Below, piece by piece: positions 1-64,000 of a stretch of 64,000 bases of DNA. Below the pieces are notes generated by a model. It did not search any database and was not told where the DNA came from. It saw nothing but the letters and a program-made list of their open reading frames with translations. Both the position numbers and the translations under genes were made by a program. The stretch is from Martelella mediterranea. GTDB lineage: Bacteria > Pseudomonadota > Alphaproteobacteria > Rhizobiales > Rhizobiaceae. Location of the stretch: assembly GCA_003001975.1 (NCBI GenBank), contig PVUG01000001.1, positions 310,001 through 374,000 of the forward strand. The letters run 5' to 3'. Every line of letters begins with the position of its first letter. The first letter of the stretch is position 1.

Positions 1-779
1 GCATCGCCATGCTGCCGACGACGGTGTCGAATGCGGCCTCCCCGCGCCCGCTCCAGGCCGTCCGGATCGACCTCAAGCTGCTGTATCGCAATTCGCCCGT
101 TGCCTTTTTCGGGGTGCTGCTGACCGGCATTGCCAATGGTGCCTTCGGCACGCTGGTGGCCGTCTTTGCCGCCCGCGCCGGGCTTCCCGACAATCAGGTC
201 GCCTTTCTGGTAACCGGCGCCATTCTGGCCGGCGCGCTTGCCCAGGTGCCCGTCGGACGGCTTTCCGACCGGATGGACCGGCGCTATGTGATTGCGGGCC
301 TTGCGGCAATCGCGGCAGCGGCGGCGATCACCGTCGTCATCTTCAAGCCTGGCAGCACCACGCTGATCGTCCTGATCGCCACCTACGGCGCCACGGCCAA
401 TGTGCTTTATCCGATCACGGCCTCGCATGCGAATGACTTCGCCCGACCGGAGGATTACGTCAAGATTGCAAGCGGCCTTCTGTTCCTGTTCGGCATCGGC
501 ACCATCATCGGCCCCACCGTCGGCGGCCCCGTGATGTCGAACTTCGGCCCCTATGCGCTGTTCATCGTCACCGCCACAGCGCATGTCCTGATCCTTGCCT
601 ATGCCATCGTCCGTTCCCGCATTCGCGCCGCTGTACCGGTTACCAACCGCGAGGCCTTCACGGCCATGCCGGACGCGGCAACGCCGGTTTCCACCACCGA
701 GGGGGTTGCGCTGAAGAACCCGAACCGCGAAACCTCCGTTTACGACGAAGAAGAAAGGAGCGAAGATCATGCCGCTTGA
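1..779 (+). CDS. MFS transporter, C-terminal part (5' end outside window)
   Basis: Inner-membrane transporter of the major facilitator superfamily; substrate not identifiable. The frame is open to the left edge, and about 250 residues are visible against roughly 400-440 for a whole MFS protein, so this is the second half. Several hydrophobic helices are visible. The loop GRLSDRMDRRYVI matches MFS motif A (GxLaDrxGRR) as repeated in the second six-helix bundle. A hydrophilic tail of about 50 residues rich in Ala, Thr and Glu follows the last helix. The ATG near base 9 is probably internal. The stop overlaps the start of the next gene by 11 bases, suggesting translational coupling. Family call is firm, substrate unknown. 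Confidence 0.85.
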   Translation, partial: IAMLPTTVSNAASPRPLQAVRIDLKLLYRNSPVAFFGVLLTGIANGAFGTLVAVFAARAGLPDNQVAFLVTGAILAGALAQVPVGRLSDRMDRRYVIAGLAAIAAAAAITVVIFKPGSTTLIVLIATYGATANVLYPITASHANDFARPEDYVKIASGLLFLFGIGTIIGPTVGGPVMSNFGPYALFIVTATAHVLILAYAIVRSRIRAAVPVTNREAFTAMPDAATPVSTTEGVALKNPNRETSVYDEEERSEDHAA

Positions 780-969
780 TGACGACAGCGACGACAAGAA
801 ACCTGCAAGGAACCAGTACATCATTGGCGCCGATCTGGAAGAACATTCGGTCGAGGCGCTGAACGGTTTCGTCGAGGAGCTGCGCCGCGAGATCGAACGT
901 CTCGAGGCTGCCATCGGCAGGAAGGGTAGCGAGCGCGAAAAGGCCGAAAGTTTCTTCAAGAAGAAATAG
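769..969 (+). CDS. DUF1192 family small protein
   Basis: A 66-residue acidic N-terminus/basic C-terminus protein matching the DUF1192 family of small alphaproteobacterial proteins: MPLDDDSDDKKP start, a central segment about VEALNGFVEELRREIERLEAAI predicted to be helical or coiled-coil, and a lysine-rich end (FFKKK). No membrane helix or cysteine. It begins inside the end of the transporter gene, with AAGGAG-like bases (gaaaggagcgaag) placed for its ATG. Function is not known to me. Real on the basis of the ribosome-binding site, overlap, length and composition. Confidence 0.85.
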   Translation: MPLDDDSDDKKPARNQYIIGADLEEHSVEALNGFVEELRREIERLEAAIGRKGSEREKAESFFKKK

Positions 970-991
970 TCCGCTCCGCTGCAACCGGCCT

Positions 992-1007
992 TTAACGCGA
1001 TATTAAC
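992..1007 (+). promoter_or_regulatory. CtrA-type box TTAA-N7-TTAAC upstream of RNA candidate
   Basis: The bases read TTAA, seven bases, TTAAC, an exact match to the full CtrA consensus of alphaproteobacteria. It lies directly before the candidate small RNA and about 245 bases before rcdA. CtrA is the cell-cycle response regulator whose turnover RcdA assists, which makes chance less likely. Binding is inferred from sequence only. Confidence 0.55.
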
Positions 1008-1009
1008 CT

Positions 1010-1112
1010 TTCCAAGTTGTTATAGGTCATCCGCTTGGCGGAGTCGGGATCTCTGTCTTTATTCCGATCATCACCCTTTGACTTACGGGCCGCTTTTGCG
1101 GCTCTTTTTTTT
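1010..1112 (+). ncRNA. Candidate small RNA ending in an intrinsic terminator
   Basis: The gap between the DUF1192 gene and rcdA holds structure no protein gene explains. A small hairpin (tccgc-ttg-gcgga) is followed by about 40 bases of CU-rich unpaired sequence with 'ctctgtctttattccgatca' and 'catcaccctttg', then a 7-bp stem (gggccgc-tttt-gcggctc) with eight T residues. This layout resembles the alpha-r8/MmgR (Rfam suhB) RNAs of rhizobia as I remember them. The 5' end is a guess; a TATAGG at 1021 could be a -10 element, but no good -35 is seen. It could alternatively be only the terminator and 3' UTR of the upstream genes. Confidence 0.45.
1087..1112 (+). terminator. Intrinsic terminator
   Basis: Seven-base-pair stem with one G-T pair, a tttt loop and a run of eight T. 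It ends either the MFS-DUF1192 transcript or the candidate RNA, and it isolates rcdA from upstream readthrough. Confidence 0.85.
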
Positions 1113-1139
1113 GCACAACCCGGCATTCGGCAGTGGGTA

Positions 1140-1154
1140 TTAACCCTTCGTTAA
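1140..1154 (+). promoter_or_regulatory. Second CtrA-type box TTAA-N7-TTAA before rcdA
   Basis: TTAA-CCCTTCG-TTAA with exact seven-base spacing, 98 bases before the rcdA start codon and downstream of the terminator, so well placed to act on the rcdA promoter. The last base of the consensus (C) is G here. Direct sequence match; binding is inferred. Confidence 0.55.
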
Positions 1155-1252
1155 GAAACGGGTTGCGGAAATGCGTTACAGGTATATTTGTTGTCAACGT
1201 TGTTGAAGACTTGCCGCACCAAGCGTATCGCGGCAATCGGCGTAGCAAGAGT

Positions 1253-1768
1253 ATGCAAATGACCAGTACCGGGGCACATCCGATCAGTTTTGCGGGACGG
1301 GCCGCCAACTCACCGCAGTTCGATGCCCTTTATGCCGAAGGCATGACGCTTGTCGAGGAGACAGCCGCCTATCTGGACGGTCCCGGCCGGGCTGCCTCGA
1401 AACTGCTCAGCGGCAGAGCGGCCGCGCTTTACTCGGCGGAATCCATCCGGCTCACCACGCGCCTGATGCAACTGGCATCGTGGCTGTTGCTGCAGCGGTC
1501 CCTCAATTCCGGCGAGATGAGCCGTGAGCAGGTGATCCAGGAGCGCAACAAGCTGCGTCTGGGCGGCGGCGGAGATGAAGAGGGCCTTTCGGCCTGGCGG
1601 GAACTGCCGCCGGGTTTCCGCGATCTGGCAGACCATGCCACACGGCTTGAAACCCGCATTCGCAAACTCGATGAAAGCCTGATGCGCGGCCACGTTCAGC
1701 CGGAACCGGCCAACAACCAGGTCATCGCCCAGATCGATCTGCTGCAGACCGCCTTCGCAAGACGCTAA
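1253..1768 (+). CDS. rcdA: RcdA / DUF1465 regulator of CtrA degradation
   Basis: About 171 residues of the DUF1465 family, whose Caulobacter member RcdA is an adaptor helping ClpXP remove CtrA. The protein is mostly helical, with a conserved early segment FDALYAEGMTLVEETAAYLDG and a mid-part ESIRLTTRLMQLASWLLLQ; the loop KLRLGGGGDEEGLSAW is flexible and glycine-rich. The ATG at 1253 was chosen because the family similarity begins shortly after; a second ATG follows two codons later. The reading frame also extends upstream, but that part overlaps the CtrA-like box and looks non-coding. Monocistronic: terminator before, long gap after. Presence of CtrA-like boxes suggests feedback between CtrA and its own degradation. 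Confidence 0.85.
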   Translation: MQMTSTGAHPISFAGRAANSPQFDALYAEGMTLVEETAAYLDGPGRAASKLLSGRAAALYSAESIRLTTRLMQLASWLLLQRSLNSGEMSREQVIQERNKLRLGGGGDEEGLSAWRELPPGFRDLADHATRLETRIRKLDESLMRGHVQPEPANNQVIAQIDLLQTAFARR

Positions 1769-1829
1769 TTCCGAAAAAACTGCAAGAAAAACCTGGCGCC
1801 AAGGCCCGGTTCAGGCTGCCAATAAAGCC

Positions 1830-1984
1830 CGTCCCGCGTTCTGTCGTCATACCGGCCTTGAGCCGGTATCCAGGGCCGCTTGTTGTGCGCTTCCAGAACG
1901 GGTCTTTGCGCGCAAGGACCTGGCCCTTGCTGGTTTCCGGCTCAAGCCCGAGGATGCCCCGGAGGGAGGGGCAGCTTTATCAAC
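1830..1984. repeat. Dispersed inverted-repeat element, copy A
   Basis: Fills the rcdA-rpmE gap. Its left part has gtcataccggccttgagccg and its right part tttccggctcaagcccgagg, which are inverted relatives of each other around a core ending gcgcgcaaggacctggccct. Very similar to the element at 16114-16243 over more than 100 bases and shares its right end (ggag-gaggggcagctt-tcaac) with the one at 31074-31205. No coding capacity and no transposase: a MITE-like or REP-like unit. Confidence 0.75.
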
Positions 1985-2014
1985 AAAAAACCCGGCACAA
2001 TGGCCGGGTTTTTC
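1985..2014 (-). terminator. rpmE terminator
   Basis: Stem cccggc / gccggg with a six-base loop and A and T runs on either side, so it can work in both directions; on the minus strand it lies about 25 bases after the rpmE stop. Confidence 0.8.
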
Positions 2015-2038
2015 GTATTCTGTCGTCTGATCTGAAAA

Positions 2039-2260
2039 TCAGATGCCAAGACCGCCGAAGCGCTTGTTGAACTTGGAAACGCGGCCGCCGCGGTCAAGCA
2101 GCTGCTGCGAGCCGCCGGTCCATGCCGGGTGCGACGTCGGATCGATATCGAGGGTCAGGACATCGCCTTCATTACCCCAGGTCGAACGCGTTTCGTATTC
2201 CGTGCCGTCCGTCATGACGACCTTGATCATGTGATAGTCGGGATGAATATCAGCCTTCAT
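2039..2260 (-). CDS. rpmE: 50S ribosomal protein L31
   Basis: A 73-residue protein of the large ribosomal subunit beginning [20 protein letters not shown] and ending [11 protein letters not shown], typical L31 type A. It contains no cysteine, so it is the zinc-independent (C-minus) form. The ATG is preceded by AGGAACGAGAG on the minus strand; the longer frame upstream is not L31-like and was excluded. Monocistronic with its own terminator. It diverges from the ABC exporter gene. A short inverted repeat (agccgtg/cacggct, 2331-2360) in the shared upstream region could be part of a leader, but I cannot assign it. Confidence 0.95.
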
Positions 2261-2456
2261 AACTCTCGTTCCTGCAAGCTTGTTTAAACCCTGGCCGCCA
2301 TTGCGCCCACCGGGGCTATTGAATAAACAAAGCCGTGAGACCCCAAAAAAAGCCACGGCTGTCGATTAGGTTGCGGTCGCTATACAGGAACGTGAGCCGA
2401 ATAACAAGAGCCGCCGGATGCAATATCCGGCCTCGGCGAAAGTGAAGGAAATACCC

Positions 2457-4241
2457 GTGAGCAGAAATGCTGAAACACGTGGTGGCAGAGCAAAAGAGCT
2501 TCGGCCGCTGACTGCGATTTTACCCTATATCACCGCCTATCGCGGCCTTGTGGCCGGCGCCCTCACCTTCCTTCTGATTGCCGCTTTCGTAACGCTCACC
2601 CTGCCCGTTGCCGTGCGCCGGGTGATTGACCACGGCTTTTCGACAGACGATGCCGAACTGATCAACAACTATTTTCTTGTGCTTGGGCTGATGGCGCTGG
2701 CGCTCGGCATGGCCAGCGCACTGCGTTATTTCTTCGTGATGATTCTCGGCGAACGGGTTGTCGCCGACCTGCGGCGTGATGTTTTTGCCCATGTCGTGCA
2801 GCTGTCGCCCGCCTTCTTCGATGTCAATCAGTCAGGCGAGATCGTCTCGCGGCTGACGGCCGACACGGTGCAGATCAAGTCGGCCTTCGGCGCAAGCGCT
2901 TCGGTTGCGCTGCGCAATCTGATCATGGGCATCGGCGCGCTGATCATGATGATCTACACCTCGCCGCGCCTTTCGGTGCTGGTGATTGCCGCAATCCCGC
3001 TGGTGGTGCTGCCGCTGATCGCCGCCGGTCGTCAGGTGCGCACGCGCTCTCGCGCCGCGCAGGATCAACTGGCCGATGCGACCGCCTTTGCCGGTGAGGC
3101 CATCGGCGCAACCCGCACCCTGCAGGCCTTTACCGCCGAGGGCATGGCCTCAAACCGCTATGCACGCGGCGTGGAAAACGCCTTCGCCGCCGCCCGTTCG
3201 GCGCTGAAGGCGCGCGCGGCGCTGACGGCCGTGGCAATCTCCACGGTGTTCTGTTCGATCACCGCAATCCTGTGGTTCGGCGCCCAATCCGTGCTGTCCG
3301 ACACGATGACCGGCGGCACGCTCGGCCAGTTCCTGATCTACTCGGTTCTGGCAGCCGGCGCCCTTGGCCAGCTCTCGGAAGTCTGGGGCGAACTCTCGCT
3401 TGCCGCCGGAGCCGCCGAACGGCTGAGCGAACTGCTGCTGGAGCCGTCCTCGATCACGACGCCTGCAACCCCGGTGGCCCTGCCCGCGCCGCGCGGCGCG
3501 CTTGAGGCAGATCATGTCTGTTTCCGCTATCCCACAGGCGGCGCCAAAGCCGGCGCCCTGAACGGGCTGTCATTATCCGTTTCGGCCGGAGAGACGGTTG
3601 CCGTCGTCGGCCCGTCGGGGGCGGGAAAGAGCACGCTGTTTTCGCTTCTGTTGCGGTTTTACGACCCCGATGAAGGGGCGATCCGGCTTGATGGCGTCGA
3701 TCTGCGCGAAGCCGACCCTGCGGCGATCAGGGCCCGGTTTGCGCTGGTGCCGCAGGATGTCGCGATCTTTGCCGCCAGCATTCACGACAATATCGCGCTC
3801 GGCCAGCCCGATGCATCACGCGAAGATGTGCGCGCCGCCGCCATTGCCGCCCAGGCCGACGGGTTCATCGAAAAGCTCGAAAACGGCTATGACACGATGG
3901 CGGGCGAACGCGGCATCACCCTGTCCGGCGGTCAGCGCCAGCGCATCGCCATCGCCCGGGCCGTGCTGCGCGATGCGCCCGTCCTGTTGCTCGACGAGGC
4001 GACATCGGCGCTCGATGCCGAAAGCGAGACGCTGGTGCAGGCCGCGCTGGGCGGGCTGATGAAGGGCCGCACAACGCTGGTGATCGCCCACAGGCTGGCC
4101 ACCGTGCTGTCGGCCGACCGCATTCTGGTGATGGATGAGGGCCGCATCGTCGAAGAAGGCACGCATGAAACACTGGTGGCCCGCAACGGGCTTTATGCCC
4201 GGCTTGCGCGCCTGCAGTTCAACACCGAGGAAACCGCCTGA
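2457..4241 (+). CDS. ABC exporter, fused permease-ATPase (ABCB type)
   Basis: Half-transporter of the lipid/drug exporter class (MsbA/LmrA-like); works as a homodimer in the inner membrane, cargo unknown. The first ~330 residues hold six membrane helices; the ATPase domain follows with Walker A GPSGAGKST, a Q-loop near VPQDVAIF, signature LSGGQRQR, Walker B VLLLDEATSALD and switch His in IAHRLAT, all intact. Length about 594 residues, normal for the class. I prefer the GTG at 2457 because AAGGA lies seven bases before it; an ATG 39 bases upstream in the same frame has no good ribosome-binding site. Stands alone, ending three bases from the convergent EamA gene. Confidence 0.9.
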   Translation: MSRNAETRGGRAKELRPLTAILPYITAYRGLVAGALTFLLIAAFVTLTLPVAVRRVIDHGFSTDDAELINNYFLVLGLMALALGMASALRYFFVMILGERVVADLRRDVFAHVVQLSPAFFDVNQSGEIVSRLTADTVQIKSAFGASASVALRNLIMGIGALIMMIYTSPRLSVLVIAAIPLVVLPLIAAGRQVRTRSRAAQDQLADATAFAGEAIGATRTLQAFTAEGMASNRYARGVENAFAAARSALKARAALTAVAISTVFCSITAILWFGAQSVLSDTMTGGTLGQFLIYSVLAAGALGQLSEVWGELSLAAGAAERLSELLLEPSSITTPATPVALPAPRGALEADHVCFRYPTGGAKAGALNGLSLSVSAGETVAVVGPSGAGKSTLFSLLLRFYDPDEGAIRLDGVDLREADPAAIRARFALVPQDVAIFAASIHDNIALGQPDASREDVRAAAIAAQADGFIEKLENGYDTMAGERGITLSGGQRQRIAIARAVLRDAPVLLLDEATSALDAESETLVQAALGGLMKGRTTLVIAHRLATVLSADRILVMDEGRIVEEGTHETLVARNGLYARLARLQFNTEETA

Positions 4242-4244
4242 GGA

Positions 4245-5138
4245 TCAACCCTCAGGCTTGCGGCCCGTGGGCATGAAGGTTGCAGCAAAGATCAGTGCGA
4301 TGCCGGCCCACACGATCGGTTGCGGCCATTCGTCGAAAACCACCAGCCCCATCATCACGGCCAGCGGCAGAGCCATGTGCAGGGCTGGCGTGAGCACCAT
4401 CGCATCGGCCATCGAAAACGCCTTCAGCATGCAGAAATTGCTGGTATTGACCAGCAGCGCCGACACGCACAAAAGCCCCAGATCAGCAAACCCGATCGGC
4501 GACCGGAAGAACAGCAGTGCCGGAGCGGCAGTCATGCTCGCCATCAGCACATACATCCAGAACAATGCCGGCACGAAAGCCTCGTTCATCGCCAGCATCT
4601 TCAAAACGATGTTCTTGGTGGCAAGCGCCAGCGCCGCTGCAACCGCCACAAGCCCCGCCACCTGAAACGCCTCGCTGCCCGGCCTGAGGATCAGGAGAGC
4701 ACCGAACAGCCCAAGGGCAACCGCCAGCCAGCGATGCCAAGTCGCCTTTTCCTTCAGCAGCAGGATCGCCAGCGGAATGACAAAAAATGTCTCGAGCTGA
4801 AACAGCGAGACGGCAATCGCGAATGGCAGCAGCGACAGCGAGGTGAAGATCAGAAAACTGACAACCACGCCCACCCCCGCGCGGATCGCCAGAAGACGCG
4901 GCGAACGCAGCCGGAAACCGGCAGAGCCTTTCATGGCGGCAACCGGCAGCACCATCATCGCAGCCAGGCTGTTCTGCACGAAAATCAGCATGACCGGCGC
5001 ATGGCGGGCCGTCAGCACCTTGGTCAGCGTATCGATACAGCTGAAGGCGGCAACGCCGGCAATCATCAGAAAAATCGCAGCAAGTCGGCGACCGGGCCGC
5101 CAACGCACGCCCCGCATAGGCAGGACGAAGGTCATCAT
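4245..5138 (-). CDS. DMT superfamily EamA-type transporter
   Basis: A 297-residue inner-membrane protein with about ten hydrophobic helices arranged as two EamA repeats, as in drug/metabolite exporters; substrate unknown. Repeat features include AILLLKEKATWHRWLAVALGLFG in the first half and GLVVFDEWPQPIVWAGIALIF in the second, each with the acidic-tryptophan turn usual before the last helix of a repeat. Two start codons sit side by side (5138 and 5135); CAGGAG upstream fits the second slightly better. Convergent with the ABC exporter. The 223 bases upstream contain two small hairpins (5213-5230, 5259-5275) and no gene. Confidence 0.88.
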   Translation of the reverse strand: MMTFVLPMRGVRWRPGRRLAAIFLMIAGVAAFSCIDTLTKVLTARHAPVMLIFVQNSLAAMMVLPVAAMKGSAGFRLRSPRLLAIRAGVGVVVSFLIFTSLSLLPFAIAVSLFQLETFFVIPLAILLLKEKATWHRWLAVALGLFGALLILRPGSEAFQVAGLVAVAAALALATKNIVLKMLAMNEAFVPALFWMYVLMASMTAAPALLFFRSPIGFADLGLLCVSALLVNTSNFCMLKAFSMADAMVLTPALHMALPLAVMMGLVVFDEWPQPIVWAGIALIFAATFMPTGRKPEG

Positions 5139-5361
5139 CTACTCCTGAACAAGCATCTGTTCGTGTCGGGATGCTTCCTGGAGGGGCCCTCGTCCGCTTG
5201 TCAGGAAGAACAGCGCTTTACAAAAAGCGCGGCGGTTGGGCAGGCATGCCGTACCACCCTTGCGGAGACCGCAAGATAGAAAAGAGCGCAGCCAAAGGCA
5301 AGTCCGGACGGACATGTCCGGCCAATGCCGCAGGCAAACACGGTTTCGGTTTTCCGAAACC

Positions 5362-6393
5362 TCAGCGCTCGGTCAGCTTGAACTCGATACGGCGGTTCTG
5401 GGCGCGCGCTTCAGGCGAATTGCCGGGTGCAATCGGCTGATATTCGGCAAATCCGGCAGCCACCAACCGTGCGGCGGGCACACCTTGCGAAATCAGATAG
5501 CGCACGACGGAATTCGCACGCGCCGACGACAGTTCCCAGTTATCGGCAAACTGACCGCCGGCCCGGATCGGAACATCATCCGTATGGCCGTCAACCCGCA
5601 GCACCCAGTTGATATCCTCGGGTATTTCCGGCGCGATTTCGAGAAGTGCGGTGGCAAGCTTTGCAAGCTCGGCGCGGCCGTCATCGTTCAGCTCATCCGA
5701 ACCGGAGGGAAACAGAACCTCGGACTGGAACACGAAGCGGTCGCCGACAATCCGGATATTCTCGCGGTCGGAGAGGATCTGCCTCAGCCGCCCGAAGAAG
5801 TCGGAGCGGTAACGGTTCAGCTCCTGCACCTTCTGCGCCAGAGCGACATTGAGGCGCCGGCCGAGATCGGCGATACGGGCCTGCGAGGCCTCGTCCTTGG
5901 CTTCCGACACTTCCAGCGCCTCCTCGACGGCGGCCAGCTGTGCGCGAAGGGCGGAAATCTGCTGGTTGAGCAGCGCCAGCTGGCTCTGCGCCCGCGCCGT
6001 CAGCTGTCGTTCGGCCTCAAGGTCTTCCGAAAGCGCGCCGATACGGGCCTGAGCGGCATCGCTGGCGCCCGCGCCTTCATCGAGCAGTGCCTGCAGGCGC
6101 GAACGGGCGGCCTGCGCCGTGGCCAGCGAGGCCTGCAGCGAGGCAATCGTATCATTGGCATCCTGCGTGTTGCTCTTTTCCAGCGCCAGAAGCTGTGTCA
6201 GTTCGGCAATCTGGCTGTTCAGCCGGTTCAGCACCTCATCCTTGCCGGAAATTTCACGCGTCAGGATAAACTGGCCGATCACGAACACGGTCAGCAGGAA
6301 CATGATCGCCAGAAGCAAGGTCGACAGCGCGTCGACGAAACCGGGCCAGTAGTCGACACTGCGGTTGGATCGACGATTGCGGGCCAGCGCCAT
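5362..6393 (-). CDS. MotB/OmpA-like peptidoglycan-anchored stator subunit
   Basis: A 343-residue protein: short basic N-terminus, one membrane helix (about residues 17-45) starting GFVDALSTLLLAIMFLL, a long coiled coil (about 50-200) and a C-terminal OmpA/MotB peptidoglycan-binding domain with LRVDGHTDDVPI and NRRIEFKL. Asp21 at the head of the helix matches the proton-carrying aspartate of MotB/TolR/ExbD. Two bases separate it from the MotA-like gene before it, so the two form one transcription unit and probably one ion-driven complex across the inner membrane and cell wall. No flagellar or Tol genes are nearby. Widely conserved in Rhizobiales as far as I recall, with unclear task. Confidence 0.88.
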   Translation of the reverse strand: MALARNRRSNRSVDYWPGFVDALSTLLLAIMFLLTVFVIGQFILTREISGKDEVLNRLNSQIAELTQLLALEKSNTQDANDTIASLQASLATAQAARSRLQALLDEGAGASDAAQARIGALSEDLEAERQLTARAQSQLALLNQQISALRAQLAAVEEALEVSEAKDEASQARIADLGRRLNVALAQKVQELNRYRSDFFGRLRQILSDRENIRIVGDRFVFQSEVLFPSGSDELNDDGRAELAKLATALLEIAPEIPEDINWVLRVDGHTDDVPIRAGGQFADNWELSSARANSVVRYLISQGVPAARLVAAGFAEYQPIAPGNSPEARAQNRRIEFKLTER

Positions 6394-6395
6394 GA

Positions 6396-7424
6396 TTACC
6401 GGTCCTCGAGCTTGTCGGTGAGGCGCTGGAGGGTGCGCCGCATTTCCTGCGATTCCTCGTGCTGCGCCTCGATCCAGTCGCGCAGCATCTGCTGTTCGTT
6501 GCGCATGTTCTTGACCACGCCCTGAATGCCCTCGGCAAGCTGCGCCATGGCGGGCACGGAAGCCGCGCCTGCGCCATTGGCCTCGGCGATCCGCCGCAGT
6601 TCTTCCGCCAGCACCTCGAACTGTTCGGAAGAACCGCTGGCAACGCCCTCAAGCGCCGGTGCGAGATCCGAGGTCACATCGGTCATCGTCGAAAGCCAGT
6701 TTTCCAGTTCCATGTAGAAGCGGTTCTGGGCCCGCCCCGCCTGAAGGTCGAGGAAGCCGAGCACCAGCGAACCGGACAGACCGAGCAGTGAGGAGGAAAA
6801 TGCCGTTCCCATGCCGGAAAGCGGCCCGGCCAGCCCTTCCTTCAGCGCATCGAGAACATCGGCGCTGTCACCGGAATTCGGATCGAGGTTCTGAATGATA
6901 TCGCCAATCGACCCGATGGTGCCGAGCAGGCCCCAAAACGTGCCGAGCAGGCCGAGAAAGACCAGAAGGCCGACGAGATAGCGTGATGTGTCGCGCTGTT
7001 CATCAAGCCGGGTGGCAATGGAATCGAGAATGGAACGCAGCGACGAGGTCGAAAGCGCCATGGTCTGGCGGCTGCCGATCAGCGCGCGCATCGGCGCAAG
7101 CAGCTTCGGGTCGCGGCCGACTCGGTCGGCACTTCCCGCAGCGCGGAAGGAATTGAGCCAGGTGACCTCGCGCCGCAACGCCAGGACCTGCGAGAACACC
7201 ATCAGGATACCGATCAGCAGAACCCCGAGGATCAGGCCGTTCAGCCCCGGATTGGTCATGAAGGCCGAATGGGCCTGCCGATAGAGGATGGCGACACAAA
7301 AGCCGATCAGGATCAGGAAGATGACCATGGTCCAGACGAAGGTCATCGGGCTCGACATCTTCTGGGCGTAGCCGCGCGGCTGAGGCTGGCGCCGATCGTC
7401 CTGTTCGAGTTCGAAATCCGACAT
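6396..7424 (-). CDS. MotA/TolQ/ExbB family proton-channel protein
   Basis: A 342-residue inner-membrane protein. Two helices lie near the N-terminus (FVWTMVIFLILIGFCVAI and LILGVLLIGILMVFSQVLAL), then a cytoplasmic stretch and two helices in the MotA/TolQ core (LVGLLVFLGLLGTFWGLLGT, and GMGTAFSSSLLGLSGSLVLG with the usual small-residue pattern). A predicted helical tail (about 255-342) reaches into the cytoplasm. Partner of the MotB/OmpA-like protein encoded two bases downstream. The pair could energise an envelope process using the proton gradient; target unknown. The start with MSDFELEQDD is the first good ATG and no shorter alternative fits the family better. Confidence 0.88.
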   Translation of the reverse strand: MSDFELEQDDRRQPQPRGYAQKMSSPMTFVWTMVIFLILIGFCVAILYRQAHSAFMTNPGLNGLILGVLLIGILMVFSQVLALRREVTWLNSFRAAGSADRVGRDPKLLAPMRALIGSRQTMALSTSSLRSILDSIATRLDEQRDTSRYLVGLLVFLGLLGTFWGLLGTIGSIGDIIQNLDPNSGDSADVLDALKEGLAGPLSGMGTAFSSSLLGLSGSLVLGFLDLQAGRAQNRFYMELENWLSTMTDVTSDLAPALEGVASGSSEQFEVLAEELRRIAEANGAGAASVPAMAQLAEGIQGVVKNMRNEQQMLRDWIEAQHEESQEMRRTLQRLTDKLEDR

Positions 7425-7589
7425 TTCGCCCTACCCTCCGGTCATCGATGGCTGCGCCGGTACATTGCTGCACGGCCGAACGGACCCGAAGCATTCCTCC
7501 GGGCCGGTTAAAAGCTCTATTCGAAAATGGCGGCGATTTGAAGAGCGATGCACGCAAAACCGGTTTCAGTCCACCGGAAGCACCAGGCT

Positions 7590-8387
7590 CTATTTTTCCA
7601 GACGACGCTGAAGCTGGTCGAACAGTGCAATCCGCATCAGTTCGTTACCGGCGACGACACTGCCGGTTTCAAGGCATTGCTGGCCGCCCTTGGTATCGGA
7701 GACGAAACCGCCCGCTTCGCGCACCAGGATCAGGCCCGCGGCCATATCCCAGGCCGAAAGCGCCTCTTCCCAGTAGCCGTCAAGCCGGCCGGCAGCGACA
7801 TAGGCCAGATCGAGCGAGGCAGCGCCCAGACGACGGATGCCGGCAACCTCGCCCATGACATGGCGCAGCTCCACAAGGAACTTGCCATGCTGGCCGCGGC
7901 CGAGATGGGGAACACCGCAGCCGATGACCGCATCGGCAAGATTGCGCCGCGCCGATACCCGGATGCGCCGGTCGTTGCAAAACGCACCGCCGCCCTTTTC
8001 GGCAACGTAGAGTTCGTCGAGGATCGGATTATAGATCACGCCGGCGACCACTTCGCCGGAGCGCTCCAGCGCAATCGAAACGGCGAACTGGGGAATGCCG
8101 TGGAGGAAATTGGTGGTGCCGTCGAGAGGATCGACGATCCAGCGATGCTGGCCGTCGGATCCGGTCTCCTCTCCGCCTTCCTCACCCAGAAAACCATAGG
8201 TCGGGCGGGCGCGCATCAGTTCGGTGCGGACGATCTTTTCCGCCTTGATATCCGCCTGGGACACAAAATCGGCGGGTCCCTTGACGGAAACCTGCAGGTT
8301 CTGCACTTCGCCGAAATCGCGGGTCAGCGACCGACCCGCTTTCAGGGCGGCCTGAACCATCACATTGAGAAGGGCTGAACGGGCCAT
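7590..8387 (-). CDS. suhB: Inositol monophosphatase family protein
   Basis: Mg-dependent sugar-phosphate phosphatase, about 265 residues. Metal-site motifs are present in order: GEEGGEE near residue 65, WIVDPLDGTTNF near 83 and SAWDMAAGLILVREAGG near 209, so the enzyme should be active. The start MARSALLNVMVQAALKAG was chosen from family alignment, with AGGAATT about nine bases before; the track continues 13 codons further upstream without support. SuhB-type proteins act on inositol-1-phosphate and related substrates and, in enterobacteria, also take part in rRNA antitermination; which role applies here is not visible. Separate from the stator pair by about 165 bases with no gene. Confidence 0.9.
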   Translation of the reverse strand: MARSALLNVMVQAALKAGRSLTRDFGEVQNLQVSVKGPADFVSQADIKAEKIVRTELMRARPTYGFLGEEGGEETGSDGQHRWIVDPLDGTTNFLHGIPQFAVSIALERSGEVVAGVIYNPILDELYVAEKGGGAFCNDRRIRVSARRNLADAVIGCGVPHLGRGQHGKFLVELRHVMGEVAGIRRLGAASLDLAYVAAGRLDGYWEEALSAWDMAAGLILVREAGGFVSDTKGGQQCLETGSVVAGNELMRIALFDQLQRRLEK

Positions 8388-8481
8388 GACCAGAATTCCT
8401 TGATTATTGCACCGGAACGGAACCACCCGCGACCGGCAAACAGGCTGTTGGCGGGTTCATGACCACAGAACGGACCGGAAT

Positions 8482-9612
8482 TCAAGGCCTGTCAGGCATT
8501 TGCACGCACAGGCGTCTCGTGAAGCAGAGGCAGGCTGAGGATTTCGTACGGTTTCTACCGGCGTTTTTGGCCTGATAAAGCGCTCGGTCGGCATGATCAA
8601 AAGCGGTTTCAAGCGGAACGTCACCGACGGTAAAACCGGCAATCCCGGCACTAAGCGTGACGGAAAACGTCTCACGATCATGCGTGAAGACCAGTTTTTC
8701 AACGCGCGAACGGATATGTTCGGCAATCCGCCAGGCATCATCAAGCGAGGTGGAAAGCAGCACGACGGCGATTTCTTCACCGCCATAGCGCACAACCAGA
8801 TCGGAGCGGCGCATCCGGCTGGTGACCGTTGCGGCAACGCGCTGAAGAACTTCGTCTCCGCGCGGATGACCATAACGGTCATTGACCAGTTTGAAACGGT
8901 CGATATCGAACAGCACGACGCAACCAGAGCGCCTGCCGGGTGCGAGCATCTGCCCGATGCGCCCTTCAAACTGTTTCAGCGCGCGCCGGTTGAACAGGCC
9001 GGTCAGTGGATCGCGCTCGGCGTTGAACTCAACATCGCGCAGATATTCGGCGCTGCGCCTCGTCCTTTCCAGTGCCAAGCCGAGCACGACAACGCCGAGG
9101 ACATTGACGATCGTGAGCGGAACGCTGACACCGGCGATCAACAGCATTGCAGTGTCAAAATCGATCAAAAAGACCGAAAACGCCATCAGCGCGGCAAGAC
9201 ACCCCAGCACCAGAAAGCCGCCGGCTGTCCGCTTTTGCGGCATAAACCGGATGAACACGATCCCGGCAAGAGCGGCAATGACGATGCCGACGACACCGGC
9301 CAGCGTTCCATCTCCGCCGACCAGTATCCGAAACGCCGCCGCGCAGGCCGCAGTAAGGACCGCGCCGCCGATCCCGGCAAATGGCCCGGCAAGCGCAATG
9401 AAGACGGCCCTGGCATCAAAAACATAGCCGGCAGGCAGAACGATAGGGGTCGTCATCGAAGCCAGGGCGCCACAGGCCAACACCGCCGCGCTGGCATAGC
9501 CTTCATACCATTTCCCCCGAAAATGGCGCAGAATCAGACCATATGCCATCACGACAAGCGCGCCCAGCCCGAGGCTGGCAATCATCTGTCCGACAAAGTC
9601 AAACTGCAGCAC
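8482..9612 (-). CDS. Membrane diguanylate cyclase (GGDEF)
   Basis: Makes cyclic di-GMP from two GTP. The first ~190 residues form five or six membrane helices of the 5TM-LYT kind (GLILRHFRGKWYEGYASAAV), acting as sensor; the GGDEF domain follows (about 205-355) with RDPLTGLFNRRAL, DIDRFKLVND and the active-site loop GGEEI. The inhibitory I-site RxxD (RRSD) sits five residues before it, so product feedback is likely. The start is GTG (MLQFDFVGQ) with GGGGAAT upstream. The last ~20 residues (CLCFTRRLCVQMPDRP) look non-conserved. The 116 bases before the gene are AT-rich and may hold the promoter. No phosphodiesterase is nearby. Confidence 0.9.
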   Translation of the reverse strand: MLQFDFVGQMIASLGLGALVVMAYGLILRHFRGKWYEGYASAAVLACGALASMTTPIVLPAGYVFDARAVFIALAGPFAGIGGAVLTAACAAAFRILVGGDGTLAGVVGIVIAALAGIVFIRFMPQKRTAGGFLVLGCLAALMAFSVFLIDFDTAMLLIAGVSVPLTIVNVLGVVVLGLALERTRRSAEYLRDVEFNAERDPLTGLFNRRALKQFEGRIGQMLAPGRRSGCVVLFDIDRFKLVNDRYGHPRGDEVLQRVAATVTSRMRRSDLVVRYGGEEIAVVLLSTSLDDAWRIAEHIRSRVEKLVFTHDRETFSVTLSAGIAGFTVGDVPLETAFDHADRALYQAKNAGRNRTKSSACLCFTRRLCVQMPDRP

Positions 9613-9728
9613 AAGGCCATTCCCCCACGAACCCCACCACCTATACGCGATAATTAGTGCCTTATGTCATAAAACGTGCGTAACGTACACGTCAAAAAAT
9701 GGAAATGACACAAAAAATGCAAGTATTA

Positions 9729-10856
9729 CTAGTAACGTCGCACGATCGCTCGAGATCGCAATGTAACTTTGGCACGATTTTCTGGAGAAAGCGACGAGAG
9801 AAGTTGCTCCATTTCCTCGTTTTTTAGTCCAACATTACGCGCCGTCAGATAAAACATTGCCGCCGCCTCCCGGTCGACGGGCGTTCCGATACCATTCAGA
9901 TAGAGATAGGCCAGCCGGCTGGCGGCCGCAGCATTGCCGTTGAGTGCGGCGCGATGCATCCAGTCAAACCCTTCCGGCAGGTTGCGCGGCATATCCGTCC
10001 CGTTGATCAGTGCAAGCGCCAGATCGAGCTGGGCGGTATCGTGATCGGCATTGGCCGCACGACGCAGCCAGTAGCGCCAGAGCTCCCGCTTTTCCTCCGG
10101 TATCCCCTCAAGCGCGCGATAGATCTGGGATAGCGCATACTGAGCATCGGCAATATCGGCCTCTGCCGCCATTTCATACCACGGCAAAGCGCTCCGGAGT
10201 CCTTCCGGACCGGGGTCTTCCTCAACCAGGATCGTCGCATGGTTGAAGGCCGCAAGCGGATCGCCCGCTTCTGCCGCCTGCCGCACCAGATCCCGCCCCC
10301 TCTGCTGCTCGTCCTCGTCATCGGAGCCGAGCAGAAACATCCCGTAGCGATTGACGGCGAAGGGCGCGCCGCTGTCGGCGGCCATCCGGTACCAGGCTTC
10401 CGGCGGCCCTGCCCGGTTTTCGGCGATCAGCTTGCGCTCGACCAGTTCGGCAATCAGGGTTTCCGCGCGGGGGTCACCGCGGCCGGCGCGTTGCATCGCG
10501 GCCTCGTAGGCGGCATTGAACAATCCGCGCTGATAAGCCCCGTAAGCCTCATCCACCGGCCCGTCATACGGTGTTTCAGGCTCACCGGCCTCGGTATTCT
10601 CTGTGTCGTCCGCCGGCTCAACGTCGTCCATCGTCGCCGCCGTCACCTGGGCAAATTCGAATGCATAGGCCTTGTCCGGGTCGCCCGTCTCCATGCCCGG
10701 CGGCAACAGCGCGCCCCCGAGACGGGGATTGCCGGGCGCGCCGGCAACCAGCCCGGTATCCGTTGCAAACTCCCGCGCCGTCAGCGCAAACGAGCGCCCC
10801 GGAAGCACCAGAGCAAAAACAGCGGCAACAACAACAATGCGGGTGCGGACGGTCAT
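9729..10856 (-). CDS. Secreted Sel1/TPR-repeat protein
   Basis: About 375 residues with a Sec signal peptide (MTVRTRIVVVAAVFALVLPGRSFA, cut probably after Ala24) and a run of Sel1-like helical repeats from about residue 145 to 345: AWYRMAADSGAPFAVNRYG, ALPWYEMAAEADIADAQYA, WLRRAANADHDTAQLDLA, WMHRAALNGNAAAASRLA. Between signal and repeats lies an acidic low-complexity linker. Periplasmic scaffold or protein-protein adaptor; partner unknown. The start was taken at the signal peptide, with AAAGAGG eight bases before; seven bases separate it from the ThiE-like gene upstream, so the two are likely co-transcribed. Confidence 0.85.
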   Translation of the reverse strand: MTVRTRIVVVAAVFALVLPGRSFALTAREFATDTGLVAGAPGNPRLGGALLPPGMETGDPDKAYAFEFAQVTAATMDDVEPADDTENTEAGEPETPYDGPVDEAYGAYQRGLFNAAYEAAMQRAGRGDPRAETLIAELVERKLIAENRAGPPEAWYRMAADSGAPFAVNRYGMFLLGSDDEDEQQRGRDLVRQAAEAGDPLAAFNHATILVEEDPGPEGLRSALPWYEMAAEADIADAQYALSQIYRALEGIPEEKRELWRYWLRRAANADHDTAQLDLALALINGTDMPRNLPEGFDWMHRAALNGNAAAASRLAYLYLNGIGTPVDREAAAMFYLTARNVGLKNEEMEQLLSSLSPENRAKVTLRSRAIVRRY

Positions 10857-10863
10857 AACCTCT

Positions 10864-11517
10864 TTAATAATCAAAACGCGGCGCTTTTTCGTCGAGCACG
10901 GCATTGATCTGGGCGACCATGCCGGCCGCTCCGCCCGGCGCTGAGAACACCGCCTTGCCGACAGCAACGAATTCCGCCCATGTCAACGCGGCCTCGATCA
11001 CGCTTGCCGGTTCACTTCCCGCCATCACGATGCAGGGGATTTCGACCATCGAGGCCCACCATTCGCCAAGCTCCAGGTTCTTGGGATGGGTCTTGGGGCG
11101 CGTATCGCCGTCCAGCATGCCGAAAAACACGTAATCGGGGTTCAGTTCCCCCAATTCCAGCGCCTGATGGCGATCCTTGGGTGCACTGGCGCCGACAATC
11201 ATGCGCGGCGAAAACCGGTCCATCGCATCGGCAAGGACGCCCGGCCCTCCCTCGATATGAATACCATCGGCCTTGGCGCGCCCGGCCACACGGGTATCGC
11301 CGGCAATGATGGCGGCGGTATCGTAGTTCTGAATCACCGGAACGATCCGTTCGGCGCGTTTTTGAAAAGCCTCGACGGGTTCGCCGTATTGCGGAAGGAT
11401 AACCGATGCCACGTCGCCGCCGCGCAACGCGTCAGCAATCGCTTTCTCCTGCGCTTCCACATCCGCGTTTTCCGGCGCGACAAGCACCAACCGGCAACGT
11501 TCCTGTTCCGTATCCAT
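10864..11517 (-). CDS. Divergent thiamine-phosphate-synthase-like protein
   Basis: A 217-residue TIM-barrel protein with ThiE-family layout (ADGIHIEG, ASAPKDRHQALELGELNPDYVFFG, then PCIVMAGS), but the phosphate-binding QLRxK motif reads VILPQYG, the acidic metal-binding ND/DD motif is GDTRV, and the F-x-T-xTK loop is lost. It is therefore unlikely to make thiamine phosphate; the intact ThiE is at 24976-25614. ATG 11517 was chosen because AAGGGG stands nine bases before it, whereas the ATG nine bases upstream would be touching that site. Next to a Sel1-repeat gene with no thiamine gene nearby. Could be a nonenzymatic or altered-substrate paralog. Confidence 0.75.
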   Translation of the reverse strand: MDTEQERCRLVLVAPENADVEAQEKAIADALRGGDVASVILPQYGEPVEAFQKRAERIVPVIQNYDTAAIIAGDTRVAGRAKADGIHIEGGPGVLADAMDRFSPRMIVGASAPKDRHQALELGELNPDYVFFGMLDGDTRPKTHPKNLELGEWWASMVEIPCIVMAGSEPASVIEAALTWAEFVAVGKAVFSAPGGAAGMVAQINAVLDEKAPRFDY

Positions 11518-11616
11518 GTCTCTCATCCCCTTGCAGGCGCGCCGAAGGCGGGTTCGCCCTCTCGCCATTTCGGGATAAATCCGTTAGAGCGGAGTTTCAA
11601 CAGGTGCTTTGATTTC

Positions 11617-12375
11617 ATGCTTCCCGATCCAATCTTTTATGCGGCGGCGATCCCCGCCGTTCTTCTTGTCGGCCTGACGAAAGGCGGCATGGGCGGCGCG
11701 CTTGCGCTGCTCGGCGTTCCCATTCTGACATTCGTCGTCGAACCGGCAACGGCAGCGGCCATCATGCTTCCAATCCTGATTGTCATGGATGGGGTGGCGC
11801 TGTGGTCCTGGCGCCAGTACGGACACTGGCCGACATTGCGCATCCTGCTGCCGGGCGCGGTGATCGGCACCGTTTTGGGATGGTACACGTTTTCCGTGGT
11901 GCCTTTCGAGCTGACGCGCATGCTCGTCGGTCTCGCCACCGTCATCTTTGCCGGGAAATATTTCTATGATCGCTGGAAGCCCGGCGAAAAAATCGAAAAG
12001 CCGCCGGCCGGACAACGCCCTGTCGCCGCCACGATCTGGGGCGGCATCGCCGGTTATACCAGCTTCATCTCCCATTCCGGCGGACCGCCCTACCAGATCT
12101 ACACGCTGCCGCTGAAGCTTGACCCGCGCTCCTATACCGGCGCCAGTGTCCGCTTTTTCGCCATCGTCAATGTGATGAAGCTTCTGCCTTATTATGCGCT
12201 CGGCGAACTCGGCGCACCGAATTTGGCGGCATCGGCCACCCTGTTGCCCTTCGCCGTGGTCGCCACCGTTGCCGGTGCCACGATCGTCAAGCGCATGCGC
12301 ATGGAAGTGTTCTACCCGTTCATGTATGCCATGGCATTTCTTGCCGGCATGAAACTGGTTCTCGACGGGTTTTGA
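11617..12375 (+). CDS. TSUP (TauE/SafE) family permease
   Basis: A 252-residue membrane protein with about eight hydrophobic helices and the typical TSUP start IFYAAAIPAVLLVGLTKGGMGG, a second-half repeat around GIAGYTSFISHSGGPP, and the loop YTGASVRFFAIVNVMKLLPY. Such proteins move sulfite, sulfoacetate, taurine or other small anions; the substrate is not decided. The ATG MLPDPIFYAA was chosen by family fit, since the open frame upstream is the antisense of the ThiE-like gene. Divergent from that gene by about 100 bases and followed by a terminator, so it is a single-gene unit. Confidence 0.87.
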   Translation: MLPDPIFYAAAIPAVLLVGLTKGGMGGALALLGVPILTFVVEPATAAAIMLPILIVMDGVALWSWRQYGHWPTLRILLPGAVIGTVLGWYTFSVVPFELTRMLVGLATVIFAGKYFYDRWKPGEKIEKPPAGQRPVAATIWGGIAGYTSFISHSGGPPYQIYTLPLKLDPRSYTGASVRFFAIVNVMKLLPYYALGELGAPNLAASATLLPFAVVATVAGATIVKRMRMEVFYPFMYAMAFLAGMKLVLDGF

Positions 12376-12385
12376 AGAGGAATGC

Positions 12386-12416
12386 CGCGGCCACCGTATT
12401 AGTTGGCCGCGTTTTC
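12386..12416 (+). terminator. Terminator of TSUP gene
   Basis: Stem cgcggcca / tggccgcg, ten-base loop and TTTTCTTTC tail, eleven bases after the stop codon. Confidence 0.8.
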
Positions 12417-12430
12417 TTTCCCGGTCGGGC

Positions 12431-12697
12431 CTACTCGTCCGACGGCGCGCGAATCATGCCGAGCGCGATCATATAGGTGTCGAGCACGGCTTCTTCTTCC
12501 ATGCGCTCCTGCTCGTCCTTCTTGCGCAGCGAAATGATCTTGCGCAGCGCCTTGGTATCAAAACCGGTGCCCTTGGCTTCGGCATAGACATCCTTGATGT
12601 CGTCGGCGATGGTCTTCTTTTCTTCTTCGAGACGTTCAATGCGTTCGATGATCGAGCGCAGCTGATCGCGCGCAATGCCGTGGGCGTCGTCGGCCAT
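12431..12697 (-). CDS. gapR: GapR-type nucleoid protein (DUF2312)
   Basis: An 88-residue highly charged helical protein, [20 protein letters not shown]..., matching the DUF2312/GapR family. In Caulobacter GapR binds AT-rich and overtwisted DNA ahead of replication forks and is essential for growth. The conserved helical core [27 protein letters not shown] and [20 protein letters not shown] is present and full length. ATG 12697 has AAGGAG six bases before it; a TTG two codons earlier was excluded. Convergent with the TSUP gene and about 90 bases upstream from a DUF1244 gene on the same strand. Confidence 0.85.
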
Positions 12698-12786
12698 GGT
12701 CAACTCCTTATGTCGCTGAAAAATGCGTGGGCTCCTGCCTGCCGAAAACAGCGCGACAGGTCAAGTTCCTTCTTCGCTTGTCCCGT

Positions 12787-13092
12787 TCATTCACGCGGTT
12801 TGTTGTTTTCAAAACCGGCTTTCTGTTCGGCACTCGCCTCGCGCTGATAACGCGCCTTCCATTCATCATAGGGCATGCCGTAGACAATTTCGCGCGCCTC
12901 CTCGCGGGTGAGCGCGATATCTTCCGCCTCGGCTGCATCCCGGTACCAGTTGGACAGGCAATTGCGGCAAAAACCGGCAAGGTTCATCAAATAGATATTC
13001 TGTACATCGCTGCGCTCGCGCAAATGCGCAACCAGCCGTCTGAAGGCCGCGGCCTCGAGATCACGTTTCTGCTCTTCGCTCAGTCCGCTCAT
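12787..13092 (-). CDS. DUF1244 family protein
   Basis: A 101-residue soluble protein of the DUF1244 family found in Alpha- and Gammaproteobacteria. Recognisable core: FRRLVAHLRERSDVQNIYLMNLAGFCRNCLSNWYRDAA, with two cysteines (CRNC) three apart, and a C-terminal YGMPYDEWKARYQ. The CxxC pair might bind metal, but no second pair is present, so a redox or dimer role is equally possible. Function is unknown to me. Eighteen bases separate it from the formylglutamate hydrolase gene upstream, indicating an operon. Confidence 0.85.
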   Translation of the reverse strand: MSGLSEEQKRDLEAAAFRRLVAHLRERSDVQNIYLMNLAGFCRNCLSNWYRDAAEAEDIALTREEAREIVYGMPYDEWKARYQREASAEQKAGFENNKPRE

Positions 13093-13110
13093 GTCAGCCT
13101 CCGGGTATCG

Positions 13111-13893
13111 TTATCTTACGCGTGAAGGATAATGGCGGCGCTCGTGCAGCGCCGCGTCCGCATTCAGCGCCGCGATGACAGGCTCGAGCCGGCCTGCCCA
13201 CAGGGCAACCCCCGCATCATCGGCGATCAGGTCCTGCCGCACTTCGAGCAATGCGTGGGCGATGCCCTTTGTCATGCAGTGCCGGTTCATCGTATCGCCC
13301 TTCAGGGCACCGTCATAGGGCTCGTTGTCGCCCACGACCACGCCATCGATGGCTGCAAGCATGTCGATCAGCGGCCGGACGGCCCGCGGGTCGCCGTCCC
13401 ACAACACGCCCGCATGCCATGGCCGGGCAATGTTCTTCCAGAACGGTGTGAACGAATGAACCGAAATCACCAGCGGCGGCCTGCCGGCAGCCGCCTCTGC
13501 CTGCGCGATCGTCTCGTCGACGGCATCATGATAGGGCCGGTGAAAGGCGTCGAGCCGCCGTTCCCGCTCTTCGGCCGACAGCGGATGATTGGCCGGGATA
13601 ATGGCGCCGTCAGAAATCTTCATGATCAGTGTCGGATCGTCCTCGCCGCGGTTGGGATCGATCAGCAGGCGGGAAAATGTGGACAGCACCGCCGGACAGG
13701 CCAGCCGCCGGGCCAGCGTGCGGGTCAAAGCCTCCACGCCGATATCATAAGCCACATGGCGCCGGAAAACGCTGCGGTCGAGACCGAGATCATCATACTC
13801 CCCAGGCACGGTCGCCATGGCATGATCCGCCAACAGGACTAAACCCGTGTCATATTTTCCCTTTATTCTCTCATAAGCGTTGATGTTCGGCAT
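13111..13893 (-). CDS. N-formylglutamate amidohydrolase
   Basis: About 260 residues of the FGase family, which releases formate and glutamate from N-formylglutamate, the end of one histidine-degradation route, or acts on related N-acyl amino acids. Visible pieces: VLLADHAMATVPGEYDDLGLD (metal-ligand region), LIDPNRGEDDPTLI, SVHSFTPFW and VVGDNEPYDG. The start MPNINAYERIKGKYDTG was chosen because similarity starts there; a longer frame of 79 extra residues runs through the upstream spacer and was rejected. No hut genes nearby, so the physiological substrate remains open. Likely cotranscribed with the DUF1244 gene. Confidence 0.86.
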   Translation of the reverse strand: MPNINAYERIKGKYDTGLVLLADHAMATVPGEYDDLGLDRSVFRRHVAYDIGVEALTRTLARRLACPAVLSTFSRLLIDPNRGEDDPTLIMKISDGAIIPANHPLSAEERERRLDAFHRPYHDAVDETIAQAEAAAGRPPLVISVHSFTPFWKNIARPWHAGVLWDGDPRAVRPLIDMLAAIDGVVVGDNEPYDGALKGDTMNRHCMTKGIAHALLEVRQDLIADDAGVALWAGRLEPVIAALNADAALHERRHYPSRVR

Positions 13894-14060
13894 GGATATC
13901 CGCCGCAGAATTAACAATAATGCGGGTGATGGCATAGAGTCGGCACATTCGGCAAGCTGCAACCGCGCCATTTGCCTCGCTTGCTGCGGGGCTTTATGAT
14001 AGAGGCTGCAAATCGATTGAATGCGCCTCCCGCACGGTGACGCAAAACGAGATCTGGTAC

Positions 14061-14564
14061 ATGCGACTGAAACCGAATCACCCACAAACCGGCCCTGCAA
14101 ACCACGCACCCAAGAGCGTGACGCGGGCACTGTCCTGCTCCGGCCTTTTCCTTGGCGGGCTTTTCATGGCAGCGCTCTGGCCGACCGATCAGGCACATGC
14201 CGAATTCCGGGTCTGCAACGATACGGCCAACCTCGTAGGCGTTGCAGTCGGCTATCGCGGTGAAGACGGATGGATTTCGGAGGGCTGGTGGCAATTGCCG
14301 GCCACCACCTGCGCAACCGTCGTGCCCGGCCCCTTGCAATCGCGCTACTACTATCTGTACGCCGAAGACGCTTCCGGAAGCGGACGCTGGACAGGCTATA
14401 CCAACATGTGTGTTGCCGAAGAGGAATTCGAGATCACCGGAGTCCAGGACTGCTTCACGCGTGGCTATCAGCAGATGGGATTCAGCGAATACGACACAGG
14501 GCGGGAGGAGAGCTGGACCGTTCAGCTTTCCGAAAAGCCCAGCACCCAAGAAAGTCAGAACTGA
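14061..14564 (+). CDS. DUF1036 exported protein
   Basis: A DUF1036-family protein of about 167 residues. A basic N-region and hydrophobic stretch (ALSCSGLFLGGLFMAALW) followed by AHA make a signal peptide likely, with the mature part beginning EFRVCNDTANLVGVAVGYRGEDGW; the domain ends near ESWTVQL. Cysteines in the mature part come in about four positions, suitable for disulfides in the periplasm. The start is uncertain: ATG 14061, or GTG 24 bases upstream. The stop overlaps the pyk start (TGATG), so translation is coupled. In many Rhizobiales the same two genes are neighbours. Function unknown. Confidence 0.82.
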   Translation: MRLKPNHPQTGPANHAPKSVTRALSCSGLFLGGLFMAALWPTDQAHAEFRVCNDTANLVGVAVGYRGEDGWISEGWWQLPATTCATVVPGPLQSRYYYLYAEDASGSGRWTGYTNMCVAEEEFEITGVQDCFTRGYQQMGFSEYDTGREESWTVQLSEKPSTQESQN

Positions 14565-16003
14565 TGAGACGTAACAGAAAAGTCAAAATCCTCGCCACAC
14601 TCGGCCCCGCCTCGTCTGAAGAAGAGCAGATCCAGAAGCTCCACGAAGCCGGAGCAGACCTCTTCCGCATCAATATGAGCCATGCCAGCCATGACCTGAT
14701 GCGCACGCTGATCAAGCGTATCCGCAATGTCGAAGCCCGTCTCGGTCGTCCGATCGGCATTCTCTGCGACCTGCAGGGCCCGAAACTGCGCGTCGGAAAA
14801 TTCCTCGACGGCAAGGTCGAGCTGGAAATCGGCCAGACCTTCACCCTCGACGACAAGGATGAGCCCGGCAATGAAAAGCGCGTTTTCCTGCCGCATCCGG
14901 AAATCCTGCAATCGGTCCAGCCCGGCCACCGTCTGCTGATCGATGACGGCAAGCTGCAGCTGCGCGCCGAAAAATGCGACGGCAAGAGCATCGAATGCAC
15001 CGTTGTCGCCGGCACCACGATTTCCGACCGCAAGGGCGTGTCGCTTCCCGACACCCTGCTCGGTGTCGGCGCGCTGACCGACAAGGACCGTGCCGACCTC
15101 GATGCCGTTCTGGAAACTGGCGATGCCGACTGGGTTGCGCTTTCCTTCGTCCAGCGCCCCGACGACCTTGCCGAAGTGCGCAAGATTGCCCGTGGCCAGG
15201 TCGGCCTGATGTCGAAGATCGAAAAGCCGCAGGCTATCGAGCGCATCGAGGAAATCATCGAAATGAGCGATGCGCTGATGGTGGCGCGTGGTGACCTCGG
15301 CGTCGAAATGCCGCTGGAAACCGTGCCCGGCCTTCAGAAAAAGCTCATCCGTCTGTGCCGCTCCGCCGGTAAGCCGGTTGTCGTCGCCACCCAGATGCTG
15401 GAATCGATGATCGAATCGCCGGTTCCGACCCGCGCCGAGGTTTCCGACGTCGCAACCGCCGTTTTCGAAGGCGCCGACGCCGTCATGCTGTCGGCTGAAT
15501 CGGCTGCCGGCAAGTATCCCGCAGAAGCCGTTGCCACCATGGCGTCGGTCGCCCGCACCATTGAGCGCGAACAGCTTTATCCGCAGATTCTCTACGCACA
15601 GCGGCCGCAGCCGGAAGCCACCGGCGCCGACGCGATCTCGCTGGCCTCGCGTGAAATTGCCGAAACGCTGAAACTGACGGCTCTGGTCTGTTACACGGCA
15701 TCGGGCACAACCGGCCTGCGCGCCGCCCGCGAGCGGCCGAACGTTCCGATCATCGCGCTGTCGCCGGTGGTCAAGACCGCCCGCCGCCTCTCCGTGGTCT
15801 GGGGCCTGCACTGCGTGGTTGCCGACGAGCCGACGGATCTCGACACCATGGTGGACGGTGCCTGCCAGATCGTTGTTGACGAAGGCATCGGCAAGCCCGG
15901 TGACCGGATCATCATTTCCGCCGGCGTGCCGCTTGGCACCCCCGGCGCCACCAACATGCTGCGCATCGCCTATATCGGCATGGACGGCCGCTCCGGCGTC
16001 TGA
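14564..16003 (+). CDS. pyk: Pyruvate kinase
   Basis: Last step of glycolysis: phosphoenolpyruvate + ADP to pyruvate + ATP. 479 residues, full length. Visible motifs: KILATLGPAS and FRINMSHAS near the N-terminus, CDLQGPKLRVG, SLPDTLLGVGALTDKD in the B domain region, the catalytic lysine stretch VGLMSKIEKPQAIERIEEII, MVARGDLGVEMP and ATQMLESMI, with the regulatory C-domain TASGTTGLRAARERP. The ATG overlaps the DUF1036 stop; the longer open frame upstream is the out-of-frame DUF1036 region and not part of the enzyme. A strong terminator follows. Confidence 0.97.
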   Translation: MRRNRKVKILATLGPASSEEEQIQKLHEAGADLFRINMSHASHDLMRTLIKRIRNVEARLGRPIGILCDLQGPKLRVGKFLDGKVELEIGQTFTLDDKDEPGNEKRVFLPHPEILQSVQPGHRLLIDDGKLQLRAEKCDGKSIECTVVAGTTISDRKGVSLPDTLLGVGALTDKDRADLDAVLETGDADWVALSFVQRPDDLAEVRKIARGQVGLMSKIEKPQAIERIEEIIEMSDALMVARGDLGVEMPLETVPGLQKKLIRLCRSAGKPVVVATQMLESMIESPVPTRAEVSDVATAVFEGADAVMLSAESAAGKYPAEAVATMASVARTIEREQLYPQILYAQRPQPEATGADAISLASREIAETLKLTALVCYTASGTTGLRAARERPNVPIIALSPVVKTARRLSVVWGLHCVVADEPTDLDTMVDGACQIVVDEGIGKPGDRIIISAGVPLGTPGATNMLRIAYIGMDGRSGV

Positions 16004-16031
16004 TCCGGACAGCCGAACAGATACCAAACGG

Positions 16032-16066
16032 AAAAGGCCGGGCCAAGAAAACGCCCGGCCTTTTTT
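16032..16066 (+). terminator. pyk terminator
   Basis: Stem ggccgggc / gcccggcc extended by A-T pairs, nine-base loop and six T, about 30 bases after the pyk stop. Confidence 0.9.
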
Positions 16067-16113
16067 CTTTCTCATCGATGAAGACGACACGAGAGCACGC
16101 TGCTGACAAAGCT

Positions 16114-16243
16114 CGTCCCGTGTTCTTTCGTCATACCGGCCTTGAGCCGGTATCCAGGGCCGCTTGCTTTGCGTTTCCAGAAAGTGTCTTTGCGCGCAAG
16201 GACTTGGCCCTTACTGGCTTCCGGCTCAAGGCCGGAATGACGG
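16114..16243. repeat. Dispersed inverted-repeat element, copy B
   Basis: Nearly the same as copy A at 1830-1984 over about 115 bases, and a better inverted repeat: the left end gtcataccggccttgagccg mirrors the right end cggctcaaggccggaatgac. Located between the pyk terminator and the TonB receptor gene, with no coding capacity. Confidence 0.8.
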
Positions 16244-16291
16244 AAGAGAAGAAGGCAACACCGTGACTACGCGCGGGGTTTGTCAACGAAC

Positions 16292-16321
16292 TGAGGCCGG
16301 GCGCTGTTGCGCCCGGCCTCA
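16292..16321 (-). terminator. Strong hairpin after TonB receptor gene
   Basis: Perfect 13-bp stem (tgaggccgggcgc) with tgtt loop, 26 bases after the receptor stop. There is no T run on the minus strand, so it may stabilise the 3' end or need Rho rather than act as an intrinsic terminator. Confidence 0.55.
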
Positions 16322-16346
16322 TGATTTTCAGTTTTAGGCCCTGAGC

Positions 16347-18581
16347 CTAGAAAGTCTGCGTGAACGAGATCTTGAAGGTCCGGCCGGGCTCCGAATAGAA
16401 GGCCTGCGGCTGTTCAATGGTCGTGTCCTGCAGATCGAGCGCGTCGTAGTAGGTCTGGTCGAACAGATTGTAGACGCCGGCCTGAAGGGTCATGCCCTCG
16501 AAGCGCTCGGGCGCCCACCATGCGGTGACGTCGACGATGCCGTAACCCGGCGCCTTGAAGGTCGCCGTCGAACCGTCCGGCACCTTGGCCGACAGTATCC
16601 AGTTGGAGTTCACGCCCCAGGTCTCGTCGTTATAGCCACCGCCGATGACCGCCTTGAGCGGCGCCACGGATGCCAGCATCTTGTTGGTATCCATGTCGAA
16701 GCCGCGGGCGAATGCCAGCGATGCATGAATGTCCCAGTTGTTGACGAAGGTTTTCTGGAAGCTTGCTTCAACGCCGGCGATCTCGACATTGTCGAGATTG
16801 ACGGTCTGGGTGATCCCGAAGGGATAGACGCCGGGCCCGATACCGACATCAGCCGGATCGATCGGCTGCGTGGTGATGAAATCCTTGTAGCGGCTGTAGA
16901 ACGCGGAAATCCGGCCGCCTTCCATTTCATCACCGAAATTGGCGCCGAGTTCAAAGCCCCAGCTGGTTTCCGGATCGAGATCGGGATTACCGATCCTCAG
17001 ATAGGTGCCCGGCGCGCCGTAATCGACATAAAGCTCACCCGGCGTGGGCGCACGGAACGCGGTCGAGAACTGGCCGTAAAGCTGGGTAAAGTCGTTCAGC
17101 TCGTAGGTCGCGAGGATTTTCGGCGAAATCTGCCAATCGCTCTGGCCGTCCGGCAAGCCGTTATAGTTCGGGTTGCGGGTATAGGCTGCGGTCTCCTTCG
17201 GATCGTACTGGTACCAGTCGAAGCGAATGCCGGGGGTCAGCGCGAAACCGCTGTCGCCGAAGGTGATTTCGTCGTGAGCGTAAAGACCGAGGACATAACC
17301 GTCCACATCGGGCGAATCCGCCTGATTGGTGTGCAGAAAGCCACATGTGCTCATCGGCGGGAACGGGCCCGGTCCGCAATTGTCCTGACCGCTGGAATAC
17401 TGGCTGGTCTGCGAATAATAGAAGTCACCGCCAATGGTGATGTCGTGCGCAAACGAACCGGTATCGAGACCCTTCTGCGCCCATCCGGACCAGCCATAAC
17501 GTTCATCACTCGTCTTTGAACTGCGCGAATAAGGGCCGAAGGGCGGCGTTGTCGGACTGCGGGGGCTTGGCAGCCTGGTGCCGCTGCGTCCGCTTACACG
17601 CTCGCTCTTCAGCCAGTAGACCGTGCCAAAGGCGCTGTCGAACAGACCGTCATTGGCAATCGCTTCATAGTTATAGTCGATCGAAACGCGGTCGCGGTGC
17701 TTGGTCTCGTGGCCGTCATAATCGTCAGGCGCATAGGTCGAACCCTGTTCGGTCAGCAGTTCGATATCCTTGTCCTTGTCGTAGCGCTCCACCGTAAGGC
17801 CGAGCGTGTGTGCGCCCAGGAACTGCTGACGCAGTTTGAACAGCAGGTTGTTCTCGTCGAAGCTTGCGGGGTTGGGCTCGCTGCGGGTGGCCCCGTAGCC
17901 GCCGACAGTGCCCTGGTTGTCCGTTTCGCTGCCCGAGCCGATATCCCCCTGGAACAGCACCGAGGTATTGCCCGAACGCACGGCAAAAGCGCCCTGGGCA
18001 TTGATGCCTTCGTCAGCGCTGTCATACATGATGCCGGTGCGACCGCCCCATCCCTTTTCAGGGTCGATCAGATCTTCCGGCTCCAGCGTGCTCAGCACAA
18101 CCGTGCCACCGAGCGATCCGCTGCCCGAGCGCGAGGAATCGGAACCACGCACGATATCGATGGTCGCAATCGAATCGAAGCTGAAGCTGTCCATGCCGCC
18201 ATTGGCGTCACGCGCGCCATCATCCAGATAGGGAATCTGGATACCGTCGATGACGGTGGAAACGCGTGGCCCCTGCATGCCGCGAATGTTCACCGATCCG
18301 GCATCGTCACCGACGAAGGTAACGCCGGGTTCGAGAATGCGGGTAAAATCATCGAAATCGGTGACGATGTTGGCATCCAGATCGTCCCGCGTCGTTTCAG
18401 TGGCAAGCGGTGTATCCGCGATCCCTTCCTTGCCCTTGGTCGTCGTTACGTCGACCGGCGCCAGAACCGTGGTTGTATCATTCGTTGTGGCATCCTGCGC
18501 AAAGGCAGACTGTGTCAAAACCGCCGACGCGAGTGCAGTGCACGACGCCAGCAATACCGTGCGGGAAATCCCCATACGCAT
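16347..18581 (-). CDS. TonB-dependent heme/hemoglobin-type outer-membrane receptor
   Basis: A 744-residue outer-membrane receptor. Signal peptide MRMGISRTVLLASCTALASAVLTQSAFAQ; plug domain about 50-190 with NIRGMQGPRVSTVIDGIQIP and DIVRGSDSSRSGSGSLGGTV; then a 22-strand-type barrel ending GRTFKISFTQTF with the terminal Phe expected for barrel assembly. The plug features match the hemoglobin/transferrin/lactoferrin receptor group (HmuR/BhuR/ShmR), so heme is the likely cargo, although no heme ABC genes are in the window. ATG 18581 has AAAGGA seven bases before; a GTG one codon upstream is also open. An iron-box-like palindrome lies in the promoter region. Confidence 0.88.
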   Translation of the reverse strand: MRMGISRTVLLASCTALASAVLTQSAFAQDATTNDTTTVLAPVDVTTTKGKEGIADTPLATETTRDDLDANIVTDFDDFTRILEPGVTFVGDDAGSVNIRGMQGPRVSTVIDGIQIPYLDDGARDANGGMDSFSFDSIATIDIVRGSDSSRSGSGSLGGTVVLSTLEPEDLIDPEKGWGGRTGIMYDSADEGINAQGAFAVRSGNTSVLFQGDIGSGSETDNQGTVGGYGATRSEPNPASFDENNLLFKLRQQFLGAHTLGLTVERYDKDKDIELLTEQGSTYAPDDYDGHETKHRDRVSIDYNYEAIANDGLFDSAFGTVYWLKSERVSGRSGTRLPSPRSPTTPPFGPYSRSSKTSDERYGWSGWAQKGLDTGSFAHDITIGGDFYYSQTSQYSSGQDNCGPGPFPPMSTCGFLHTNQADSPDVDGYVLGLYAHDEITFGDSGFALTPGIRFDWYQYDPKETAAYTRNPNYNGLPDGQSDWQISPKILATYELNDFTQLYGQFSTAFRAPTPGELYVDYGAPGTYLRIGNPDLDPETSWGFELGANFGDEMEGGRISAFYSRYKDFITTQPIDPADVGIGPGVYPFGITQTVNLDNVEIAGVEASFQKTFVNNWDIHASLAFARGFDMDTNKMLASVAPLKAVIGGGYNDETWGVNSNWILSAKVPDGSTATFKAPGYGIVDVTAWWAPERFEGMTLQAGVYNLFDQTYYDALDLQDTTIEQPQAFYSEPGRTFKISFTQTF

Positions 18582-18708
18582 CACCCAATCCTTTTGTTCT
18601 CTTGAGAACCTGGCTGGCTGACGCCGGGAAAACCCCGAAACGGACTGGCTGGCTGGGCATTCGGATCCGGCAAACCACCGGATATCTGCGACTACCCGCT
18701 ATTAAACA

Positions 18709-18723
18709 TGACTTTTATTGTCA
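18709..18723. promoter_or_regulatory. Putative RirA-type iron-responsive operator
   Basis: TGACTTTTATTGTCA fits the rhizobial IRO consensus TGA-N9-TCA and is dyad-symmetric at its ends (TGAC...GTCA). On the minus strand it overlaps TTGACA, a good -35 for the receptor gene about 130 bases away. RirA would block this promoter when iron is plentiful. Match seen; binding inferred. Confidence 0.55.
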
Positions 18724-18873
18724 ACATAAAATGCCTGATTTTCGTCATATTCCTTCATATCAGACCTTAGTGCGACATTATGGGAAACAAAAGCGCTGTC
18801 CCATCGGTCATAGTTCGGCTATAAATCCAAAGTTGAAAGACGATCGGGCGAAACGCATTCGGAGCAGGAATAT

Positions 18874-19440
18874 ATGGGTGTCAAAACCGCGATCAGACGC
18901 TGTGCATGGACGGCGGGCGCATTGCTGCTTGGCAGCGGCGTATATCTCGGCGGGCTTCAGCTCACCGGCAATTTCCACGAAGTCCACGCCGGTACGCTCT
19001 ATCGCTCGGCGCAACCGAGTGCCAGTGCTCTGGCCGACTATGTGAAACTTCATGGCATTAAAACGGTGATCAATCTGCGCGGCGCGCATCCGGGCCGCAA
19101 CTGGTATGATTCCGAGATCGCCGCCAGTGAATCGCTCGGCATCACCCATGTCGATTTTGCCATGTCGGACAGGGTGGAGCTGTCATTCGACCGCAGCATG
19201 GAATTGCTGGCCCTGATGCGCGATGCCGAAAAGCCGCTTCTGATCCACTGCAAGGCCGGCGCCGACCGCACGGGCCTGGCCTCTGTCCTCTACCTTCAGC
19301 AGGTAGCAGGCGTGGACGAGGAACGCGCGGAATGGCAGCTTTCGCCGATCTACGGCCATCTCAACATCCCCTTGACCGGCCCCTACGCCATGGATGAGAC
19401 ATGGGAAAGCCTGGAAAAGGACTTCGGCCTTCCAAGCTGA
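18874..19440 (+). CDS. Dual-specificity/tyrosine phosphatase, membrane-anchored
   Basis: A 188-residue phosphatase. A hydrophobic segment at residues 11-30 anchors it or serves as an export signal; the catalytic P-loop HCKAGADRTG has Cys126 and Arg132 (CX5R), and the upstream FHEVHAGTLYRSAQPSA and VINLRGAHPG are typical of the Siw14-like/DSP family. Such enzymes may act on phosphotyrosine or inositol pyrophosphate; the substrate is unknown. ATG preceded by GCAGGAATAT. It diverges from the TonB receptor, so it may share the iron-box region. Downstream comes a broken lysR fragment on the other strand. Confidence 0.87.
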   Translation: MGVKTAIRRCAWTAGALLLGSGVYLGGLQLTGNFHEVHAGTLYRSAQPSASALADYVKLHGIKTVINLRGAHPGRNWYDSEIAASESLGITHVDFAMSDRVELSFDRSMELLALMRDAEKPLLIHCKAGADRTGLASVLYLQQVAGVDEERAEWQLSPIYGHLNIPLTGPYAMDETWESLEKDFGLPS

Positions 19441-19446
19441 TCGGCT

Positions 19447-19640
19447 CTAACCTGCATCAATGACAAACCGGCTGCGCTCTTCCCGAAAACGACGGGTCAG
19501 GAAGGCGCGCACCAGTGCAATGCGCGCCAGATTGCCGGTGTCGGGATGCGACAGCAGATAATAGGACCGCCTGAACCGGACTGCCGGCAGGATGCTGACA
19601 AGGCCGGGGCTGTCGCGCACCACAAAATCATGCAGGATGC
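19447..19640 (-). pseudogene. Truncated copy of lysR 3' end
   Basis: On the minus strand this codes 64 residues (LHDFVVRDSPGLVSILPAVRFRRSYYLL... to FVIDAG, stop TAG) that match the end of the LysR protein at 20350-21237 with few changes; at DNA level I estimate about 85% identity by eye. The match stops abruptly at aaaatcatgcaggatgc (19624-19640), after which unrelated sequence begins. No frameshift lies inside. It has no start and no DNA-binding domain, so it is a dead remnant of a second lysR copy or of a partial duplication. Confidence 0.8.
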
Positions 19641-19644
19641 TTAG

Positions 19645-19779
19645 GCTTGTTCAGACATTTGGAGCCGAGTTGCGCTGAAGAGCCGTTTTACCGAGGTGGA
19701 AATTACTCAGGTGATCAATTGCCGTGCTGGCACATCTATGGTCTATGCCGCCCATAACTTTTTGATTCAGAAAGGATGA
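19645..19779 (+). other. Open 44-codon 3' end of an unidentified gene (5'-less)
   Basis: Directly at the break of the lysR fragment, a plus-strand frame reads ...DIWSRVALKSRF, EVEITQVINCRAG and ends NFLIQKG-stop, seven bases before the small secreted protein gene. An in-frame stop lies right at the junction and no start codon with a ribosome-binding site is seen, so this looks like the tail of a gene cut by the rearrangement. The protein is not recognised; the coding reading itself is uncertain. Confidence 0.3.
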
Positions 19780-19786
19780 TTGCGCG

Positions 19787-20146
19787 ATGAAAACCTCCGA
19801 TTTCAAGGCGCTGGCGATTGGTTTGGCTGTTTCGGGAATGATGGCTTCCTCTGTTTTTGCATGGGACCTTGGCGATTTGAGAGGCGTCTACACCAATGCG
19901 GATGCGGAACTTGTTTCCAGCTTCGGCTTTTGCGGCAATGGACAGGGTGCAGCCGGAAGCGACGGCTTCATGGTCAACAGGACCTATACCGTAGAAGGCG
20001 ATCTGGTGAAAATGAATGCTAATGGTCAGTTTGTGTTCACGCTGAGCGCGGATAAAAAAGAGCTTATCCCAGCCGATGACTTCACCAGAGAGTGGGGCGC
20101 CGCGGAACCTTATGTCCTTGATACTGAAGCGAAGATCGACTGCTGA
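19787..20146 (+). CDS. Small exported protein, unknown function
   Basis: 119 residues with a clear signal peptide (MKTSDFKALAIGLAVSGMMASSVFA, cut before WDLGDL). The mature part of about 94 residues has two cysteines, one near residue 49 and one as the very last residue, which could pair in the periplasm. It shows alternating strands (RTYTVEGDLVKMNANGQFVFTLSADKK) and could be a small beta domain. AAAGGATG stands before the ATG, and a good terminator follows, so it is a complete single-gene unit. Base composition is lower in GC than in flanking genes. No family recognised; sits in the rearranged patch, so it may be acquired. Confidence 0.65.
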   Translation: MKTSDFKALAIGLAVSGMMASSVFAWDLGDLRGVYTNADAELVSSFGFCGNGQGAAGSDGFMVNRTYTVEGDLVKMNANGQFVFTLSADKKELIPADDFTREWGAAEPYVLDTEAKIDC

Positions 20147-20179
20147 CTTTTTGAACGAACCACGAATGCGAATTTGTGG

Positions 20180-20207
20180 AGGTCCGCTTCGGCTGGCCTG
20201 TTTTTTT
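20180..20207 (+). terminator. Terminator of the small exported protein gene
   Basis: Hairpin aggtc-c-gc-ttcg-gc-t-ggcct with a TTCG loop followed by gTTTTTTT, 33 bases after the stop. Confidence 0.75.
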
Positions 20208-20223
20208 GATTTCGCGGTTCAAC

Positions 20224-20343
20224 ATGAGTGACAAAAAGATCAGAGTCGACGAAGCTCCATTTCTCCACAATGGTCATTTCGATATGTCAGGAGTTGCCCA
20301 AATCGAGTGTCTCTTGACACCACGCACAAATGCTCGTCTTTGA
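20224..20343 (+). other. Possible 39-residue open frame or gene remnant
   Basis: An ATG frame reads MSDKKIRVDEAPFLHNGHF and continues to LTPRTNARL-stop just before the lysR stop. There is no ribosome-binding site and it follows a terminator, so it may be a remnant rather than a gene. Base composition is low-GC, like the rest of this patch. Confidence 0.2.
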
Positions 20344-20349
20344 GCGGCA

Positions 20350-21237
20350 TCATTCGACCATGAAGCGGCGGCGTTCTTCGCGAAACCGCCGTGTCAAAAA
20401 GGCGCGCACCAGTGCGATGCGCGCCAGATTGCCGGTATCTGGATGCGACAGCAGATAGTAGGAGCGCCGGAAACGGATTTCGGGCAGGATGCTGACGAGC
20501 CCCGGACTGTCGCGCACCACAAAATCATGCAGGATGCCGATGCCGATGCCGGCGCGCACGGCCTCGATCTGCCCGGCAACACCGGCGCAGCGGAACAACC
20601 GGCCCGCCGAGCGGCCGAGATGATTGGCATAGTTCAGCGATGAGGCATAGGCGTAGTCCTCCACACCGGTCACCGCGACATGATCATTGAGCGCGTGCTC
20701 ATCCTCCGGTGTGCCGAAACGGTCGAGATAGGAACGCGCGGCATAGACACCGAGCGTGTAGTCCGTCAGTTTCGACACGACCAGCCGCCCCTCTTCCGGC
20801 GGATCGAGCGTGATCGCCAGATCCGCCTCCCGTTTCGACAGCGAGAATGTGCGCGGCAGCGGCACGAGCTCGATGATCAGCCCGGGGTGTTCTTCCTGCA
20901 AACGACCAAGTTCACCGGCGAGGAAATAGGTGCCCAGCCCATCCGGCGCGCCGACCCTGACAGTTCCGGCAAGACTTGCGCCGCGCGCCCGCGTATCCTC
21001 CGCAACCCCGAGGATTTCCGTTTCCACCCGCTCGGCAACCGACAGCAGACGCTCGCCGGCCTCCGTCAGCGTCGAGCCTGCCGGCGTGCGTTCGAACAGC
21101 GGTTCACCAAGCGTGTTTTCAAGAGCGTTGAGACGGCGCGACACCGTGGCGTGGTTGAGCCCGAGCGCCTGGGCGGCAGCCAGAATCTGTCCGCGCCTTG
21201 CCACGGCGAGAAAAATACGCAGGTGATCCCAGTCCAT
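20350..21237 (-). CDS. LysR-type transcriptional regulator (likely mmsA regulator)
   Basis: 295 residues: N-terminal winged helix (MDWDHLRIFLAVARRGQILAAAQALGLNHATVSRRLNALE) and an effector-binding domain from about residue 90. Similarity is to the short-type LysR group seen next to mmsA in Alphaproteobacteria. It is divergent from the mmsA gene with about 200 bases between, so it probably controls that gene and its own expression; the inducer would be a valine or inositol breakdown intermediate. I could not settle a T-N11-A operator in the gap. The last ~190 bases are duplicated at 19447-19640. Confidence 0.88.
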   Translation of the reverse strand: MDWDHLRIFLAVARRGQILAAAQALGLNHATVSRRLNALENTLGEPLFERTPAGSTLTEAGERLLSVAERVETEILGVAEDTRARGASLAGTVRVGAPDGLGTYFLAGELGRLQEEHPGLIIELVPLPRTFSLSKREADLAITLDPPEEGRLVVSKLTDYTLGVYAARSYLDRFGTPEDEHALNDHVAVTGVEDYAYASSLNYANHLGRSAGRLFRCAGVAGQIEAVRAGIGIGILHDFVVRDSPGLVSILPEIRFRRSYYLLSHPDTGNLARIALVRAFLTRRFREERRRFMVE

Positions 21238-21364
21238 GGCTATCCTTTAATTTCCGCACAATGGATTTGTAAACTATCCTGTTTCTTTGCAAAAATTAAT
21301 AGGCGAGAGTGTGCAAATCATTTGAACGCGAGAGCGACCCATGGTCACTATCTGCTCTTCCTTG

Positions 21365-21394
21365 CGTCACCCTCGGGCTTGATCCGAGGGTGAC
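21365..21394. repeat. Short palindromic repeat unit (copy D)
   Basis: Perfect 11-bp stem gtcaccctcgg / ccgagggtgac around gcttgat. Its sequence is of the same kind as the arms of the larger elements at 1830, 16114 and 31074 (ctcggg-cttgat/caag-ccgag). Lies in the lysR-mmsA gap, 50 bases before the mmsA start. Confidence 0.65.
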
Positions 21395-21443
21395 ATCGAA
21401 GAGAGCGGTTGGGCCTGTCGCCCGGAACACCGGAGGAAACACG

Positions 21444-22940
21444 ATGAAATCCATCCAGCACTTTATCGGCGGCAAGGTGGTGGCCGGGTCCGGCACCCGC
21501 ACCGTACCGACCTACAATCCGGCAACGGGCGAACAAAGCGGCGAACTGTCGCTGGCAAGCCCGGCCGATGTCCGCACCGCCGTCGAAACCGCAAAAGCGG
21601 CCTTTCCCGGCTGGGCGGAGACCACGCCGCTGCGCCGCGCCCGCATCCTCAACAGGTTCCTCGGCATTCTCGAGGACCGCACCGCCGAGCTTGCTGCCGT
21701 CATCACCGCCGAGCACGGCAAGGTGATCTCCGATGCCATGGGCGAAATCCAGCGCGGCATGGAAGTGGTGGAATTTGCCACCGCCGCGCCGCAACTTCTG
21801 AAGGGCGAATACACCGAAAATGTCGGCACCGCCGTCGACAGCTGGTCGATGCGCCAGCCGCTCGGCGTTGTCGCCGGCATTACCCCGTTCAACTTTCCGG
21901 CCATGGTGCCGATGTGGATGTTCCCGGTGGCGCTGGCCTGCGGCAATTGCTTCATTCTGAAGCCGTCCGAGCGTGATCCGTCCGCCGCACTGTTGATTGC
22001 CGAATGGCTGAAGGAGGCAGGCCTGCCCGACGGCGTCTTCAACGTCGTTCAGGGTGACAAGGAAGCCGTCGATGCCATCCTCGCCGATCCCGATATCGAA
22101 GCCGTCAGCTTCGTCGGCTCGACACCGATCGCGCGCTATATCTACACCACGGCAACGGCGGCCGGCAAACGCTGCCAGGCGCTGGGCGGGGCCAAGAACC
22201 ACATGATCGTGATGCCCGATGCCGACATGGATCAGGCTGCCGACGCGCTGATGGGCGCAGCCTACGGCTCTGCCGGCGAGCGTTGCATGGCAATCTCCGT
22301 TGCCGTTCCGGTGGGCGACGAGACCGCCGACCGGCTGATCGAAAAGCTCAAACCCCGCATTTCCGCACTCAAGGTCGGCCCCGGCACCGATCTGGAGGCC
22401 GATATGGGGCCGGTGGTCACCGCAGCGGCCCGCGACAAGGTTCTCGGCTATATTGACTCAGGCGTCGAAGAAGGCGCCGATCTCGTTGTCGATGGCCGTA
22501 GCCTGAAACTGCAGGGCTATGAAAACGGCTATTTCGTCGGCGCGACACTGTTCGATCGGGTCACCACCGACATGAAAATCTACAAGGAAGAGATTTTCGG
22601 TCCGGTTCTCTCCGTTGCCCGTGCTTCAAGCTATGACGAAGCGGCGCAGTGGATCAACGACCACGAATTCGGCAATGGCACGGCAATCTTCACCCGCGAT
22701 GGCGATGCCGCGCGCGAATTCGCCCACAAGATCAGGGTCGGCATGGTCGGCATCAATGTGCCGATCCCGGTCCCGATGGCATTTCATTCCTTCGGCGGCT
22801 GGAAGGCGTCGCTGTTCGGCGATCACCACATGCACGGGCCGGAAGGCGTGCGCTTCTACACCCGGATGAAGACCATCACCAGCCGCTGGCCCAAGGGCAT
22901 CCGCTCAGGCGCGGAATTCTCCATGCCGACGATGAAATAA
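21444..22940 (+). CDS. mmsA: CoA-acylating methylmalonate-semialdehyde dehydrogenase
   Basis: Converts methylmalonate or malonate semialdehyde plus CoA and NAD into propionyl- or acetyl-CoA in valine, thymine and inositol degradation. 498 residues, full length. Starts [20 protein letters not shown]; cofactor motif [16 protein letters not shown], catalytic cysteine in [14 protein letters not shown], and [13 protein letters not shown] 21444 has GGAGGA seven bases before; the longer open frame upstream crosses the palindromic repeat and was excluded. A terminator follows. The divergent LysR is its probable regulator, and a crotonase-fold gene 180 bases downstream may work on a related CoA ester. 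Confidence 0.95.
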
Positions 22941-22972
22941 GCCTCGACGCAGGACCGTCATGATGTCCCCCA

Positions 22973-23001
22973 CCCCGGCAGAGCGACCTGCCGGGGTTTT
23001 T
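22973..23001 (+). terminator. mmsA terminator
   Basis: Nine-base-pair stem ccccggcag / ctgccgggg, six-base loop and five T, about 30 bases after mmsA. Confidence 0.88.
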
Positions 23002-23122
23002 CGTTGCGGCGGCCTGGTTGTCTTCGACGTCCGCAAACAGGCGTCATCCAAACGCGTAATTTCGACAAAATCATCCTTTAGTTGCATCTACCCCCTTTCG
23101 TCACGACCAAGGAGAACGACGG

Positions 23123-23935
23123 ATGGACAAGATCGATTTTCGCTTCGAAGACAAGGTTGCCACGATTACAATCGATAACCCGTGTACCCGCAATGCCTTC
23201 GATGCGGAGATGTCGAAGGCCGTGATCTCCTGCCTCGAACAGGCCGAGAAACTGGGCGTGCGGGTCGTGGTGATCAAGGCTCAGACCTCGCACGGCATCT
23301 TTTCCGCAGGCCATGACCTGAATGAATACAGACCCGACGATGACCTTGCGGATGATCCGATATTTGCCATGTTCGAGGCGATTTACGCCTCCCCGCTTCC
23401 GGTGATCGCACAGGTCGAGGGCACGGTCTATGCCGGTGCGCTCTGGCTGCTGCTGGCTGCCGACCTTGTCTATGCGCTCAAGACCGCAAGTGTCGTCATG
23501 ACCGCAAACAGGCTGGGCATCCTCTTCAATCCGAAAGATTACAGCCGGTTTCTGTCGGTCGCCGGCCTTCACTCCATCAAGGAACTGTTTCTGACGGCCG
23601 CTCCGATGAATGCAGAGGATGCCCGCTGTGCCGGTATCTTCAATGATATTTTCGAAACACCGGTGGCCCTCGACCGGCGTATCGGCGCGGTGGCGAACCG
23701 CATTGCCCGCTGCACCCCCCAAGGCATCGCCAACACCAAGCTGCAACTCAACCAGCTCGCCAGCGCCGTGCCGCTGAGCGATGAACAGACGGCCGGCATC
23801 GCCTGCAAGCGCGCGGAACTGCTGAAAGACCCCGCGCTTCTCACCCGCACGCAAACACTGATGACCCATCTTCACGGGGCTTCGGGCAAAAAACGCGGCC
23901 CCCTGCCGCATCCCACGCAAATACGCGACAGATGA
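23123..23935 (+). CDS. Enoyl-CoA hydratase/isomerase family (YgfG-like)
   Basis: Crotonase-fold enzyme, 270 residues. The CoA/oxyanion segments are FSAGHDLNEY and VEGTVYAGALWLLLAADLVYAL. The overall pattern, including SAGHD, VEG-V-GA, LHSIKELFLTAAPMNAEDA and AGIFNDI, is closer to E. coli methylmalonyl-CoA decarboxylase (YgfG/ScpB) than to typical hydratases, and the glutamates needed by hydratases are not evident. Against YgfG, the histidine of SAGHD is kept while the later tyrosine position reads Phe in LGILFNPKDY. Its position after mmsA would suit methylmalonyl- or malonyl-CoA metabolism, but this is inference. ATG preceded by AAGGAGAA. Own terminator downstream. Confidence 0.85.
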   Translation: MDKIDFRFEDKVATITIDNPCTRNAFDAEMSKAVISCLEQAEKLGVRVVVIKAQTSHGIFSAGHDLNEYRPDDDLADDPIFAMFEAIYASPLPVIAQVEGTVYAGALWLLLAADLVYALKTASVVMTANRLGILFNPKDYSRFLSVAGLHSIKELFLTAAPMNAEDARCAGIFNDIFETPVALDRRIGAVANRIARCTPQGIANTKLQLNQLASAVPLSDEQTAGIACKRAELLKDPALLTRTQTLMTHLHGASGKKRGPLPHPTQIRDR

Positions 23936-23998
23936 CTGAACCCGCAGGGTTTTTGCGGTGAACCAAAGGCGACAATAAAAATTCCCCTCGACCTGCAA

Positions 23999-24022
23999 CG
24001 CCCCTTATCGGGGCGCTTTTTT
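23999..24022 (+). terminator. Terminator between crotonase gene and thi operon
   Basis: Stem cgcccc / ggggcg, five-base loop, and a run of six T; separates the upstream gene from the thiamine riboswitch. Confidence 0.88.
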
Positions 24023-24043
24023 CTGATATAACAACGCCATCAA

Positions 24044-24125
24044 GAGCGACGGGGGCGTCCGCTGCAGCGGGCTGAGAAGCACCCTTGGAACCTGATCCGG
24101 ATCATACCGGCGGAGGGAGTCACTC
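24044..24125 (+). promoter_or_regulatory. TPP riboswitch (THI element)
   Basis: Contains the conserved CTGAGA (24072-24077), then ACCCTTGGAACCTGATC, GGATCATACC and GGAGGGA in the proper order. The closing helix P1 pairs gagcgac (24044-24050) with gtcactc (24119-24125) with one mismatch. Thiamine pyrophosphate binding would lower expression of the thi genes that follow. Confidence 0.93.
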
Positions 24126-24149
24126 GGGCCTTCCGTTGTTCTGGTCCGT

Positions 24150-24183
24150 CCGGCTTTTCCGCCACAACTGAAAGGGAAACCGG
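24150..24183 (+). promoter_or_regulatory. Hairpin masking the thiM ribosome-binding site
   Basis: ccgg-c-ttttcc pairs with gggaaa-ccgg: about ten base pairs with one bulged C. The right arm covers the GGGA that serves as the thiM Shine-Dalgarno and ends two bases before its ATG. With no terminator visible between aptamer and gene, this is the likely translational expression platform. Confidence 0.6.
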
Positions 24184-24184
24184 A

Positions 24185-24979
24185 ATGACAGACACCGCGA
24201 CCATTCTCACGGAAATGCGCGAAAAGGCGCCGCTGGTGCAGTGCATCACCAACTATGTGGCGATGAATGTCGCCGCCAATGTGCTGCTTTCGGCCGGCGC
24301 TTCCCCGGCCATGGTGCATTGCGAGGAAGAAGCCGGCGAGTTCGCCGGACTGGCCTCCGCACTCACCGTCAATATCGGCACGCTGTCACCCCTGTGGATC
24401 GGCGGCATGAAGGCCGCTATCGACGGCGCTACGGCCAAGGGCACGCCCTGGGTTTTTGATCCTGTTGCCCATTTTGCAACGGATTTTCGCAGAAAGGCAG
24501 CCCGCGAGCTGCTTGAGCGCGGGCCGACGATCCTGCGCGGCAACGCGTCTGAAATCCTGGCCTTTTCCGGCGCCACAGGCGGCGGCAAGGGCGTGGATGC
24601 CGGTGACAGCGTGGAAGCGGCGGAGGAAACCGCCCGCCGGCTGGCGTCCGAGCGCACCATGGTAGTTGCCGTCACCGGCGAAAACGACTTTGTCACCGAC
24701 GGAACCCGCAGCGCACGCATTCACGGCGGCTCCCCGATCATGCCGAAGGTGACGGCGCTCGGCTGCGCGCTGACCTGCCTTGTCGGCGCCTTTGCGGGCA
24801 CCCGGCCGGACGATCCGTTTTCTGCAACCGTGGCCGCCCTTTCCTTCTATGCCGTCGCCGGCAGCCATGCGCATGACATCGCTGAGGGGCCCGGAACATT
24901 CGCGGTCCACTTTCTCGATCAGCTCGCATCGCTCACACCGGCGGAACTTGAAGCCGAGGCAAGGATTACCCTTTCATGA
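24185..24979 (+). CDS. thiM: Hydroxyethylthiazole kinase
   Basis: Salvage enzyme phosphorylating 4-methyl-5-(2-hydroxyethyl)thiazole with ATP. 264 residues of the ribokinase-like fold. Motifs: VQCITNYVAMNVAANVLLSAGASPAMVH at the start (substrate site), VFDPVAHFATDFRR, RGNASEI and the anion hole/catalytic loop KVTALGCALTCLVGAF; the usual catalytic Cys is in place. First gene of thiM-thiE-thiD behind the TPP riboswitch; overlaps thiE by four bases (ATGA). Confidence 0.95.
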   Translation: MTDTATILTEMREKAPLVQCITNYVAMNVAANVLLSAGASPAMVHCEEEAGEFAGLASALTVNIGTLSPLWIGGMKAAIDGATAKGTPWVFDPVAHFATDFRRKAARELLERGPTILRGNASEILAFSGATGGGKGVDAGDSVEAAEETARRLASERTMVVAVTGENDFVTDGTRSARIHGGSPIMPKVTALGCALTCLVGAFAGTRPDDPFSATVAALSFYAVAGSHAHDIAEGPGTFAVHFLDQLASLTPAELEAEARITLS

Positions 24980-25614
24980 GACCGGTTTTCGACCTTTCGC
25001 TTTATCTTGTGCTCGATCCCGTGCTTTGCAGCACCCTCGGCATGACAGAAACGACCCGGCTGGCCGTGCGCGGCGGCGCCACCATGGTCCAGCTTCGGAT
25101 GAAGGACGCCACGACGCCCGAACGGATTGCAGCCGGGCGCGAGCTGCAGCAGGTTCTGGCCGGCACGGATGCCCGCCTGATCGTCAATGACGATGTCGAA
25201 GCAGCAATCGCGCTTGGCGCAGACGGTGTCCATGTCGGTCAGTCAGACGACGACCCGATCGCCGTGCGCGAAAAAATCGGGCCGGACATGCTGCTCGGGC
25301 TTTCGATCGACAGCCGTGAGGCCGCACGGCATTTCAACCCGGCCCCGCTGGATTATATCGGCGCAGGCCCCGTTTTCGCGACCGGTACAAAACCCGGCCA
25401 TGCCGCCCCGATTGGATTTGACGGGCTTGCCGAAGTGGCGGGGCGGTCCGGCCTGCCGGTCGTGGCCATCGGCGGGTTGAAAGCCCAGCACATACCGGCC
25501 ACATTTCAGGCCGGTGCAGATGGCATCGCCGTCGTCTCGGCGATCTGCGGACAACCCGATCCCCATCACGCAGCGGTGGCTCTTTCAGTGGCCATCGGGA
25601 AGGCAAAGACATGA
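24976..25614 (+). CDS. thiE: Thiamine-phosphate synthase
   Basis: Joins the thiazole phosphate and HMP-PP into thiamine phosphate. 212 residues, TIM barrel. All hallmark motifs are present: VQLRMKD (diphosphate site), LIVNDDVEAAIALGADGVHVGQ (metal and pyrimidine site), LGLSIDS, DYIGAGPVFATGTKPGHA and VVAIGGL. Overlaps both neighbours by four bases, so the three genes are translationally coupled. Contrast with the motif-poor ThiE-like protein at 10864-11517. Confidence 0.96.
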   Translation: MRPVFDLSLYLVLDPVLCSTLGMTETTRLAVRGGATMVQLRMKDATTPERIAAGRELQQVLAGTDARLIVNDDVEAAIALGADGVHVGQSDDDPIAVREKIGPDMLLGLSIDSREAARHFNPAPLDYIGAGPVFATGTKPGHAAPIGFDGLAEVAGRSGLPVVAIGGLKAQHIPATFQAGADGIAVVSAICGQPDPHHAAVALSVAIGKAKT

Positions 25615-26411
25615 TTGCGAATATTCTTTCAATCGCCGGTTCCGACCCGTCGGGCGGCGCCGGCATTCAGGCCGACCTCAAGACCTTTTCCGCGCGCGGC
25701 ACCTATGGCATGGCGGCCATGACGGCGCTGACGGCGCAAAACACCCGTGGCGTGACCGGCGTGCATGAGGTGCCCTCAGCCTTCGTCTCCGAACAGATCA
25801 CCACAATCTTCGACGATGTTTCCGTCAGCGCGATCAAGATCGGCATGATCGCCAATGCCAATATCGCCGTTACCATCGCCGACTGCCTGCGCCACCATGT
25901 CGAAGTTCCGGTGGTGCTCGACCCCGTGATGGTGGCCAAGGGCGGCCACCGGCTTCTGCCGGAAGATGCGGTCGAGGCATTGAAGGAGCATCTGCTGCCG
26001 CTCGCCGCGCTCCTGACGCCGAACCTGCCGGAAGCGGCAGCCCTGCTGGACGAAGACGTCGCCACCGATCGCGACACGATGATCGCCCAGGCCCAGGCGT
26101 TGCGCGGTCTTGGGCCGCAAGCCGTGTTGCTGAAAGGCGGACATCTGGAGGGTGAAGACTGCCCCGATCTGCTGGTGACCGCAGAAGGCCATCAATGGCT
26201 TGAAGGCAAGCGCATCGAAACGGAAAACACCCATGGCACGGGCTGCACGCTCTCAAGTGCGATTGCCGCCGAGATCGGCAAGGGGCTTTCGCTTAGTGAT
26301 GCGGCCACAGAGGCCAAAACCTATGTCGCCGACGCCATCGCCGCATCAGACGCGCTTGCCGTCGGCTCCGGCCACGGCCCGACCCACCATTTTCACGCCT
26401 TCTGGCCGTGA
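25611..26411 (+). CDS. thiD: Hydroxymethylpyrimidine (phosphate) kinase
   Basis: Phosphorylates HMP and HMP-P to HMP-PP for thiamine salvage. 266 residues, ribokinase-like. Visible: IAGSDPSGGAGIQADLKTF, GMAAMTALTAQNT, LDPVMVAKGG and the ATP/anion-hole loop NTHGTGCTLSSAIAAEIGKG. Last gene of the riboswitch-controlled operon; no clear terminator follows in the first 100 bases. Confidence 0.96.
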   Translation: MIANILSIAGSDPSGGAGIQADLKTFSARGTYGMAAMTALTAQNTRGVTGVHEVPSAFVSEQITTIFDDVSVSAIKIGMIANANIAVTIADCLRHHVEVPVVLDPVMVAKGGHRLLPEDAVEALKEHLLPLAALLTPNLPEAAALLDEDVATDRDTMIAQAQALRGLGPQAVLLKGGHLEGEDCPDLLVTAEGHQWLEGKRIETENTHGTGCTLSSAIAAEIGKGLSLSDAATEAKTYVADAIAASDALAVGSGHGPTHHFHAFWP

Positions 26412-26483
26412 TTTCAACACAGAGTGGTGGTTAACACTCAGCCACACCCATTTGAACGCCAACAATATCCTCTTCCCATTGGT

Positions 26484-26518
26484 TTCCTGCCGGCAGCACA
26501 GTATAGTGCCGGCAGGAA
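26484..26518 (+). promoter_or_regulatory. Perfect 11-bp hairpin just before cytochrome c' gene
   Basis: ttcctgccggc pairs perfectly with gccggcaggaa, loop of 13 bases. It ends immediately before the GAAGGAGG ribosome-binding site. There is no T run, so it may protect the 5' end, be a protein-binding palindrome, or mark the end of the thi transcript. Pairing is certain; role is open. Confidence 0.45.
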
Positions 26519-26534
26519 GAGAAGGAGGAACCGA

Positions 26535-26978
26535 ATGAAGAAGCCGTTTTTGATTGCAGGCGCATTGTCGCTCTGTCTGAGCGCGGGCACCGTGATTGCA
26601 CAGGATGCTCCGCAAATACTGCGCCAGGACGACATGAAAGCCATCGGTCAGGCTGTGGGCCAGCTTGGCGCCATCGCCAAGGGCCAGAAGGCTTATGACC
26701 CGGTCGTCGTCGAGGGCGCGCTTTCATCGATTGCAACGCATGCGACCGACTTCCCGACGCATTTTCCCGAGGATTCGAAAACCGGAAACGACAGCGAGGC
26801 AAGTCCGGCGATCTGGGAAAACATGGACGACTTCACCGCCCGCTCTGAAAAACTTGCAAGCGATGCAAACGCGCTGCTGGCCGACCTGCCTGCCGATCAG
26901 GCCGCCGTCGGCCAGGCGATGCGGACGCTTGGCGCAAACTGCGGCGCCTGTCACGAAATCTATCGCGTCAAGAACTGA
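26535..26978 (+). CDS. Cytochrome c' family protein
   Basis: 147 residues exported to the periplasm: signal peptide MKKPFLIAGALSLCLSAGTVIAQ, then a four-helix-bundle domain with the single heme motif CGACH at residues 136-140 near the C-terminus, as in cytochrome c'. These proteins bind NO or take part in nitrosative-stress tolerance or electron transfer; no axial methionine is evident, as expected. GAAGGAGG lies before the ATG. 59 bases upstream of the diheme cytochrome gene on the same strand, so probably one operon, with no dedicated dehydrogenase nearby. Confidence 0.88.
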   Translation: MKKPFLIAGALSLCLSAGTVIAQDAPQILRQDDMKAIGQAVGQLGAIAKGQKAYDPVVVEGALSSIATHATDFPTHFPEDSKTGNDSEASPAIWENMDDFTARSEKLASDANALLADLPADQAAVGQAMRTLGANCGACHEIYRVKN

Positions 26979-27037
26979 CGAATGCAGCCTTCTGGCCGGT
27001 TTTACCGGTGGCGGGCGGTTTGTGAAGGAGCCAGAGC

Positions 27038-27946
27038 GTGAAGCGCATTACCATCGGGGTTCTGATCGTTGCCGCCCTGTTCATGGGGGCAGCGTTTGTG
27101 GTTGCGTTGACGCCGCCGAAACTTGATCCCGACGACCTTCGCAACATTGCCGGCGCCAATGTGCAGAACGGCGAGAAGGTGTTCTGGGCAAGCGGATGTG
27201 CCGGCTGCCATGCTGCACCGGGCGCCACGGGCGACGACAGGCTGGTTCTGGCCGGCGGTCTGGGGCTCGACAGCCATTACGGCACGTTCCACGCACCCAA
27301 CATTTCCCCCGACAAGGAACACGGGATTGGCGACTGGACCTTCTACGAATTCGCCAACGCGATGAAGAAAGGCATTGGCCGGCACGGTGAAAACCTCTAT
27401 CCATCCCTGCCCTACACATCCTATGTCCGCATGAACAATCAGGACATCAGGGACCTTCACGCTTTTCTCATGACGCTGCCCGAAAGCAGTGCACCGAGCA
27501 AACCGCACGACATCACCTTTCCCTTCAATATCCGGCTGTCGGTTTCCTTCTGGAAGCTGCTCTATTTTGACAGTGAATCACCGGCACAGCTGGAGAACGT
27601 CACACCGGATGTGCTGCGCGGGCAGTATCTCGTCGAAGGCCCGGCCCATTGCGGGGAGTGCCACACACCGCGCAACCTGTTCGGCGGGCTGAAATATGAC
27701 CACTGGCTGGAAGGCGGGCCCAATCCGGAAGGCGGCGACGGCATTGTGCCCGATATCACACCAGGCTCCGCCGATATCGGCGACTGGACGGCAAGCGAAA
27801 TCGCCGACTATCTCGAAACCGGCTTTACGCCCGATTACGACACGGTCGGCGGTTCGATGGTGGAGGTGCAGAAGAATATTTCGCATCTGTCACGCGCCGA
27901 TCTGGAGGCGATCGGCGCGTATCTGAAAGCCATTCCGGCAAACTGA
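27038..27946 (+). CDS. Diheme cytochrome c, membrane-anchored
   Basis: 302 residues with an N-terminal hydrophobic signal-anchor (residues 4-24) and two cytochrome c domains: first heme CAGCH at 54-58 and second CGECH at 205-209, each followed by class I features such as PNISPDKEHGIGDWT and PDITPGSADIGDWT with DLEAIGAYLKAIP at the end. Resembles the diheme electron-transfer subunits of membrane alcohol or aldehyde dehydrogenases. The catalytic partner is missing here, so the electron donor is unknown. Downstream of a cytochrome c' gene. Confidence 0.88.
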   Translation: MKRITIGVLIVAALFMGAAFVVALTPPKLDPDDLRNIAGANVQNGEKVFWASGCAGCHAAPGATGDDRLVLAGGLGLDSHYGTFHAPNISPDKEHGIGDWTFYEFANAMKKGIGRHGENLYPSLPYTSYVRMNNQDIRDLHAFLMTLPESSAPSKPHDITFPFNIRLSVSFWKLLYFDSESPAQLENVTPDVLRGQYLVEGPAHCGECHTPRNLFGGLKYDHWLEGGPNPEGGDGIVPDITPGSADIGDWTASEIADYLETGFTPDYDTVGGSMVEVQKNISHLSRADLEAIGAYLKAIPAN

Positions 27947-27959
27947 AGAACCGGCCCGC

Positions 27960-28451
27960 TCAGGCCAGTGTCTGCAGATAGCGCATGCCCGTCACCGGTC
28001 GGGCAACAAACTCCATCTGCTGATAAAACTGGTGCGCCCTGGTGTTGCCCGTGGCGGCGCTGACCGACATGTAGGCACAGCCGGCCGCCTTTGCAAAATC
28101 ACGCGCGCGGGCAATCAGGTGCTGACCGACGCCATGATTGCGATGACCGTCACGCACGAACAGGTGATGCAGGTCCATGCCGCGCTTGCCCTGCTGGGCC
28201 CTGTAGAGCGGGGTCATGAGCGCATAGCCCAGAAGCGTGGATCCGCTGTCGGCCACAAGCGCGGTTACCCACGGCGCGGGGCCGAAAAGGTCGCGCCTCA
28301 GGCTTTCGGCGCTCGTTTCCAGCACATCGTCGTGAAACGCGGCCAGAAGGCCGATCATTTCGAGAATTTGGGGAATATCGGCCTCGACCGCTTTTCTGAT
28401 GGTCATCAGAGCGGGTCGTTCCAGCGAAATTTCGTCTTGATCTTCAGTCAT
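27960..28451 (-). CDS. GNAT family N-acetyltransferase
   Basis: 163 residues with a single GNAT domain: MTIRKAVEADIPQILEMIG at residue 16 start, the acetyl-CoA-binding loop VRDGHRNHGVGQHLIARA and the closing YMSVSAATGNTRAHQFYQQMEF. Substrate unknown. Translation may start at residue 1 (ATG 28451) or at the inner MTIRKA methionine where the fold begins. Convergent with the cytochrome operon with only 13 bases between stops. The 198 bases upstream contain no gene. Confidence 0.82.
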   Translation of the reverse strand: MTEDQDEISLERPALMTIRKAVEADIPQILEMIGLLAAFHDDVLETSAESLRRDLFGPAPWVTALVADSGSTLLGYALMTPLYRAQQGKRGMDLHHLFVRDGHRNHGVGQHLIARARDFAKAAGCAYMSVSAATGNTRAHQFYQQMEFVARPVTGMRYLQTLA

Positions 28452-28649
28452 TGTCGTCCCTTGGCTTTCCTTGCAGTGCCGTCCGGGACGTTATGTTTTC
28501 AACACCTTGCCGCCCCAGGCGGCCGGTGATGAACATGATCAATCGCGGCCGCTCCTATTGGAACAGCCAAAAATACGCACGAGAATGGGTCACGATCTTG
28601 ATCATGAATTTCAGATGCGCCGAAACGCCGGATTTGTCAATTGAAAAAG

Positions 28650-29066
28650 TCAGACATGCTCGCGGCTGCAAAGACCATGATCGGCAAGGGAGCGGATCAC
28701 ATAGCATTCGCCGACCGCGTGGCCCTCGCAATGGCTGGTGATGCGTGCAAGCTCGGCCTCCAGCCGCTTCAGCTGTGCGATCTTCCCGCGCACCTGGGCC
28801 AGATGGTCACGGGCAATGGCATCTGCGCGGTCACAAGGCTTTTCGGGGTGGGCCGACAATTCCAGCAGTTCGCGAATGGCATCAACCCTGATGCCGAGAT
28901 CGCGGGCATGGCGGATGAAGGTCAGTCGGCTTTCATCGTCTGAGCCGTAGCGGCGTTGATTGCCCTCGGATCGCTCGGCCGGCGCAATCAGCCCGTTCTG
29001 CTCGTAATAACGGATCGTCGGCACCTTGACACCGGTGCGCCGGGAAAGTTCGCCAATGGAAAACAT
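28650..29066 (-). CDS. MerR-family metal-responsive regulator (PbrR/CadR/ZntR-like)
   Basis: 138 residues: winged HTH (FSIGELSRRTGVKVPTIRYYEQNGLI), dimer helix and metal loop. Cysteines at 78, 113, 121 and 133: the first three are at positions typical of Pb/Cd/Zn-sensing MerR proteins such as PbrR and ZntR. It probably senses a divalent metal and untwists the 19-bp-spacer promoter to turn on the cation transporter gene opposite. Start chosen at MFSIGEL, where the HTH begins; an upstream extension of 36 residues overlaps that promoter and was rejected. Confidence 0.87.
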   Translation of the reverse strand: MFSIGELSRRTGVKVPTIRYYEQNGLIAPAERSEGNQRRYGSDDESRLTFIRHARDLGIRVDAIRELLELSAHPEKPCDRADAIARDHLAQVRGKIAQLKRLEAELARITSHCEGHAVGECYVIRSLADHGLCSREHV

Positions 29067-29082
29067 CGCCTCAAAAAACCTC

Positions 29083-29113
29083 TTGAACCTATAGTCGCTT
29101 GAGGAATTATGGT
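29083..29113 (+). promoter_or_regulatory. MerR-type promoter with 19-bp spacer
   Basis: TTGAAC and TATGGT separated by exactly 19 bases, reading into the cation transporter gene. The spacer holds an imperfect dyad CCTATAG-TCG-CTTGAGG. A lengthened spacer with a central dyad is the mark of promoters activated by MerR proteins. Seen in sequence; regulation inferred. Confidence 0.7.
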
Positions 29114-29147
29114 GCCGTCCGTGAGCAAAAACAACAGGTAACGGATC

Positions 29148-29846
29148 ATGAGTGCGTGCTGCGGACAAGACCACGGCCCCTTTGACGGCATGTCGAACGC
29201 CTACAAGAAGCGACTATGGATCGTCATCGCCCTGAATGCGGCAATGTTCGTCGTGGAGATGGCGGCCGGGCAGGCTGCGCGGTCACAGGCGCTGCAGGCG
29301 GACGCGCTGGATTTCTTCGCCGATGCGTTGACCTACGGCATCTCCATGGCGGTGATCGGCACATCGTTGCGGACCCGCTCCATGGCGGCCGCTGCCAAGG
29401 GCGCGAGCCTGTTTCTCATGGGGCTTTGGGTGTTCGGCTCGACTGTCTGGCGTGTTTTCGGCGCCGGTGTTCCCGAGGCCCCGGTCATGGGCATCATCGG
29501 ACTGCTGGCGCTTGCCGCCAATCTTGCGACGGTGCTGTTGCTTGTCAGCTACAAGGACGGCGACGCCAATGTTCGCTCGGTCTGGCTTTGCTCGCGCAAT
29601 GACGCGATCGGCAATGTCGTCGTCATGATCGCCGCACTTGGCGTCTGGGGGGCGCATTCGGCATGGCCGGACCTCGCCGTCGCCTTCGTCATGGCGGGCC
29701 TGTTCCTGACCTCCGCCTTTCAGATCCTCACACAGTCCTGGCGGGAATACCGGGCGGGCGGCGAGACACCCGGCGACAACAATGCAGCCGATGCGCAATG
29801 CGGAGACGGCTGCTGCGACCACCCGACAAGCGAGCGCCAATCCTGA
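29148..29846 (+). CDS. Cation transporter, CDF-like with altered metal site
   Basis: 232 residues, about six membrane helices of the cation diffusion facilitator type, lacking the usual cytoplasmic C-terminal domain. The TM2 site, normally HxxxD, reads LDFFADAL (DxxxD), and the TM5 site reads NDAIGNVV (D-x3-N). Cys/His clusters stand at both ends: SACCGQDHG at the start and CGDGCCDHP near the end, probably for metal capture. With a PbrR/CadR-like regulator beside it, efflux of Cd, Pb, Zn or Co is likely; the metal is not decided. The gene sits behind the 19-bp-spacer promoter. Confidence 0.83.
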   Translation: MSACCGQDHGPFDGMSNAYKKRLWIVIALNAAMFVVEMAAGQAARSQALQADALDFFADALTYGISMAVIGTSLRTRSMAAAAKGASLFLMGLWVFGSTVWRVFGAGVPEAPVMGIIGLLALAANLATVLLLVSYKDGDANVRSVWLCSRNDAIGNVVVMIAALGVWGAHSAWPDLAVAFVMAGLFLTSAFQILTQSWREYRAGGETPGDNNAADAQCGDGCCDHPTSERQS

Positions 29847-29847
29847 T

Positions 29848-29877
29848 AAAAAAGCCCGGAACAGCGTGTCCGGGCTT
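29848..29877 (-). terminator. Shared terminator, ilvE and cation transporter
   Basis: Nine-base-pair stem aagcccgga / tccgggctt with an A run on its left, giving a T run for the minus-strand ilvE; lies directly after the transporter stop. Confidence 0.8.
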
Positions 29878-29904
29878 CCTCATTCACGACCTGATTGGCC
29901 AGTC

Positions 29905-30780
29905 TTATTTGCAGGTGGCCCGGGCCCAGTCCATGTAAAGCGACATCGCCTTCTTCGCCATCGGGCCAAGCGCGTAATCGCGCTCATCGAGCTTGGTGAC
30001 CGGCACGACCTTGTTGTAATTGCCGGTCAGGAACAGTTCGTCGGCCTCCATGAATTCCTTGACCGTCAGCGTACGCTCTTCGGCGGGAATGCCGTTTTCG
30101 CGGAACAGTTTGAGGATGCGGCGGCGGGTGATGCCGGCCAGGAAGCAGCCATTGTCGGCCGGCGTCATCGGAATTCCGTCCTTGACCAGAAAGATATTGG
30201 CCGACGCGGTTTCGGCGACATTGCCGTTGATGTCGCAGGCAAGGGCATTGTCAAACCCGCGGCTGCGCGCCTCCAGCATCATCCGTCCGGAATTCGGATA
30301 AAGGCTGCCAGCCTTGGCGTGGGTCATCGCGACCTCCGGCGAGGGACGGCGGAAGGGCGACAGGGTCAGCGTGACCGGCTGGGTCGAACGCATCGGCGTT
30401 TCGAACAGGCAAAGCGCGAACCGCGTCGACGCAGGGTCGGCCGGCACGAGACCGGCAAGCCCGTGTTCGGCCCAGTACATCGGCTTGATATAGACGGCTT
30501 CCGCCCCCTTGAAGCGCTTCAGCCCTTCCCAGACCAGCGCCTCGATTTCCTCTGATGTATGTGTCGGTTCAAGGCCGAGCGCGCGCGCCGAACGGTTGAT
30601 GCGCTTGCAGTGCTCGTCGAGATCCGGCGCCATGCCTTCAAAAAAGCGCGCGCCGTCGAACACGGTCGAGGCAAGCCACATCGCGTGCGAGGTCGGGCCG
30701 ATCAGCGGCGGATTGCCGGGAAGCCACTCACCATCGACATGGGTCCAGGTTTCCGAAGACGGGGAAGTATCGACTGCCAT
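29905..30780 (-). CDS. ilvE: Branched-chain amino acid aminotransferase
   Basis: PLP enzyme moving the amino group between glutamate and the keto acids of leucine, isoleucine and valine. 291 residues, class IV fold: WLASTVFDGARFFEG, the catalytic lysine in THAKAGSLYPNSGRM, the PLP-anchoring NVAETASANIFLVKDG and GITRRRILKLF. ATG 30780 has AAGGAG six bases before; the open frame runs 40 codons further without support. Monocistronic. It could serve valine degradation with mmsA, although the gene is housekeeping by nature. Confidence 0.92.
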   Translation of the reverse strand: MAVDTSPSSETWTHVDGEWLPGNPPLIGPTSHAMWLASTVFDGARFFEGMAPDLDEHCKRINRSARALGLEPTHTSEEIEALVWEGLKRFKGAEAVYIKPMYWAEHGLAGLVPADPASTRFALCLFETPMRSTQPVTLTLSPFRRPSPEVAMTHAKAGSLYPNSGRMMLEARSRGFDNALACDINGNVAETASANIFLVKDGIPMTPADNGCFLAGITRRRILKLFRENGIPAEERTLTVKEFMEADELFLTGNYNKVVPVTKLDERDYALGPMAKKAMSLYMDWARATCK

Positions 30781-30973
30781 TTCATTCTCCTTGCAACGCC
30801 GCATGCTCTTCGAAAAGCGCCTGCACGATCGGTCACTGGGAAAACGGGCCGGAATGTCAGCGTGCGCGGGAAGAAGGCGGCGGGAATTCAATGCCGACAA
30901 TCAAGACGTCGCTTGCACCAAGGTCAAGCAGAAAGTTTGCGCATGGCATTTTCGATGGCGGCATTGCCGCAGA
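30781..30973. other. Intergenic stretch upstream of ilvE
   Basis: Holds the ilvE promoter region. No convincing gene on either strand: frames seen here lack ribosome-binding sites and family features. The whole ilvE-ohr gap is 434 bases and also contains a hairpin (30974-31003) and repeat copy C. Confidence 0.6.
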
Positions 30974-31003
30974 ATAGAAAAGCCGGCGGAATGTCCGCCG
31001 GCT
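30974..31003 (-). terminator. Candidate terminator
   Basis: Ten-base-pair perfect stem agccggcgga / tccgccggct with a three-base loop; on the minus strand it is followed by TTTTCTATTC. May end readthrough from ohr or the repeat before ilvE. Confidence 0.6.
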
Positions 31004-31073
31004 CAGACTGCTGACAAACCCGAAGACGTGCGGGTTGCCACCTCCGTCAGCCATCCCCACAGGCGTCATGCTC

Positions 31074-31205
31074 GGACGTGATCCGAGCATCCATTCCGCT
31101 CAGCCCTTTGATAAGAAAAGGTTTCGAGCAAGCATACAGCGTGTAGCCCTGGATCCTCGGGTCAAGCCCGAGGACGACCCGGAGTGAGGGGCAGCTTGTC
31201 AACAA
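31074..31205. repeat. Dispersed inverted-repeat element, copy C
   Basis: Left arm gtcatgctcggacgtgatcc and right arm cctcgggtcaagcccgagga show the same two-palindrome design as copies A and B; the right border ggagtgaggggcagcttgtc nearly equals that of copy A. The core differs, so the family is mosaic. Lies right behind ohr. Confidence 0.7.
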
Positions 31206-31214
31206 AACCTGTCC

Positions 31215-31643
31215 TCAGTCGGCAAGCGACACCGGGACTTCATAGTTCACGCGCAGGGCATGGCTGTAGGGGCAGACGATGTGGGCCTGCTTGACCAGGC
31301 TTTCGGCCGTATCGCGGTCGAGACCGGGCAGAGAAACGGTCAGTTCAGCTTCGATCCCGAAGCCCTCGCCATCGTCACGCGGGCCAACGCCGACGGTTGC
31401 CGTTACCGTGGTGTTTTCCGGCAGTTCGACCTTCTTCTTGCCCGCGACATTGTGGAGCGCGGAGTTGAAGCAGGCGGCGTAACCGGCCGCAAAAAGCTGT
31501 TCCGGATTGGCGCCTTCGCCGCCGGCGCCACCCATTTCCTTCGGCAGGGCCAGGTTGACTTCGAATGCGCCGTCTTCGGTGCGGGCGCTACCTTCGCGGC
31601 CGCCGGTGGATGTGGCTTTGGTGGTGTAAAGCGTCTTGATCAT
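31215..31643 (-). CDS. ohr: Organic hydroperoxide resistance protein
   Basis: Thiol peroxidase of the Ohr/OsmC family, reducing organic hydroperoxides. 142 residues with both redox cysteines, Cys58 (AACFNSAL) and Cys124 (HIVCPYSHALR), and the N-terminal YTTKATSTGGREG. Divergent from ohrR, sharing an AT-rich gap of 174 bases with an OhrR-like palindrome, so it should be induced by organic peroxides. Confidence 0.95.
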   Translation of the reverse strand: MIKTLYTTKATSTGGREGSARTEDGAFEVNLALPKEMGGAGGEGANPEQLFAAGYAACFNSALHNVAGKKKVELPENTTVTATVGVGPRDDGEGFGIEAELTVSLPGLDRDTAESLVKQAHIVCPYSHALRVNYEVPVSLAD

Positions 31644-31758
31644 GGCATTACTCCTTTGCGGCGACAGATCGCCTTTTCGAGAAAATTCCCGTTTCCTTAA
31701 CGACGCAGCAGGACCGCTTTGCGTTCCATTCAGCGCCGGGTATATTTTACATAGTGCA

Positions 31759-31769
31759 CAATTTAATTG
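31759..31769. promoter_or_regulatory. OhrR-like operator palindrome
   Basis: CAATT-T-AATTG, an 11-bp perfect palindrome inside CACAATTTAATTGCT, similar to the TACAATT..AATTGTA boxes of OhrR. Between the divergent ohr and ohrR, about 50 bases before ohrR. Confidence 0.5.
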
Positions 31770-31817
31770 CTTACAATATTATTTTGCAAATTTTATTATC
31801 GGCATTACATTTCGAGC

Positions 31818-32285
31818 ATGACCGATGATGACGACCTGACATTCCTGCCCCGCATCGACAACCAGCTCTGCTTTGCCGTCTATGCAACCGAGCATGCTTT
31901 TGCGCGCGCCTACAAGCCGCTGTTGTCGCAGCTGGGGCTGACCTATCCGCAATATCTGGTGATGATGGCCCTTTGGGAACACCGCACGCTTTCGGTAAAC
32001 GCGATCGGCGCGCGGCTCGGTCTGGATTCCGGCACGCTGTCTCCCCTCCTCAAGCGGCTGGAAACAACAGGTTATATCGCCAGACGGCGAGCGCAGGACG
32101 ACGAGCGGCGCGTCGAAATCACACTGACGCCGAGGGGCCGGGAGATCAAAAGCGACGCCGAGACGATCGCCCGCTCGATTGCCGCAAAGACCGGCTGCAC
32201 GGCCGAAGAAGCCCGCGACCTGCACGCACGGCTGAACACGCTGCGCCAGAACCTGCTGGCGGCTGAAGGCGAACAGTCAGGGTAA
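31818..32285 (+). CDS. ohrR: MarR-family organic-peroxide sensor OhrR
   Basis: 155 residues with MarR winged-helix fold. The reactive cysteine (Cys18) lies in IDNQLCFAVYATEHAFARAYK, the position that senses organic hydroperoxide in OhrR. DNA-binding wing: GLDSGTLSPLLKRLETTGYI and RAQDDERRVEI. A second cysteine (KTGCTAEE) near residue 127 may permit intersubunit disulfide as in two-Cys OhrR. Represses ohr and itself. Start MTDDDDLTFL was chosen on family fit over an ATG 17 codons upstream in AT-rich promoter DNA. Its 3' end overlaps the convergent asparaginase by nine bases. Confidence 0.92.
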   Translation: MTDDDDLTFLPRIDNQLCFAVYATEHAFARAYKPLLSQLGLTYPQYLVMMALWEHRTLSVNAIGARLGLDSGTLSPLLKRLETTGYIARRRAQDDERRVEITLTPRGREIKSDAETIARSIAAKTGCTAEEARDLHARLNTLRQNLLAAEGEQSG

Positions 32286-33275
32286 AACGGCGCGCACGCG
32301 TCCGACTTCCGTGCCGTTCCAGTTCCTGAGCCTGACATCGGCCTTTTCCGAAAGGCGGCCGGCCAGTTCGGCGTCATCGGAGAAAAGCCTTGCGAGAACA
32401 GCGGCCACCATGGCCTCGGCAGCGCGCGTGGTGCCGTCTTCGCATTTCAGCGCAATACCGAGCCCCTGCTCCGGAAGTGCGGCACAAAACACGCCCTCGG
32501 CACCGGTCTTGGCATAAATCCGTCCGGGGGCGAGTGACATCAGCGCGGTGCAGGCCCGCCCCGTGCCGGCCACATACCAGGGCTCGGCCATGGCGGCATC
32601 GAGGATGCGCCCGGCCGCCCGCGCGCGTTCAGGCGAAAGCCCGTCTCCGGTCGCCATGCGGGCAAAGCCCCGCGCCAGCGCCTTCAGCGGCACCGCATAG
32701 GTCGGAATATTGCAGCCGTCCGTGCCGCAGACATCGGTCCCGACAATCGCGCCGGTCACATCTTCCATCGCCTCGCGTATCTGCGCCTGCAGCGGATGGT
32801 CGTAGCCGGTATATCCCTTCGGATCGATCCCCTGATGACAGCATGCGCAGATGAAGCCCGCATGCTTTCCCGAACAATTGTTGCACAGCGCATCGGGCAT
32901 CTGGCGCGTCCGGGCTTGATGGATGAGAACCGGCTGCTGAGACGACCAGTGCGCACCGCATTCCAGATCGGCAACGCCGCGCCCGGCCCGCTCAAGCATT
33001 TCGGCAGCAAGGGCGATATGGGCGTCCTCGCCGGAATGCGACGAGGCGGCCAGCGCGATCTCGCGTTGCCCGAACCCGTAGGCATCCGCCGCACCGCTTT
33101 CGACAAGCGGAAGCGCCTGGATTGCCTTGCAGGCCGAGCGGGGAAAAACCGCCGCGTCGATATCGCCCGCAGCATACACCACGCCGCCGGCGGCATCGGT
33201 GACCGCGATCATGCCGCGATGGCGGCTTTCGGTGAGTACACCGCGGGTTACATCCACCAGAACAGGGTTTACCAT
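32277..33275 (-). CDS. ansA: L-asparaginase, Rhizobium etli type II
   Basis: 332 residues of the unusual serine-beta-lactamase-like asparaginase family first known from R. etli (ReAIV/ReAV), unrelated to E. coli AnsB. The SxxK motif reads RSACK (Ser48-Lys51 area), followed by ASSHSGEDAHI, CNNCSGKHAGF and VGTDVCGTDGC; the cysteines in the last two form the zinc-binding site of ReAV. Hydrolyses asparagine to aspartate and ammonia. Twenty-seven bases behind the oxidoreductase gene, same strand, so possibly cotranscribed. Confidence 0.9.
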   Translation of the reverse strand: MVNPVLVDVTRGVLTESRHRGMIAVTDAAGGVVYAAGDIDAAVFPRSACKAIQALPLVESGAADAYGFGQREIALAASSHSGEDAHIALAAEMLERAGRGVADLECGAHWSSQQPVLIHQARTRQMPDALCNNCSGKHAGFICACCHQGIDPKGYTGYDHPLQAQIREAMEDVTGAIVGTDVCGTDGCNIPTYAVPLKALARGFARMATGDGLSPERARAAGRILDAAMAEPWYVAGTGRACTALMSLAPGRIYAKTGAEGVFCAALPEQGLGIALKCEDGTTRAAEAMVAAVLARLFSDDAELAGRLSEKADVRLRNWNGTEVGRVRAVLP

Positions 33276-33302
33276 GAACCGAAGCCTCCCGGCGTTGTCA
33301 GG

Positions 33303-34304
33303 TCAGTCATATGCCAGAACGATCTTGCCGATATGATCGCCCGCTTCCATGTGCCGGTGCGCATCGGCAGCATCCTCGAAGGCAAAGACGCGGTCGATCA
33401 GCGGCTTAACGCGTCCTTCTGCGATCAGCGGCCAGACCTTGTCCAGAAGGTCGTCGCGAATCGCGCGTTTTTCATCTTCGGTGCGCGGCCGCATGGTCGA
33501 TCCGGTCACCGTCAGGCGCTTGACCATGATCGGCGTCAGGTTGACGGCCTCGGCCTTCGGCCCGCTCAAGAACGCGATGATCGACAGGCAGCCATCTTTG
33601 GCCAGCGCTGAAAGATTGCGCTGAAAATAGGCCGCCCCCACCATATCGAGGATGATGTCGACGCCCCGGCCGTCGGTCGCCGTTTTCACCGCTTCGACGA
33701 AATCCTGCTGGTGGTAATTGATGGCAACCGCTGCGCCGAGTTTCAGGCAGGCATCGCATTTTGCATCGGTGCCGGCAGTTGTGAAAACCCGGGCGCCGAA
33801 GGCATTGGCAAGCTGTATCGCCGTGGTGCCGATCCCGCTCGACCCGCCATGCACGAGAACATCCTGCCCCTCGTTAAGACCGGCCATCTGGAAAAGATTG
33901 GCCCACACCGTAAACAAGGTTTCGGGGATCGCGGCAGCGGCAACATCGTCCACACCGTCGGGAACGGGCAGAACCTGCCCCGCCGGCACCGTGCAATATT
34001 CCGCATAGCCGCCGCCATTGACCAGCGCGCAGACCCGCGCGCCGATTTCAAAGCCGCGGACCTGATCGCCCACAGCGGCGATTGTTCCGGCCACTTCCAG
34101 CCCCAGCACCGCGCTGGCGCCGGGCGGCGGCGGATAGGTGCCCTGCCGCTGGGCCACGTCCGGCCGGTTCACACCGGCCGCTGAAACGCGGATCAGCACT
34201 TCGTTCGGCCCCGGCGTCGGACGCGGTCCCGTGGCGACCGACATGACCTCCGGCCCACCGAAACCGCTGATCGTGATGTACCGCATCGAACCGTCTGAAG
34301 ACAT
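33303..34304 (-). CDS. NAD(P)H quinone oxidoreductase, zinc-free MDR family
   Basis: 333 residues of the medium-chain dehydrogenase/reductase family, close to PIG3/TP53I3-type quinone reductases. Features: [78 protein letters not shown] (NADPH site) and [15 protein letters not shown]. Zinc ligands of alcohol dehydrogenases are absent. Likely reduces quinones and electrophiles, which fits the oxidative-stress setting beside ohr. GAAGAGG precedes the ATG; an inner ATG at residue 7 is an alternative. Confidence 0.9.
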
Positions 34305-34409
34305 GAACCTCTTCCTTCGGTGTCCGTGACACCTGCATGGGCAGATCGCAAAGACCCGGCGCCGGCGATATCAAAAGACGTCAGCCGGTCCCGGGCCGTT
34401 CTTGTATAT

Positions 34410-34973
34410 TTAGCCGTTACTGCGCGGCTTCAGCGCCAGCGCAAAGATCACCAGAGAAACGCCGTAAACCAGGAAGTCGGCGGCGACGAACAGGCCCAGC
34501 AGCCAGAGGCTGTTCTGCGGAAAGTTCGAGGCGATCAGCACGGCGGCCAGAATGAGCACCAGGCCGGAGAAGATCATGAAGCCCCAGCCCTTGACCGGAC
34601 GCATGGTCATGCCGAGGTAAAGACGGAAACCACCGGCAACGGCCAGCGAAACACCGACGATAATGGTAAACAGGCTGGAGGCCAGCACGGGATTGCGCAT
34701 CAGCATGATGCCGGCAAGGACATAGAGCAGCCCGGAAATCACCCAGAAGGCCACATGCCCCTTGCCGTGATTGTAGAAAAGCTGCGACAGGTGAATGACA
34801 CCGGCGACAATCAGCATTGCGCCGAAGAACACCACCGAAGCCACGGTTGCCACCACAAGATTGCCAAGCAGAATCAGGCTGAACAGGACAAGCAGCAGAC
34901 CAAAGGCCATGACCCAGCCCCAGTTCCCCCTGACCTTGTCAATATTCGGATTCGGCTCTCCTATAGTCGTCAT
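34410..34973 (-). CDS. HdeD family acid-resistance membrane protein
   Basis: 187 residues with six hydrophobic helices spaced in three pairs, as in the HdeD family (repeat of DUF308): WVMAFGLLLVLFSLILLG, VASVVFFGAMLIVAGVIHL, GHVAFWVISGLLYVLAGI. In E. coli HdeD helps survive acid at high cell density, mechanism not known. Single-gene unit, 107 bases from the FNT gene. Confidence 0.87.
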   Translation of the reverse strand: MTTIGEPNPNIDKVRGNWGWVMAFGLLLVLFSLILLGNLVVATVASVVFFGAMLIVAGVIHLSQLFYNHGKGHVAFWVISGLLYVLAGIMLMRNPVLASSLFTIIVGVSLAVAGGFRLYLGMTMRPVKGWGFMIFSGLVLILAAVLIASNFPQNSLWLLGLFVAADFLVYGVSLVIFALALKPRSNG

Positions 34974-35079
34974 GGTGGAATATCCCCTTCATCACCTTGA
35001 AAAATCGTCCAGACGATAGTGACGAAGGGCGATATAAGCAACTGTTCATCGCATCAGCCCGCATTTTCTGCTTCTGATT

Positions 35080-35943
35080 TCAATGCGCCTGATTGCGCAC
35101 CGCGGGCCTGAGATAGATGACCCAGTAAGCGATCCCGACGAACAATCCGCCGCCGATGATATTGCCGATGGTGACGGGGATCAGGTTGGCGACAATGAAA
35201 TTGCGCCATGTGAGATCGGCGAAATCGGCAATGTTCGCGCCCGAGGCTTCCCAGAATTCCGGACCGGCGAGCGTCCTGGTCAGGATCGCCATCGGGATCT
35301 GGAACATGTTGGCGACCACGTGTTCGAAGCCGGAGGCCACGAACATGGCAACCGGCAGGGTGATCGCTAGGATCTTGTCGGCCGCCGAACGGCCGGCATA
35401 GGTCATCCAGACGCCAAGGCAGACCAGCACATTGCACATGATGCCAAGCGCAACGGCCTGCAGGAAGGTGTGGTGCAGCTTGTGCTGGGCGATATGCATG
35501 TAATTGATGCCCAGAAGGCCGCTGTCGCCCTCATAATGGCGTGCGGCCTGCATGATCATCACAAGCGTCATCGCACCGATGAAATTGCCGATAAAGACCG
35601 TTGCCCAGTTGCGCGCGAGCGCGCCCCAGGTGATCTGGCCTGTCGCCTTGCCGACAATGGTCAAAACGGTGCTGGTGAAAAGATCGGCCCCGGTGAGCAC
35701 GACCAGAATCAGGCCGAGACTGAAGGCCAGCCCGCCGATGAACTTGTTCGCCCCCCAGCCGACATCGCCATTGCCCGTTGTCACGACGGTGTAGAATATG
35801 AACGCTATGCCGATGAAGGCGCCGGCCATCATCGCCGAGACGAGAAGCGAGACGGGATCCTTGTTGACCTTTGCAATACCTGCGGTTTCGGCCTTTTCGG
35901 CCATGACATGGGGCGGGAATGCATCGAAATTGAAATGCTGCAT
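35080..35943 (-). CDS. Formate/nitrite transporter family channel
   Basis: 287 residues, inner-membrane pentameric FNT channel of the FocA/NirC class: PHVMAEKAETAGIAKVNKD (N-terminal helix), then six membrane helices with the central histidine site likely in FEHVVANMF, and GNIIGGGLFVGIAYW at the end. FNT members carry formate, nitrite or hydrosulfide; the present one cannot be assigned. An FNR/FixK-like box lies 73-86 bases before the start, pointing to low-oxygen control. ATG with CGGAGA upstream. Confidence 0.9.
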   Translation of the reverse strand: MQHFNFDAFPPHVMAEKAETAGIAKVNKDPVSLLVSAMMAGAFIGIAFIFYTVVTTGNGDVGWGANKFIGGLAFSLGLILVVLTGADLFTSTVLTIVGKATGQITWGALARNWATVFIGNFIGAMTLVMIMQAARHYEGDSGLLGINYMHIAQHKLHHTFLQAVALGIMCNVLVCLGVWMTYAGRSAADKILAITLPVAMFVASGFEHVVANMFQIPMAILTRTLAGPEFWEASGANIADFADLTWRNFIVANLIPVTIGNIIGGGLFVGIAYWVIYLRPAVRNQAH

Positions 35944-36015
35944 GCTCAGAAATCTCCGTCGGTAGACGCTTGGGAGGCGTGTGGCCGATACCTAGCAGCC
36001 CCCGCCGCCCGCGCG

Positions 36016-36029
36016 TTGATCTTGATCAG
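36016..36029. promoter_or_regulatory. FNR/FixK-like anaerobox
   Basis: TTGAT-CTTG-ATCAG, nine of ten match to the consensus TTGAT-N4-ATCAA. It lies between the FNT gene (minus) and the GST gene (plus), 73 bases from the FNT start, an activating distance. Seen as sequence; regulation is inferred. Confidence 0.6.
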
Positions 36030-36118
36030 TTCGGCGCGTGCATCACGGCCAGCTACCCGGACGCATGCAAAGCTGCATAATGCGGGTTACAGGCGAATCA
36101 TACGGGAAGGATCGTAAA

Positions 36119-36760
36119 ATGCTGAAAATCTGGGGCCGCGCGACGTCATCCAATGTTCAGGCCGTCATGTGGACCGTCGGCGAACTTGGCCTCGAATTCG
36201 AGCGTTACGATATCGGTCACAAATTCGGCGGCACGGACACGCCCGAATTCCTGGCCATGAATCCGAACGGCCTGATCCCCGTGCTGAAGGATGGCGAGGA
36301 CGGCGAAGCGCTGTTTGAATCGGCGGCCATCTGCCGCTATCTTGCCGCCCGCTATGGCAGCGACGCCTTCTGGCCGGCCGATCCCGCGGCCCGCGCCCAT
36401 GTCGACAAATGGGCCGAATGGGCCAAGTCCACCGCCGCGACCGCCTTCACCACGCCGATTTTCTGGCAGCTGGTGCGCACGCCCGAAAAGGACCGCGATC
36501 CGGCGGCTATCGAGCGCGCGGTTGTCGCTTTTGACCGGCTTTTGGGAATGGCCGAATCCGAGCTTGAAAAGCATGCCTTCCTCGCCGGCAATGACTTCAC
36601 GCTGGCCGATATCATGTTCGCCCACGTGCTCTACCGCTATTACACGGTGGATACCGCTCGCCCGCCCCGACCTGCCGTTGAGGCCTATTATGCGGCAATG
36701 ACCGAGCGGGACGCCTACCGCACCCATGTCATGGCATCCTATGCGGAGTTGCGTGCCTGA
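36119..36760 (+). CDS. Glutathione S-transferase family protein
   Basis: 213 residues: N-terminal thioredoxin-like domain (MLKIWGRATSSNVQAVMWTVGELGLEF, PNGLIPVLKDGE, LFESAAICRYLAARYG) and a helical C-domain. Serines at positions 10-11 may activate glutathione, as in the beta-type/NRPS-like bacterial GSTs. Start chosen at MLKIW, with GGAAGG before it; the upstream open part was rejected. Stop and next start share a base (TGATG), so it is coupled to the next gene. Confidence 0.9.
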   Translation: MLKIWGRATSSNVQAVMWTVGELGLEFERYDIGHKFGGTDTPEFLAMNPNGLIPVLKDGEDGEALFESAAICRYLAARYGSDAFWPADPAARAHVDKWAEWAKSTAATAFTTPIFWQLVRTPEKDRDPAAIERAVVAFDRLLGMAESELEKHAFLAGNDFTLADIMFAHVLYRYYTVDTARPPRPAVEAYYAAMTERDAYRTHVMASYAELRA

Positions 36761-37671
36761 TGACGGACACTTTCGAAAACGCTGCTGCCGGCAAAGCTGG
36801 CCAAACCGTCCTCGTTGCCGGCGCGACGGGATATCTCGGACGACATCTGGTCACGGCCTTTCATAAGTCGGGCTATAAGGTGATTGCCCTGGTGCGCGAC
36901 CGAGCGCGCGCAAGGGATCTGCTGCCGGAAGCAGACGACCTGATCGAAGCGGAAGCGACAGCGCCTGCAAGCCTCTCGGGCATCATGAACGATGTCGATA
37001 TCGTGATATCGGCCCTCGGCATTACCCGGCAGAAGGACGGCCTCACCTACCGCGATGTCGATTACGGCGCCAATTGCAACCTGCTCGAAGAAGCTGAACG
37101 GGCGGGTGTTTCCCGCTTTGCCTATGTGCATGTCTTCAACGGCGACCAAATGGCACCCAAAAGCGCGCTGGCCCGCGCCAAGCAGGATTTTGTCATACGG
37201 CTTGAACAAAGCCCCCTGCCCTCGACCGTCATCGCGCCGACCGGCTATTTCTCGGATATGGGCGACATCTTCAACATGGCCGCGCGCGGACGTGTCTACC
37301 TGTTCGGCAATGGCCGCCAACGCGTCAACCCGATCGACGGTACCGATCTGGCTGCCGTTTCGGTCGATGCGGTGGAAAAGGGAATGGCCTTCGTCGATGT
37401 CGGCGGCCCGGACATCCTCAGCTTCAACGACATCGGCACACTGGCCTTTACGGCCCTTGGAAGAAAGCCGCGATTTCTGCACCTTCCCTTTTTTATTGCC
37501 GATGCCGCGCTGTTTATTCTGAAAAAATTTGCCGGTCCCGGCACCTGGGGACCTTTCGAATTTTTTCTGGCCGCCGCGCGCGAAGACATGATCGCCCCCT
37601 GTTTCGGCACAGCCCGGCTTGAGAGCCATTTTGGCACGCTTGCATCACAGGAGACGAAAGCGGAGCGATAA
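36760..37671 (+). CDS. NAD(P)-binding atypical SDR family protein
   Basis: 303 residues with a Rossmann fold at the start: VLVAGATGYLGRHLVTAFHKSGYKV. Later motifs VISALGIT, SRFAYVHVFNG, STVIAPTGYFSDM and NPIDGTDLAAVSVDAV belong to the atypical extended short-chain dehydrogenase group (NAD(P)H-binding, NmrA-like). The catalytic YxxxK is not evident, so it may be a regulator or a reductase with changed chemistry. Cotranslated with the GST gene; substrate unknown. Confidence 0.85.
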   Translation: MTDTFENAAAGKAGQTVLVAGATGYLGRHLVTAFHKSGYKVIALVRDRARARDLLPEADDLIEAEATAPASLSGIMNDVDIVISALGITRQKDGLTYRDVDYGANCNLLEEAERAGVSRFAYVHVFNGDQMAPKSALARAKQDFVIRLEQSPLPSTVIAPTGYFSDMGDIFNMAARGRVYLFGNGRQRVNPIDGTDLAAVSVDAVEKGMAFVDVGGPDILSFNDIGTLAFTALGRKPRFLHLPFFIADAALFILKKFAGPGTWGPFEFFLAAAREDMIAPCFGTARLESHFGTLASQETKAER

Positions 37672-37813
37672 ACGGAATTTGCGTCAATCGGCCTTGAAAT
37701 CGGTGAAAGGCAAGAGGATAAGGAGGCAACCGCCCCGCTTCCTGTAATTTGATGCCGGACCCCGGACCGGGATATTTTTTAAACACCAAAGAGTTTGCCG
37801 CGAAAGCCGAGCT

Positions 37814-39226
37814 ATGCGCCCCTACTACAAGAACGTCAAAATGGTCCGCCGCACACGGGTGATGTGGGGATCATGGCGAATATGGCAGCCAAGGCTGGTG
37901 TTCTGGGTGGGCGCTCTCATGATCGGGGTGATCAGCGTGTTTTTCGCACGCGCCGCCGATTATGCCTACGAACTGTTCGAGGGCCTGCGGCACACGACCG
38001 CCTATTCGCCCTATCTGCCGCTTGTGCTGACACCGCTGGGTTTCATGCTGTGCTCCTATATGAGCACACGGCTGTTTCCCAACTCGCAAGGTTCCGGCAT
38101 TCCGCAGGCCATCGCCGCCCGGCATCTGCACAACACCGAAAGCCAGCATCGCCTGCTTAATCTGAAGGTGGCCGCCGGCAAGATCCTGATGACCATCATC
38201 GGGCTGTTCTGCGGTGCCTCGATCGGCCGTGAGGGCCCGACCGTGCAGGTTGGCGCCTCGATCATGATCCAGACTGCGCGCTGGGGAAAGATGATCCAGA
38301 CCAAGGGGCTGATCGTTGCAGGCTCCGCAGCCGGCATCTCCGCCGCCTTCAACACGCCGCTTGCCGGGATCGTGTTCGCCATCGAGGAAATGAGCCGCGC
38401 CTACGAGTCGCGCGCCAACGGGCTGGTCGTATCCGCCATCATCCTCTCCGGCCTTGCCGCCATCGGTCTTGCGGGCAACTACACGTATTTCGGTCAGGCT
38501 TCGGCTATTGCCGTGCGCCCCGAAGAATGGGTGGCCGTGTTCGTCTGCGGCATTGGCGGCGGTCTTCTGGGGGCCCTGTTCTCGCTCTATTCGCTGAAAG
38601 CCGCCCGCCGTATCAAGCGCTGGGCGCAGCCTGCCCCGATCAAGCGGATGGCGATTGTCGCCGGCGGCTGCGGCCTTGCCGTTGCGCTCATCGGTCTGGT
38701 CTTCGGCGGCGCCACCTTCGGCACCGGCTATGAACAGGCCAGAACCGTCATCGAGGGCGGATCGATCAATCCCTTCTTCTTTCTCGGCAAGCTGTTAGCC
38801 ACCTTCCTGTCGATGGCTTCGGGTATTCCCGGCGGTATTTTTGCGCCGTCGCTTTCCGTCGGCGCAACACTCGGCTCCACGGTTGCCCACGTGCTCGGCA
38901 TCAGTATCGGGCTTGGCGCGATCCTCGGCATGGCCGGTTATTTTGCCGGCGTCGTGCAGTCACCGATGACGGCTTTCGTGATCATTCTGGAAATGACGGA
39001 CAATCACGACGGCATCATCACCCTGATGGCGACCTCCATGCTCGGCTATATCGCCTCGCGGATGATTTCGCGTGAGCCGCTCTATCACGGCCTGTCGCGC
39101 GCCTTCATCGCCGACAGCATCAAGTTCCAGCGCGCCCGCAACCGCGAGACGGCCGCCGGCGAGCGCAGTTCCGCCGAGGAAATGCGCGAGGAAACCCGCC
39201 GCTACAACGAGAAGGGTGCGATCTAG
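37814..39226 (+). CDS. ClC-type chloride/proton antiporter
   Basis: 470 residues, about eighteen helices. All ion-filter segments are visible: GSGIPQAIA, GREGPTVQVGA (with the gating glutamate), GIFAPSLSVGA and the later tyrosine in SREPLYHGL. Presence of the gating Glu indicates an anion/H+ exchanger or channel, in line with acid-resistance use in other bacteria. No CBS domains: the tail is short and charged. First ATG taken; alternatives lie at residues 10 and 17. About 140 bases behind the SDR gene, so perhaps separate. Confidence 0.9.
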   Translation: MRPYYKNVKMVRRTRVMWGSWRIWQPRLVFWVGALMIGVISVFFARAADYAYELFEGLRHTTAYSPYLPLVLTPLGFMLCSYMSTRLFPNSQGSGIPQAIAARHLHNTESQHRLLNLKVAAGKILMTIIGLFCGASIGREGPTVQVGASIMIQTARWGKMIQTKGLIVAGSAAGISAAFNTPLAGIVFAIEEMSRAYESRANGLVVSAIILSGLAAIGLAGNYTYFGQASAIAVRPEEWVAVFVCGIGGGLLGALFSLYSLKAARRIKRWAQPAPIKRMAIVAGGCGLAVALIGLVFGGATFGTGYEQARTVIEGGSINPFFFLGKLLATFLSMASGIPGGIFAPSLSVGATLGSTVAHVLGISIGLGAILGMAGYFAGVVQSPMTAFVIILEMTDNHDGIITLMATSMLGYIASRMISREPLYHGLSRAFIADSIKFQRARNRETAAGERSSAEEMREETRRYNEKGAI

Positions 39227-39368
39227 AGCCCTTCGGGGCAGCGCGTTCTAGCAATCAGGAGTTTTGCGCCAAGCTTTTGCAGGCCCTGTCGATAAATCAG
39301 CAAGCCGGTTCCTCGCGGCGTATCGCCCGTGCTGTGATACTGCACCAAACGGACATGAAGCGAGTTTG

Positions 39369-40085
39369 ATGATGACGCTTTCCACGACGATAGACCTTGA
39401 GAAGACACTTGCCGGGCTGGATCTTGACGACCGGCTCCGATTGATTGCCGAAACCGGCAGGCCCGCCGTGCTCACAACCAGCCTCGGTATCGAGGATCAG
39501 GTGCTGACCGCAGCGATTGCCATGGCCAGACTGCCGATCAGGATCGTCACACTCGACACGGGACGGCTGTTCGACGAAACCAGCCAGCTCATCGACGATA
39601 CCGAGCAGCGTTTCAACATCACGATCGAGCGTTATACGCCGGACGAGCAGGCCGTTGCCGGCTATATTGCAGAATATGGCAAAAACGGTTTTTACGAGAG
39701 TGTCGAAGCCCGCCACGCTTGCTGTCATGTGCGCAAGCTGGAGCCGCTGGCACGCGCCCTTGACGGCATGTCCTACTGGGTGACCGGCCTGAGGCGCGGT
39801 CAATCCGGCAATCGTGCTTCAACGCCGTTTGCCGAAGACGATCCCGCGCGCCATCTCACCAAAATCAATCCGCTGGCCGACTGGAGCATCGAAGACGTTC
39901 GCGCCTTCGCCGAAGAGCACGATGTGCCCCTCAACCCGCTCCATGCCCGCGGCTATCCCTCCATCGGCTGTGAACCCTGCACCCGCGCCATCAAGCCCGG
40001 CGAGCCGGAACGCGCCGGCCGTTGGTGGTGGGAAAACGATGCAAAGCGCGAGTGCGGCCTGCATGTCGCAGGCGCTGCCCGCTGA
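39369..40085 (+). CDS. cysH: Phosphoadenylyl-/adenylyl-sulfate reductase
   Basis: Reduces activated sulfate (APS) to sulfite in cysteine synthesis. 238 residues. Motifs: VLTTSLGIEDQVLTAAI, VTLDTGRLFDET, YGKNGFYESVEARHACCHVRKLEPL, RRGQSGNRA, and the catalytic end ECGLH. Two cysteine pairs, CC in ACCHVRK and CxxC in GCEPCTR, bind a [4Fe-4S] cluster and mark the APS-preferring (rhizobial/plant) type. Two starts in a row (39369 and 39372). No other cys genes nearby. Confidence 0.93.
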   Translation: MMTLSTTIDLEKTLAGLDLDDRLRLIAETGRPAVLTTSLGIEDQVLTAAIAMARLPIRIVTLDTGRLFDETSQLIDDTEQRFNITIERYTPDEQAVAGYIAEYGKNGFYESVEARHACCHVRKLEPLARALDGMSYWVTGLRRGQSGNRASTPFAEDDPARHLTKINPLADWSIEDVRAFAEEHDVPLNPLHARGYPSIGCEPCTRAIKPGEPERAGRWWWENDAKRECGLHVAGAAR

Positions 40086-40108
40086 ACGTATCACCGGAAA
40101 GAATTGTC

Positions 40109-41140
40109 TCAGAAGCGGCGGGTTGAATTGCCCTCGATAATGTCGAAGGGCAGTTCGACGGCCGCATCCGGCCGCTCGCCCGCCACCAGATGGCGCATGA
40201 TCAGATCGGCGGCCTTGAAGCCGATATCATAGAGCGGCACATATACCGACGTCAGCGGCGGCGCTTCCATTTCGGCCAGATCGACACCGTTATAACCGCA
40301 GATGCCAAATTCCTCGGGAATGCGGATACCCAGTTGCTGGGCACCGAAATAAACCCCCATGGCCAGACTGTCATTGTGGCAGAAAACAGCATCCACCTCA
40401 GGCATCCGCCTGCGCAAATTCTGGATCAGTTTGCTGCCCTGCTCCATCGGATTACCGTTTTCCGCCTCGAACACATAAGCCGGATCATAACGGCCAACCT
40501 TCAACAGCGCATCGCGATAGCCCTCGAAGCGGCGGCGTGAGCGGATATCCTTGCCGCCGCCGAAAAGCGCAATCCGTTCATAACCCTTTGCCAGAAGATG
40601 TTCGACGGCCGCCGTGGCCGCAGCCCGGTTTCGGATGCCCACGCCCATGTCCAGCGGCTCGATACTGGTATCCATCATCTGGACGACGGGGAAACCGAGC
40701 TCGGCAATCAACGGCTTGTTGACGGGGAATTCGGCAACGCTTTCAAGAATGATACCGGCCGGGTTCTGGGCCACGAAAAGCCGCAGCAGCTTGGCTTCTT
40801 CTGCCGCATCCAGGCCGATATTGGCAAACTGGGTACTGACATCGCTGGTCAGAAAGCGGTCCTCGATGCCGCGTGCGGCGTGAAAGAAGCCGTTCATGTC
40901 CATGATCGGCGCCAGTACGGCGACGATGCCGCTGTGGCGGCTGGCCAGTGCACGCGCAGCAAAGTTCGGCACATAGCCGATCTCTTCCACCACTTCCAGG
41001 ATCGTCTCGCGCAGCTTGTCAGAGACCTTGTGCGGCTCGCGCAGGGCACGCGAAACCGTAATCGGGCTGACACCCGCCAGCCGTGCAACATCACTCAACG
41101 TCGTCCGTGTTCTGGAACCGCCCCTCAGCCGAAAAGACAA
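40109..41140 (-). CDS. LacI-family transcriptional regulator (GntR-like)
   Basis: 343 residues: LacI HTH (TLSDVARLAGVSPITVSRALREPHKVSDKLRETI) and a periplasmic-binding-like sensor domain (VAVLAPIMDMNGFFH; FGICGYNGVDLAEMEAPPLTSV). Similar to the gluconate-utilisation repressor GntR group. The start is TTG (MSFRLRGGSRTR), since an in-frame stop stands directly before it and no ATG fits. No sugar-use operon is adjacent, so its targets lie elsewhere. Ends near cysH in the convergent sense, 23 bases apart. Confidence 0.88.
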   Translation of the reverse strand: MSFRLRGGSRTRTTLSDVARLAGVSPITVSRALREPHKVSDKLRETILEVVEEIGYVPNFAARALASRHSGIVAVLAPIMDMNGFFHAARGIEDRFLTSDVSTQFANIGLDAAEEAKLLRLFVAQNPAGIILESVAEFPVNKPLIAELGFPVVQMMDTSIEPLDMGVGIRNRAAATAAVEHLLAKGYERIALFGGGKDIRSRRRFEGYRDALLKVGRYDPAYVFEAENGNPMEQGSKLIQNLRRRMPEVDAVFCHNDSLAMGVYFGAQQLGIRIPEEFGICGYNGVDLAEMEAPPLTSVYVPLYDIGFKAADLIMRHLVAGERPDAAVELPFDIIEGNSTRRF

Positions 41141-41266
41141 TTATTCAATCCCCTACTTCGCCTTCCGGCGTCTCTTGTGCCACACAGGTTTCAGTTTAGC
41201 CACAATGCCCGACTTTCCAGATCAAGGCAAAATTCCATTTGTCAATTCTTCACAAGCGCATCCCGT

Positions 41267-42487
41267 TTACGAGGTGGTCAGCGCCTTCAGATCCGTCTGC
41301 GGGTCCGCAATCACGGCCGGTTTCGGATGAATGCCGGCGCCCAGCATTTTCTTGGCGCAGACATAAGCCCGCGCATCGTTGACGGCGTCGACGGCAAGCA
41401 TCTCGTCGCCCTTGAAGTACCAGACGGACTTGCTGCCCTCCCGGGCGCCATCGCGCGTCACGACCCGGTCATACCCGCCATTATATCCGGCAATCTGCAG
41501 CTTGACGTCATACTGATCCGACCAGAACCACGGTTGTGCGACATATGGTTTGTCCGAACCTGCCAGTATGGCGGCAATGGCCTCGCCCTGATCCACGGCA
41601 TTGGAGACCGATTCAAAACGGATGCGCTCCCCCCGGTAGGGTTGTTCGACACAATCGCCGACAGCGAAAATATCCGGATCGGACGTGCGCCCGTAGGCAT
41701 CGACGACAATCCCGTTGGCAACGGCAAGACCGGCATCCTTGGCCAATTGGTCGTTCGGCGTTACGCCGATGCCGACCACCACCATATCGACGTCGAGAAT
41801 ATCGCCATCCGACAGCACGGCGCGACGCACATGGCCGTCCTCGCCCTCGAAATGGATCAACCCGGTATTTTCGCGAATATCGACACCGTGGGACAGGTGG
41901 ATGTCACGCATGATTTCGGCCGTTTCGGCAGCCGCAACACGCTTCAGGATACGATCGGCCATCTCGATAACCGTCACATCGACATCGAATTTTCGAGCCA
42001 CGGATGCCGCTTCCAGACCGATATAACCGCCGCCAACCACCAGCAACCTGCTGCCGGGCTTCATCGCGCCGGCAAGCCGGTCGGCATCCTGCTTGTCGCG
42101 CATGACGAAAATGCCGTCGAGATCGCCGCCGATGTGCCCGGGAAGGCGTCGCGGCGTTGCCCCAGTCGCCAGCACAAGCGCGCCATAGGACACCGTCTGG
42201 CCGTCCTGCATCACGACATCTTTCGTCTCGCGATTGATCCGCTCGACATAGCGCTCCATCCTCAGATCGACGTCATTGTCGGCATACCAGCTTTCGGAAC
42301 GAAACAGCAGACGATCAAATGCCATTTCGCCGAGCAGGTATTTTTTCGAAAGCGGCGGGCGCTGATAGGGCGGAACCGTTTCCGCGCCGATCAGGGTGAT
42401 CGGTCGTTCAACCTTGAGTGCCCTCAGTTTGGCAGCGACAGCAAAGCCGCCCTGCCCGCCTCCGACAATGACAATCCGGTCCGACAC
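41267..42487 (-). CDS. FAD-dependent ferredoxin/rubredoxin reductase family
   Basis: 406 residues. FAD site VIVGGGQGGFAVAAKLRAL, PYQRPPLSKKYLLGE typical for oxygenase-coupled ferredoxin reductases (putidaredoxin reductase class), NAD site LLVVGGGYIGLEAASVARKF, and DIFAVGDCVEQPY. The C-terminal reductase domain follows (WSDQYDVKLQIAGYN). Moves electrons from NADH to a small iron-sulfur partner; neither a ferredoxin nor a P450/oxygenase gene is in the window. GTG start with AGAGGA before it. Followed by a 126-base gap to the LacI gene. Confidence 0.9.
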   Translation of the reverse strand: MSDRIVIVGGGQGGFAVAAKLRALKVERPITLIGAETVPPYQRPPLSKKYLLGEMAFDRLLFRSESWYADNDVDLRMERYVERINRETKDVVMQDGQTVSYGALVLATGATPRRLPGHIGGDLDGIFVMRDKQDADRLAGAMKPGSRLLVVGGGYIGLEAASVARKFDVDVTVIEMADRILKRVAAAETAEIMRDIHLSHGVDIRENTGLIHFEGEDGHVRRAVLSDGDILDVDMVVVGIGVTPNDQLAKDAGLAVANGIVVDAYGRTSDPDIFAVGDCVEQPYRGERIRFESVSNAVDQGEAIAAILAGSDKPYVAQPWFWSDQYDVKLQIAGYNGGYDRVVTRDGAREGSKSVWYFKGDEMLAVDAVNDARAYVCAKKMLGAGIHPKPAVIADPQTDLKALTTS

Positions 42488-42592
42488 GGAACGTCCTCTT
42501 TTGGTTTTCTTTTTCGATACAGGTCAATGGCTTACGTCGCCAATGCCCATCCGTCAATCACGCCGGACCATTGCAGCGGCGAAGATCACAGC

Positions 42593-42623
42593 AAAACGGC
42601 CCGGAGCAGTGCGCTCCGGGCCG
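42593..42623 (-). terminator. Terminator of TRAP binding-protein gene
   Basis: Ten-base-pair stem cggcccggag / ctccgggccg with seven-base loop; TTTT on the minus strand beyond it, 31 bases after the stop. Confidence 0.75.
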
Positions 42624-42653
42624 CAAGCATTTCACATCAAACCGTCAGGCGTC

Positions 42654-43760
42654 TTAGAGATTGCCCTTGCGCTGCTGGACCATCATGAACTTGTCGAACG
42701 AGAATTCGGCAAGCTGCATCCACAGATAGGCGTCCTTCTTGAACTCCTGCTGGCTGTCATAGATGCGCTTGAACCAGGCATTCTCGGCCGAGATTTCGGC
42801 AAAGGTCTCCTGCGACACCTTGTAGCAGGCATCGAGGATTTCCTGGTTGAACGGCTTCAGCTCAGCCCCGTCGGCCACCAGCTGACGCAGCGCCTTCGGA
42901 TTGCCGGCGTCGTAGCGGGCCAGTATGTCGAGGTTCACGGCATCGCAGGCATCCGTCAGAATCTGCTGGTAGCCGGCCGGGAGTTCGTTGAACTTGTCGA
43001 GATTGGAGAAGGCATGGATGGTCGGGCCGCCTTCCCACCAGGCCGGGTAGTAATAATATTTGGCGACCTTGACGAGGCCGAGGCTCAAATCGTCATAGGG
43101 GCCGACAAACTCCGTGGCATCGATCGTGCCGCGTTCCAGGGCGGAATAAACATCACCGGCAGCGATCTGCTGCGGGGTCACGCCAAGCTTGGCCATGACC
43201 TGCCCGGCAAGGCCGGCAATGCGCATCTTCAGGCCCTTCAGATCCTCAAGCGAGTTGATTTCCTTGGCAAACCAGCCGCCCATCTGCGCACCGGTATTGC
43301 CGGCCGGACGGCCCCAGACGCCCTTTTCGGCGAAAAATTCGTCAAACAAATCATTGCCGCCGCCCTGATAGAGCCACGCATTCTTCAAACGCGCATTCAT
43401 GCCGAACGGCACGGCCGTTCCCAGACCATAGGTCATGTCCTGGCCGATATAATAGTAGGACGGCGTGTGGCACATTTCGATCGTACCGTCGCGCACCGCA
43501 TCCAGCACCTGCAGCGGCGGAACCAGTTCGCCACCGGCATAGACCTGAATGTCGAAATTGCCGTCTGTCGCCTCGCGGACGCGGTCAGCGATGCCGGTCG
43601 AGGCGGAATAGAGAATATCGAGAGACTGCGGAAAGGCGGACGAAAGGCGCCAGGTGAGCTTGGGGGTTTCCTGCGCGATGGCGGGCGCGGCGAGTGCGGC
43701 CGGAGCAAGGGCGCCGGCCGAAGCAACGCCTGCCTTTTTGAAGAATGTGCGGCGATCCAT
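42654..43760 (-). CDS. TRAP transporter solute-binding protein (DctP family), orphan
   Basis: 368 residues, periplasmic. The N-terminus MDRRTFFKKAGVASAGALAP carries a twin-arginine motif (RRTFFK), so export in folded form through Tat is likely. The mature domain has TRAP features: LTWRLSSAFPQSLDILYSAS, KGLKMRIAGLAGQVMAKLGV, RGTIDATEFVGPYDDLSLGL. Closest to the 2-keto-acid/mannitol/chloroaromatic TRAP group. The arginine in MRIAG is the usual carboxylate ligand. The membrane subunits (DctQ/DctM) are not in the window, so it must use distant ones. Start chosen at the Tat signal. Confidence 0.88.
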   Translation of the reverse strand: MDRRTFFKKAGVASAGALAPAALAAPAIAQETPKLTWRLSSAFPQSLDILYSASTGIADRVREATDGNFDIQVYAGGELVPPLQVLDAVRDGTIEMCHTPSYYYIGQDMTYGLGTAVPFGMNARLKNAWLYQGGGNDLFDEFFAEKGVWGRPAGNTGAQMGGWFAKEINSLEDLKGLKMRIAGLAGQVMAKLGVTPQQIAAGDVYSALERGTIDATEFVGPYDDLSLGLVKVAKYYYYPAWWEGGPTIHAFSNLDKFNELPAGYQQILTDACDAVNLDILARYDAGNPKALRQLVADGAELKPFNQEILDACYKVSQETFAEISAENAWFKRIYDSQQEFKKDAYLWMQLAEFSFDKFMMVQQRKGNL

Positions 43761-44173
43761 GGGTGTTTCCTGCTTCTTTGATATAGAACCGGCCCGGAAC
43801 GGGCAAACGGGGTGTATTTCCGGAGGTCCGGGCGAGCCGTACCGATGGGTACTATACGTTTTCACAATGGCTTGCAAGCCTGAAAGCCCGCCCCGCCGCT
43901 GCATTGCAGAAGCCGGTCTTTCATGCCCGGAAAGACGGTCGGGCGCGTGCGCAAAGGCACAGACTGCGGAAACAATATGACGGACGGAATGGACGGCATT
44001 TCACCGTTGCAGATCCCGCGTCCGATCAACGAAAAGCCGCATTTTTCTTACCCGACGGCTTATCCCGTCTCAATCCGGCGGCAACCGGTTGCGCGCGTTT
44101 CCCGCAGGCGGTGACAGTCCCACCAGCCCCCTCCTCAAAAGCAAAGACAATTTGCCCATCGGCACGTCATCTG
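43761..44173. other. Intergenic stretch upstream of TRAP gene and TetR operon
   Basis: About 410 bases between divergent genes. The few open frames are overlapping, lack ribosome-binding sites and resemble no family, so I call no gene. Must contain the promoter of the TRAP binding-protein gene; a TATACG at about 43854 could belong to it. Confidence 0.5.
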
Positions 44174-44197
44174 TTATGACTGACCGGTCAGTCATAA
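44174..44197. promoter_or_regulatory. Perfect 24-bp palindromic TetR operator
   Basis: TTATGACTGACC followed by its exact inverted copy. The core TGACTGAC-CGGTCAGTCA is of the TetR/AcrR operator kind. It ends 16 bases before the GTG of the TetR gene, so bound repressor would block the whole operon, including its own gene. Confidence 0.8.
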
Positions 44198-44213
44198 TTT
44201 GAGAGGCTCATAC

Positions 44214-44846
44214 GTGCCCGCCCAACCGCCGTCAAAGCGCAGATCCATTGCCCCCGAAGCCCGCCGAATTGCCATTCTGGAGGCCGCGCTGGCTACGTTT
44301 TCCGACAAGGGCTTCGCCAATGCCCGGATCGAGGACATTGCCCGGCGCGCGGGGATCGGCAAGGGCACGGTCTATCTTTACTTTCCCGACAAGGAGAGCC
44401 TGTTCAAATCGCTGATCAGCGATGCGTTGCGCCCGCTTCTGATGGCCGCCCATTCCGCGCTTGAGGAAAGCGATATGCCCCCGCGAGAAACGCTGGCGGT
44501 CTTCTTTCATCTTCTGAAAACGGAAATCCTGGCCACCGAAAAGCGCAACCTGGTGCAACTGATGGTGATGGAAATGCGGAATTTCCCCGACATCGCCGAA
44601 TTCTACCACGAAAATATCATAACGCCCGGACTGGCGCTGATCACCCAGGTTCTGGAAAAGGCCGAAAGACAGGGCGAACTGCGCTCTGCGCACGTGCTGA
44701 AAGCGCCGCAGGTGATCTTCGCGCCGGCACTGCTGTCGGTGATCTGGGAGGCGAATTTCACCCGGTATGGCGATCTCGATATCGATGCCGCATTCGATTT
44801 CTACCTGGACACCCTGTTCAAACCTGCCGATGGAGACATCCGATGA
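44214..44846 (+). CDS. TetR/AcrR-family repressor of the efflux operon
   Basis: 210 residues: HTH at about 20-60 (ILEAALATFSDKGFANARIEDIARRAGIGKGTVYLYFPDKESLF) and a helical ligand-binding domain. The GTG start was chosen since GAGAGG lies about seven bases before it; a TTG five codons upstream touches the operator palindrome and is less likely. Four-base overlap with the next gene. It senses an unknown compound exported by the ABC-2 pump that follows. Confidence 0.9.
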   Translation: MPAQPPSKRRSIAPEARRIAILEAALATFSDKGFANARIEDIARRAGIGKGTVYLYFPDKESLFKSLISDALRPLLMAAHSALEESDMPPRETLAVFFHLLKTEILATEKRNLVQLMVMEMRNFPDIAEFYHENIITPGLALITQVLEKAERQGELRSAHVLKAPQVIFAPALLSVIWEANFTRYGDLDIDAAFDFYLDTLFKPADGDIR

Positions 44847-45805
44847 AGCGCATTCTCCTCGCTGTCGTTATCCTCGCTGCTGCCGCGGCGGTCGGCTATT
44901 CCCTCTTTCGCCCGTCCGAGGATCACGGCTGGCTTGGCTGGGTCGAAGCGGACACGCTTTATATCGGCGCCGCCAATACGGCACGGCTGACGACGCTGAC
45001 GGTGGCCGAGGGCGACACCGCCGCGCAGGGCCAGGTGCTGTTTTCGCTGGAAGCCGATGCCGAAAAGGCCGCCGTGGAGACAGCGAAGGCCAATCTGCAA
45101 AAGGCAAGAGCCGCACTCGCCCTTGCGAAAGCACCGCAGGACCGGCGCGAACAGCTGGAGGCGCTGCAGGCCTCACGTGAGGAAGCCAAGGCCGCGCTCG
45201 AATATGCCGACAAGTCACTGACACGCGCGCGCTCGCTGTTTCAGCAGCAAAGCGGCACAAAGGCCAATCTGGACAATGCCGTCAGCACCTATGAACAGGC
45301 AAAGGCCGCCCTCGACAAGATCGACGCGCAGATCGCCCTTGGCAAGCTGCCCCAGCGCGACCAGCAGATAGATCAGGCGGAACAGGGCGTCGCGGCAACG
45401 CAATCCGACCTTGCGTCCGCCGAGGCCACGCTGGCGCTCAAGACTGTCTTGGCACCCGAAGCCGGCAGCGTGGAAGACATCTATTACCGCACCGGCGAGG
45501 TGGTGCCCGCCGGACGCCCGGTTCTCGCTCTCCTGCCGCCGGGAAACATCAAGATCGATTTCTTCGTACCCGAGCGTGAACGCGCTTCACTGAAAATTGG
45601 CGACCGTATCGGTTTCACCTGCGATGGCTGCGACCGGCAGGAAGCCACCGTCTTTTTCATCGCAAAGGATGCCGAATACACCCCGCCGGAAATCTTCTCG
45701 CGCGAGGAGCGCGCCAAGATGGTTTACCGCGCCGAGGCCCGGCCGACAGACCCCGCCGCCCTGCCCGTCGGTCTTCCGGTTAACGTTGAGACGGAACCGC
45801 GCTGA
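44843..45805 (+). CDS. HlyD/membrane-fusion protein of ABC-2 efflux pump
   Basis: 320 residues. One N-terminal membrane helix (ILLAVVILAAAAAVGYSLF), then a lipoyl/biotinyl-like domain split by a long coiled coil (about 75-190, repetitive Ala/Lys/Glu) and a beta-barrel domain (VLAPEAGSVEDIYYRTGEVVPAG, IKIDFFVPE). Matches E. coli YbhG/YhiI adaptors. Connects the inner-membrane pump to the outer membrane. Overlaps both neighbours. Confidence 0.9.
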   Translation: MKRILLAVVILAAAAAVGYSLFRPSEDHGWLGWVEADTLYIGAANTARLTTLTVAEGDTAAQGQVLFSLEADAEKAAVETAKANLQKARAALALAKAPQDRREQLEALQASREEAKAALEYADKSLTRARSLFQQQSGTKANLDNAVSTYEQAKAALDKIDAQIALGKLPQRDQQIDQAEQGVAATQSDLASAEATLALKTVLAPEAGSVEDIYYRTGEVVPAGRPVLALLPPGNIKIDFFVPERERASLKIGDRIGFTCDGCDRQEATVFFIAKDAEYTPPEIFSREERAKMVYRAEARPTDPAALPVGLPVNVETEPR

Positions 45806-46740
45806 TGGATACGCCGGAAAATGTCATATCGGTCGAGGGGCTGACCAAAAGTTTTGGCGGGCGCACCGTGGTCGATCACCTGACCATGAATGTCCGCAAG
45901 GGCACGATCCACGGTTTTCTCGGGCCGAACGGTTCGGGCAAGACCACAACCATCCGCATGCTGTGCGGCCTGCTGACACCCGACAGCGGCTCCGGCACCT
46001 GCCTTGGCTACGACATCACCCGCGACGGCGAGCGTTTGCGACGCCATGTCGGCTACATGACCCAGCGTTTCTCGCTCTATCAGGACCTTACCATCCGCGA
46101 AAACCTCGATTTCGTCGCCCGGATTCACGGCCTGAAAAATCCGCGCCAAAAGGTCTCCGACGCGATCGAGCGGCTCGGGCTCGGCGGGCGGGAAAAACAG
46201 CTTGCCGGCAATCTCTCTGGCGGCTGGAAACAGCGGCTCGCGCTTGGCGCCTGCACACTGCCCGACCCGGACCTGCTGTTGCTCGACGAGCCGACGGCCG
46301 GCGTCGATCCCAAGGCACGGCGCGAATTCTGGGCCGAAATCCATGCCCTGGCCGCCGACGGGCTCTCCGTTCTGGTCTCCACCCACTATATGGACGAAGC
46401 CGAACGTTGCCACGAGATCGCCTATATGGCCTATGGCAAGCTGATGGTGACCGGCACGGTCAAGGACGTGGTCGCCGCCTCGGGCCTTGAAAGCTACCTG
46501 ATCACCGGCACGCATGTTCACGATCTGCAGGCCGAACTCGAACAGGCCGACGGCGTCGATCTGGTGGCCCCCTTCGGCTCCTCACTGCATGTCTGCGGCC
46601 ATGACAGGGCGGCGCTGGAGCGTGCGGTTCAGCCCTATCGCGACCGACCGGACACCCAGTGCCGGCCGACGGAGGCGACGCTGGAGGATGCCTTTATCTA
46701 CATGATGAATTCATCGAAGGATAATTTCGATGACGGCTGA
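45805..46740 (+). CDS. ABC transporter ATP-binding protein, ABC-2 type
   Basis: 311 residues, single ATPase domain: Walker A GPNGSGKTTTIRM, signature NLSGGWKQRLALG, Walker B LLLDEPTAGVD, switch STHYMDEAERC, all intact. Similar to one half of YbhF, the double ATPase of the E. coli pump. Energises the permease encoded next; overlaps it by 11 bases. The C-terminal ~80 residues form the regulatory extension seen in drug-export ATPases. Confidence 0.92.
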   Translation: MDTPENVISVEGLTKSFGGRTVVDHLTMNVRKGTIHGFLGPNGSGKTTTIRMLCGLLTPDSGSGTCLGYDITRDGERLRRHVGYMTQRFSLYQDLTIRENLDFVARIHGLKNPRQKVSDAIERLGLGGREKQLAGNLSGGWKQRLALGACTLPDPDLLLLDEPTAGVDPKARREFWAEIHALAADGLSVLVSTHYMDEAERCHEIAYMAYGKLMVTGTVKDVVAASGLESYLITGTHVHDLQAELEQADGVDLVAPFGSSLHVCGHDRAALERAVQPYRDRPDTQCRPTEATLEDAFIYMMNSSKDNFDDG

Positions 46741-47875
46741 AAGAACAAGCCGCTTTGCCGCGCTCAGGCGTTTCTGGGCGATGACGGTCAAGGAATTCAT
46801 CCAGATGACCCGTGACCGGCTGACCATGGGCATGATGATCATGCTGCCGATCATGCAATTGCTGCTGTTCGGCTTTGCCATCAACACCACGCCGCATCAC
46901 CTGCCGACCGCCGTCATGCTGTCGGAAAGCACCGATGCCTCGCGGGCCATTCTGGCATCGCTCGAAAACACCGACTTTTTCGATATCACCGGGATCGTCA
47001 CCAGCGACGCGGAAATGGACCGGGCGCTGGAATCAGGCGACGTGCTGTTCGTGGTGGAAATCCCGCCCGATTTCGAACGCGACCTCAGACGCGGCCTCTC
47101 TCCGTCCCTGCTGGTTGCCGCCGATGCCACCGACCCGGTCGCCTCGTCGTCTGCACTCGGCGCGCTTTCGGGCGTCGTCTCCTCCGCGCTTGCCGGCCTT
47201 CATGGCATCACTATCGCCGCCCCCCAGGAGCCGGCCTTCAACATCATCCAGCATCGCCGCTACAACCCCGCCGGCAAATCCACACTCAACATCGTGCCCG
47301 GCCTTCTCGGCACGATCCTGACGATGACGCTGCTGATCTTCACGGCGCTTGCGGTGACCCGCGAAATCGAGCGCGGCACCATGGAAAACCTGCTGGCCAT
47401 GCCGATCCGCCCGATCGAGATCATGATGGGCAAGATCATGCCCTATGTTTTCGTCGGCGCGTTTCAGGCCGCCCTGATCATCACGTCGGGCCTGTTCATC
47501 TTCGACGTGCCGATCCTCGGCGACCCCTGGTCGCTGGCGCTTTTGACCCTGCTTTTCGTCGTCACCAACCTGTCGATCGGTTATACTTTCTCGACGGTGG
47601 CGAAGAACCAACTTCAGGCCGTGCAGATGTCGATGATGTTCTTTCTGCCGAGCATTCTGCTTTCTGGTTTCATGTTCCCCTTCGACGGCATGCCGCGATG
47701 GGCGCAGTATATCGGCGAAATCCTGCCGCTGACCCACTACCTCAGGATCGTACGCGCCATCATGCTGAAAGGTGCCGATATCACCGCCCTCGGCTTCGAC
47801 AGCGCCATGCTGGCAGCCATCGCCCTCGTCGCCATCGCCATCGCCGTCTCCCGCTTCAACAAGACGCTGGACTGA
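46730..47875 (+). CDS. ABC-2 type permease of drug efflux pump
   Basis: 381 residues: one helix near the N-terminus (MGMMIMLPIMQLLLFGFAI), a large periplasmic domain (about 45-190) and five helices in the C-terminal half (LLGTILTMTLLIFTALAV through MFFLPSILLSGFMFPFDGMP). Like YbhS/YbhR. The E. coli system has two permease genes, here only one is present, so the transporter should be a homodimer. Last gene of the TetR operon; no clear terminator before the convergent lysE-family gene 38 bases on. Confidence 0.92.
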   Translation: MTAERTSRFAALRRFWAMTVKEFIQMTRDRLTMGMMIMLPIMQLLLFGFAINTTPHHLPTAVMLSESTDASRAILASLENTDFFDITGIVTSDAEMDRALESGDVLFVVEIPPDFERDLRRGLSPSLLVAADATDPVASSSALGALSGVVSSALAGLHGITIAAPQEPAFNIIQHRRYNPAGKSTLNIVPGLLGTILTMTLLIFTALAVTREIERGTMENLLAMPIRPIEIMMGKIMPYVFVGAFQAALIITSGLFIFDVPILGDPWSLALLTLLFVVTNLSIGYTFSTVAKNQLQAVQMSMMFFLPSILLSGFMFPFDGMPRWAQYIGEILPLTHYLRIVRAIMLKGADITALGFDSAMLAAIALVAIAIAVSRFNKTLD

Positions 47876-47912
47876 CAATACGCTACCCGAAACAGCGGAA
47901 TAAAGACCGCGT

Positions 47913-48530
47913 TCAGCGGGAGACAGCCGAACGCAGCAACCCGAATCCGGCCGTAGCAAACAGCCCCGCCACAGCGCCTTCAATGGCGCGGCTGAAGCGC
48001 CGATAGCCGGCCATGACGCCGGAAAGCGAAAAGGCGACGGCATAAAACATGTAATTCGCCAGCCCGATGAGCATGCAGACCAGCGTGGCGGTTATCATGT
48101 TGTGGCCACCGCCCTCTGCCCCCACGGAAAGAACCGCCATCCAGGCCAGAACCGCCTTCGGGTTCGAAAGGTTGAGAAGCAGGCCGCGGCGAAACCAGTG
48201 GCCGCCGGGCCCCGCAAAGCGCTCCACAGCAACCGTGCCATGGACCGCCGCGCGCGCCGATTGAACGGCAAGGTAGAGCAGATAGGCGCCGCCGAGGATT
48301 TTCAGCCCGGTCAGAAAATAGACGGACCCCTGCAGCAACGCCCCCATGCCCGTTGCGGCAACCACACCCCAAAACGAAAGCCCCACGGCAAGCCCCGCAC
48401 CGAACACCATCGCCACCCGTCGCCCTGACCGCATCGCCAGCGTTGCCGTCGCGATATTCGCAGGCCCCGGCGACACCGCCACAATGAGAAAAGCGAGCGC
48501 GATGGGCAGAAGACTTGCAAGGTCGGTCAT
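47913..48530 (-). CDS. LysE-family amino acid exporter
   Basis: 205 residues with six helices of the LysE/RhtB type: LLPIALAFLIVAVSPGPANIATATLAMRSGRR (the PGP signature), GAYLLYLAVQSARAA, GLLLNLSNPKAVLAWMAVL. Exports amino acids or related compounds; substrate unknown. Convergent with the efflux operon. The same strand carries rpoC further left-to-right, but the genes are separated by a strong terminator. Confidence 0.9.
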   Translation of the reverse strand: MTDLASLLPIALAFLIVAVSPGPANIATATLAMRSGRRVAMVFGAGLAVGLSFWGVVAATGMGALLQGSVYFLTGLKILGGAYLLYLAVQSARAAVHGTVAVERFAGPGGHWFRRGLLLNLSNPKAVLAWMAVLSVGAEGGGHNMITATLVCMLIGLANYMFYAVAFSLSGVMAGYRRFSRAIEGAVAGLFATAGFGLLRSAVSR

Positions 48531-48625
48531 GAGATAGGCGTCCTCCAGAGCATTTCAGCGTCGAACACCGACCATAGGCCGGATATTCCGCTCCGACAAG
48601 ACAGCTCTCATACGGCGCAGAACGC

Positions 48626-48658
48626 AAAAAAGCCGCCGGCATGAGGCCGGCGGCTTTT
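48626..48658 (-). terminator. Terminator of the rpoBC operon
   Basis: Stem gccgccggc / gccggcggc extended by four A-T pairs, five-base loop, T run on the minus strand; 28 bases after the rpoC stop. Confidence 0.92.
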
Positions 48659-48685
48659 AATGTCAGAGCATATTCCGTGCGAGGC

Positions 48686-51600
48686 TTATTCGCCCGGCTG
48701 CGGCTCGTTTTCCTCGGTCATGGAAGACAGCATCGGCGTTGCCTCGTCGGCGCCGGAAGCCTTGCGGCGGGCGTCGATGATGAGGTCGTCGCGGGTCGTG
48801 GCGATGCGGCGAACCTGGCCCATCGCGCGTCCCGTACCGGCCGGGATCAGACGGCCGACGATGATGTTTTCCTTCAGGCCCTGCAGCGTGTCGACCTTGC
48901 CGGCAATCGCAGCTTCCGTGAGAACCTTGGTGGTTTCCTGGAAGGATGCAGCCGAGAAGAAGGACGGCGTCTGCAGCGAGGCCTTGGTGATGCCGAGCAG
49001 AACGGGCTCGCCTTCGGCAGGCCGCTTGCCCTGCGCTACCAGCTCCTCGTTCATATTGTCGAAGGCAATCGCTTCGACGATATCGCCGGTGATGTAGCCA
49101 CTGTCGCCGGAGGCCGTGATCTCGATCTTCTGCAGCATCTGGCGAACGATCACCTCGATGTGCTTGTCGTTGATGACCACGCCCTGCAGACGATAGACTT
49201 CCTGGATCTCGTTGACGAGGTAGGACGCCAGCGCCTCGACGCCCTTGATGGCAAGGATGTCATGGGGAGCCGGGTTACCGTCGAGAATGTAGTCGCCCTT
49301 CTCGATGTAGTCGCCATCCTGCAGATGGAACGGCTTGGCCTTGGGAATGAGATATTCCACCGGCTCGACACCATCCTCGGCAGGCTCGATCTGGATGCGG
49401 CGCTTGTTCTTGTAGTCGCGGCCGAAGCGGATCGTACCGTCGATCTCTGCGATCACGGCATGGTCCTTCGGACGGCGGGCTTCGAACAGTTCGGCCACGC
49501 GCGGCAGACCACCGGTAATGTCCTTGGTCTTGGCGCTTTCCAGCGGCGAACGGGCCAGCACGTCACCCTGGCTGACCTTCTGGCCGGGCTCAACCGACAG
49601 AATGGCGTCAACCGAAAGCGGCAGGCGTGCGTCACCGCCACGCGGCAGCTTCATCACTTCACCGTTCTCGTCCTTGATGACGATGGACGGCTTCAGATCG
49701 GAACCACGCGGCGTCGAGCGCCAGTCGATGACCGAACGCTTGGTGAAGCCGGTGGCTTCATCCGTCGTTTCGGTAACCGAGAGACCTTCGACCAGATCCT
49801 CGAAGTCGACCGTACCGGCCACTTCCGTCATCATCGGGCGGGTATAGGGGTCCCACTCGGCGAGACGCTGGCCGCGCTTGACGGCATCGCCATCATCGAC
49901 GAACAGCTTCGAACCATAGGCGACCTTCTGCGAAGACCGCTCCTGGCCGCGCTGGTCAAGGATCTGCACCGCCATGTTGCGGCCCATCGCCACCAGAACG
50001 CCATCGGAGTTCCTGAGAACGTTGCGGTTCTTGATGCGAACCGTACCGTCATAGGAGGATTCCAGGAACGACTGGTCAACCACGTTTGCCGTACCGCCAA
50101 GGTGGAAGGTACGCATGGTCAGCTGGGTGCCGGGCTCACCGATCGACTGGGCGGCGATAACGCCGACAGCTTCACCGATGTTGACCGGGGTACCGCGTGC
50201 AAGGTCACGACCGTAGCAGACCTGGCAGACGCCCGTCTGGACTTCGCAGGTCAGCGCCGAACGGATCTGAACCGACTGGATACCCGAAGCTTCGATCTTG
50301 GCGACGTCGGCCTCGTTGATCTGACGGCCGGCCTCGACGATGAGTTCGCCGGTTGACGGATCCTCGATATCGACAAGTGCCGCACGGCCCAGAACACGCT
50401 GACCGATGGAGGCAACCACCTGACCGGCATCGACGATCGCCGTCATGGTCAGGCCCTTGTCCGTGCCGCAATCGGCGGTGTTGACGATGCAGTCCTGTGC
50501 GACGTCGACGAGACGACGGGTCAGGTAACCCGAGTTCGCCGTCTTCAGCGCGGTATCGGCAAGACCCTTACGGGCACCGTGCGACGAGTTGAAGTACTCG
50601 TTCACGGTCAGGCCTTCCTTGAAGTTCGAAACGATCGGCGTTTCGATGATTTCGCCGGAAGGCTTGGCCATCAGGCCGCGCATGCCGCCAAGCTGACGCA
50701 TCTGGTTCACCGAACCACGCGCACCGGAATGGCTCATCATGTAGATCGAGTTCATCTGCTTCTGACGACCGGTCTCCGGATCGAATTCGACAGCCTTGAT
50801 GCGGGCCATCATCTCTTCGGTGACCTTTTCCGTCGCCTTGCCCCAGGCGTCGACAACCTTGTTGTACTTCTCGCCCTGGGTGATGAGACCGTCATTATAC
50901 TGCTGCTCGTATTCCTTCACCAGCGCTTCCGTCTCGGCGACGATCGTGTGCTTGGCATCCGGAATGACCATGTCGTCCTTGCCGAAGGAAATGCCGGCGC
51001 GGCAGGCATGACCGAAGCCAAGGCTCATGATCCGGTCGCAGAAAATGACCGTGTCCTTCTGGCCGCAATGACGGTAGACCGTGTCGATCATCTTGGAGAT
51101 GTTCTTCTTGGTCATTTCCTGGTTGCAGGTCTCGAACGGCACATTCGAGTTCTTGGGCAGAAGCTCACCGATGATCATGCGGCCGGGCGTGGTTTCGTAG
51201 ATCTTCGAAACCTCGTTGCCATCCTCGTCAACGGTCTTGAAGCGACCCTTGATCTTGGAATGCAGCGTGACGACCTTGTTTTCGAGCGCATGGTGCAGTT
51301 CGCCCATATCGGCAAAGGCCATGCCTTCGCCCGGCTCGTTCTGGTTCATGATCGAGAGATAGTAGAGACCGAGAACCATGTCCTGCGACGGCACGATGAT
51401 CGGCAGACCATTGGCCGGATGCAGAATGTTGTTGGTCGACATCATCAGCACGCGGGCTTCCAGCTGCGCTTCCAGCGACAGCGGAATGTGAACGGCCATC
51501 TGGTCACCGTCGAAGTCGGCGTTAAACGCCGTGCAGACGAGCGGATGCAGCTGGATCGCCTTGCCTTCAACCAGCGTCGGCTCAAACGCCTGGATACCCA

Positions 51601-52900
51601 GACGGTGCAGCGTCGGCGCACGGTTCAAGAGCACCGGATGCTCGCGGATCACCTCGTCGAGGATATCCCAGACTTCCGGGCGTTCCTTTTCAACCAGCTT
51701 CTTGGCCTGCTTGACGGTCGAGGAATAGCCCTTGGCGTCAAGACGGGCGTAGATGAACGGCTTGAACAGTTCGAGCGCCATCTTCTTCGGCAGGCCGCAC
51801 TGGTGCAGCTTCAGCTCCGGACCGGTCACGATGACCGAACGACCGGAATAGTCGACGCGCTTGCCGAGCAGGTTCTGACGGAACCGGCCCTGCTTGCCCT
51901 TGAGCATATCGGAGATCGACTTCAGCGGACGCTTGTTGGCGCCGGTGATGACGCGTCCGCGACGACCGTTGTCGAACAGCGCATCAACCGATTCCTGAAG
52001 CATGCGCTTCTCGTTACGGATGATGATGCCCGGCGCGCGCAGCTCGATAAGCCGCTTCAGACGGTTGTTACGGTTGATCACGCGACGGTAGAGATCGTTA
52101 AGGTCGGAGGTCGCGAAACGGCCGCCATCGAGCGGCACCAGCGGACGCAGATCCGGCGGGATCACCGGAACGACCTTCATGATCATCCACTCGGGCCGAT
52201 TGCCCGACTCAAGAAAGTTCTCGACGATCTTGAGACGCTTCATCAGCTTCTTCTGCTTCAGTTCCGACGTGGTGTCGGCAAGCTCTGCGCGCAGATCGCC
52301 CGCGATCTTTTCCAGATCCATGCCGGCGAGCATTTCATAGATCGCTTCAGCACCGATATTGGCCGAGAACTGGTCTTCGCCGAACTCGTCGACGGCCAGC
52401 ATGTATTCCTCTTCCGAAAGGAGCTGGTTCTCCTTCAGATCGGTCAGGCCGGGCTCGGTGACGATATAGTTCTCGAAATAGAGAACGCGCTCGACATCCT
52501 TCAGCGTCATGTCGAGCAATGTCGAAATGCGGCTCGGCAGCGATTTCAAAAACCAGATATGAGCTACGGGCGCAGCCAGTTCGATATGGCCCATGCGCTC
52601 GCGGCGAACCCGCGACAGCGTGACTTCAACGCCGCACTTTTCGCAGATAATGCCCTTGTATTTCATGCGCTTGTACTTGCCGCACAGGCACTCATAGTCC
52701 TTCATCGGACCGAAAATACGCGAGCAGAACAGACCGTCACGTTCGGGCTTGAACGTACGGTAGTTGATGGTTTCCGGCTTCTTGATTTCGCCATAAGACC
52801 AGGAAAGGATCTTTTCCGGGCTGGCGATCGAGATCCGGATTGAATCGAAGACCTGCGCCGGCGCCTGCGGATTGAAAAGATTCATGACCTCTTGGTTCAT
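48686..52900 (-). CDS. rpoC: RNA polymerase beta' subunit
   Basis: 1404 residues, full length. Visible: N-terminal zinc site ([23 protein letters not shown] split as C-x-C..C-x2-C), catalytic NADFDGDQM with three Asp binding Mg, the trigger loop and bridge helix region ([24 protein letters not shown]) and the second zinc cluster near [20 protein letters not shown] 52900 has AAGGAG before it. The longer frame upstream (18 residues) was excluded. Cotranscribed with rpoB, 193 bases apart; that gap carries imperfect hairpin-forming sequence but no gene. Confidence 0.98.
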
Positions 52901-53093
52901 GCCTGTCTCCTTGACTGGGCGGCATCGCCCTTGCTGACAGATAAATCCGGCCAAACCCCGATGCCGGTTCTCTGTCTTTTAAAACGGTTCTAGCCGCGAA
53001 ATGCGGCAAAAATGACACTACATGCTTACCAACCGGCATGCCGTGCCGATGGTGCGCCCGGCATATTGCACGCGGGCGCACCGTCTTTTGCTG

Positions 53094-56000
53094 TTATTCC
53101 GCAGCGTCCGGCAGTTCATCGGCCTCTTCGTCACCGGGCTCATCGGCACGGTTTTCGAGTTCGACGGAAAGCCCCAGCGAGCGCATTTCCTTGACGAGAA
53201 CGTTGAATGATTCCGGAATACCGGCCTCGAACGTATCATCACCGCGAACAATGGCTTCATAGACCTTGGTACGACCGGCAACGTCATCCGACTTCACGGT
53301 CAGCATTTCCTGCAGCGTGTAGGCGGCGCCGTAAGCTTCCAGAGCCCAGACCTCCATTTCGCCGAAGCGCTGACCACCGAACTGCGCCTTACCACCAAGC
53401 GGCTGCTGGGTGACGAGCGAGTACGGACCGATCGAACGGGCATGGATCTTGTCGTCAACCAGGTGGTTGAGCTTGATCATGTACATGTAGCCCACGGTGA
53501 CCTGGCGGTCGAAGGGCTCGCCCGTACGGCCGTCGTAAAGCGTCGACTGACCCGACGGATTGTAACCCGCCCAGGACAGCATCTCGGAGACGTCGCCCTC
53601 ATGCGCACCGTCGAAGACCGGCGTGGCGATCGAAACGCCGCGCTTGGCTTCATCGGCAAGACGCACCAGGCTTTCGTCATCGAAATTCGAGACTTCGTCA
53701 CGCGCTTCCGATGCATAGACCTTGGTCAGCGTTTCCTTCAGCGGCGCGATGTCGTTGGTCTCCTGATACTCTTCGAGCATCTGGCCGATCCGCTTGCCCA
53801 TGCCGGCACAACCCCACGCAAGATGCGTTTCCAGGATCTGGCCGACATTCATGCGGCTCGGCACGCCAAGCGGGTTCAGCACGACATCGACATGGGTTCC
53901 GTCTTCCAGGAACGGCATGTCTTCGGCAGGCAGAATGCGGGAAACCACACCCTTGTTGCCGTGACGACCGGCCATCTTGTCGCCGGGCTGGATCTTGCGC
54001 TTCACAGCCACAAAGACCTTGACCATCTTCATCACGCCCGGAGGCATTTCGTCGCCGCGCTGGACCTTCTCGACCTTGTCCATGAAACGCTGTTCAAGGC
54101 GGTTCTTGGATTCGTCATACTGGCCACGGAGCGCTTCGAGTTCGGCCTGGGCTTCCTCGTCCTCAACGGCAAACATCCACCACTGCGAACGCGGGTAAGC
54201 CTCGATCACATCGTCGGAGAGCTTGACACCCTTCTTGAAGCCCTTGGGGCCGGCAATCGAGGTGTGGTCGCGCAGCATGTCTGCAAGACGGGCGTAGACG
54301 TTGCGGTCCAGAATGGCCTGCTCGTCGTCGCGGTCCTTGGCGAGACGTTCGATTTCCTCGCGCTCGATCGCCATGGCACGTTCGTCCTTTTCGACGCCGT
54401 GGCGGTTGAACACGCGGACTTCGACGATCGTGCCGAAAGTGCCGGGCGGCATGCGCATCGAGGTGTCGCGAACGTCGGAGGCCTTTTCACCGAAGATGGC
54501 GCGCAGAAGCTTTTCTTCCGGCGTCATCGGGCTTTCGCCCTTCGGCGTGATCTTGCCGACGAGGATATCGCCCGGATGCACTTCCGCACCGATGTAGACG
54601 ATACCGGCTTCATCGAGGTTCTTCAGCGCTTCTTCCGAAACGTTCGGAATGTCGCGGGTGATTTCTTCCGGACCGAGCTTGGTGTCACGGGCCATGACCT
54701 CGAATTCTTCCAGATGGATCGAGGTGAAGACGTCATCCGAAACGATCCGCTCGGAAAGCAGGATCGAGTCCTCGTAGTTGTAGCCGTTCCAGGGCATGAA
54801 CGCGACGAGCGCGTTACGGCCGAGTGCCAGATCGCCAAGGTCGGTCGACGGACCGTCGGCAATGATGTCGCCCTTGTTCAAAACGTCACCGACGCGGACC
54901 AGCGGACGCTGGTTGACGCAGGTGTTCTGGTTCGAACGCTGGAACTTCATCAGCCGGTAGATATCGACGCCGGACTTGGAGGCATCGAGGTCTTCCGTGG
55001 CGCGGATAACGATACGGGTCGCATCCACCTGGTCAACCACACCGCCACGCTTTGCAGCAATCGCAGCACCGGAGTCACGGGCAACGACCGGCTCCATGCC
55101 GGTTCCCACGAACGGCGCTTCGGCACGCAGCAGCGGCACAGCCTGACGCTGCATGTTCGAGCCCATCAGAGCGCGGTTGGCGTCATCGTTTTCCAGGAAC
55201 GGAATGAGAGCCGCAGCAACCGAAACCAGCTGCTTCGGCGACACGTCCATCAGGTTGATGTTTTCCCGCGGGGCCAGCATAACCTCACCGGCATGACGGC
55301 AGACGACGAATTCTTCCGAGAAGGAACCGTCATCATTCATCACCGAGTTGGCCTGGGCGATGTAATACTTCGCCTCTTCCATGGCCGACAGATAGATGAC
55401 CTCGTCGGTCAGCTTGCCGTCCTCGGAAATCTTGCGATACGGGCTTTCGATGAAGCCGTACTTGTTGACACGCGCAAAGGTCGCCAGCGAGTTGATCAGA
55501 CCGATGTTCGGGCCTTCCGGCGTCTCGATCGGGCAGATACGGCCGTAATGGGTCGGATGCACGTCGCGGACTTCGAAGCCCGCGCGTTCGCGCGTCAGGC
55601 CACCCGGGCCAAGCGCCGAAAGACGACGCTTGTGGGTGATTTCCGAAAGCGGGTTGATCTGGTCCATGAACTGCGACAGCTGCGAGGAACCGAAGAACTC
55701 GCGCACGGCGGCAGCCGCCGGCTTGGCGTTGATCAGGTCCTGCGGCATCACGGTGTCGATCTCGATCGAGGACATGCGTTCCTTGATCGCGCGTTCCATG
55801 CGCAGAAGGCCCAGACGATACTGGTTTTCCATCAGCTCACCGACCGAGCGGACGCGGCGATTGCCAAGGTTGTCGATATCGTCGATTTCGCCCTTGCCAT
55901 CGCGCAGGTCCACTAGCTGCTTGACCACGGCAAGGATGTCTTCCTTGCGCAGCACGCGCATCGTGTCCGGCGCATCGAGATCAAGACGCATGTTCATCTT

Positions 56001-57239
56001 GACGCGACCGACGGCCGACAGGTCGTAACGTTCGGCATCGAAGAACAGCGAATTGAACATCGCCTCGGCCGATTCCATGGTCGGCGGCTCACCCGGGCGC
56101 ATCACACGATAGATATCGAACAGCGCGTCCTGACGGTTCTCGTTCTTGTCGGCCACAAGCGTGTTGCGGATATAGGCGCCGACATTGACGTGGTCGATGT
56201 TGAGGATTCCCAGTTCATCGATGCCCTGCTCGATGATGCCGGCCAGGTTCTTCTCGTCAAGCTCTTCACCGGCTTCGAGATAGATCTCGCCGGTTTCCAT
56301 GTTGACGATGTCTTCGGCGAGGAAGGTGCCGTAAAGCTCTTCATCGGTGACCTTGAGCGCCTTCAGACCGCCTTCGGCAAGCTTCTTGAGCATGCGCGGC
56401 GTCAGCTTCTTGCCGGCCTGGACAACAACTTCGCCGCTTTCGGCGTCGATCAGATCGCTCACGACCTTCTGGCCGCGCAGACGCTCCGGCGAGAACGGCA
56501 CTTTCCAGCCGTCGCCGTCACGCTCGTAAAGCGCCTTTTCGTAGAAGGTCTCGAGGATTTCCTCGGTATCCATGCCAAGCGCCATCAAAAGCGACGTCGC
56601 CGGGATCTTGCGGCGGCGGTCGATACGGGCGTGGACGATGTCCTTGGCGTCGAATTCGATATCAAGCCAGGAACCGCGATAAGGGATCACACGGGCTGCA
56701 AACAGCAGCTTGCCGGAGGAGTGGCTCTTGCCCTTGTCGTGGTCGAAGAACACGCCCGGCGAACGGTGCATCTGCGAAACGATGACGCGCTCCGTGCCGT
56801 TGACGATGAAGGTGGCGTTGTTGGTCATCAGCGGCATATCGCCCATGTAGACCGACTGCTCCTTGATGTCCTTGATCGACTTCGCGCCGGTATCCTCGTC
56901 GATATCGAACACGATCAGGCGCAGCTTCACCTTCAGCGGCGCGGCGTAGGTCAGGTCGCGCTGCCGGCATTCCTCGACGTCGAACTTCGGCTGTTCGAAC
57001 TCATAGGATACGAACTCGAGCATCGATGCGCCCGAGAAATCAGTCATGGGAAAGACGGACTTGAAAACCGCCTGAAGCCCCTCATCCGGGCGACCGCCCT
57101 CGGGCTCTTCCACCATCAGGAACTGGTCGTATGATGCTTTCTGAACCTCGATCAGGTTCGGCATCTCCGCCACTTCCGGAATTTTTCCGAAAAACTTGCG
57201 TACGCGCCTGCGACCATTAAAGGAAAGGGTCTGAGCCAT
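53094..57239 (-). CDS. rpoB: RNA polymerase beta subunit
   Basis: 1381 residues, full length. Starts [19 protein letters not shown]; the rifampicin region reads [32 protein letters not shown] and carries the susceptible-type residues seen in wild-type rpoB (Q, D, H, R, S at the usual hot spots). NADFDG partners are in rpoC. Preceded by rplL with a long hairpin between them. Large open frames on the opposite strand are shadows. Confidence 0.98.
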
Positions 57240-57420
57240 CGTCGCTCCTTGTCAATCTGCATCCGGGCCTGCAACAGACGGTTACCGATGGCCAGTCGGC
57301 TCCGTCATCATCGAGAGCCATTTCCAATACCGCCGGAAAGGCTCGATCTCCTGAATTTATCGACTATCCGAGCGCGGGACCGGTTAAGGCGGCGCTGCCC
57401 GTCGAAAGGGTCTTATTGAG

Positions 57421-57465
57421 AACCCATTACCCAAAGGCCCGAAAAGGGACTTTGGGTAATGGTTT
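57421..57465 (-). promoter_or_regulatory. Long rplL-rpoB intergenic hairpin
   Basis: A 13-bp perfect stem ccattacccaaag / ctttgggtaatgg, extended past one mismatch by two more pairs and inward by ccc/ggg around a GAAAA loop. It stands in the 291-base gap between rplL and rpoB, where E. coli has an RNase III cut and a partial terminator. No U tract, so processing is likelier than termination. Confidence 0.65.
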
Positions 57466-57530
57466 CAGGTCAGTTTTTAAGCCCTGCGGGCAGGCGCTTG
57501 CCCGCCCGCAGAACCTTGAACAAGAAAAGC

Positions 57531-57908
57531 TTACTTGAGCTCAACCTTGGCGCCAGCTGCTTCCAGCTTGCCCTTGAGTTCTTCAGCTTCGTCCTTGGAA
57601 ACGGCTTCCTTGATCGGCTTCGGAGCGCTTTCAACGAGCTCCTTGGCTTCCTTGAGGCCGAGACCGGTGATGCCACGAACTTCCTTGATGACGCCGATCT
57701 TGTTGGAGCCGGCTTCAGCCAGGACAACGTCGAATTCGGTCTTTTCTTCAGCAGCGGCAGCAGCTTCACCGGCACCACCGGCAGCAGCAACAGCAACCGG
57801 AGCAGCGGCGGAAACGCCCCACTTCTCTTCGAGCATCTTGGACAGTTCGGCGGCTTCGAGAACCGTCAGTTCAGAGAGTTCGTCTACGATTTTGGCGAGA
57901 TCAGCCAT
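57531..57908 (-). CDS. rplL: 50S ribosomal protein L7/L12
   Basis: 125 residues: N-terminal dimer domain ([32 protein letters not shown]), Ala-rich hinge and C-terminal domain with [39 protein letters not shown]. Binds elongation factors on the ribosome stalk. 64 bases after rplJ, same operon; tandem partner of L10. Confidence 0.97.
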
Positions 57909-57972
57909 GTCAGTCTTCCTTAAGTGTTTGGTTCGAACTGGGTCGAAATTTCATAAACAGCGAAAAACCGCC

Positions 57973-58491
57973 TCAAGCGGCTTCGTCCTTCGTGGCATAG
58001 GCGTTGAGCACGCGCGCAAGCTGGCTTGCGGGTGCCGAAGCAATCGTTGCGATACGCGTTGCCGGGGTCTGGATCATACCAACCAGCTTCGCACGCAGCT
58101 CGTCCAGCGAAGGCATCGTCGCAAGCGACTTGACACCATCTGCATCGAGCACGGTTGCCCCCATGGCGCCACCCAGAACAACGAGCTTGTCGTTGGTCTT
58201 GGCGAAATCCATGCAGACCTTCGGAGCCGTCACCGGGTCATCGCAAAAAGCGATGAGCGTCTGACCTGTGAACAGGTCAGCCATTCCCTCGGACTCCGTA
58301 CCCTGAAGGGCAATCCTGGCCAGGCGGTTCTTCGCGACTTTGACAGTGCCGCCCGCTTCACGCATCTTCGAACGAAAATCGTTCATCTGCGCAACGGTGA
58401 CACCGGCATAGTGGGCCACGACAACCGAACCGGAAGCCTTGAAGACTTCGTTCAGTTCCGTGACGAATTCGCGTTTTTCCGCTCTTTCCAC
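57973..58491 (-). CDS. rplJ: 50S ribosomal protein L10
   Basis: 172 residues, full length; stalk base that holds L7/L12 dimers. Family features: [41 protein letters not shown] and [15 protein letters not shown] start with GGAG eight bases before. Preceded by a 340-base leader that should hold its own translational feedback site (L10 leader). Confidence 0.96.
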
Positions 58492-58831
58492 TGCCTATCT
58501 CCAGTTGACAGGACCATTTACGGACCTGCCGGTTTGCCTTTGCCGCAGGGGCTCTTGTCTTATCCAAGATCCCAAGCGACGCTCGAGGATCCTGCCCCCT
58601 TCAGCGCGCGATTTCTCAAGCGCCAAGGCACAACCAGGTTCGAACCAAATTGACCGCCGGGGGTTCATCACCGTCCATCGCGGAAAATAGGGTCTCACCC
58701 GTCTCATGCAGGCAAATGATTAAGGTTGCCCACCTGCAATCTCGGACAGGAAACCGGGTTTTATCCCGGTCTTTTTCCGGGCCCTGGAGCCCGGAAACTT
58801 TGCATCGGAAGCTTTCGCTTTCCGAAAAACT
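58492..58831 (-). promoter_or_regulatory. rplA-rplJ spacer with candidate L10 leader
   Basis: 340 bases without a gene between rplA and rplJ. Near rplA it has small hairpins (cggaaagcgaaagcttccg; ccgggctccagggcccgg; accggg-ataaaa-cccggt), which may end or slow the L11-L1 transcript; nearer rplJ there is a G-C rich segment (ctgcggcaaaggcaaaccgg) where the L10 leader is found in relatives. I cannot fold it fully; the assignment rests mainly on position. Confidence 0.4.
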
Positions 58832-59527
58832 TTAAGCGTTGACCGACGAGAAGTCGATCTTGACGCCGGGGCCCATGGTCGACGACAGGGCGACGCGCTT
58901 GACGTAGTTGCCCTTGGCGCCGGCCGGCTTGGCCTTGACCACGGCATCGGCGAATGCGCGGATGTTTTCTTCCAGCGCGCTCGCATCAAACGATGCCTTG
59001 CCAACACCGGCGTGTACGATACCGGCCTTTTCGACGCGGAACTCGACAGCGCCGCCCTTGGAGGCTTCAATCGCCGCCTTGACGTCCATAGTGACGGTGC
59101 CAACCTTCGGGTTCGGCATCATGCCGCGGGGGCCGAGCACCTTGCCGAGACGACCGACGAGCGGCATCATGTCCGGCGTGGCGATGCAACGATCGAAATC
59201 GATGTTGCCGCCCTGAACGGCTTCGACCAGGTCTTCGGCGCCGACAACATCCGCACCGGCTTCCTTGGCTTCATCGGCCTTGGCGCCACGGGCGAACACG
59301 GCAACGCGAACGCTCTTGCCGGTGCCGTTCGGCAGATTGACCACACCCCGGACCATCTGGTCGGCGTGACGCGGATCAACGCCCAGGTTCATGGCGACTT
59401 CGATGGTTTCGTCGAACTTGGCAACCGCGCGTTCCTTGACCATCTGAACGGCCTCGGTAAGCGGGTAAAGCTTGTTGACGTCAACACCCTCACGGGTCTT
59501 CTGAATACGCTTTGCAATCTTGGTCAT
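58832..59527 (-). CDS. rplA: 50S ribosomal protein L1
   Basis: 231 residues, full length, starting [23 protein letters not shown]. Conserved stretches [25 protein letters not shown] and [21 protein letters not shown]1 stalk protein and, in other bacteria, repressor of its own operon via the L11 leader. ATG 59527 chosen over a TTG three codons before. Five bases behind rplK. Confidence 0.97.
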
Positions 59528-59532
59528 GGCAA

Positions 59533-59961
59533 TCAACCCGTCACTTCCAGGCCCATGGCGCGGGCGGAGCCCTCGACCATCTTGATGGCACCTTCGACAT
59601 CGGCGGCATTGAGATCGCTCATCTTGGCTTCAGCAATCTTGCGCACCTGATCGGCAGAGATCGAACCGGCCTTGGCCTTGCCCGGCGTCTGCGAACCCTT
59701 CTTGATCTTCGCTTCCTGCTTCAGGAAGTAGGAGACCGGGGGCTGCTTCATCACAAAGGTGAAGGACTTGTCCTGGAAGTAGGTAATGATGACCGGGATC
59801 GGCATACCCTTTTCCATTTCCTGCGAGGCGGCGTTGAACGCCTTGCAGAATTCCATGATATTGATGCCACGCTGACCAAGCGCGGGACCGATCGGCGGGG
59901 ACGGATTTGCCGAACCTGCCGGGACCTGCAACTTGAGCTGGCCTGCAACTTTCTTAGCCAT
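59533..59961 (-). CDS. rplK: 50S ribosomal protein L11
   Basis: 142 residues starting [43 protein letters not shown]. Carries the proline-rich factor-binding N-domain and rRNA-binding C-domain ([26 protein letters not shown]). ATG 59961 is the family start. The 149-base gap to nusG has a 7-bp hairpin (60084-60105), a possible L1 feedback or processing site. Confidence 0.97.
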
Positions 59962-60110
59962 TACTCTGCCTTTCATCTAACGGACCGTTTCCGGCCCACT
60001 CTGCCGACTGATAGCCGGCGGCTGCGGTTGCGTGGTTCGGATTAACGGAGTGCCGGCTAAAGCACCCCTCCTCCCACGCGCAATGCCCCTCTATTAAAAG
60101 GGGCAAAACT

Positions 60111-60641
60111 TCAAACTTTTTCGACCTGTCCGTATTCAAGCTCGACCGGTGTGGCGCGACCGAAGATCGAAACCTCGACCTTCAGGCGGGCGCGCTCTTC
60201 ATCGACATCCTGAACAACGCCGTTGAACGAGGCGAACGGACCGTCGGACACGCGGACGTTTTCGCCGATTTCGAAAGATACGGTCGCCTTCGGGCGCTCG
60301 ACACCTTCCTGCACCTGACCAAGAATATGCTCGGCTTCGGAATCGGGAATCGGGACAGGTTTCTGATCACTGCCGAGAAAGCCGGTCACGCGCGGCGTAT
60401 TCTTGATCAGATGAAACACTTCATCATTCAGATCGGCACGAACGAGAACATAACCCGGAAAAAACTTCCGCTCCGAATCAACCTTGCGCCCGCGGCGCAC
60501 CTCAACGACCTTTTCGGTCGGAACGAGAATGCGATCAAAGAAGTGGTCAAGCCCCTTCTGCTTCGCTTTCTCCTCGATTGCCTCGGCCACCTTCTTCTCG
60601 AAGTTGGAATAGGCATGAACAATATACCAGCGCATCGCCAT
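60111..60641 (-). CDS. nusG: Transcription antitermination/elongation factor NusG
   Basis: 176 residues: NGN domain (MRWYIVHAYSNFEKKVAEAI, FPGYVLVRADLNDEVFHLIKNTPRVTGFLG) and KOW domain (ENVRVSDGPFASFNGVVQDVDEERARLKV). Couples RNA polymerase, ribosome and Rho. GGAAGAGA stands before the ATG. 26 bases behind secE, same operon. Confidence 0.97.
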   Translation of the reverse strand: MAMRWYIVHAYSNFEKKVAEAIEEKAKQKGLDHFFDRILVPTEKVVEVRRGRKVDSERKFFPGYVLVRADLNDEVFHLIKNTPRVTGFLGSDQKPVPIPDSEAEHILGQVQEGVERPKATVSFEIGENVRVSDGPFASFNGVVQDVDEERARLKVEVSIFGRATPVELEYGQVEKV

Positions 60642-60667
60642 TATTTCTCTTCCCTGTCCTTACCCGG

Positions 60668-60868
60668 TCACGCGCCGAGATTGAGGATGAAATTCATCGC
60701 CAAGCTCATCAGCTGATCGGCGGCGAAAAAGAAAAATGCCGCAACCACCACCATCACCATAACCATCAGGGTCGAAATGACAGTTTCGCGCCGCGAAGGC
60801 CATACTACTTTGGCCGTCTCGGAGCGCACCTGCTGCAGAAACGTAAATGGATTGGTTTTCGATGCCAT
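60668..60868 (-). CDS. secE: Preprotein translocase subunit SecE
   Basis: 66 residues with the single-helix form of SecE: amphipathic NPFTFLQQVRSETAKVVWPSRRETV followed by one membrane helix (VMVMVVVAAFFFFAADQLMS). Partner of SecY/SecG. First protein gene of the secE-nusG operon, with the Trp tRNA just before it on the same strand. Confidence 0.95.
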   Translation of the reverse strand: MASKTNPFTFLQQVRSETAKVVWPSRRETVISTLMVMVMVVVAAFFFFAADQLMSLAMNFILNLGA

Positions 60869-61035
60869 AAACTGCCCACGCCTTTACGGCGCGTAAAGCG
60901 GAATATCCCAACTCCACGCACCGCGAGTCTGTCTTGCATTACATATCATTGTTTTCCAGTTTCTCAAGAGGAAAACAACATTTTCTTTATACGCATCCGC
61001 CAGCCTTCCGCCGGAAAAACCGCAGAAGCCTTGAA

Positions 61036-61111
<76 letters not shown>

Positions 61112-61349
61112 TCACCGAACCCGGCTGCATGCGTTGCCGCGCCACCCGATCCGATCTGGCGCCCCATTTACGGGGATGACGCCGTCTTGGCAAGAGTGTT
61201 TTTCACGAAAACCGGAAGAACCCCATGCAAACTAAGCCGCACACCCTTTCAGGCCGGTCATCGGCCAACCTGATCGCACAAGACCCATCATCCCGACAGG
61301 CCAGTGCGCTGCCGGGATGCAGGAAAAACGCGGCAGGCTGCCGACCGTA
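61112..61349. other. Short gap between tRNA-Trp and the dehydrogenase gene
   Basis: 238 bases with no gene seen. Must hold the promoter of tRNA-Trp-secE on the minus strand and the 3' end region of the dehydrogenase gene; I do not see a clear intrinsic terminator or a confident promoter. Confidence 0.5.
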
Positions 61350-63863
61350 TCAGCTTCTGAGCGCCTCGTTTTCGGGATCGAACGGGCTTTCCTCGACAAC
61401 CGTTGCGTCAAAGAGTTCGCCAAGAATGCGGATCTTCAGCTTCGTGCCCGGCGTTGCATAGTCCGGCTTCAGCATGGCAAGGGCAATCGACTTGCCGATG
61501 CGCCAGCCGAAACCGCCCTGGGTGGCGCGGCCTGCCAGATTGCCGTCAGCATCGTAAATCGCCTCCGACCCGCGCGCATCGCAATCGGTGACGCCATCGA
61601 CGATGAGGGTCGCAAACACCGAACCGAGCCCGTTTTCCTTATGCGCCAGCAGCGCTTCCTTGCCGATGAAATCCTTCTTCGGGCGAATGAAGCGGTCAAG
61701 GCCTGATTCGTAGGCCGTATATTCGATCGACATTTCCCGCTGCATGGCGCGGTAGGATTTTTCCAGTGCCATGGCCCCCATGGCGCGAATGCCGAAGGGC
61801 TTGATATCGAATTCGGCGCCGGCTTCCATCAGCTTGTCGAAGATATAAGTCTGCATGGCAATCGGGTGATGCAGTTCCCAGCCGAGTTCGCCGACGAAGT
61901 TCACGCGCAAGGCATGCGCCGTGGCCGCGCCGATGGCAATCGGCTGCCCCGTCAGCCAGCCGAAATCGGCGTTTTCCAGCGAGGAACGGGTGAGTTTCTT
62001 CAGCACGTCGCGCGATTTCGGGCCGGCAACCACGAGAACGCCCATTTCCAGCGTCAGCGGGCGCAGCGTGACCGAACCGTCATCCGGCGCAAGCTTTGCC
62101 AGAAGATCATGGTCATGACTTTCCAGCCCCGCGCCGGAAACCAAATAGAAGCGATCCGGCGCCCATTCATAAAGGGTGAATTCCGCCCTCACCCCGCCCT
62201 TGGTTCCCAGCAGATGGCAAAGCGCGATACGGCCGCGTTTCTTCGGCACGGCATTGGCGAAGATGCTGTCGAGGAAGGCGCGCGCGCCGGGCCCGGACAC
62301 TTCCATCTTGGCGAACGGCGTCATGTCGAGCACGCCGACCTTTTCGTGAACGTGCTTCACCTCATTGCCGACATGCTCGAAATAGTTCGAACGGCGGAAC
62401 GACCATTTTTCGACGATCCGGCCGTCATCGAGCGGCGGCGCGTGATTGTGGCTGGTGATCACATCGGCACCGACGCCAAGTTCGCTCTCGTCCAGCGCAT
62501 AACCCTCCGGCGCATACCAGTTGGCGCGCTCCCAGCCGTAGATGGAACCGAACACGCCGCCAAGCGCCTTCAGCCGCGAATAGACCGGCGATGTCTTCAG
62601 CGGACGGGCGGCTGAACGCTCTTCATCGGGATAATGCGTGGTGAAGACATTGGCATAGGCTTCCTCGTTCTTGGCAATCAGATAACCTTCGGTCGCATAG
62701 GGGCCGAAACGGCGCGGATCGACGCCGGCAAGATCGACGGTCGGCTCGCCATCGACGATCCATTCGGCAAGCTGCCAACCGGCCCCGCCGGCCGCGGTAA
62801 TGCCGAAGGAATGCCCCTCGTTCAGCCAGAAATTCTTCAACCCCGGCGCAGGCCCGACAATCGGGTTGCCGTCCGGCGTATAGGCAATCGCGCCGTTATA
62901 GACCTTCTTGATGCCGACCTCGGCAAAGGCGGGCACGCGGGCAAAGGCGGTTTCGATATGCGGCATCAGCCGGTCCAGATCTTCCTGGAACAGCTCGTAT
63001 TCGCTGTCATCGGACGGCCCGTTGACATAACAGACCGGCGCACCAACTTCATATGGCCCGAGGATCAGGCCGCCCGCTTCCTCGCGCATGTACCAGGCGC
63101 TGTCGGATTCGCGCAAAACGCCCATTTCCGGCAGGCCTTGCTTCTTGCGTTCCAGAATGGCCGGGTGCGGCTCGGTCACGATATACTGATGCTCGACCGG
63201 AATGACGGGAATGTTGAGGCCGACCATTTCGCCGGTGCGGCGCGCAAAATTACCGGTACAGGAAATGACGTGATCGGCGGTAAACGCTTCCTTGTCGGTC
63301 TCCACATGCCAGGTGCCGTCAGCATTCTGGCGAATTTCGGTCACGGTGGTGTTGCGCAGGATGCGGCCGCCATTGTCGCGCGCGCCCTTTGCAAAAGCCT
63401 GGGTCAGATCGGCAGGCTGGATATAGCCGTCATCGGGATGCTGGATCGCGCCGAGAATGCCGTCGGTCTCGCACAGCGGCCAGACTTCCTTGACCTCTTC
63501 CGGCGTCAGAAATTTGAAATCGACGCCGATGGTTTCGGCAATCCCGGAGTAATAAAGATATTCGTCCATCCGGTCCTTGGTCATCGCCAGACGGATGTTC
63601 GACACCTTCGAGAACCCGACATTCAGCCCGGTTTCTTCTTCAAGAGCGGTATAGAGATCAACCGAATACTTGTGCAGCTGGCCGACCGAATAGCTCATGT
63701 TGAACAGCGGCAACAGACCGGCGGCGTGCCATGTCGAACCGGAGGTCAGTTCCTTGCGTTCGATCAGGACGGCATCGTCCCAGCCCTTCTTTGCCAGATG
63801 ATAAAGCGTCGATACGCCGACGACACCGCCGCCGATCACCAGAGCCCTTGTCTTCGTTGTCAT
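61350..63863 (-). CDS. Dimethylglycine/sarcosine dehydrogenase-like FAD-GcvT protein
   Basis: 837 residues joining two domains: an N-terminal FAD-dependent amine oxidase (ALVIGGGVVGVSTLYHLAKKG; covalent flavin histidine in STWHAAGL at residue 46; TPDGNPIVGPAPGL) and a C-terminal folate-binding GcvT/T-protein domain (GVLDMTPFAKMEVSGPGA, RVNFVGELGWELHHP, RFIRPKKDFIGKEAL). Removes a methyl group from dimethylglycine, sarcosine or a related N-methyl compound and passes it to tetrahydrofolate, as in betaine use. No other betaine or folate genes are beside it. ATG start at MTTKTRALVIGG. Confidence 0.92.
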   Translation of the reverse strand: MTTKTRALVIGGGVVGVSTLYHLAKKGWDDAVLIERKELTSGSTWHAAGLLPLFNMSYSVGQLHKYSVDLYTALEEETGLNVGFSKVSNIRLAMTKDRMDEYLYYSGIAETIGVDFKFLTPEEVKEVWPLCETDGILGAIQHPDDGYIQPADLTQAFAKGARDNGGRILRNTTVTEIRQNADGTWHVETDKEAFTADHVISCTGNFARRTGEMVGLNIPVIPVEHQYIVTEPHPAILERKKQGLPEMGVLRESDSAWYMREEAGGLILGPYEVGAPVCYVNGPSDDSEYELFQEDLDRLMPHIETAFARVPAFAEVGIKKVYNGAIAYTPDGNPIVGPAPGLKNFWLNEGHSFGITAAGGAGWQLAEWIVDGEPTVDLAGVDPRRFGPYATEGYLIAKNEEAYANVFTTHYPDEERSAARPLKTSPVYSRLKALGGVFGSIYGWERANWYAPEGYALDESELGVGADVITSHNHAPPLDDGRIVEKWSFRRSNYFEHVGNEVKHVHEKVGVLDMTPFAKMEVSGPGARAFLDSIFANAVPKKRGRIALCHLLGTKGGVRAEFTLYEWAPDRFYLVSGAGLESHDHDLLAKLAPDDGSVTLRPLTLEMGVLVVAGPKSRDVLKKLTRSSLENADFGWLTGQPIAIGAATAHALRVNFVGELGWELHHPIAMQTYIFDKLMEAGAEFDIKPFGIRAMGAMALEKSYRAMQREMSIEYTAYESGLDRFIRPKKDFIGKEALLAHKENGLGSVFATLIVDGVTDCDARGSEAIYDADGNLAGRATQGGFGWRIGKSIALAMLKPDYATPGTKLKIRILGELFDATVVEESPFDPENEALRS

Positions 63864-64000
63864 CCGTTCCGCCTCTTGAAACCTTGATTGACCACCCGCG
63901 CGCCGGGCATTGCCTTATGAGACTATGCAACGGGCGGAAGACCGGAAACAGCCCGTTTGCGACATGCAGTCTTGCGGGCGCGACGCGGCCGATTTTGGGC

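Follow-up and report, generated by a model that had tools for sequence, protein, structure and literature searches.

The stretch upstream of rcdA in Martelella mediterranea carries two sequences that resemble CtrA boxes and, between them, a segment that ends like a terminated transcript, and this raises the question of what CtrA might control at this place. RcdA helps ClpXP to degrade CtrA, and in the preliminary description of this DNA it was proposed that CtrA drives rcdA and may also control a small RNA, possibly of the suhB/alpha-r8 family. The window, i.e. the whole stretch of 64,000 nucleotides that was analyzed, contains here, in this order, genes for an MFS transporter, a DUF1192 protein (769 to 969, plus strand; Pfam PF06698, E 2.4e-14), RcdA (DUF1465; plus strand, 1253 or 1259 to 1768; Pfam PF07323, E 3.8e-49), ribosomal protein L31 (rpmE; 2039 to 2260, on the opposite, minus strand; Pfam PF01197) and an ABC transporter. 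The intergenic gap in question extends from the stop of the DUF1192 gene at 969 to the start of rcdA at 1253 or 1259. Among the matches listed, the closest named relative of the RcdA encoded in the window is that of Martelella lutilitoris with 88% identity.

Both boxes are on the plus strand and were found where the preliminary description had placed them, box 1 (TTAACGCGATATTAAC) at 992 to 1007 and box 2 (TTAACCCTTCGTTAA) at 1140 to 1154. They are the only two TTAA-N7-TTAA sites of the 64 kb window, for which shuffling gives a mean of 0.08 sites and two or more sites in 1 of 100 shuffles, and box 1 is its sole TTAA-N7-TTAAC, with 0.03 expected. Genome-wide, the 16-mer pattern TTAA-N7-TTAAC occurs 7 times on the forward and 6 times on the reverse strand compared with 5 and 4 times for the reversed control; as this is no clear enrichment, the pairing, the position and the conservation of the boxes carry more weight than the motif alone. 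Box 1 occupies -37 to -22 relative to the predicted start of the RNA, replacing a -35 element, and is followed by a provisional -10-like TTATAG at 1020 to 1025 (plus strand), read from the base frequencies of 104 distinct promoters; the AT-rich -10-like element of other genomes lies 2-3 nt further upstream than the TTATAG of the window. Box 2 lies in the putative rcdA promoter, and 8 nt past it there is a -35-like TTGCGG at 1163 to 1168 (plus strand).

Between the boxes, a small RNA of 84 nt is predicted at 1029 to 1112 on the plus strand from its fold, from a model of the RNA only, from a sub-threshold match to the Rfam family BjrC1505 and from a purine at the start. The segment folds into three hairpins with -27.5 kcal/mol (z -3.14), which was equalled by 0 of 200 shuffles. 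Hairpin 1 (1030-1042) and hairpin 2 (1043-1068) are followed by a single-stranded, C/U-rich linker (1069-1086) and by a terminator-like hairpin (1087-1104) with eight T at 1105-1112; two terminator-like sites were found in 501 bases, where 0.9 are expected. The likely start is a purine in 101 of the 104 distinct promoters and corresponds to position 1029 of the window, so that from the RNA segment proposed before, 1010-1112, the terminator end is retained and the start moves from 1010 to near 1029. Folds of 110 distinct RNAs showed exactly three hairpins in 94, four in 12 and two in 4 cases, and the median z was -5.4 relative to mononucleotide shuffles, a value that is partly due to the terminator. 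Hairpin 1 contains one base pair in which both bases are replaced in 12 of 45 sequences. Hairpin 2 differs strongly in sequence between groups and keeps its hairpin form in the single-sequence folds that were printed; the RNAalifold consensus of the whole alignment is limited to hairpins 1 and 3, as MAFFT fails to align hairpin 2 across groups. By eye, a GAGTC was noticed at 1040-1044, a GANTC (CcrM-type) site within the RNA gene.

With the curated thresholds of Rfam, no match was obtained at this gap. In a permissive search, BjrC1505 (RF02356) aligned over its full length with 39.7 bits (E 4.2e-6), which is below the gathering score of 50, and therefore the window RNA is a diverged homologue only and not a member of BjrC1505 by the rule of Rfam. 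It matches the hairpins and the 3' terminator of the family in fold and full-length alignment, and the location upstream of rcdA, which lies outside the Rfam definition, is shared as well, the window RNA being one of the 118 of 130 matches found next to rcdA. It differs from BjrC1505 in its linker, where the CCUCCCUGUU found in most members is replaced by AUCACCCUUUGAC. Like suhB (RF00519), also known as MmgR or alpha-r8, the RNA presents a CU-rich linker and then a G+C-rich terminator, and the suhB model aligned over its full length to 1054-1119 with 29.1 bits (E 4.4e-4). This score does not reach the gathering score of 41 and is lower than that of BjrC1505, and three loci elsewhere in this genome pass the suhB cut-off with 61.2, 45.6 and 44.0 bits, so the window RNA is another gene. 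The suhB/alpha-r8 identity put forward in the preliminary description was thus rejected, its probability being minimal in our judgment, and the RNA is best read as a diverged BjrC1505 homologue. The three suhB/alpha-r8 loci are at C1:428095-428174 and C1:428292-428365, a tandem with about 120 nt between the copies, and at C8:123636-123706 of genome G000, and a TPP riboswitch was found at 24041-24135 of the window (66.1 bits). BjrC1505 reportedly goes back to Madhugiri 2012 and is said to have been seen in Bradyrhizobium, with a level that falls in nodules. The open-licence full texts contained no mention of RF02356 and, in the portions available, no stated function for BjrC1505.

The element proved to be conserved to a much greater degree than could be told from the sequence alone when it was first described. 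Among 150 Hyphomicrobiales genomes, BjrC1505 gave a match in 126, above the cut-off in 107, and no match was found in 14 control genomes; DUF1465 was detected in 136 of the same 150 genomes and, among the 14 controls, only in Caulobacter. Of 130 BjrC1505 matches, 118, one in each of 118 genomes, are immediate upstream neighbors of rcdA and share its strand, with 153-1224 nt (median 220) between the RNA and the DUF1465 domain; of the 52 families sampled, 43 by hand count have such an rcdA-adjacent RNA. In 15 genomes, rcdA is present without an Rfam BjrC1505 match. Across related genomes, both boxes, the hairpin-terminated segment and their coupling to rcdA are widely conserved, and the absence of both boxes in relatives, which was to speak against the element, was not encountered. 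Second BjrC1505-like matches were seen at L073, L074, L075 and L077, in genomes G133, G059, G053 and G085.

Of the 109 loci picked with the Rfam model, 107 could be used, the other two being too short upstream, and in 99 of these 107 box 1 has 7 or more of the 8 half-site bases, compared with 6.3% of shuffles; this count is biased because the BjrC1505 model itself contains the box. Positions 8-23 of the model align to 992-1007, i.e. the Rfam consensus carries a box-like stretch, which suggests that its first ~40 positions are promoter DNA and not RNA. A promoter-free model of the RNA only was built from 45 sequences and applied to loci found via the RcdA protein, the best 80 of at least 584 in a first set and 30 in a second set. 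This model matched 79 of 80 and 29 of 30 loci, respectively (L023 had no match, and L188, with only 123 nt upstream, was excluded), 19 of the 29 second-set loci, of 108 in total, being training sequences of the model. The window RNA, itself a training sequence, was matched at 1027-1113 with 50.3 bits, the second-best match in this genome having an E of 0.8. Box 1 with at least 7 of 8 bases was found at 74 of 79 first-set and 25 of 29 second-set loci, that is at 99 of 108 rcdA loci, and it was exact at 51 and 18 loci (69 of 108); these loci are not independent, since they are related and two genomes were counted in both sets (L166 = L002, L167 = L009). Mononucleotide shuffles, used for all box controls, reached 7 of 8 bases in 5.7% (first set) and 2.1% (second set). 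In 97 of the 99 cases box 1 begins 35-38 nt before the start of the model, and for the 79 first-set loci 130 exact boxes were counted in 27.2 kb of this zone versus none in 200.7 kb around it. When the 104 distinct promoters were compared, the two half sites, the AT-rich -10-like element and the start purine stood out.

The RNA-only model also matched 5 of 8 fetched genomes that have rcdA and lack an Rfam match, with 28 to 51 bits, and in 3 of these five a box with at least 7 of 8 bases was present at other distances. Of 190 alphaproteobacterial genomes, 21 were matched by this model, and at least 2 of the 21 are Hyphomicrobiales. At 11 such loci, one of them from Hyphomicrobiales, a box with at least 7 of 8 bases lies within 60 nt upstream in 11 of 11 cases, at varying distance and with no shuffle control, and an RcdA match follows downstream in 6 of the 11.

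Box 2 is exact in 105 of the 108 rcdA loci, compared with 0.5% of shuffles, and in 103 of 108 a -35-like TTGC stands exactly 8 nt past it. The RNA without a DUF1465 match was seen in 5 of the 150 genomes, which represent three families and have 6 RNA loci in total. Box 1 is retained at 5 of these loci; at the sixth, L076, 4 of 8 bases are found at the expected place, and by eye a 7-of-8 box lies closer in and hairpin 1 is seemingly lost. The 12 non-adjacent BjrC1505 matches were reduced to 11 for the box test, as L077 had no match by the RNA-only model. Five of the 11 do not belong to rcdA-less genomes but are second copies of the RNA or lie on a different contig from rcdA; box 1 is kept in 4 of these and is lacking at the second copy L073, with 4 of 8 half-site bases at the expected place. 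A box with at least 7 of 8 bases within 400 nt past the RNA was present at none of the 11 loci. Neighbors were viewed at 4 of the 6 rcdA-less loci. L069 and L070 have a gene for ribosomal protein L31 past the RNA (Pfam), with an MFS gene before the RNA in L069 and an ABC transporter beyond in L070, and an L31-like gene past the RNA was read by eye from the translations of L068 and L072, and therefore these loci lack an rcdA between the RNA and rpmE while box 1 stayed with the RNA. The absence of rcdA at these four loci raises the question of CtrA proteolysis there. As the loci without rcdA retain box 1 at 5 of 6 and box 2 at none, box 1 accompanies the RNA rather than rcdA, and box 2 goes with rcdA. 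The earlier proposal is thereby sharpened to one in which, judged from sequence, box 1 would belong to the RNA and box 2 to rcdA.

Published data on CtrA were compared with this division, as far as the available excerpts of the cited papers extend. A CtrA motif at rcdA had been predicted earlier (PMC2877005, PMC3616915), and for agrobacterial rcdA several start sites and a predicted CtrA site are reported (PMC10469942). CtrA directly activates rcdA in Caulobacter (PMC4433202, PMC4287350), and in Hyphomonas rcdA is not CtrA-regulated according to the excerpt (PMC7200025). In S. meliloti, ChIP-seq located CtrA at the rcdA promoter region, and the expression of rcdA showed no significant change on CtrA depletion (PMC4433202, in the part available). 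From the claim that CtrA drives rcdA, the presence of CtrA at the promoter region therefore stands for S. meliloti and the response of the gene does not, and both observations fit the assignment of box 1 to the RNA and box 2 to rcdA. Exact copies of both boxes are present in S. meliloti Ak57, where the RNA-only model matches with 63.6 bits over 104 nt and Rfam BjrC1505 gave no match to this RNA at an E threshold of 0.01. Since the window RNA is below the cut-off and that of Ak57 is unmatched, the Rhizobiaceae RNAs are tied to BjrC1505 by place, fold and the RNA-only model. The Ak57 sequence CP090106.1 (L290-L292; 3.7 Mb), labelled plasmid pSymB, contains rpmE, gap, pgk and gltB and looks chromosomal.

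The S. meliloti counterpart of the window RNA is probably SmelC671/Sm84, a plus-strand, terminator-ended RNA of 100 nt located between 6S and mmgR and conserved in Rhizobiales with microsynteny, according to the excerpts available (PMC2873474, PMC3927594, PMC7143759); it was discovered by deep sequencing and appears in a nodule zone II list (PMC2873474, PMC7143759). Strand and terminator agree with those of the window-type RNA, and its 100 nt compare with the 104 nt spanned by the RNA-only model in Ak57. The reported distance between SmelC671 and 6S is 14,331 nt (1021), compared with 13,003 nt for the RNA in Ak57 and 12,575 nt in a near relative. These distances would also suit an RNA encoded between rpmE and the ABC gene; in L290 from 2300 to 5300, however, a strong terminator on the plus strand occurs only once, and it belongs to the RNA. 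An sRNA whose promoter has a predicted CtrA site is also known from Caulobacter crescentus, where the level of CcnA is lower when CtrA is impaired (PMC8959179). As with CcnA, which is tied to the CtrA circuit, a consensus CtrA box is found at the promoter of the window RNA, namely box 1 at 992-1007, at a conserved place. CcnA differs in its location, the origin of replication, and in its targets, the ctrA and gcrA mRNAs, whereas the window RNA is located beside rcdA and gave no pairing signal with ctrA; in the excerpt available, the authors saw no clear S. meliloti homologue of CcnA (PMC8959179). A published link of a BjrC1505-type RNA to CtrA or rcdA was not found in the portions of open-licence full texts that were searched, and as far as these searches show, the RNA family is known and its link to CtrA is new.

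Taken together, we consider it likely that the locus encodes a CtrA-activated, trans-acting, terminator-ended sRNA with its own promoter, beside an independently promoted rcdA. The gap would then hold two transcription units, a small-RNA gene of ~84 nt followed by rcdA. Because the CtrA box stands where a -35 element would be, CtrA, most likely in its phosphorylated form, is predicted to bind box 1 and to activate transcription of the RNA in the strain of the window. The promoter of rcdA would consist of box 2, a spacing of 8 nt and the TTGC-type -35 element, all between the terminator and the gene. Via Hfq and its linker, the RNA would most likely act in trans on mRNAs and may constitute a post-transcriptional arm of the CtrA regulon. 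The segment could also be imagined as a terminated 5' leader of rcdA, with occasional read-through from box 1 and hairpins that function as an attenuator, and its orientation and position directly upstream of rcdA at 118 of 130 matches would agree with this, as would the several start sites at agrobacterial rcdA (PMC10469942, excerpt). However, the persistence of the RNA at 6 loci in 5 genomes without rcdA, with box 1 at 5 of the loci, and the conserved promoter that rcdA has of its own past the terminator make such a leader unlikely.

Even less probable appears a negative feedback of CtrA and RcdA in which both boxes serve rcdA and the hairpin segment is incidental. This would be in line with the direct activation of rcdA by CtrA in Caulobacter (PMC4433202, PMC4287350, excerpts) and with a box 2 that is nearly invariant before rcdA, but it is difficult to reconcile with the unresponsive rcdA of CtrA-depleted S. 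meliloti (PMC4433202, excerpt), with a fold conserved as three hairpins in 94 of 110 RNAs and with an RNA and a box 1 that outlive rcdA. That box 1 is used by another TTAA-N7-TTAA regulator or by plain RNA polymerase instead of CtrA is quite improbable: the half sites resemble promoter elements in being AT-rich and the motif lacks clear genome-wide enrichment, yet the 7-nt spacing of the TTAA sites is conserved and ChIP-seq places CtrA in this region in S. meliloti (PMC4433202, excerpt). The preferred reading, a CtrA-activated sRNA beside an independently promoted rcdA, ties an Rfam sRNA family to the CtrA cell-cycle circuit and offers a testable explanation for the puzzle of CtrA binding without a response of rcdA in S. 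meliloti; if it is true, the action of CtrA at rcdA in rhizobia and their relatives needs to be measured separately for the RNA and for the gene. More tentatively, and with a chance that we would place just short of even, CtrA at the "rcdA promoter" might mainly drive the sRNA across Hyphomicrobiales, so that the CtrA circuit would have an RNA arm throughout the order. This would explain why rcdA of S. meliloti is bound and nevertheless unresponsive, and the RNA, kept where rcdA is lost, would then be the conserved CtrA output of the locus.

Candidate targets of the RNA were explored by pairing. Pairing with ctrA starts gave a mean z of -0.33 over 24 genomes (G040, without linker, was dropped) and pairing with rcdA starts a mean z of -0.16 over 17 genomes, neither of which is a supporting signal. 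When a 46-nt segment of the RNA was ranked in its own genome against 27 ORFs of the window (part of them unverified genes), two alternative rcdA starts and ctrA, ctrA was 7th of 30 starts. In 10 chosen genomes, the pattern ACAGGGAGG-N(3-9)-ATG had more sites than the reversed control, as ribosome-binding sites predict. Comparison of ACAGGGAGG sites at 30 loci (28 usable, two being the same site) yielded as cross-genus ORF matches only one weak pair, L317/L330, with 26% identity, and for this reason no target is claimed. At the ctrA starts (L259-L289), a GGGGA ribosome-binding stretch was counted by eye just upstream in 25 of 30 placed starts (a further one, of G020, was misplaced), an unusual G-run that could in principle be addressed by a CCC-bearing RNA.
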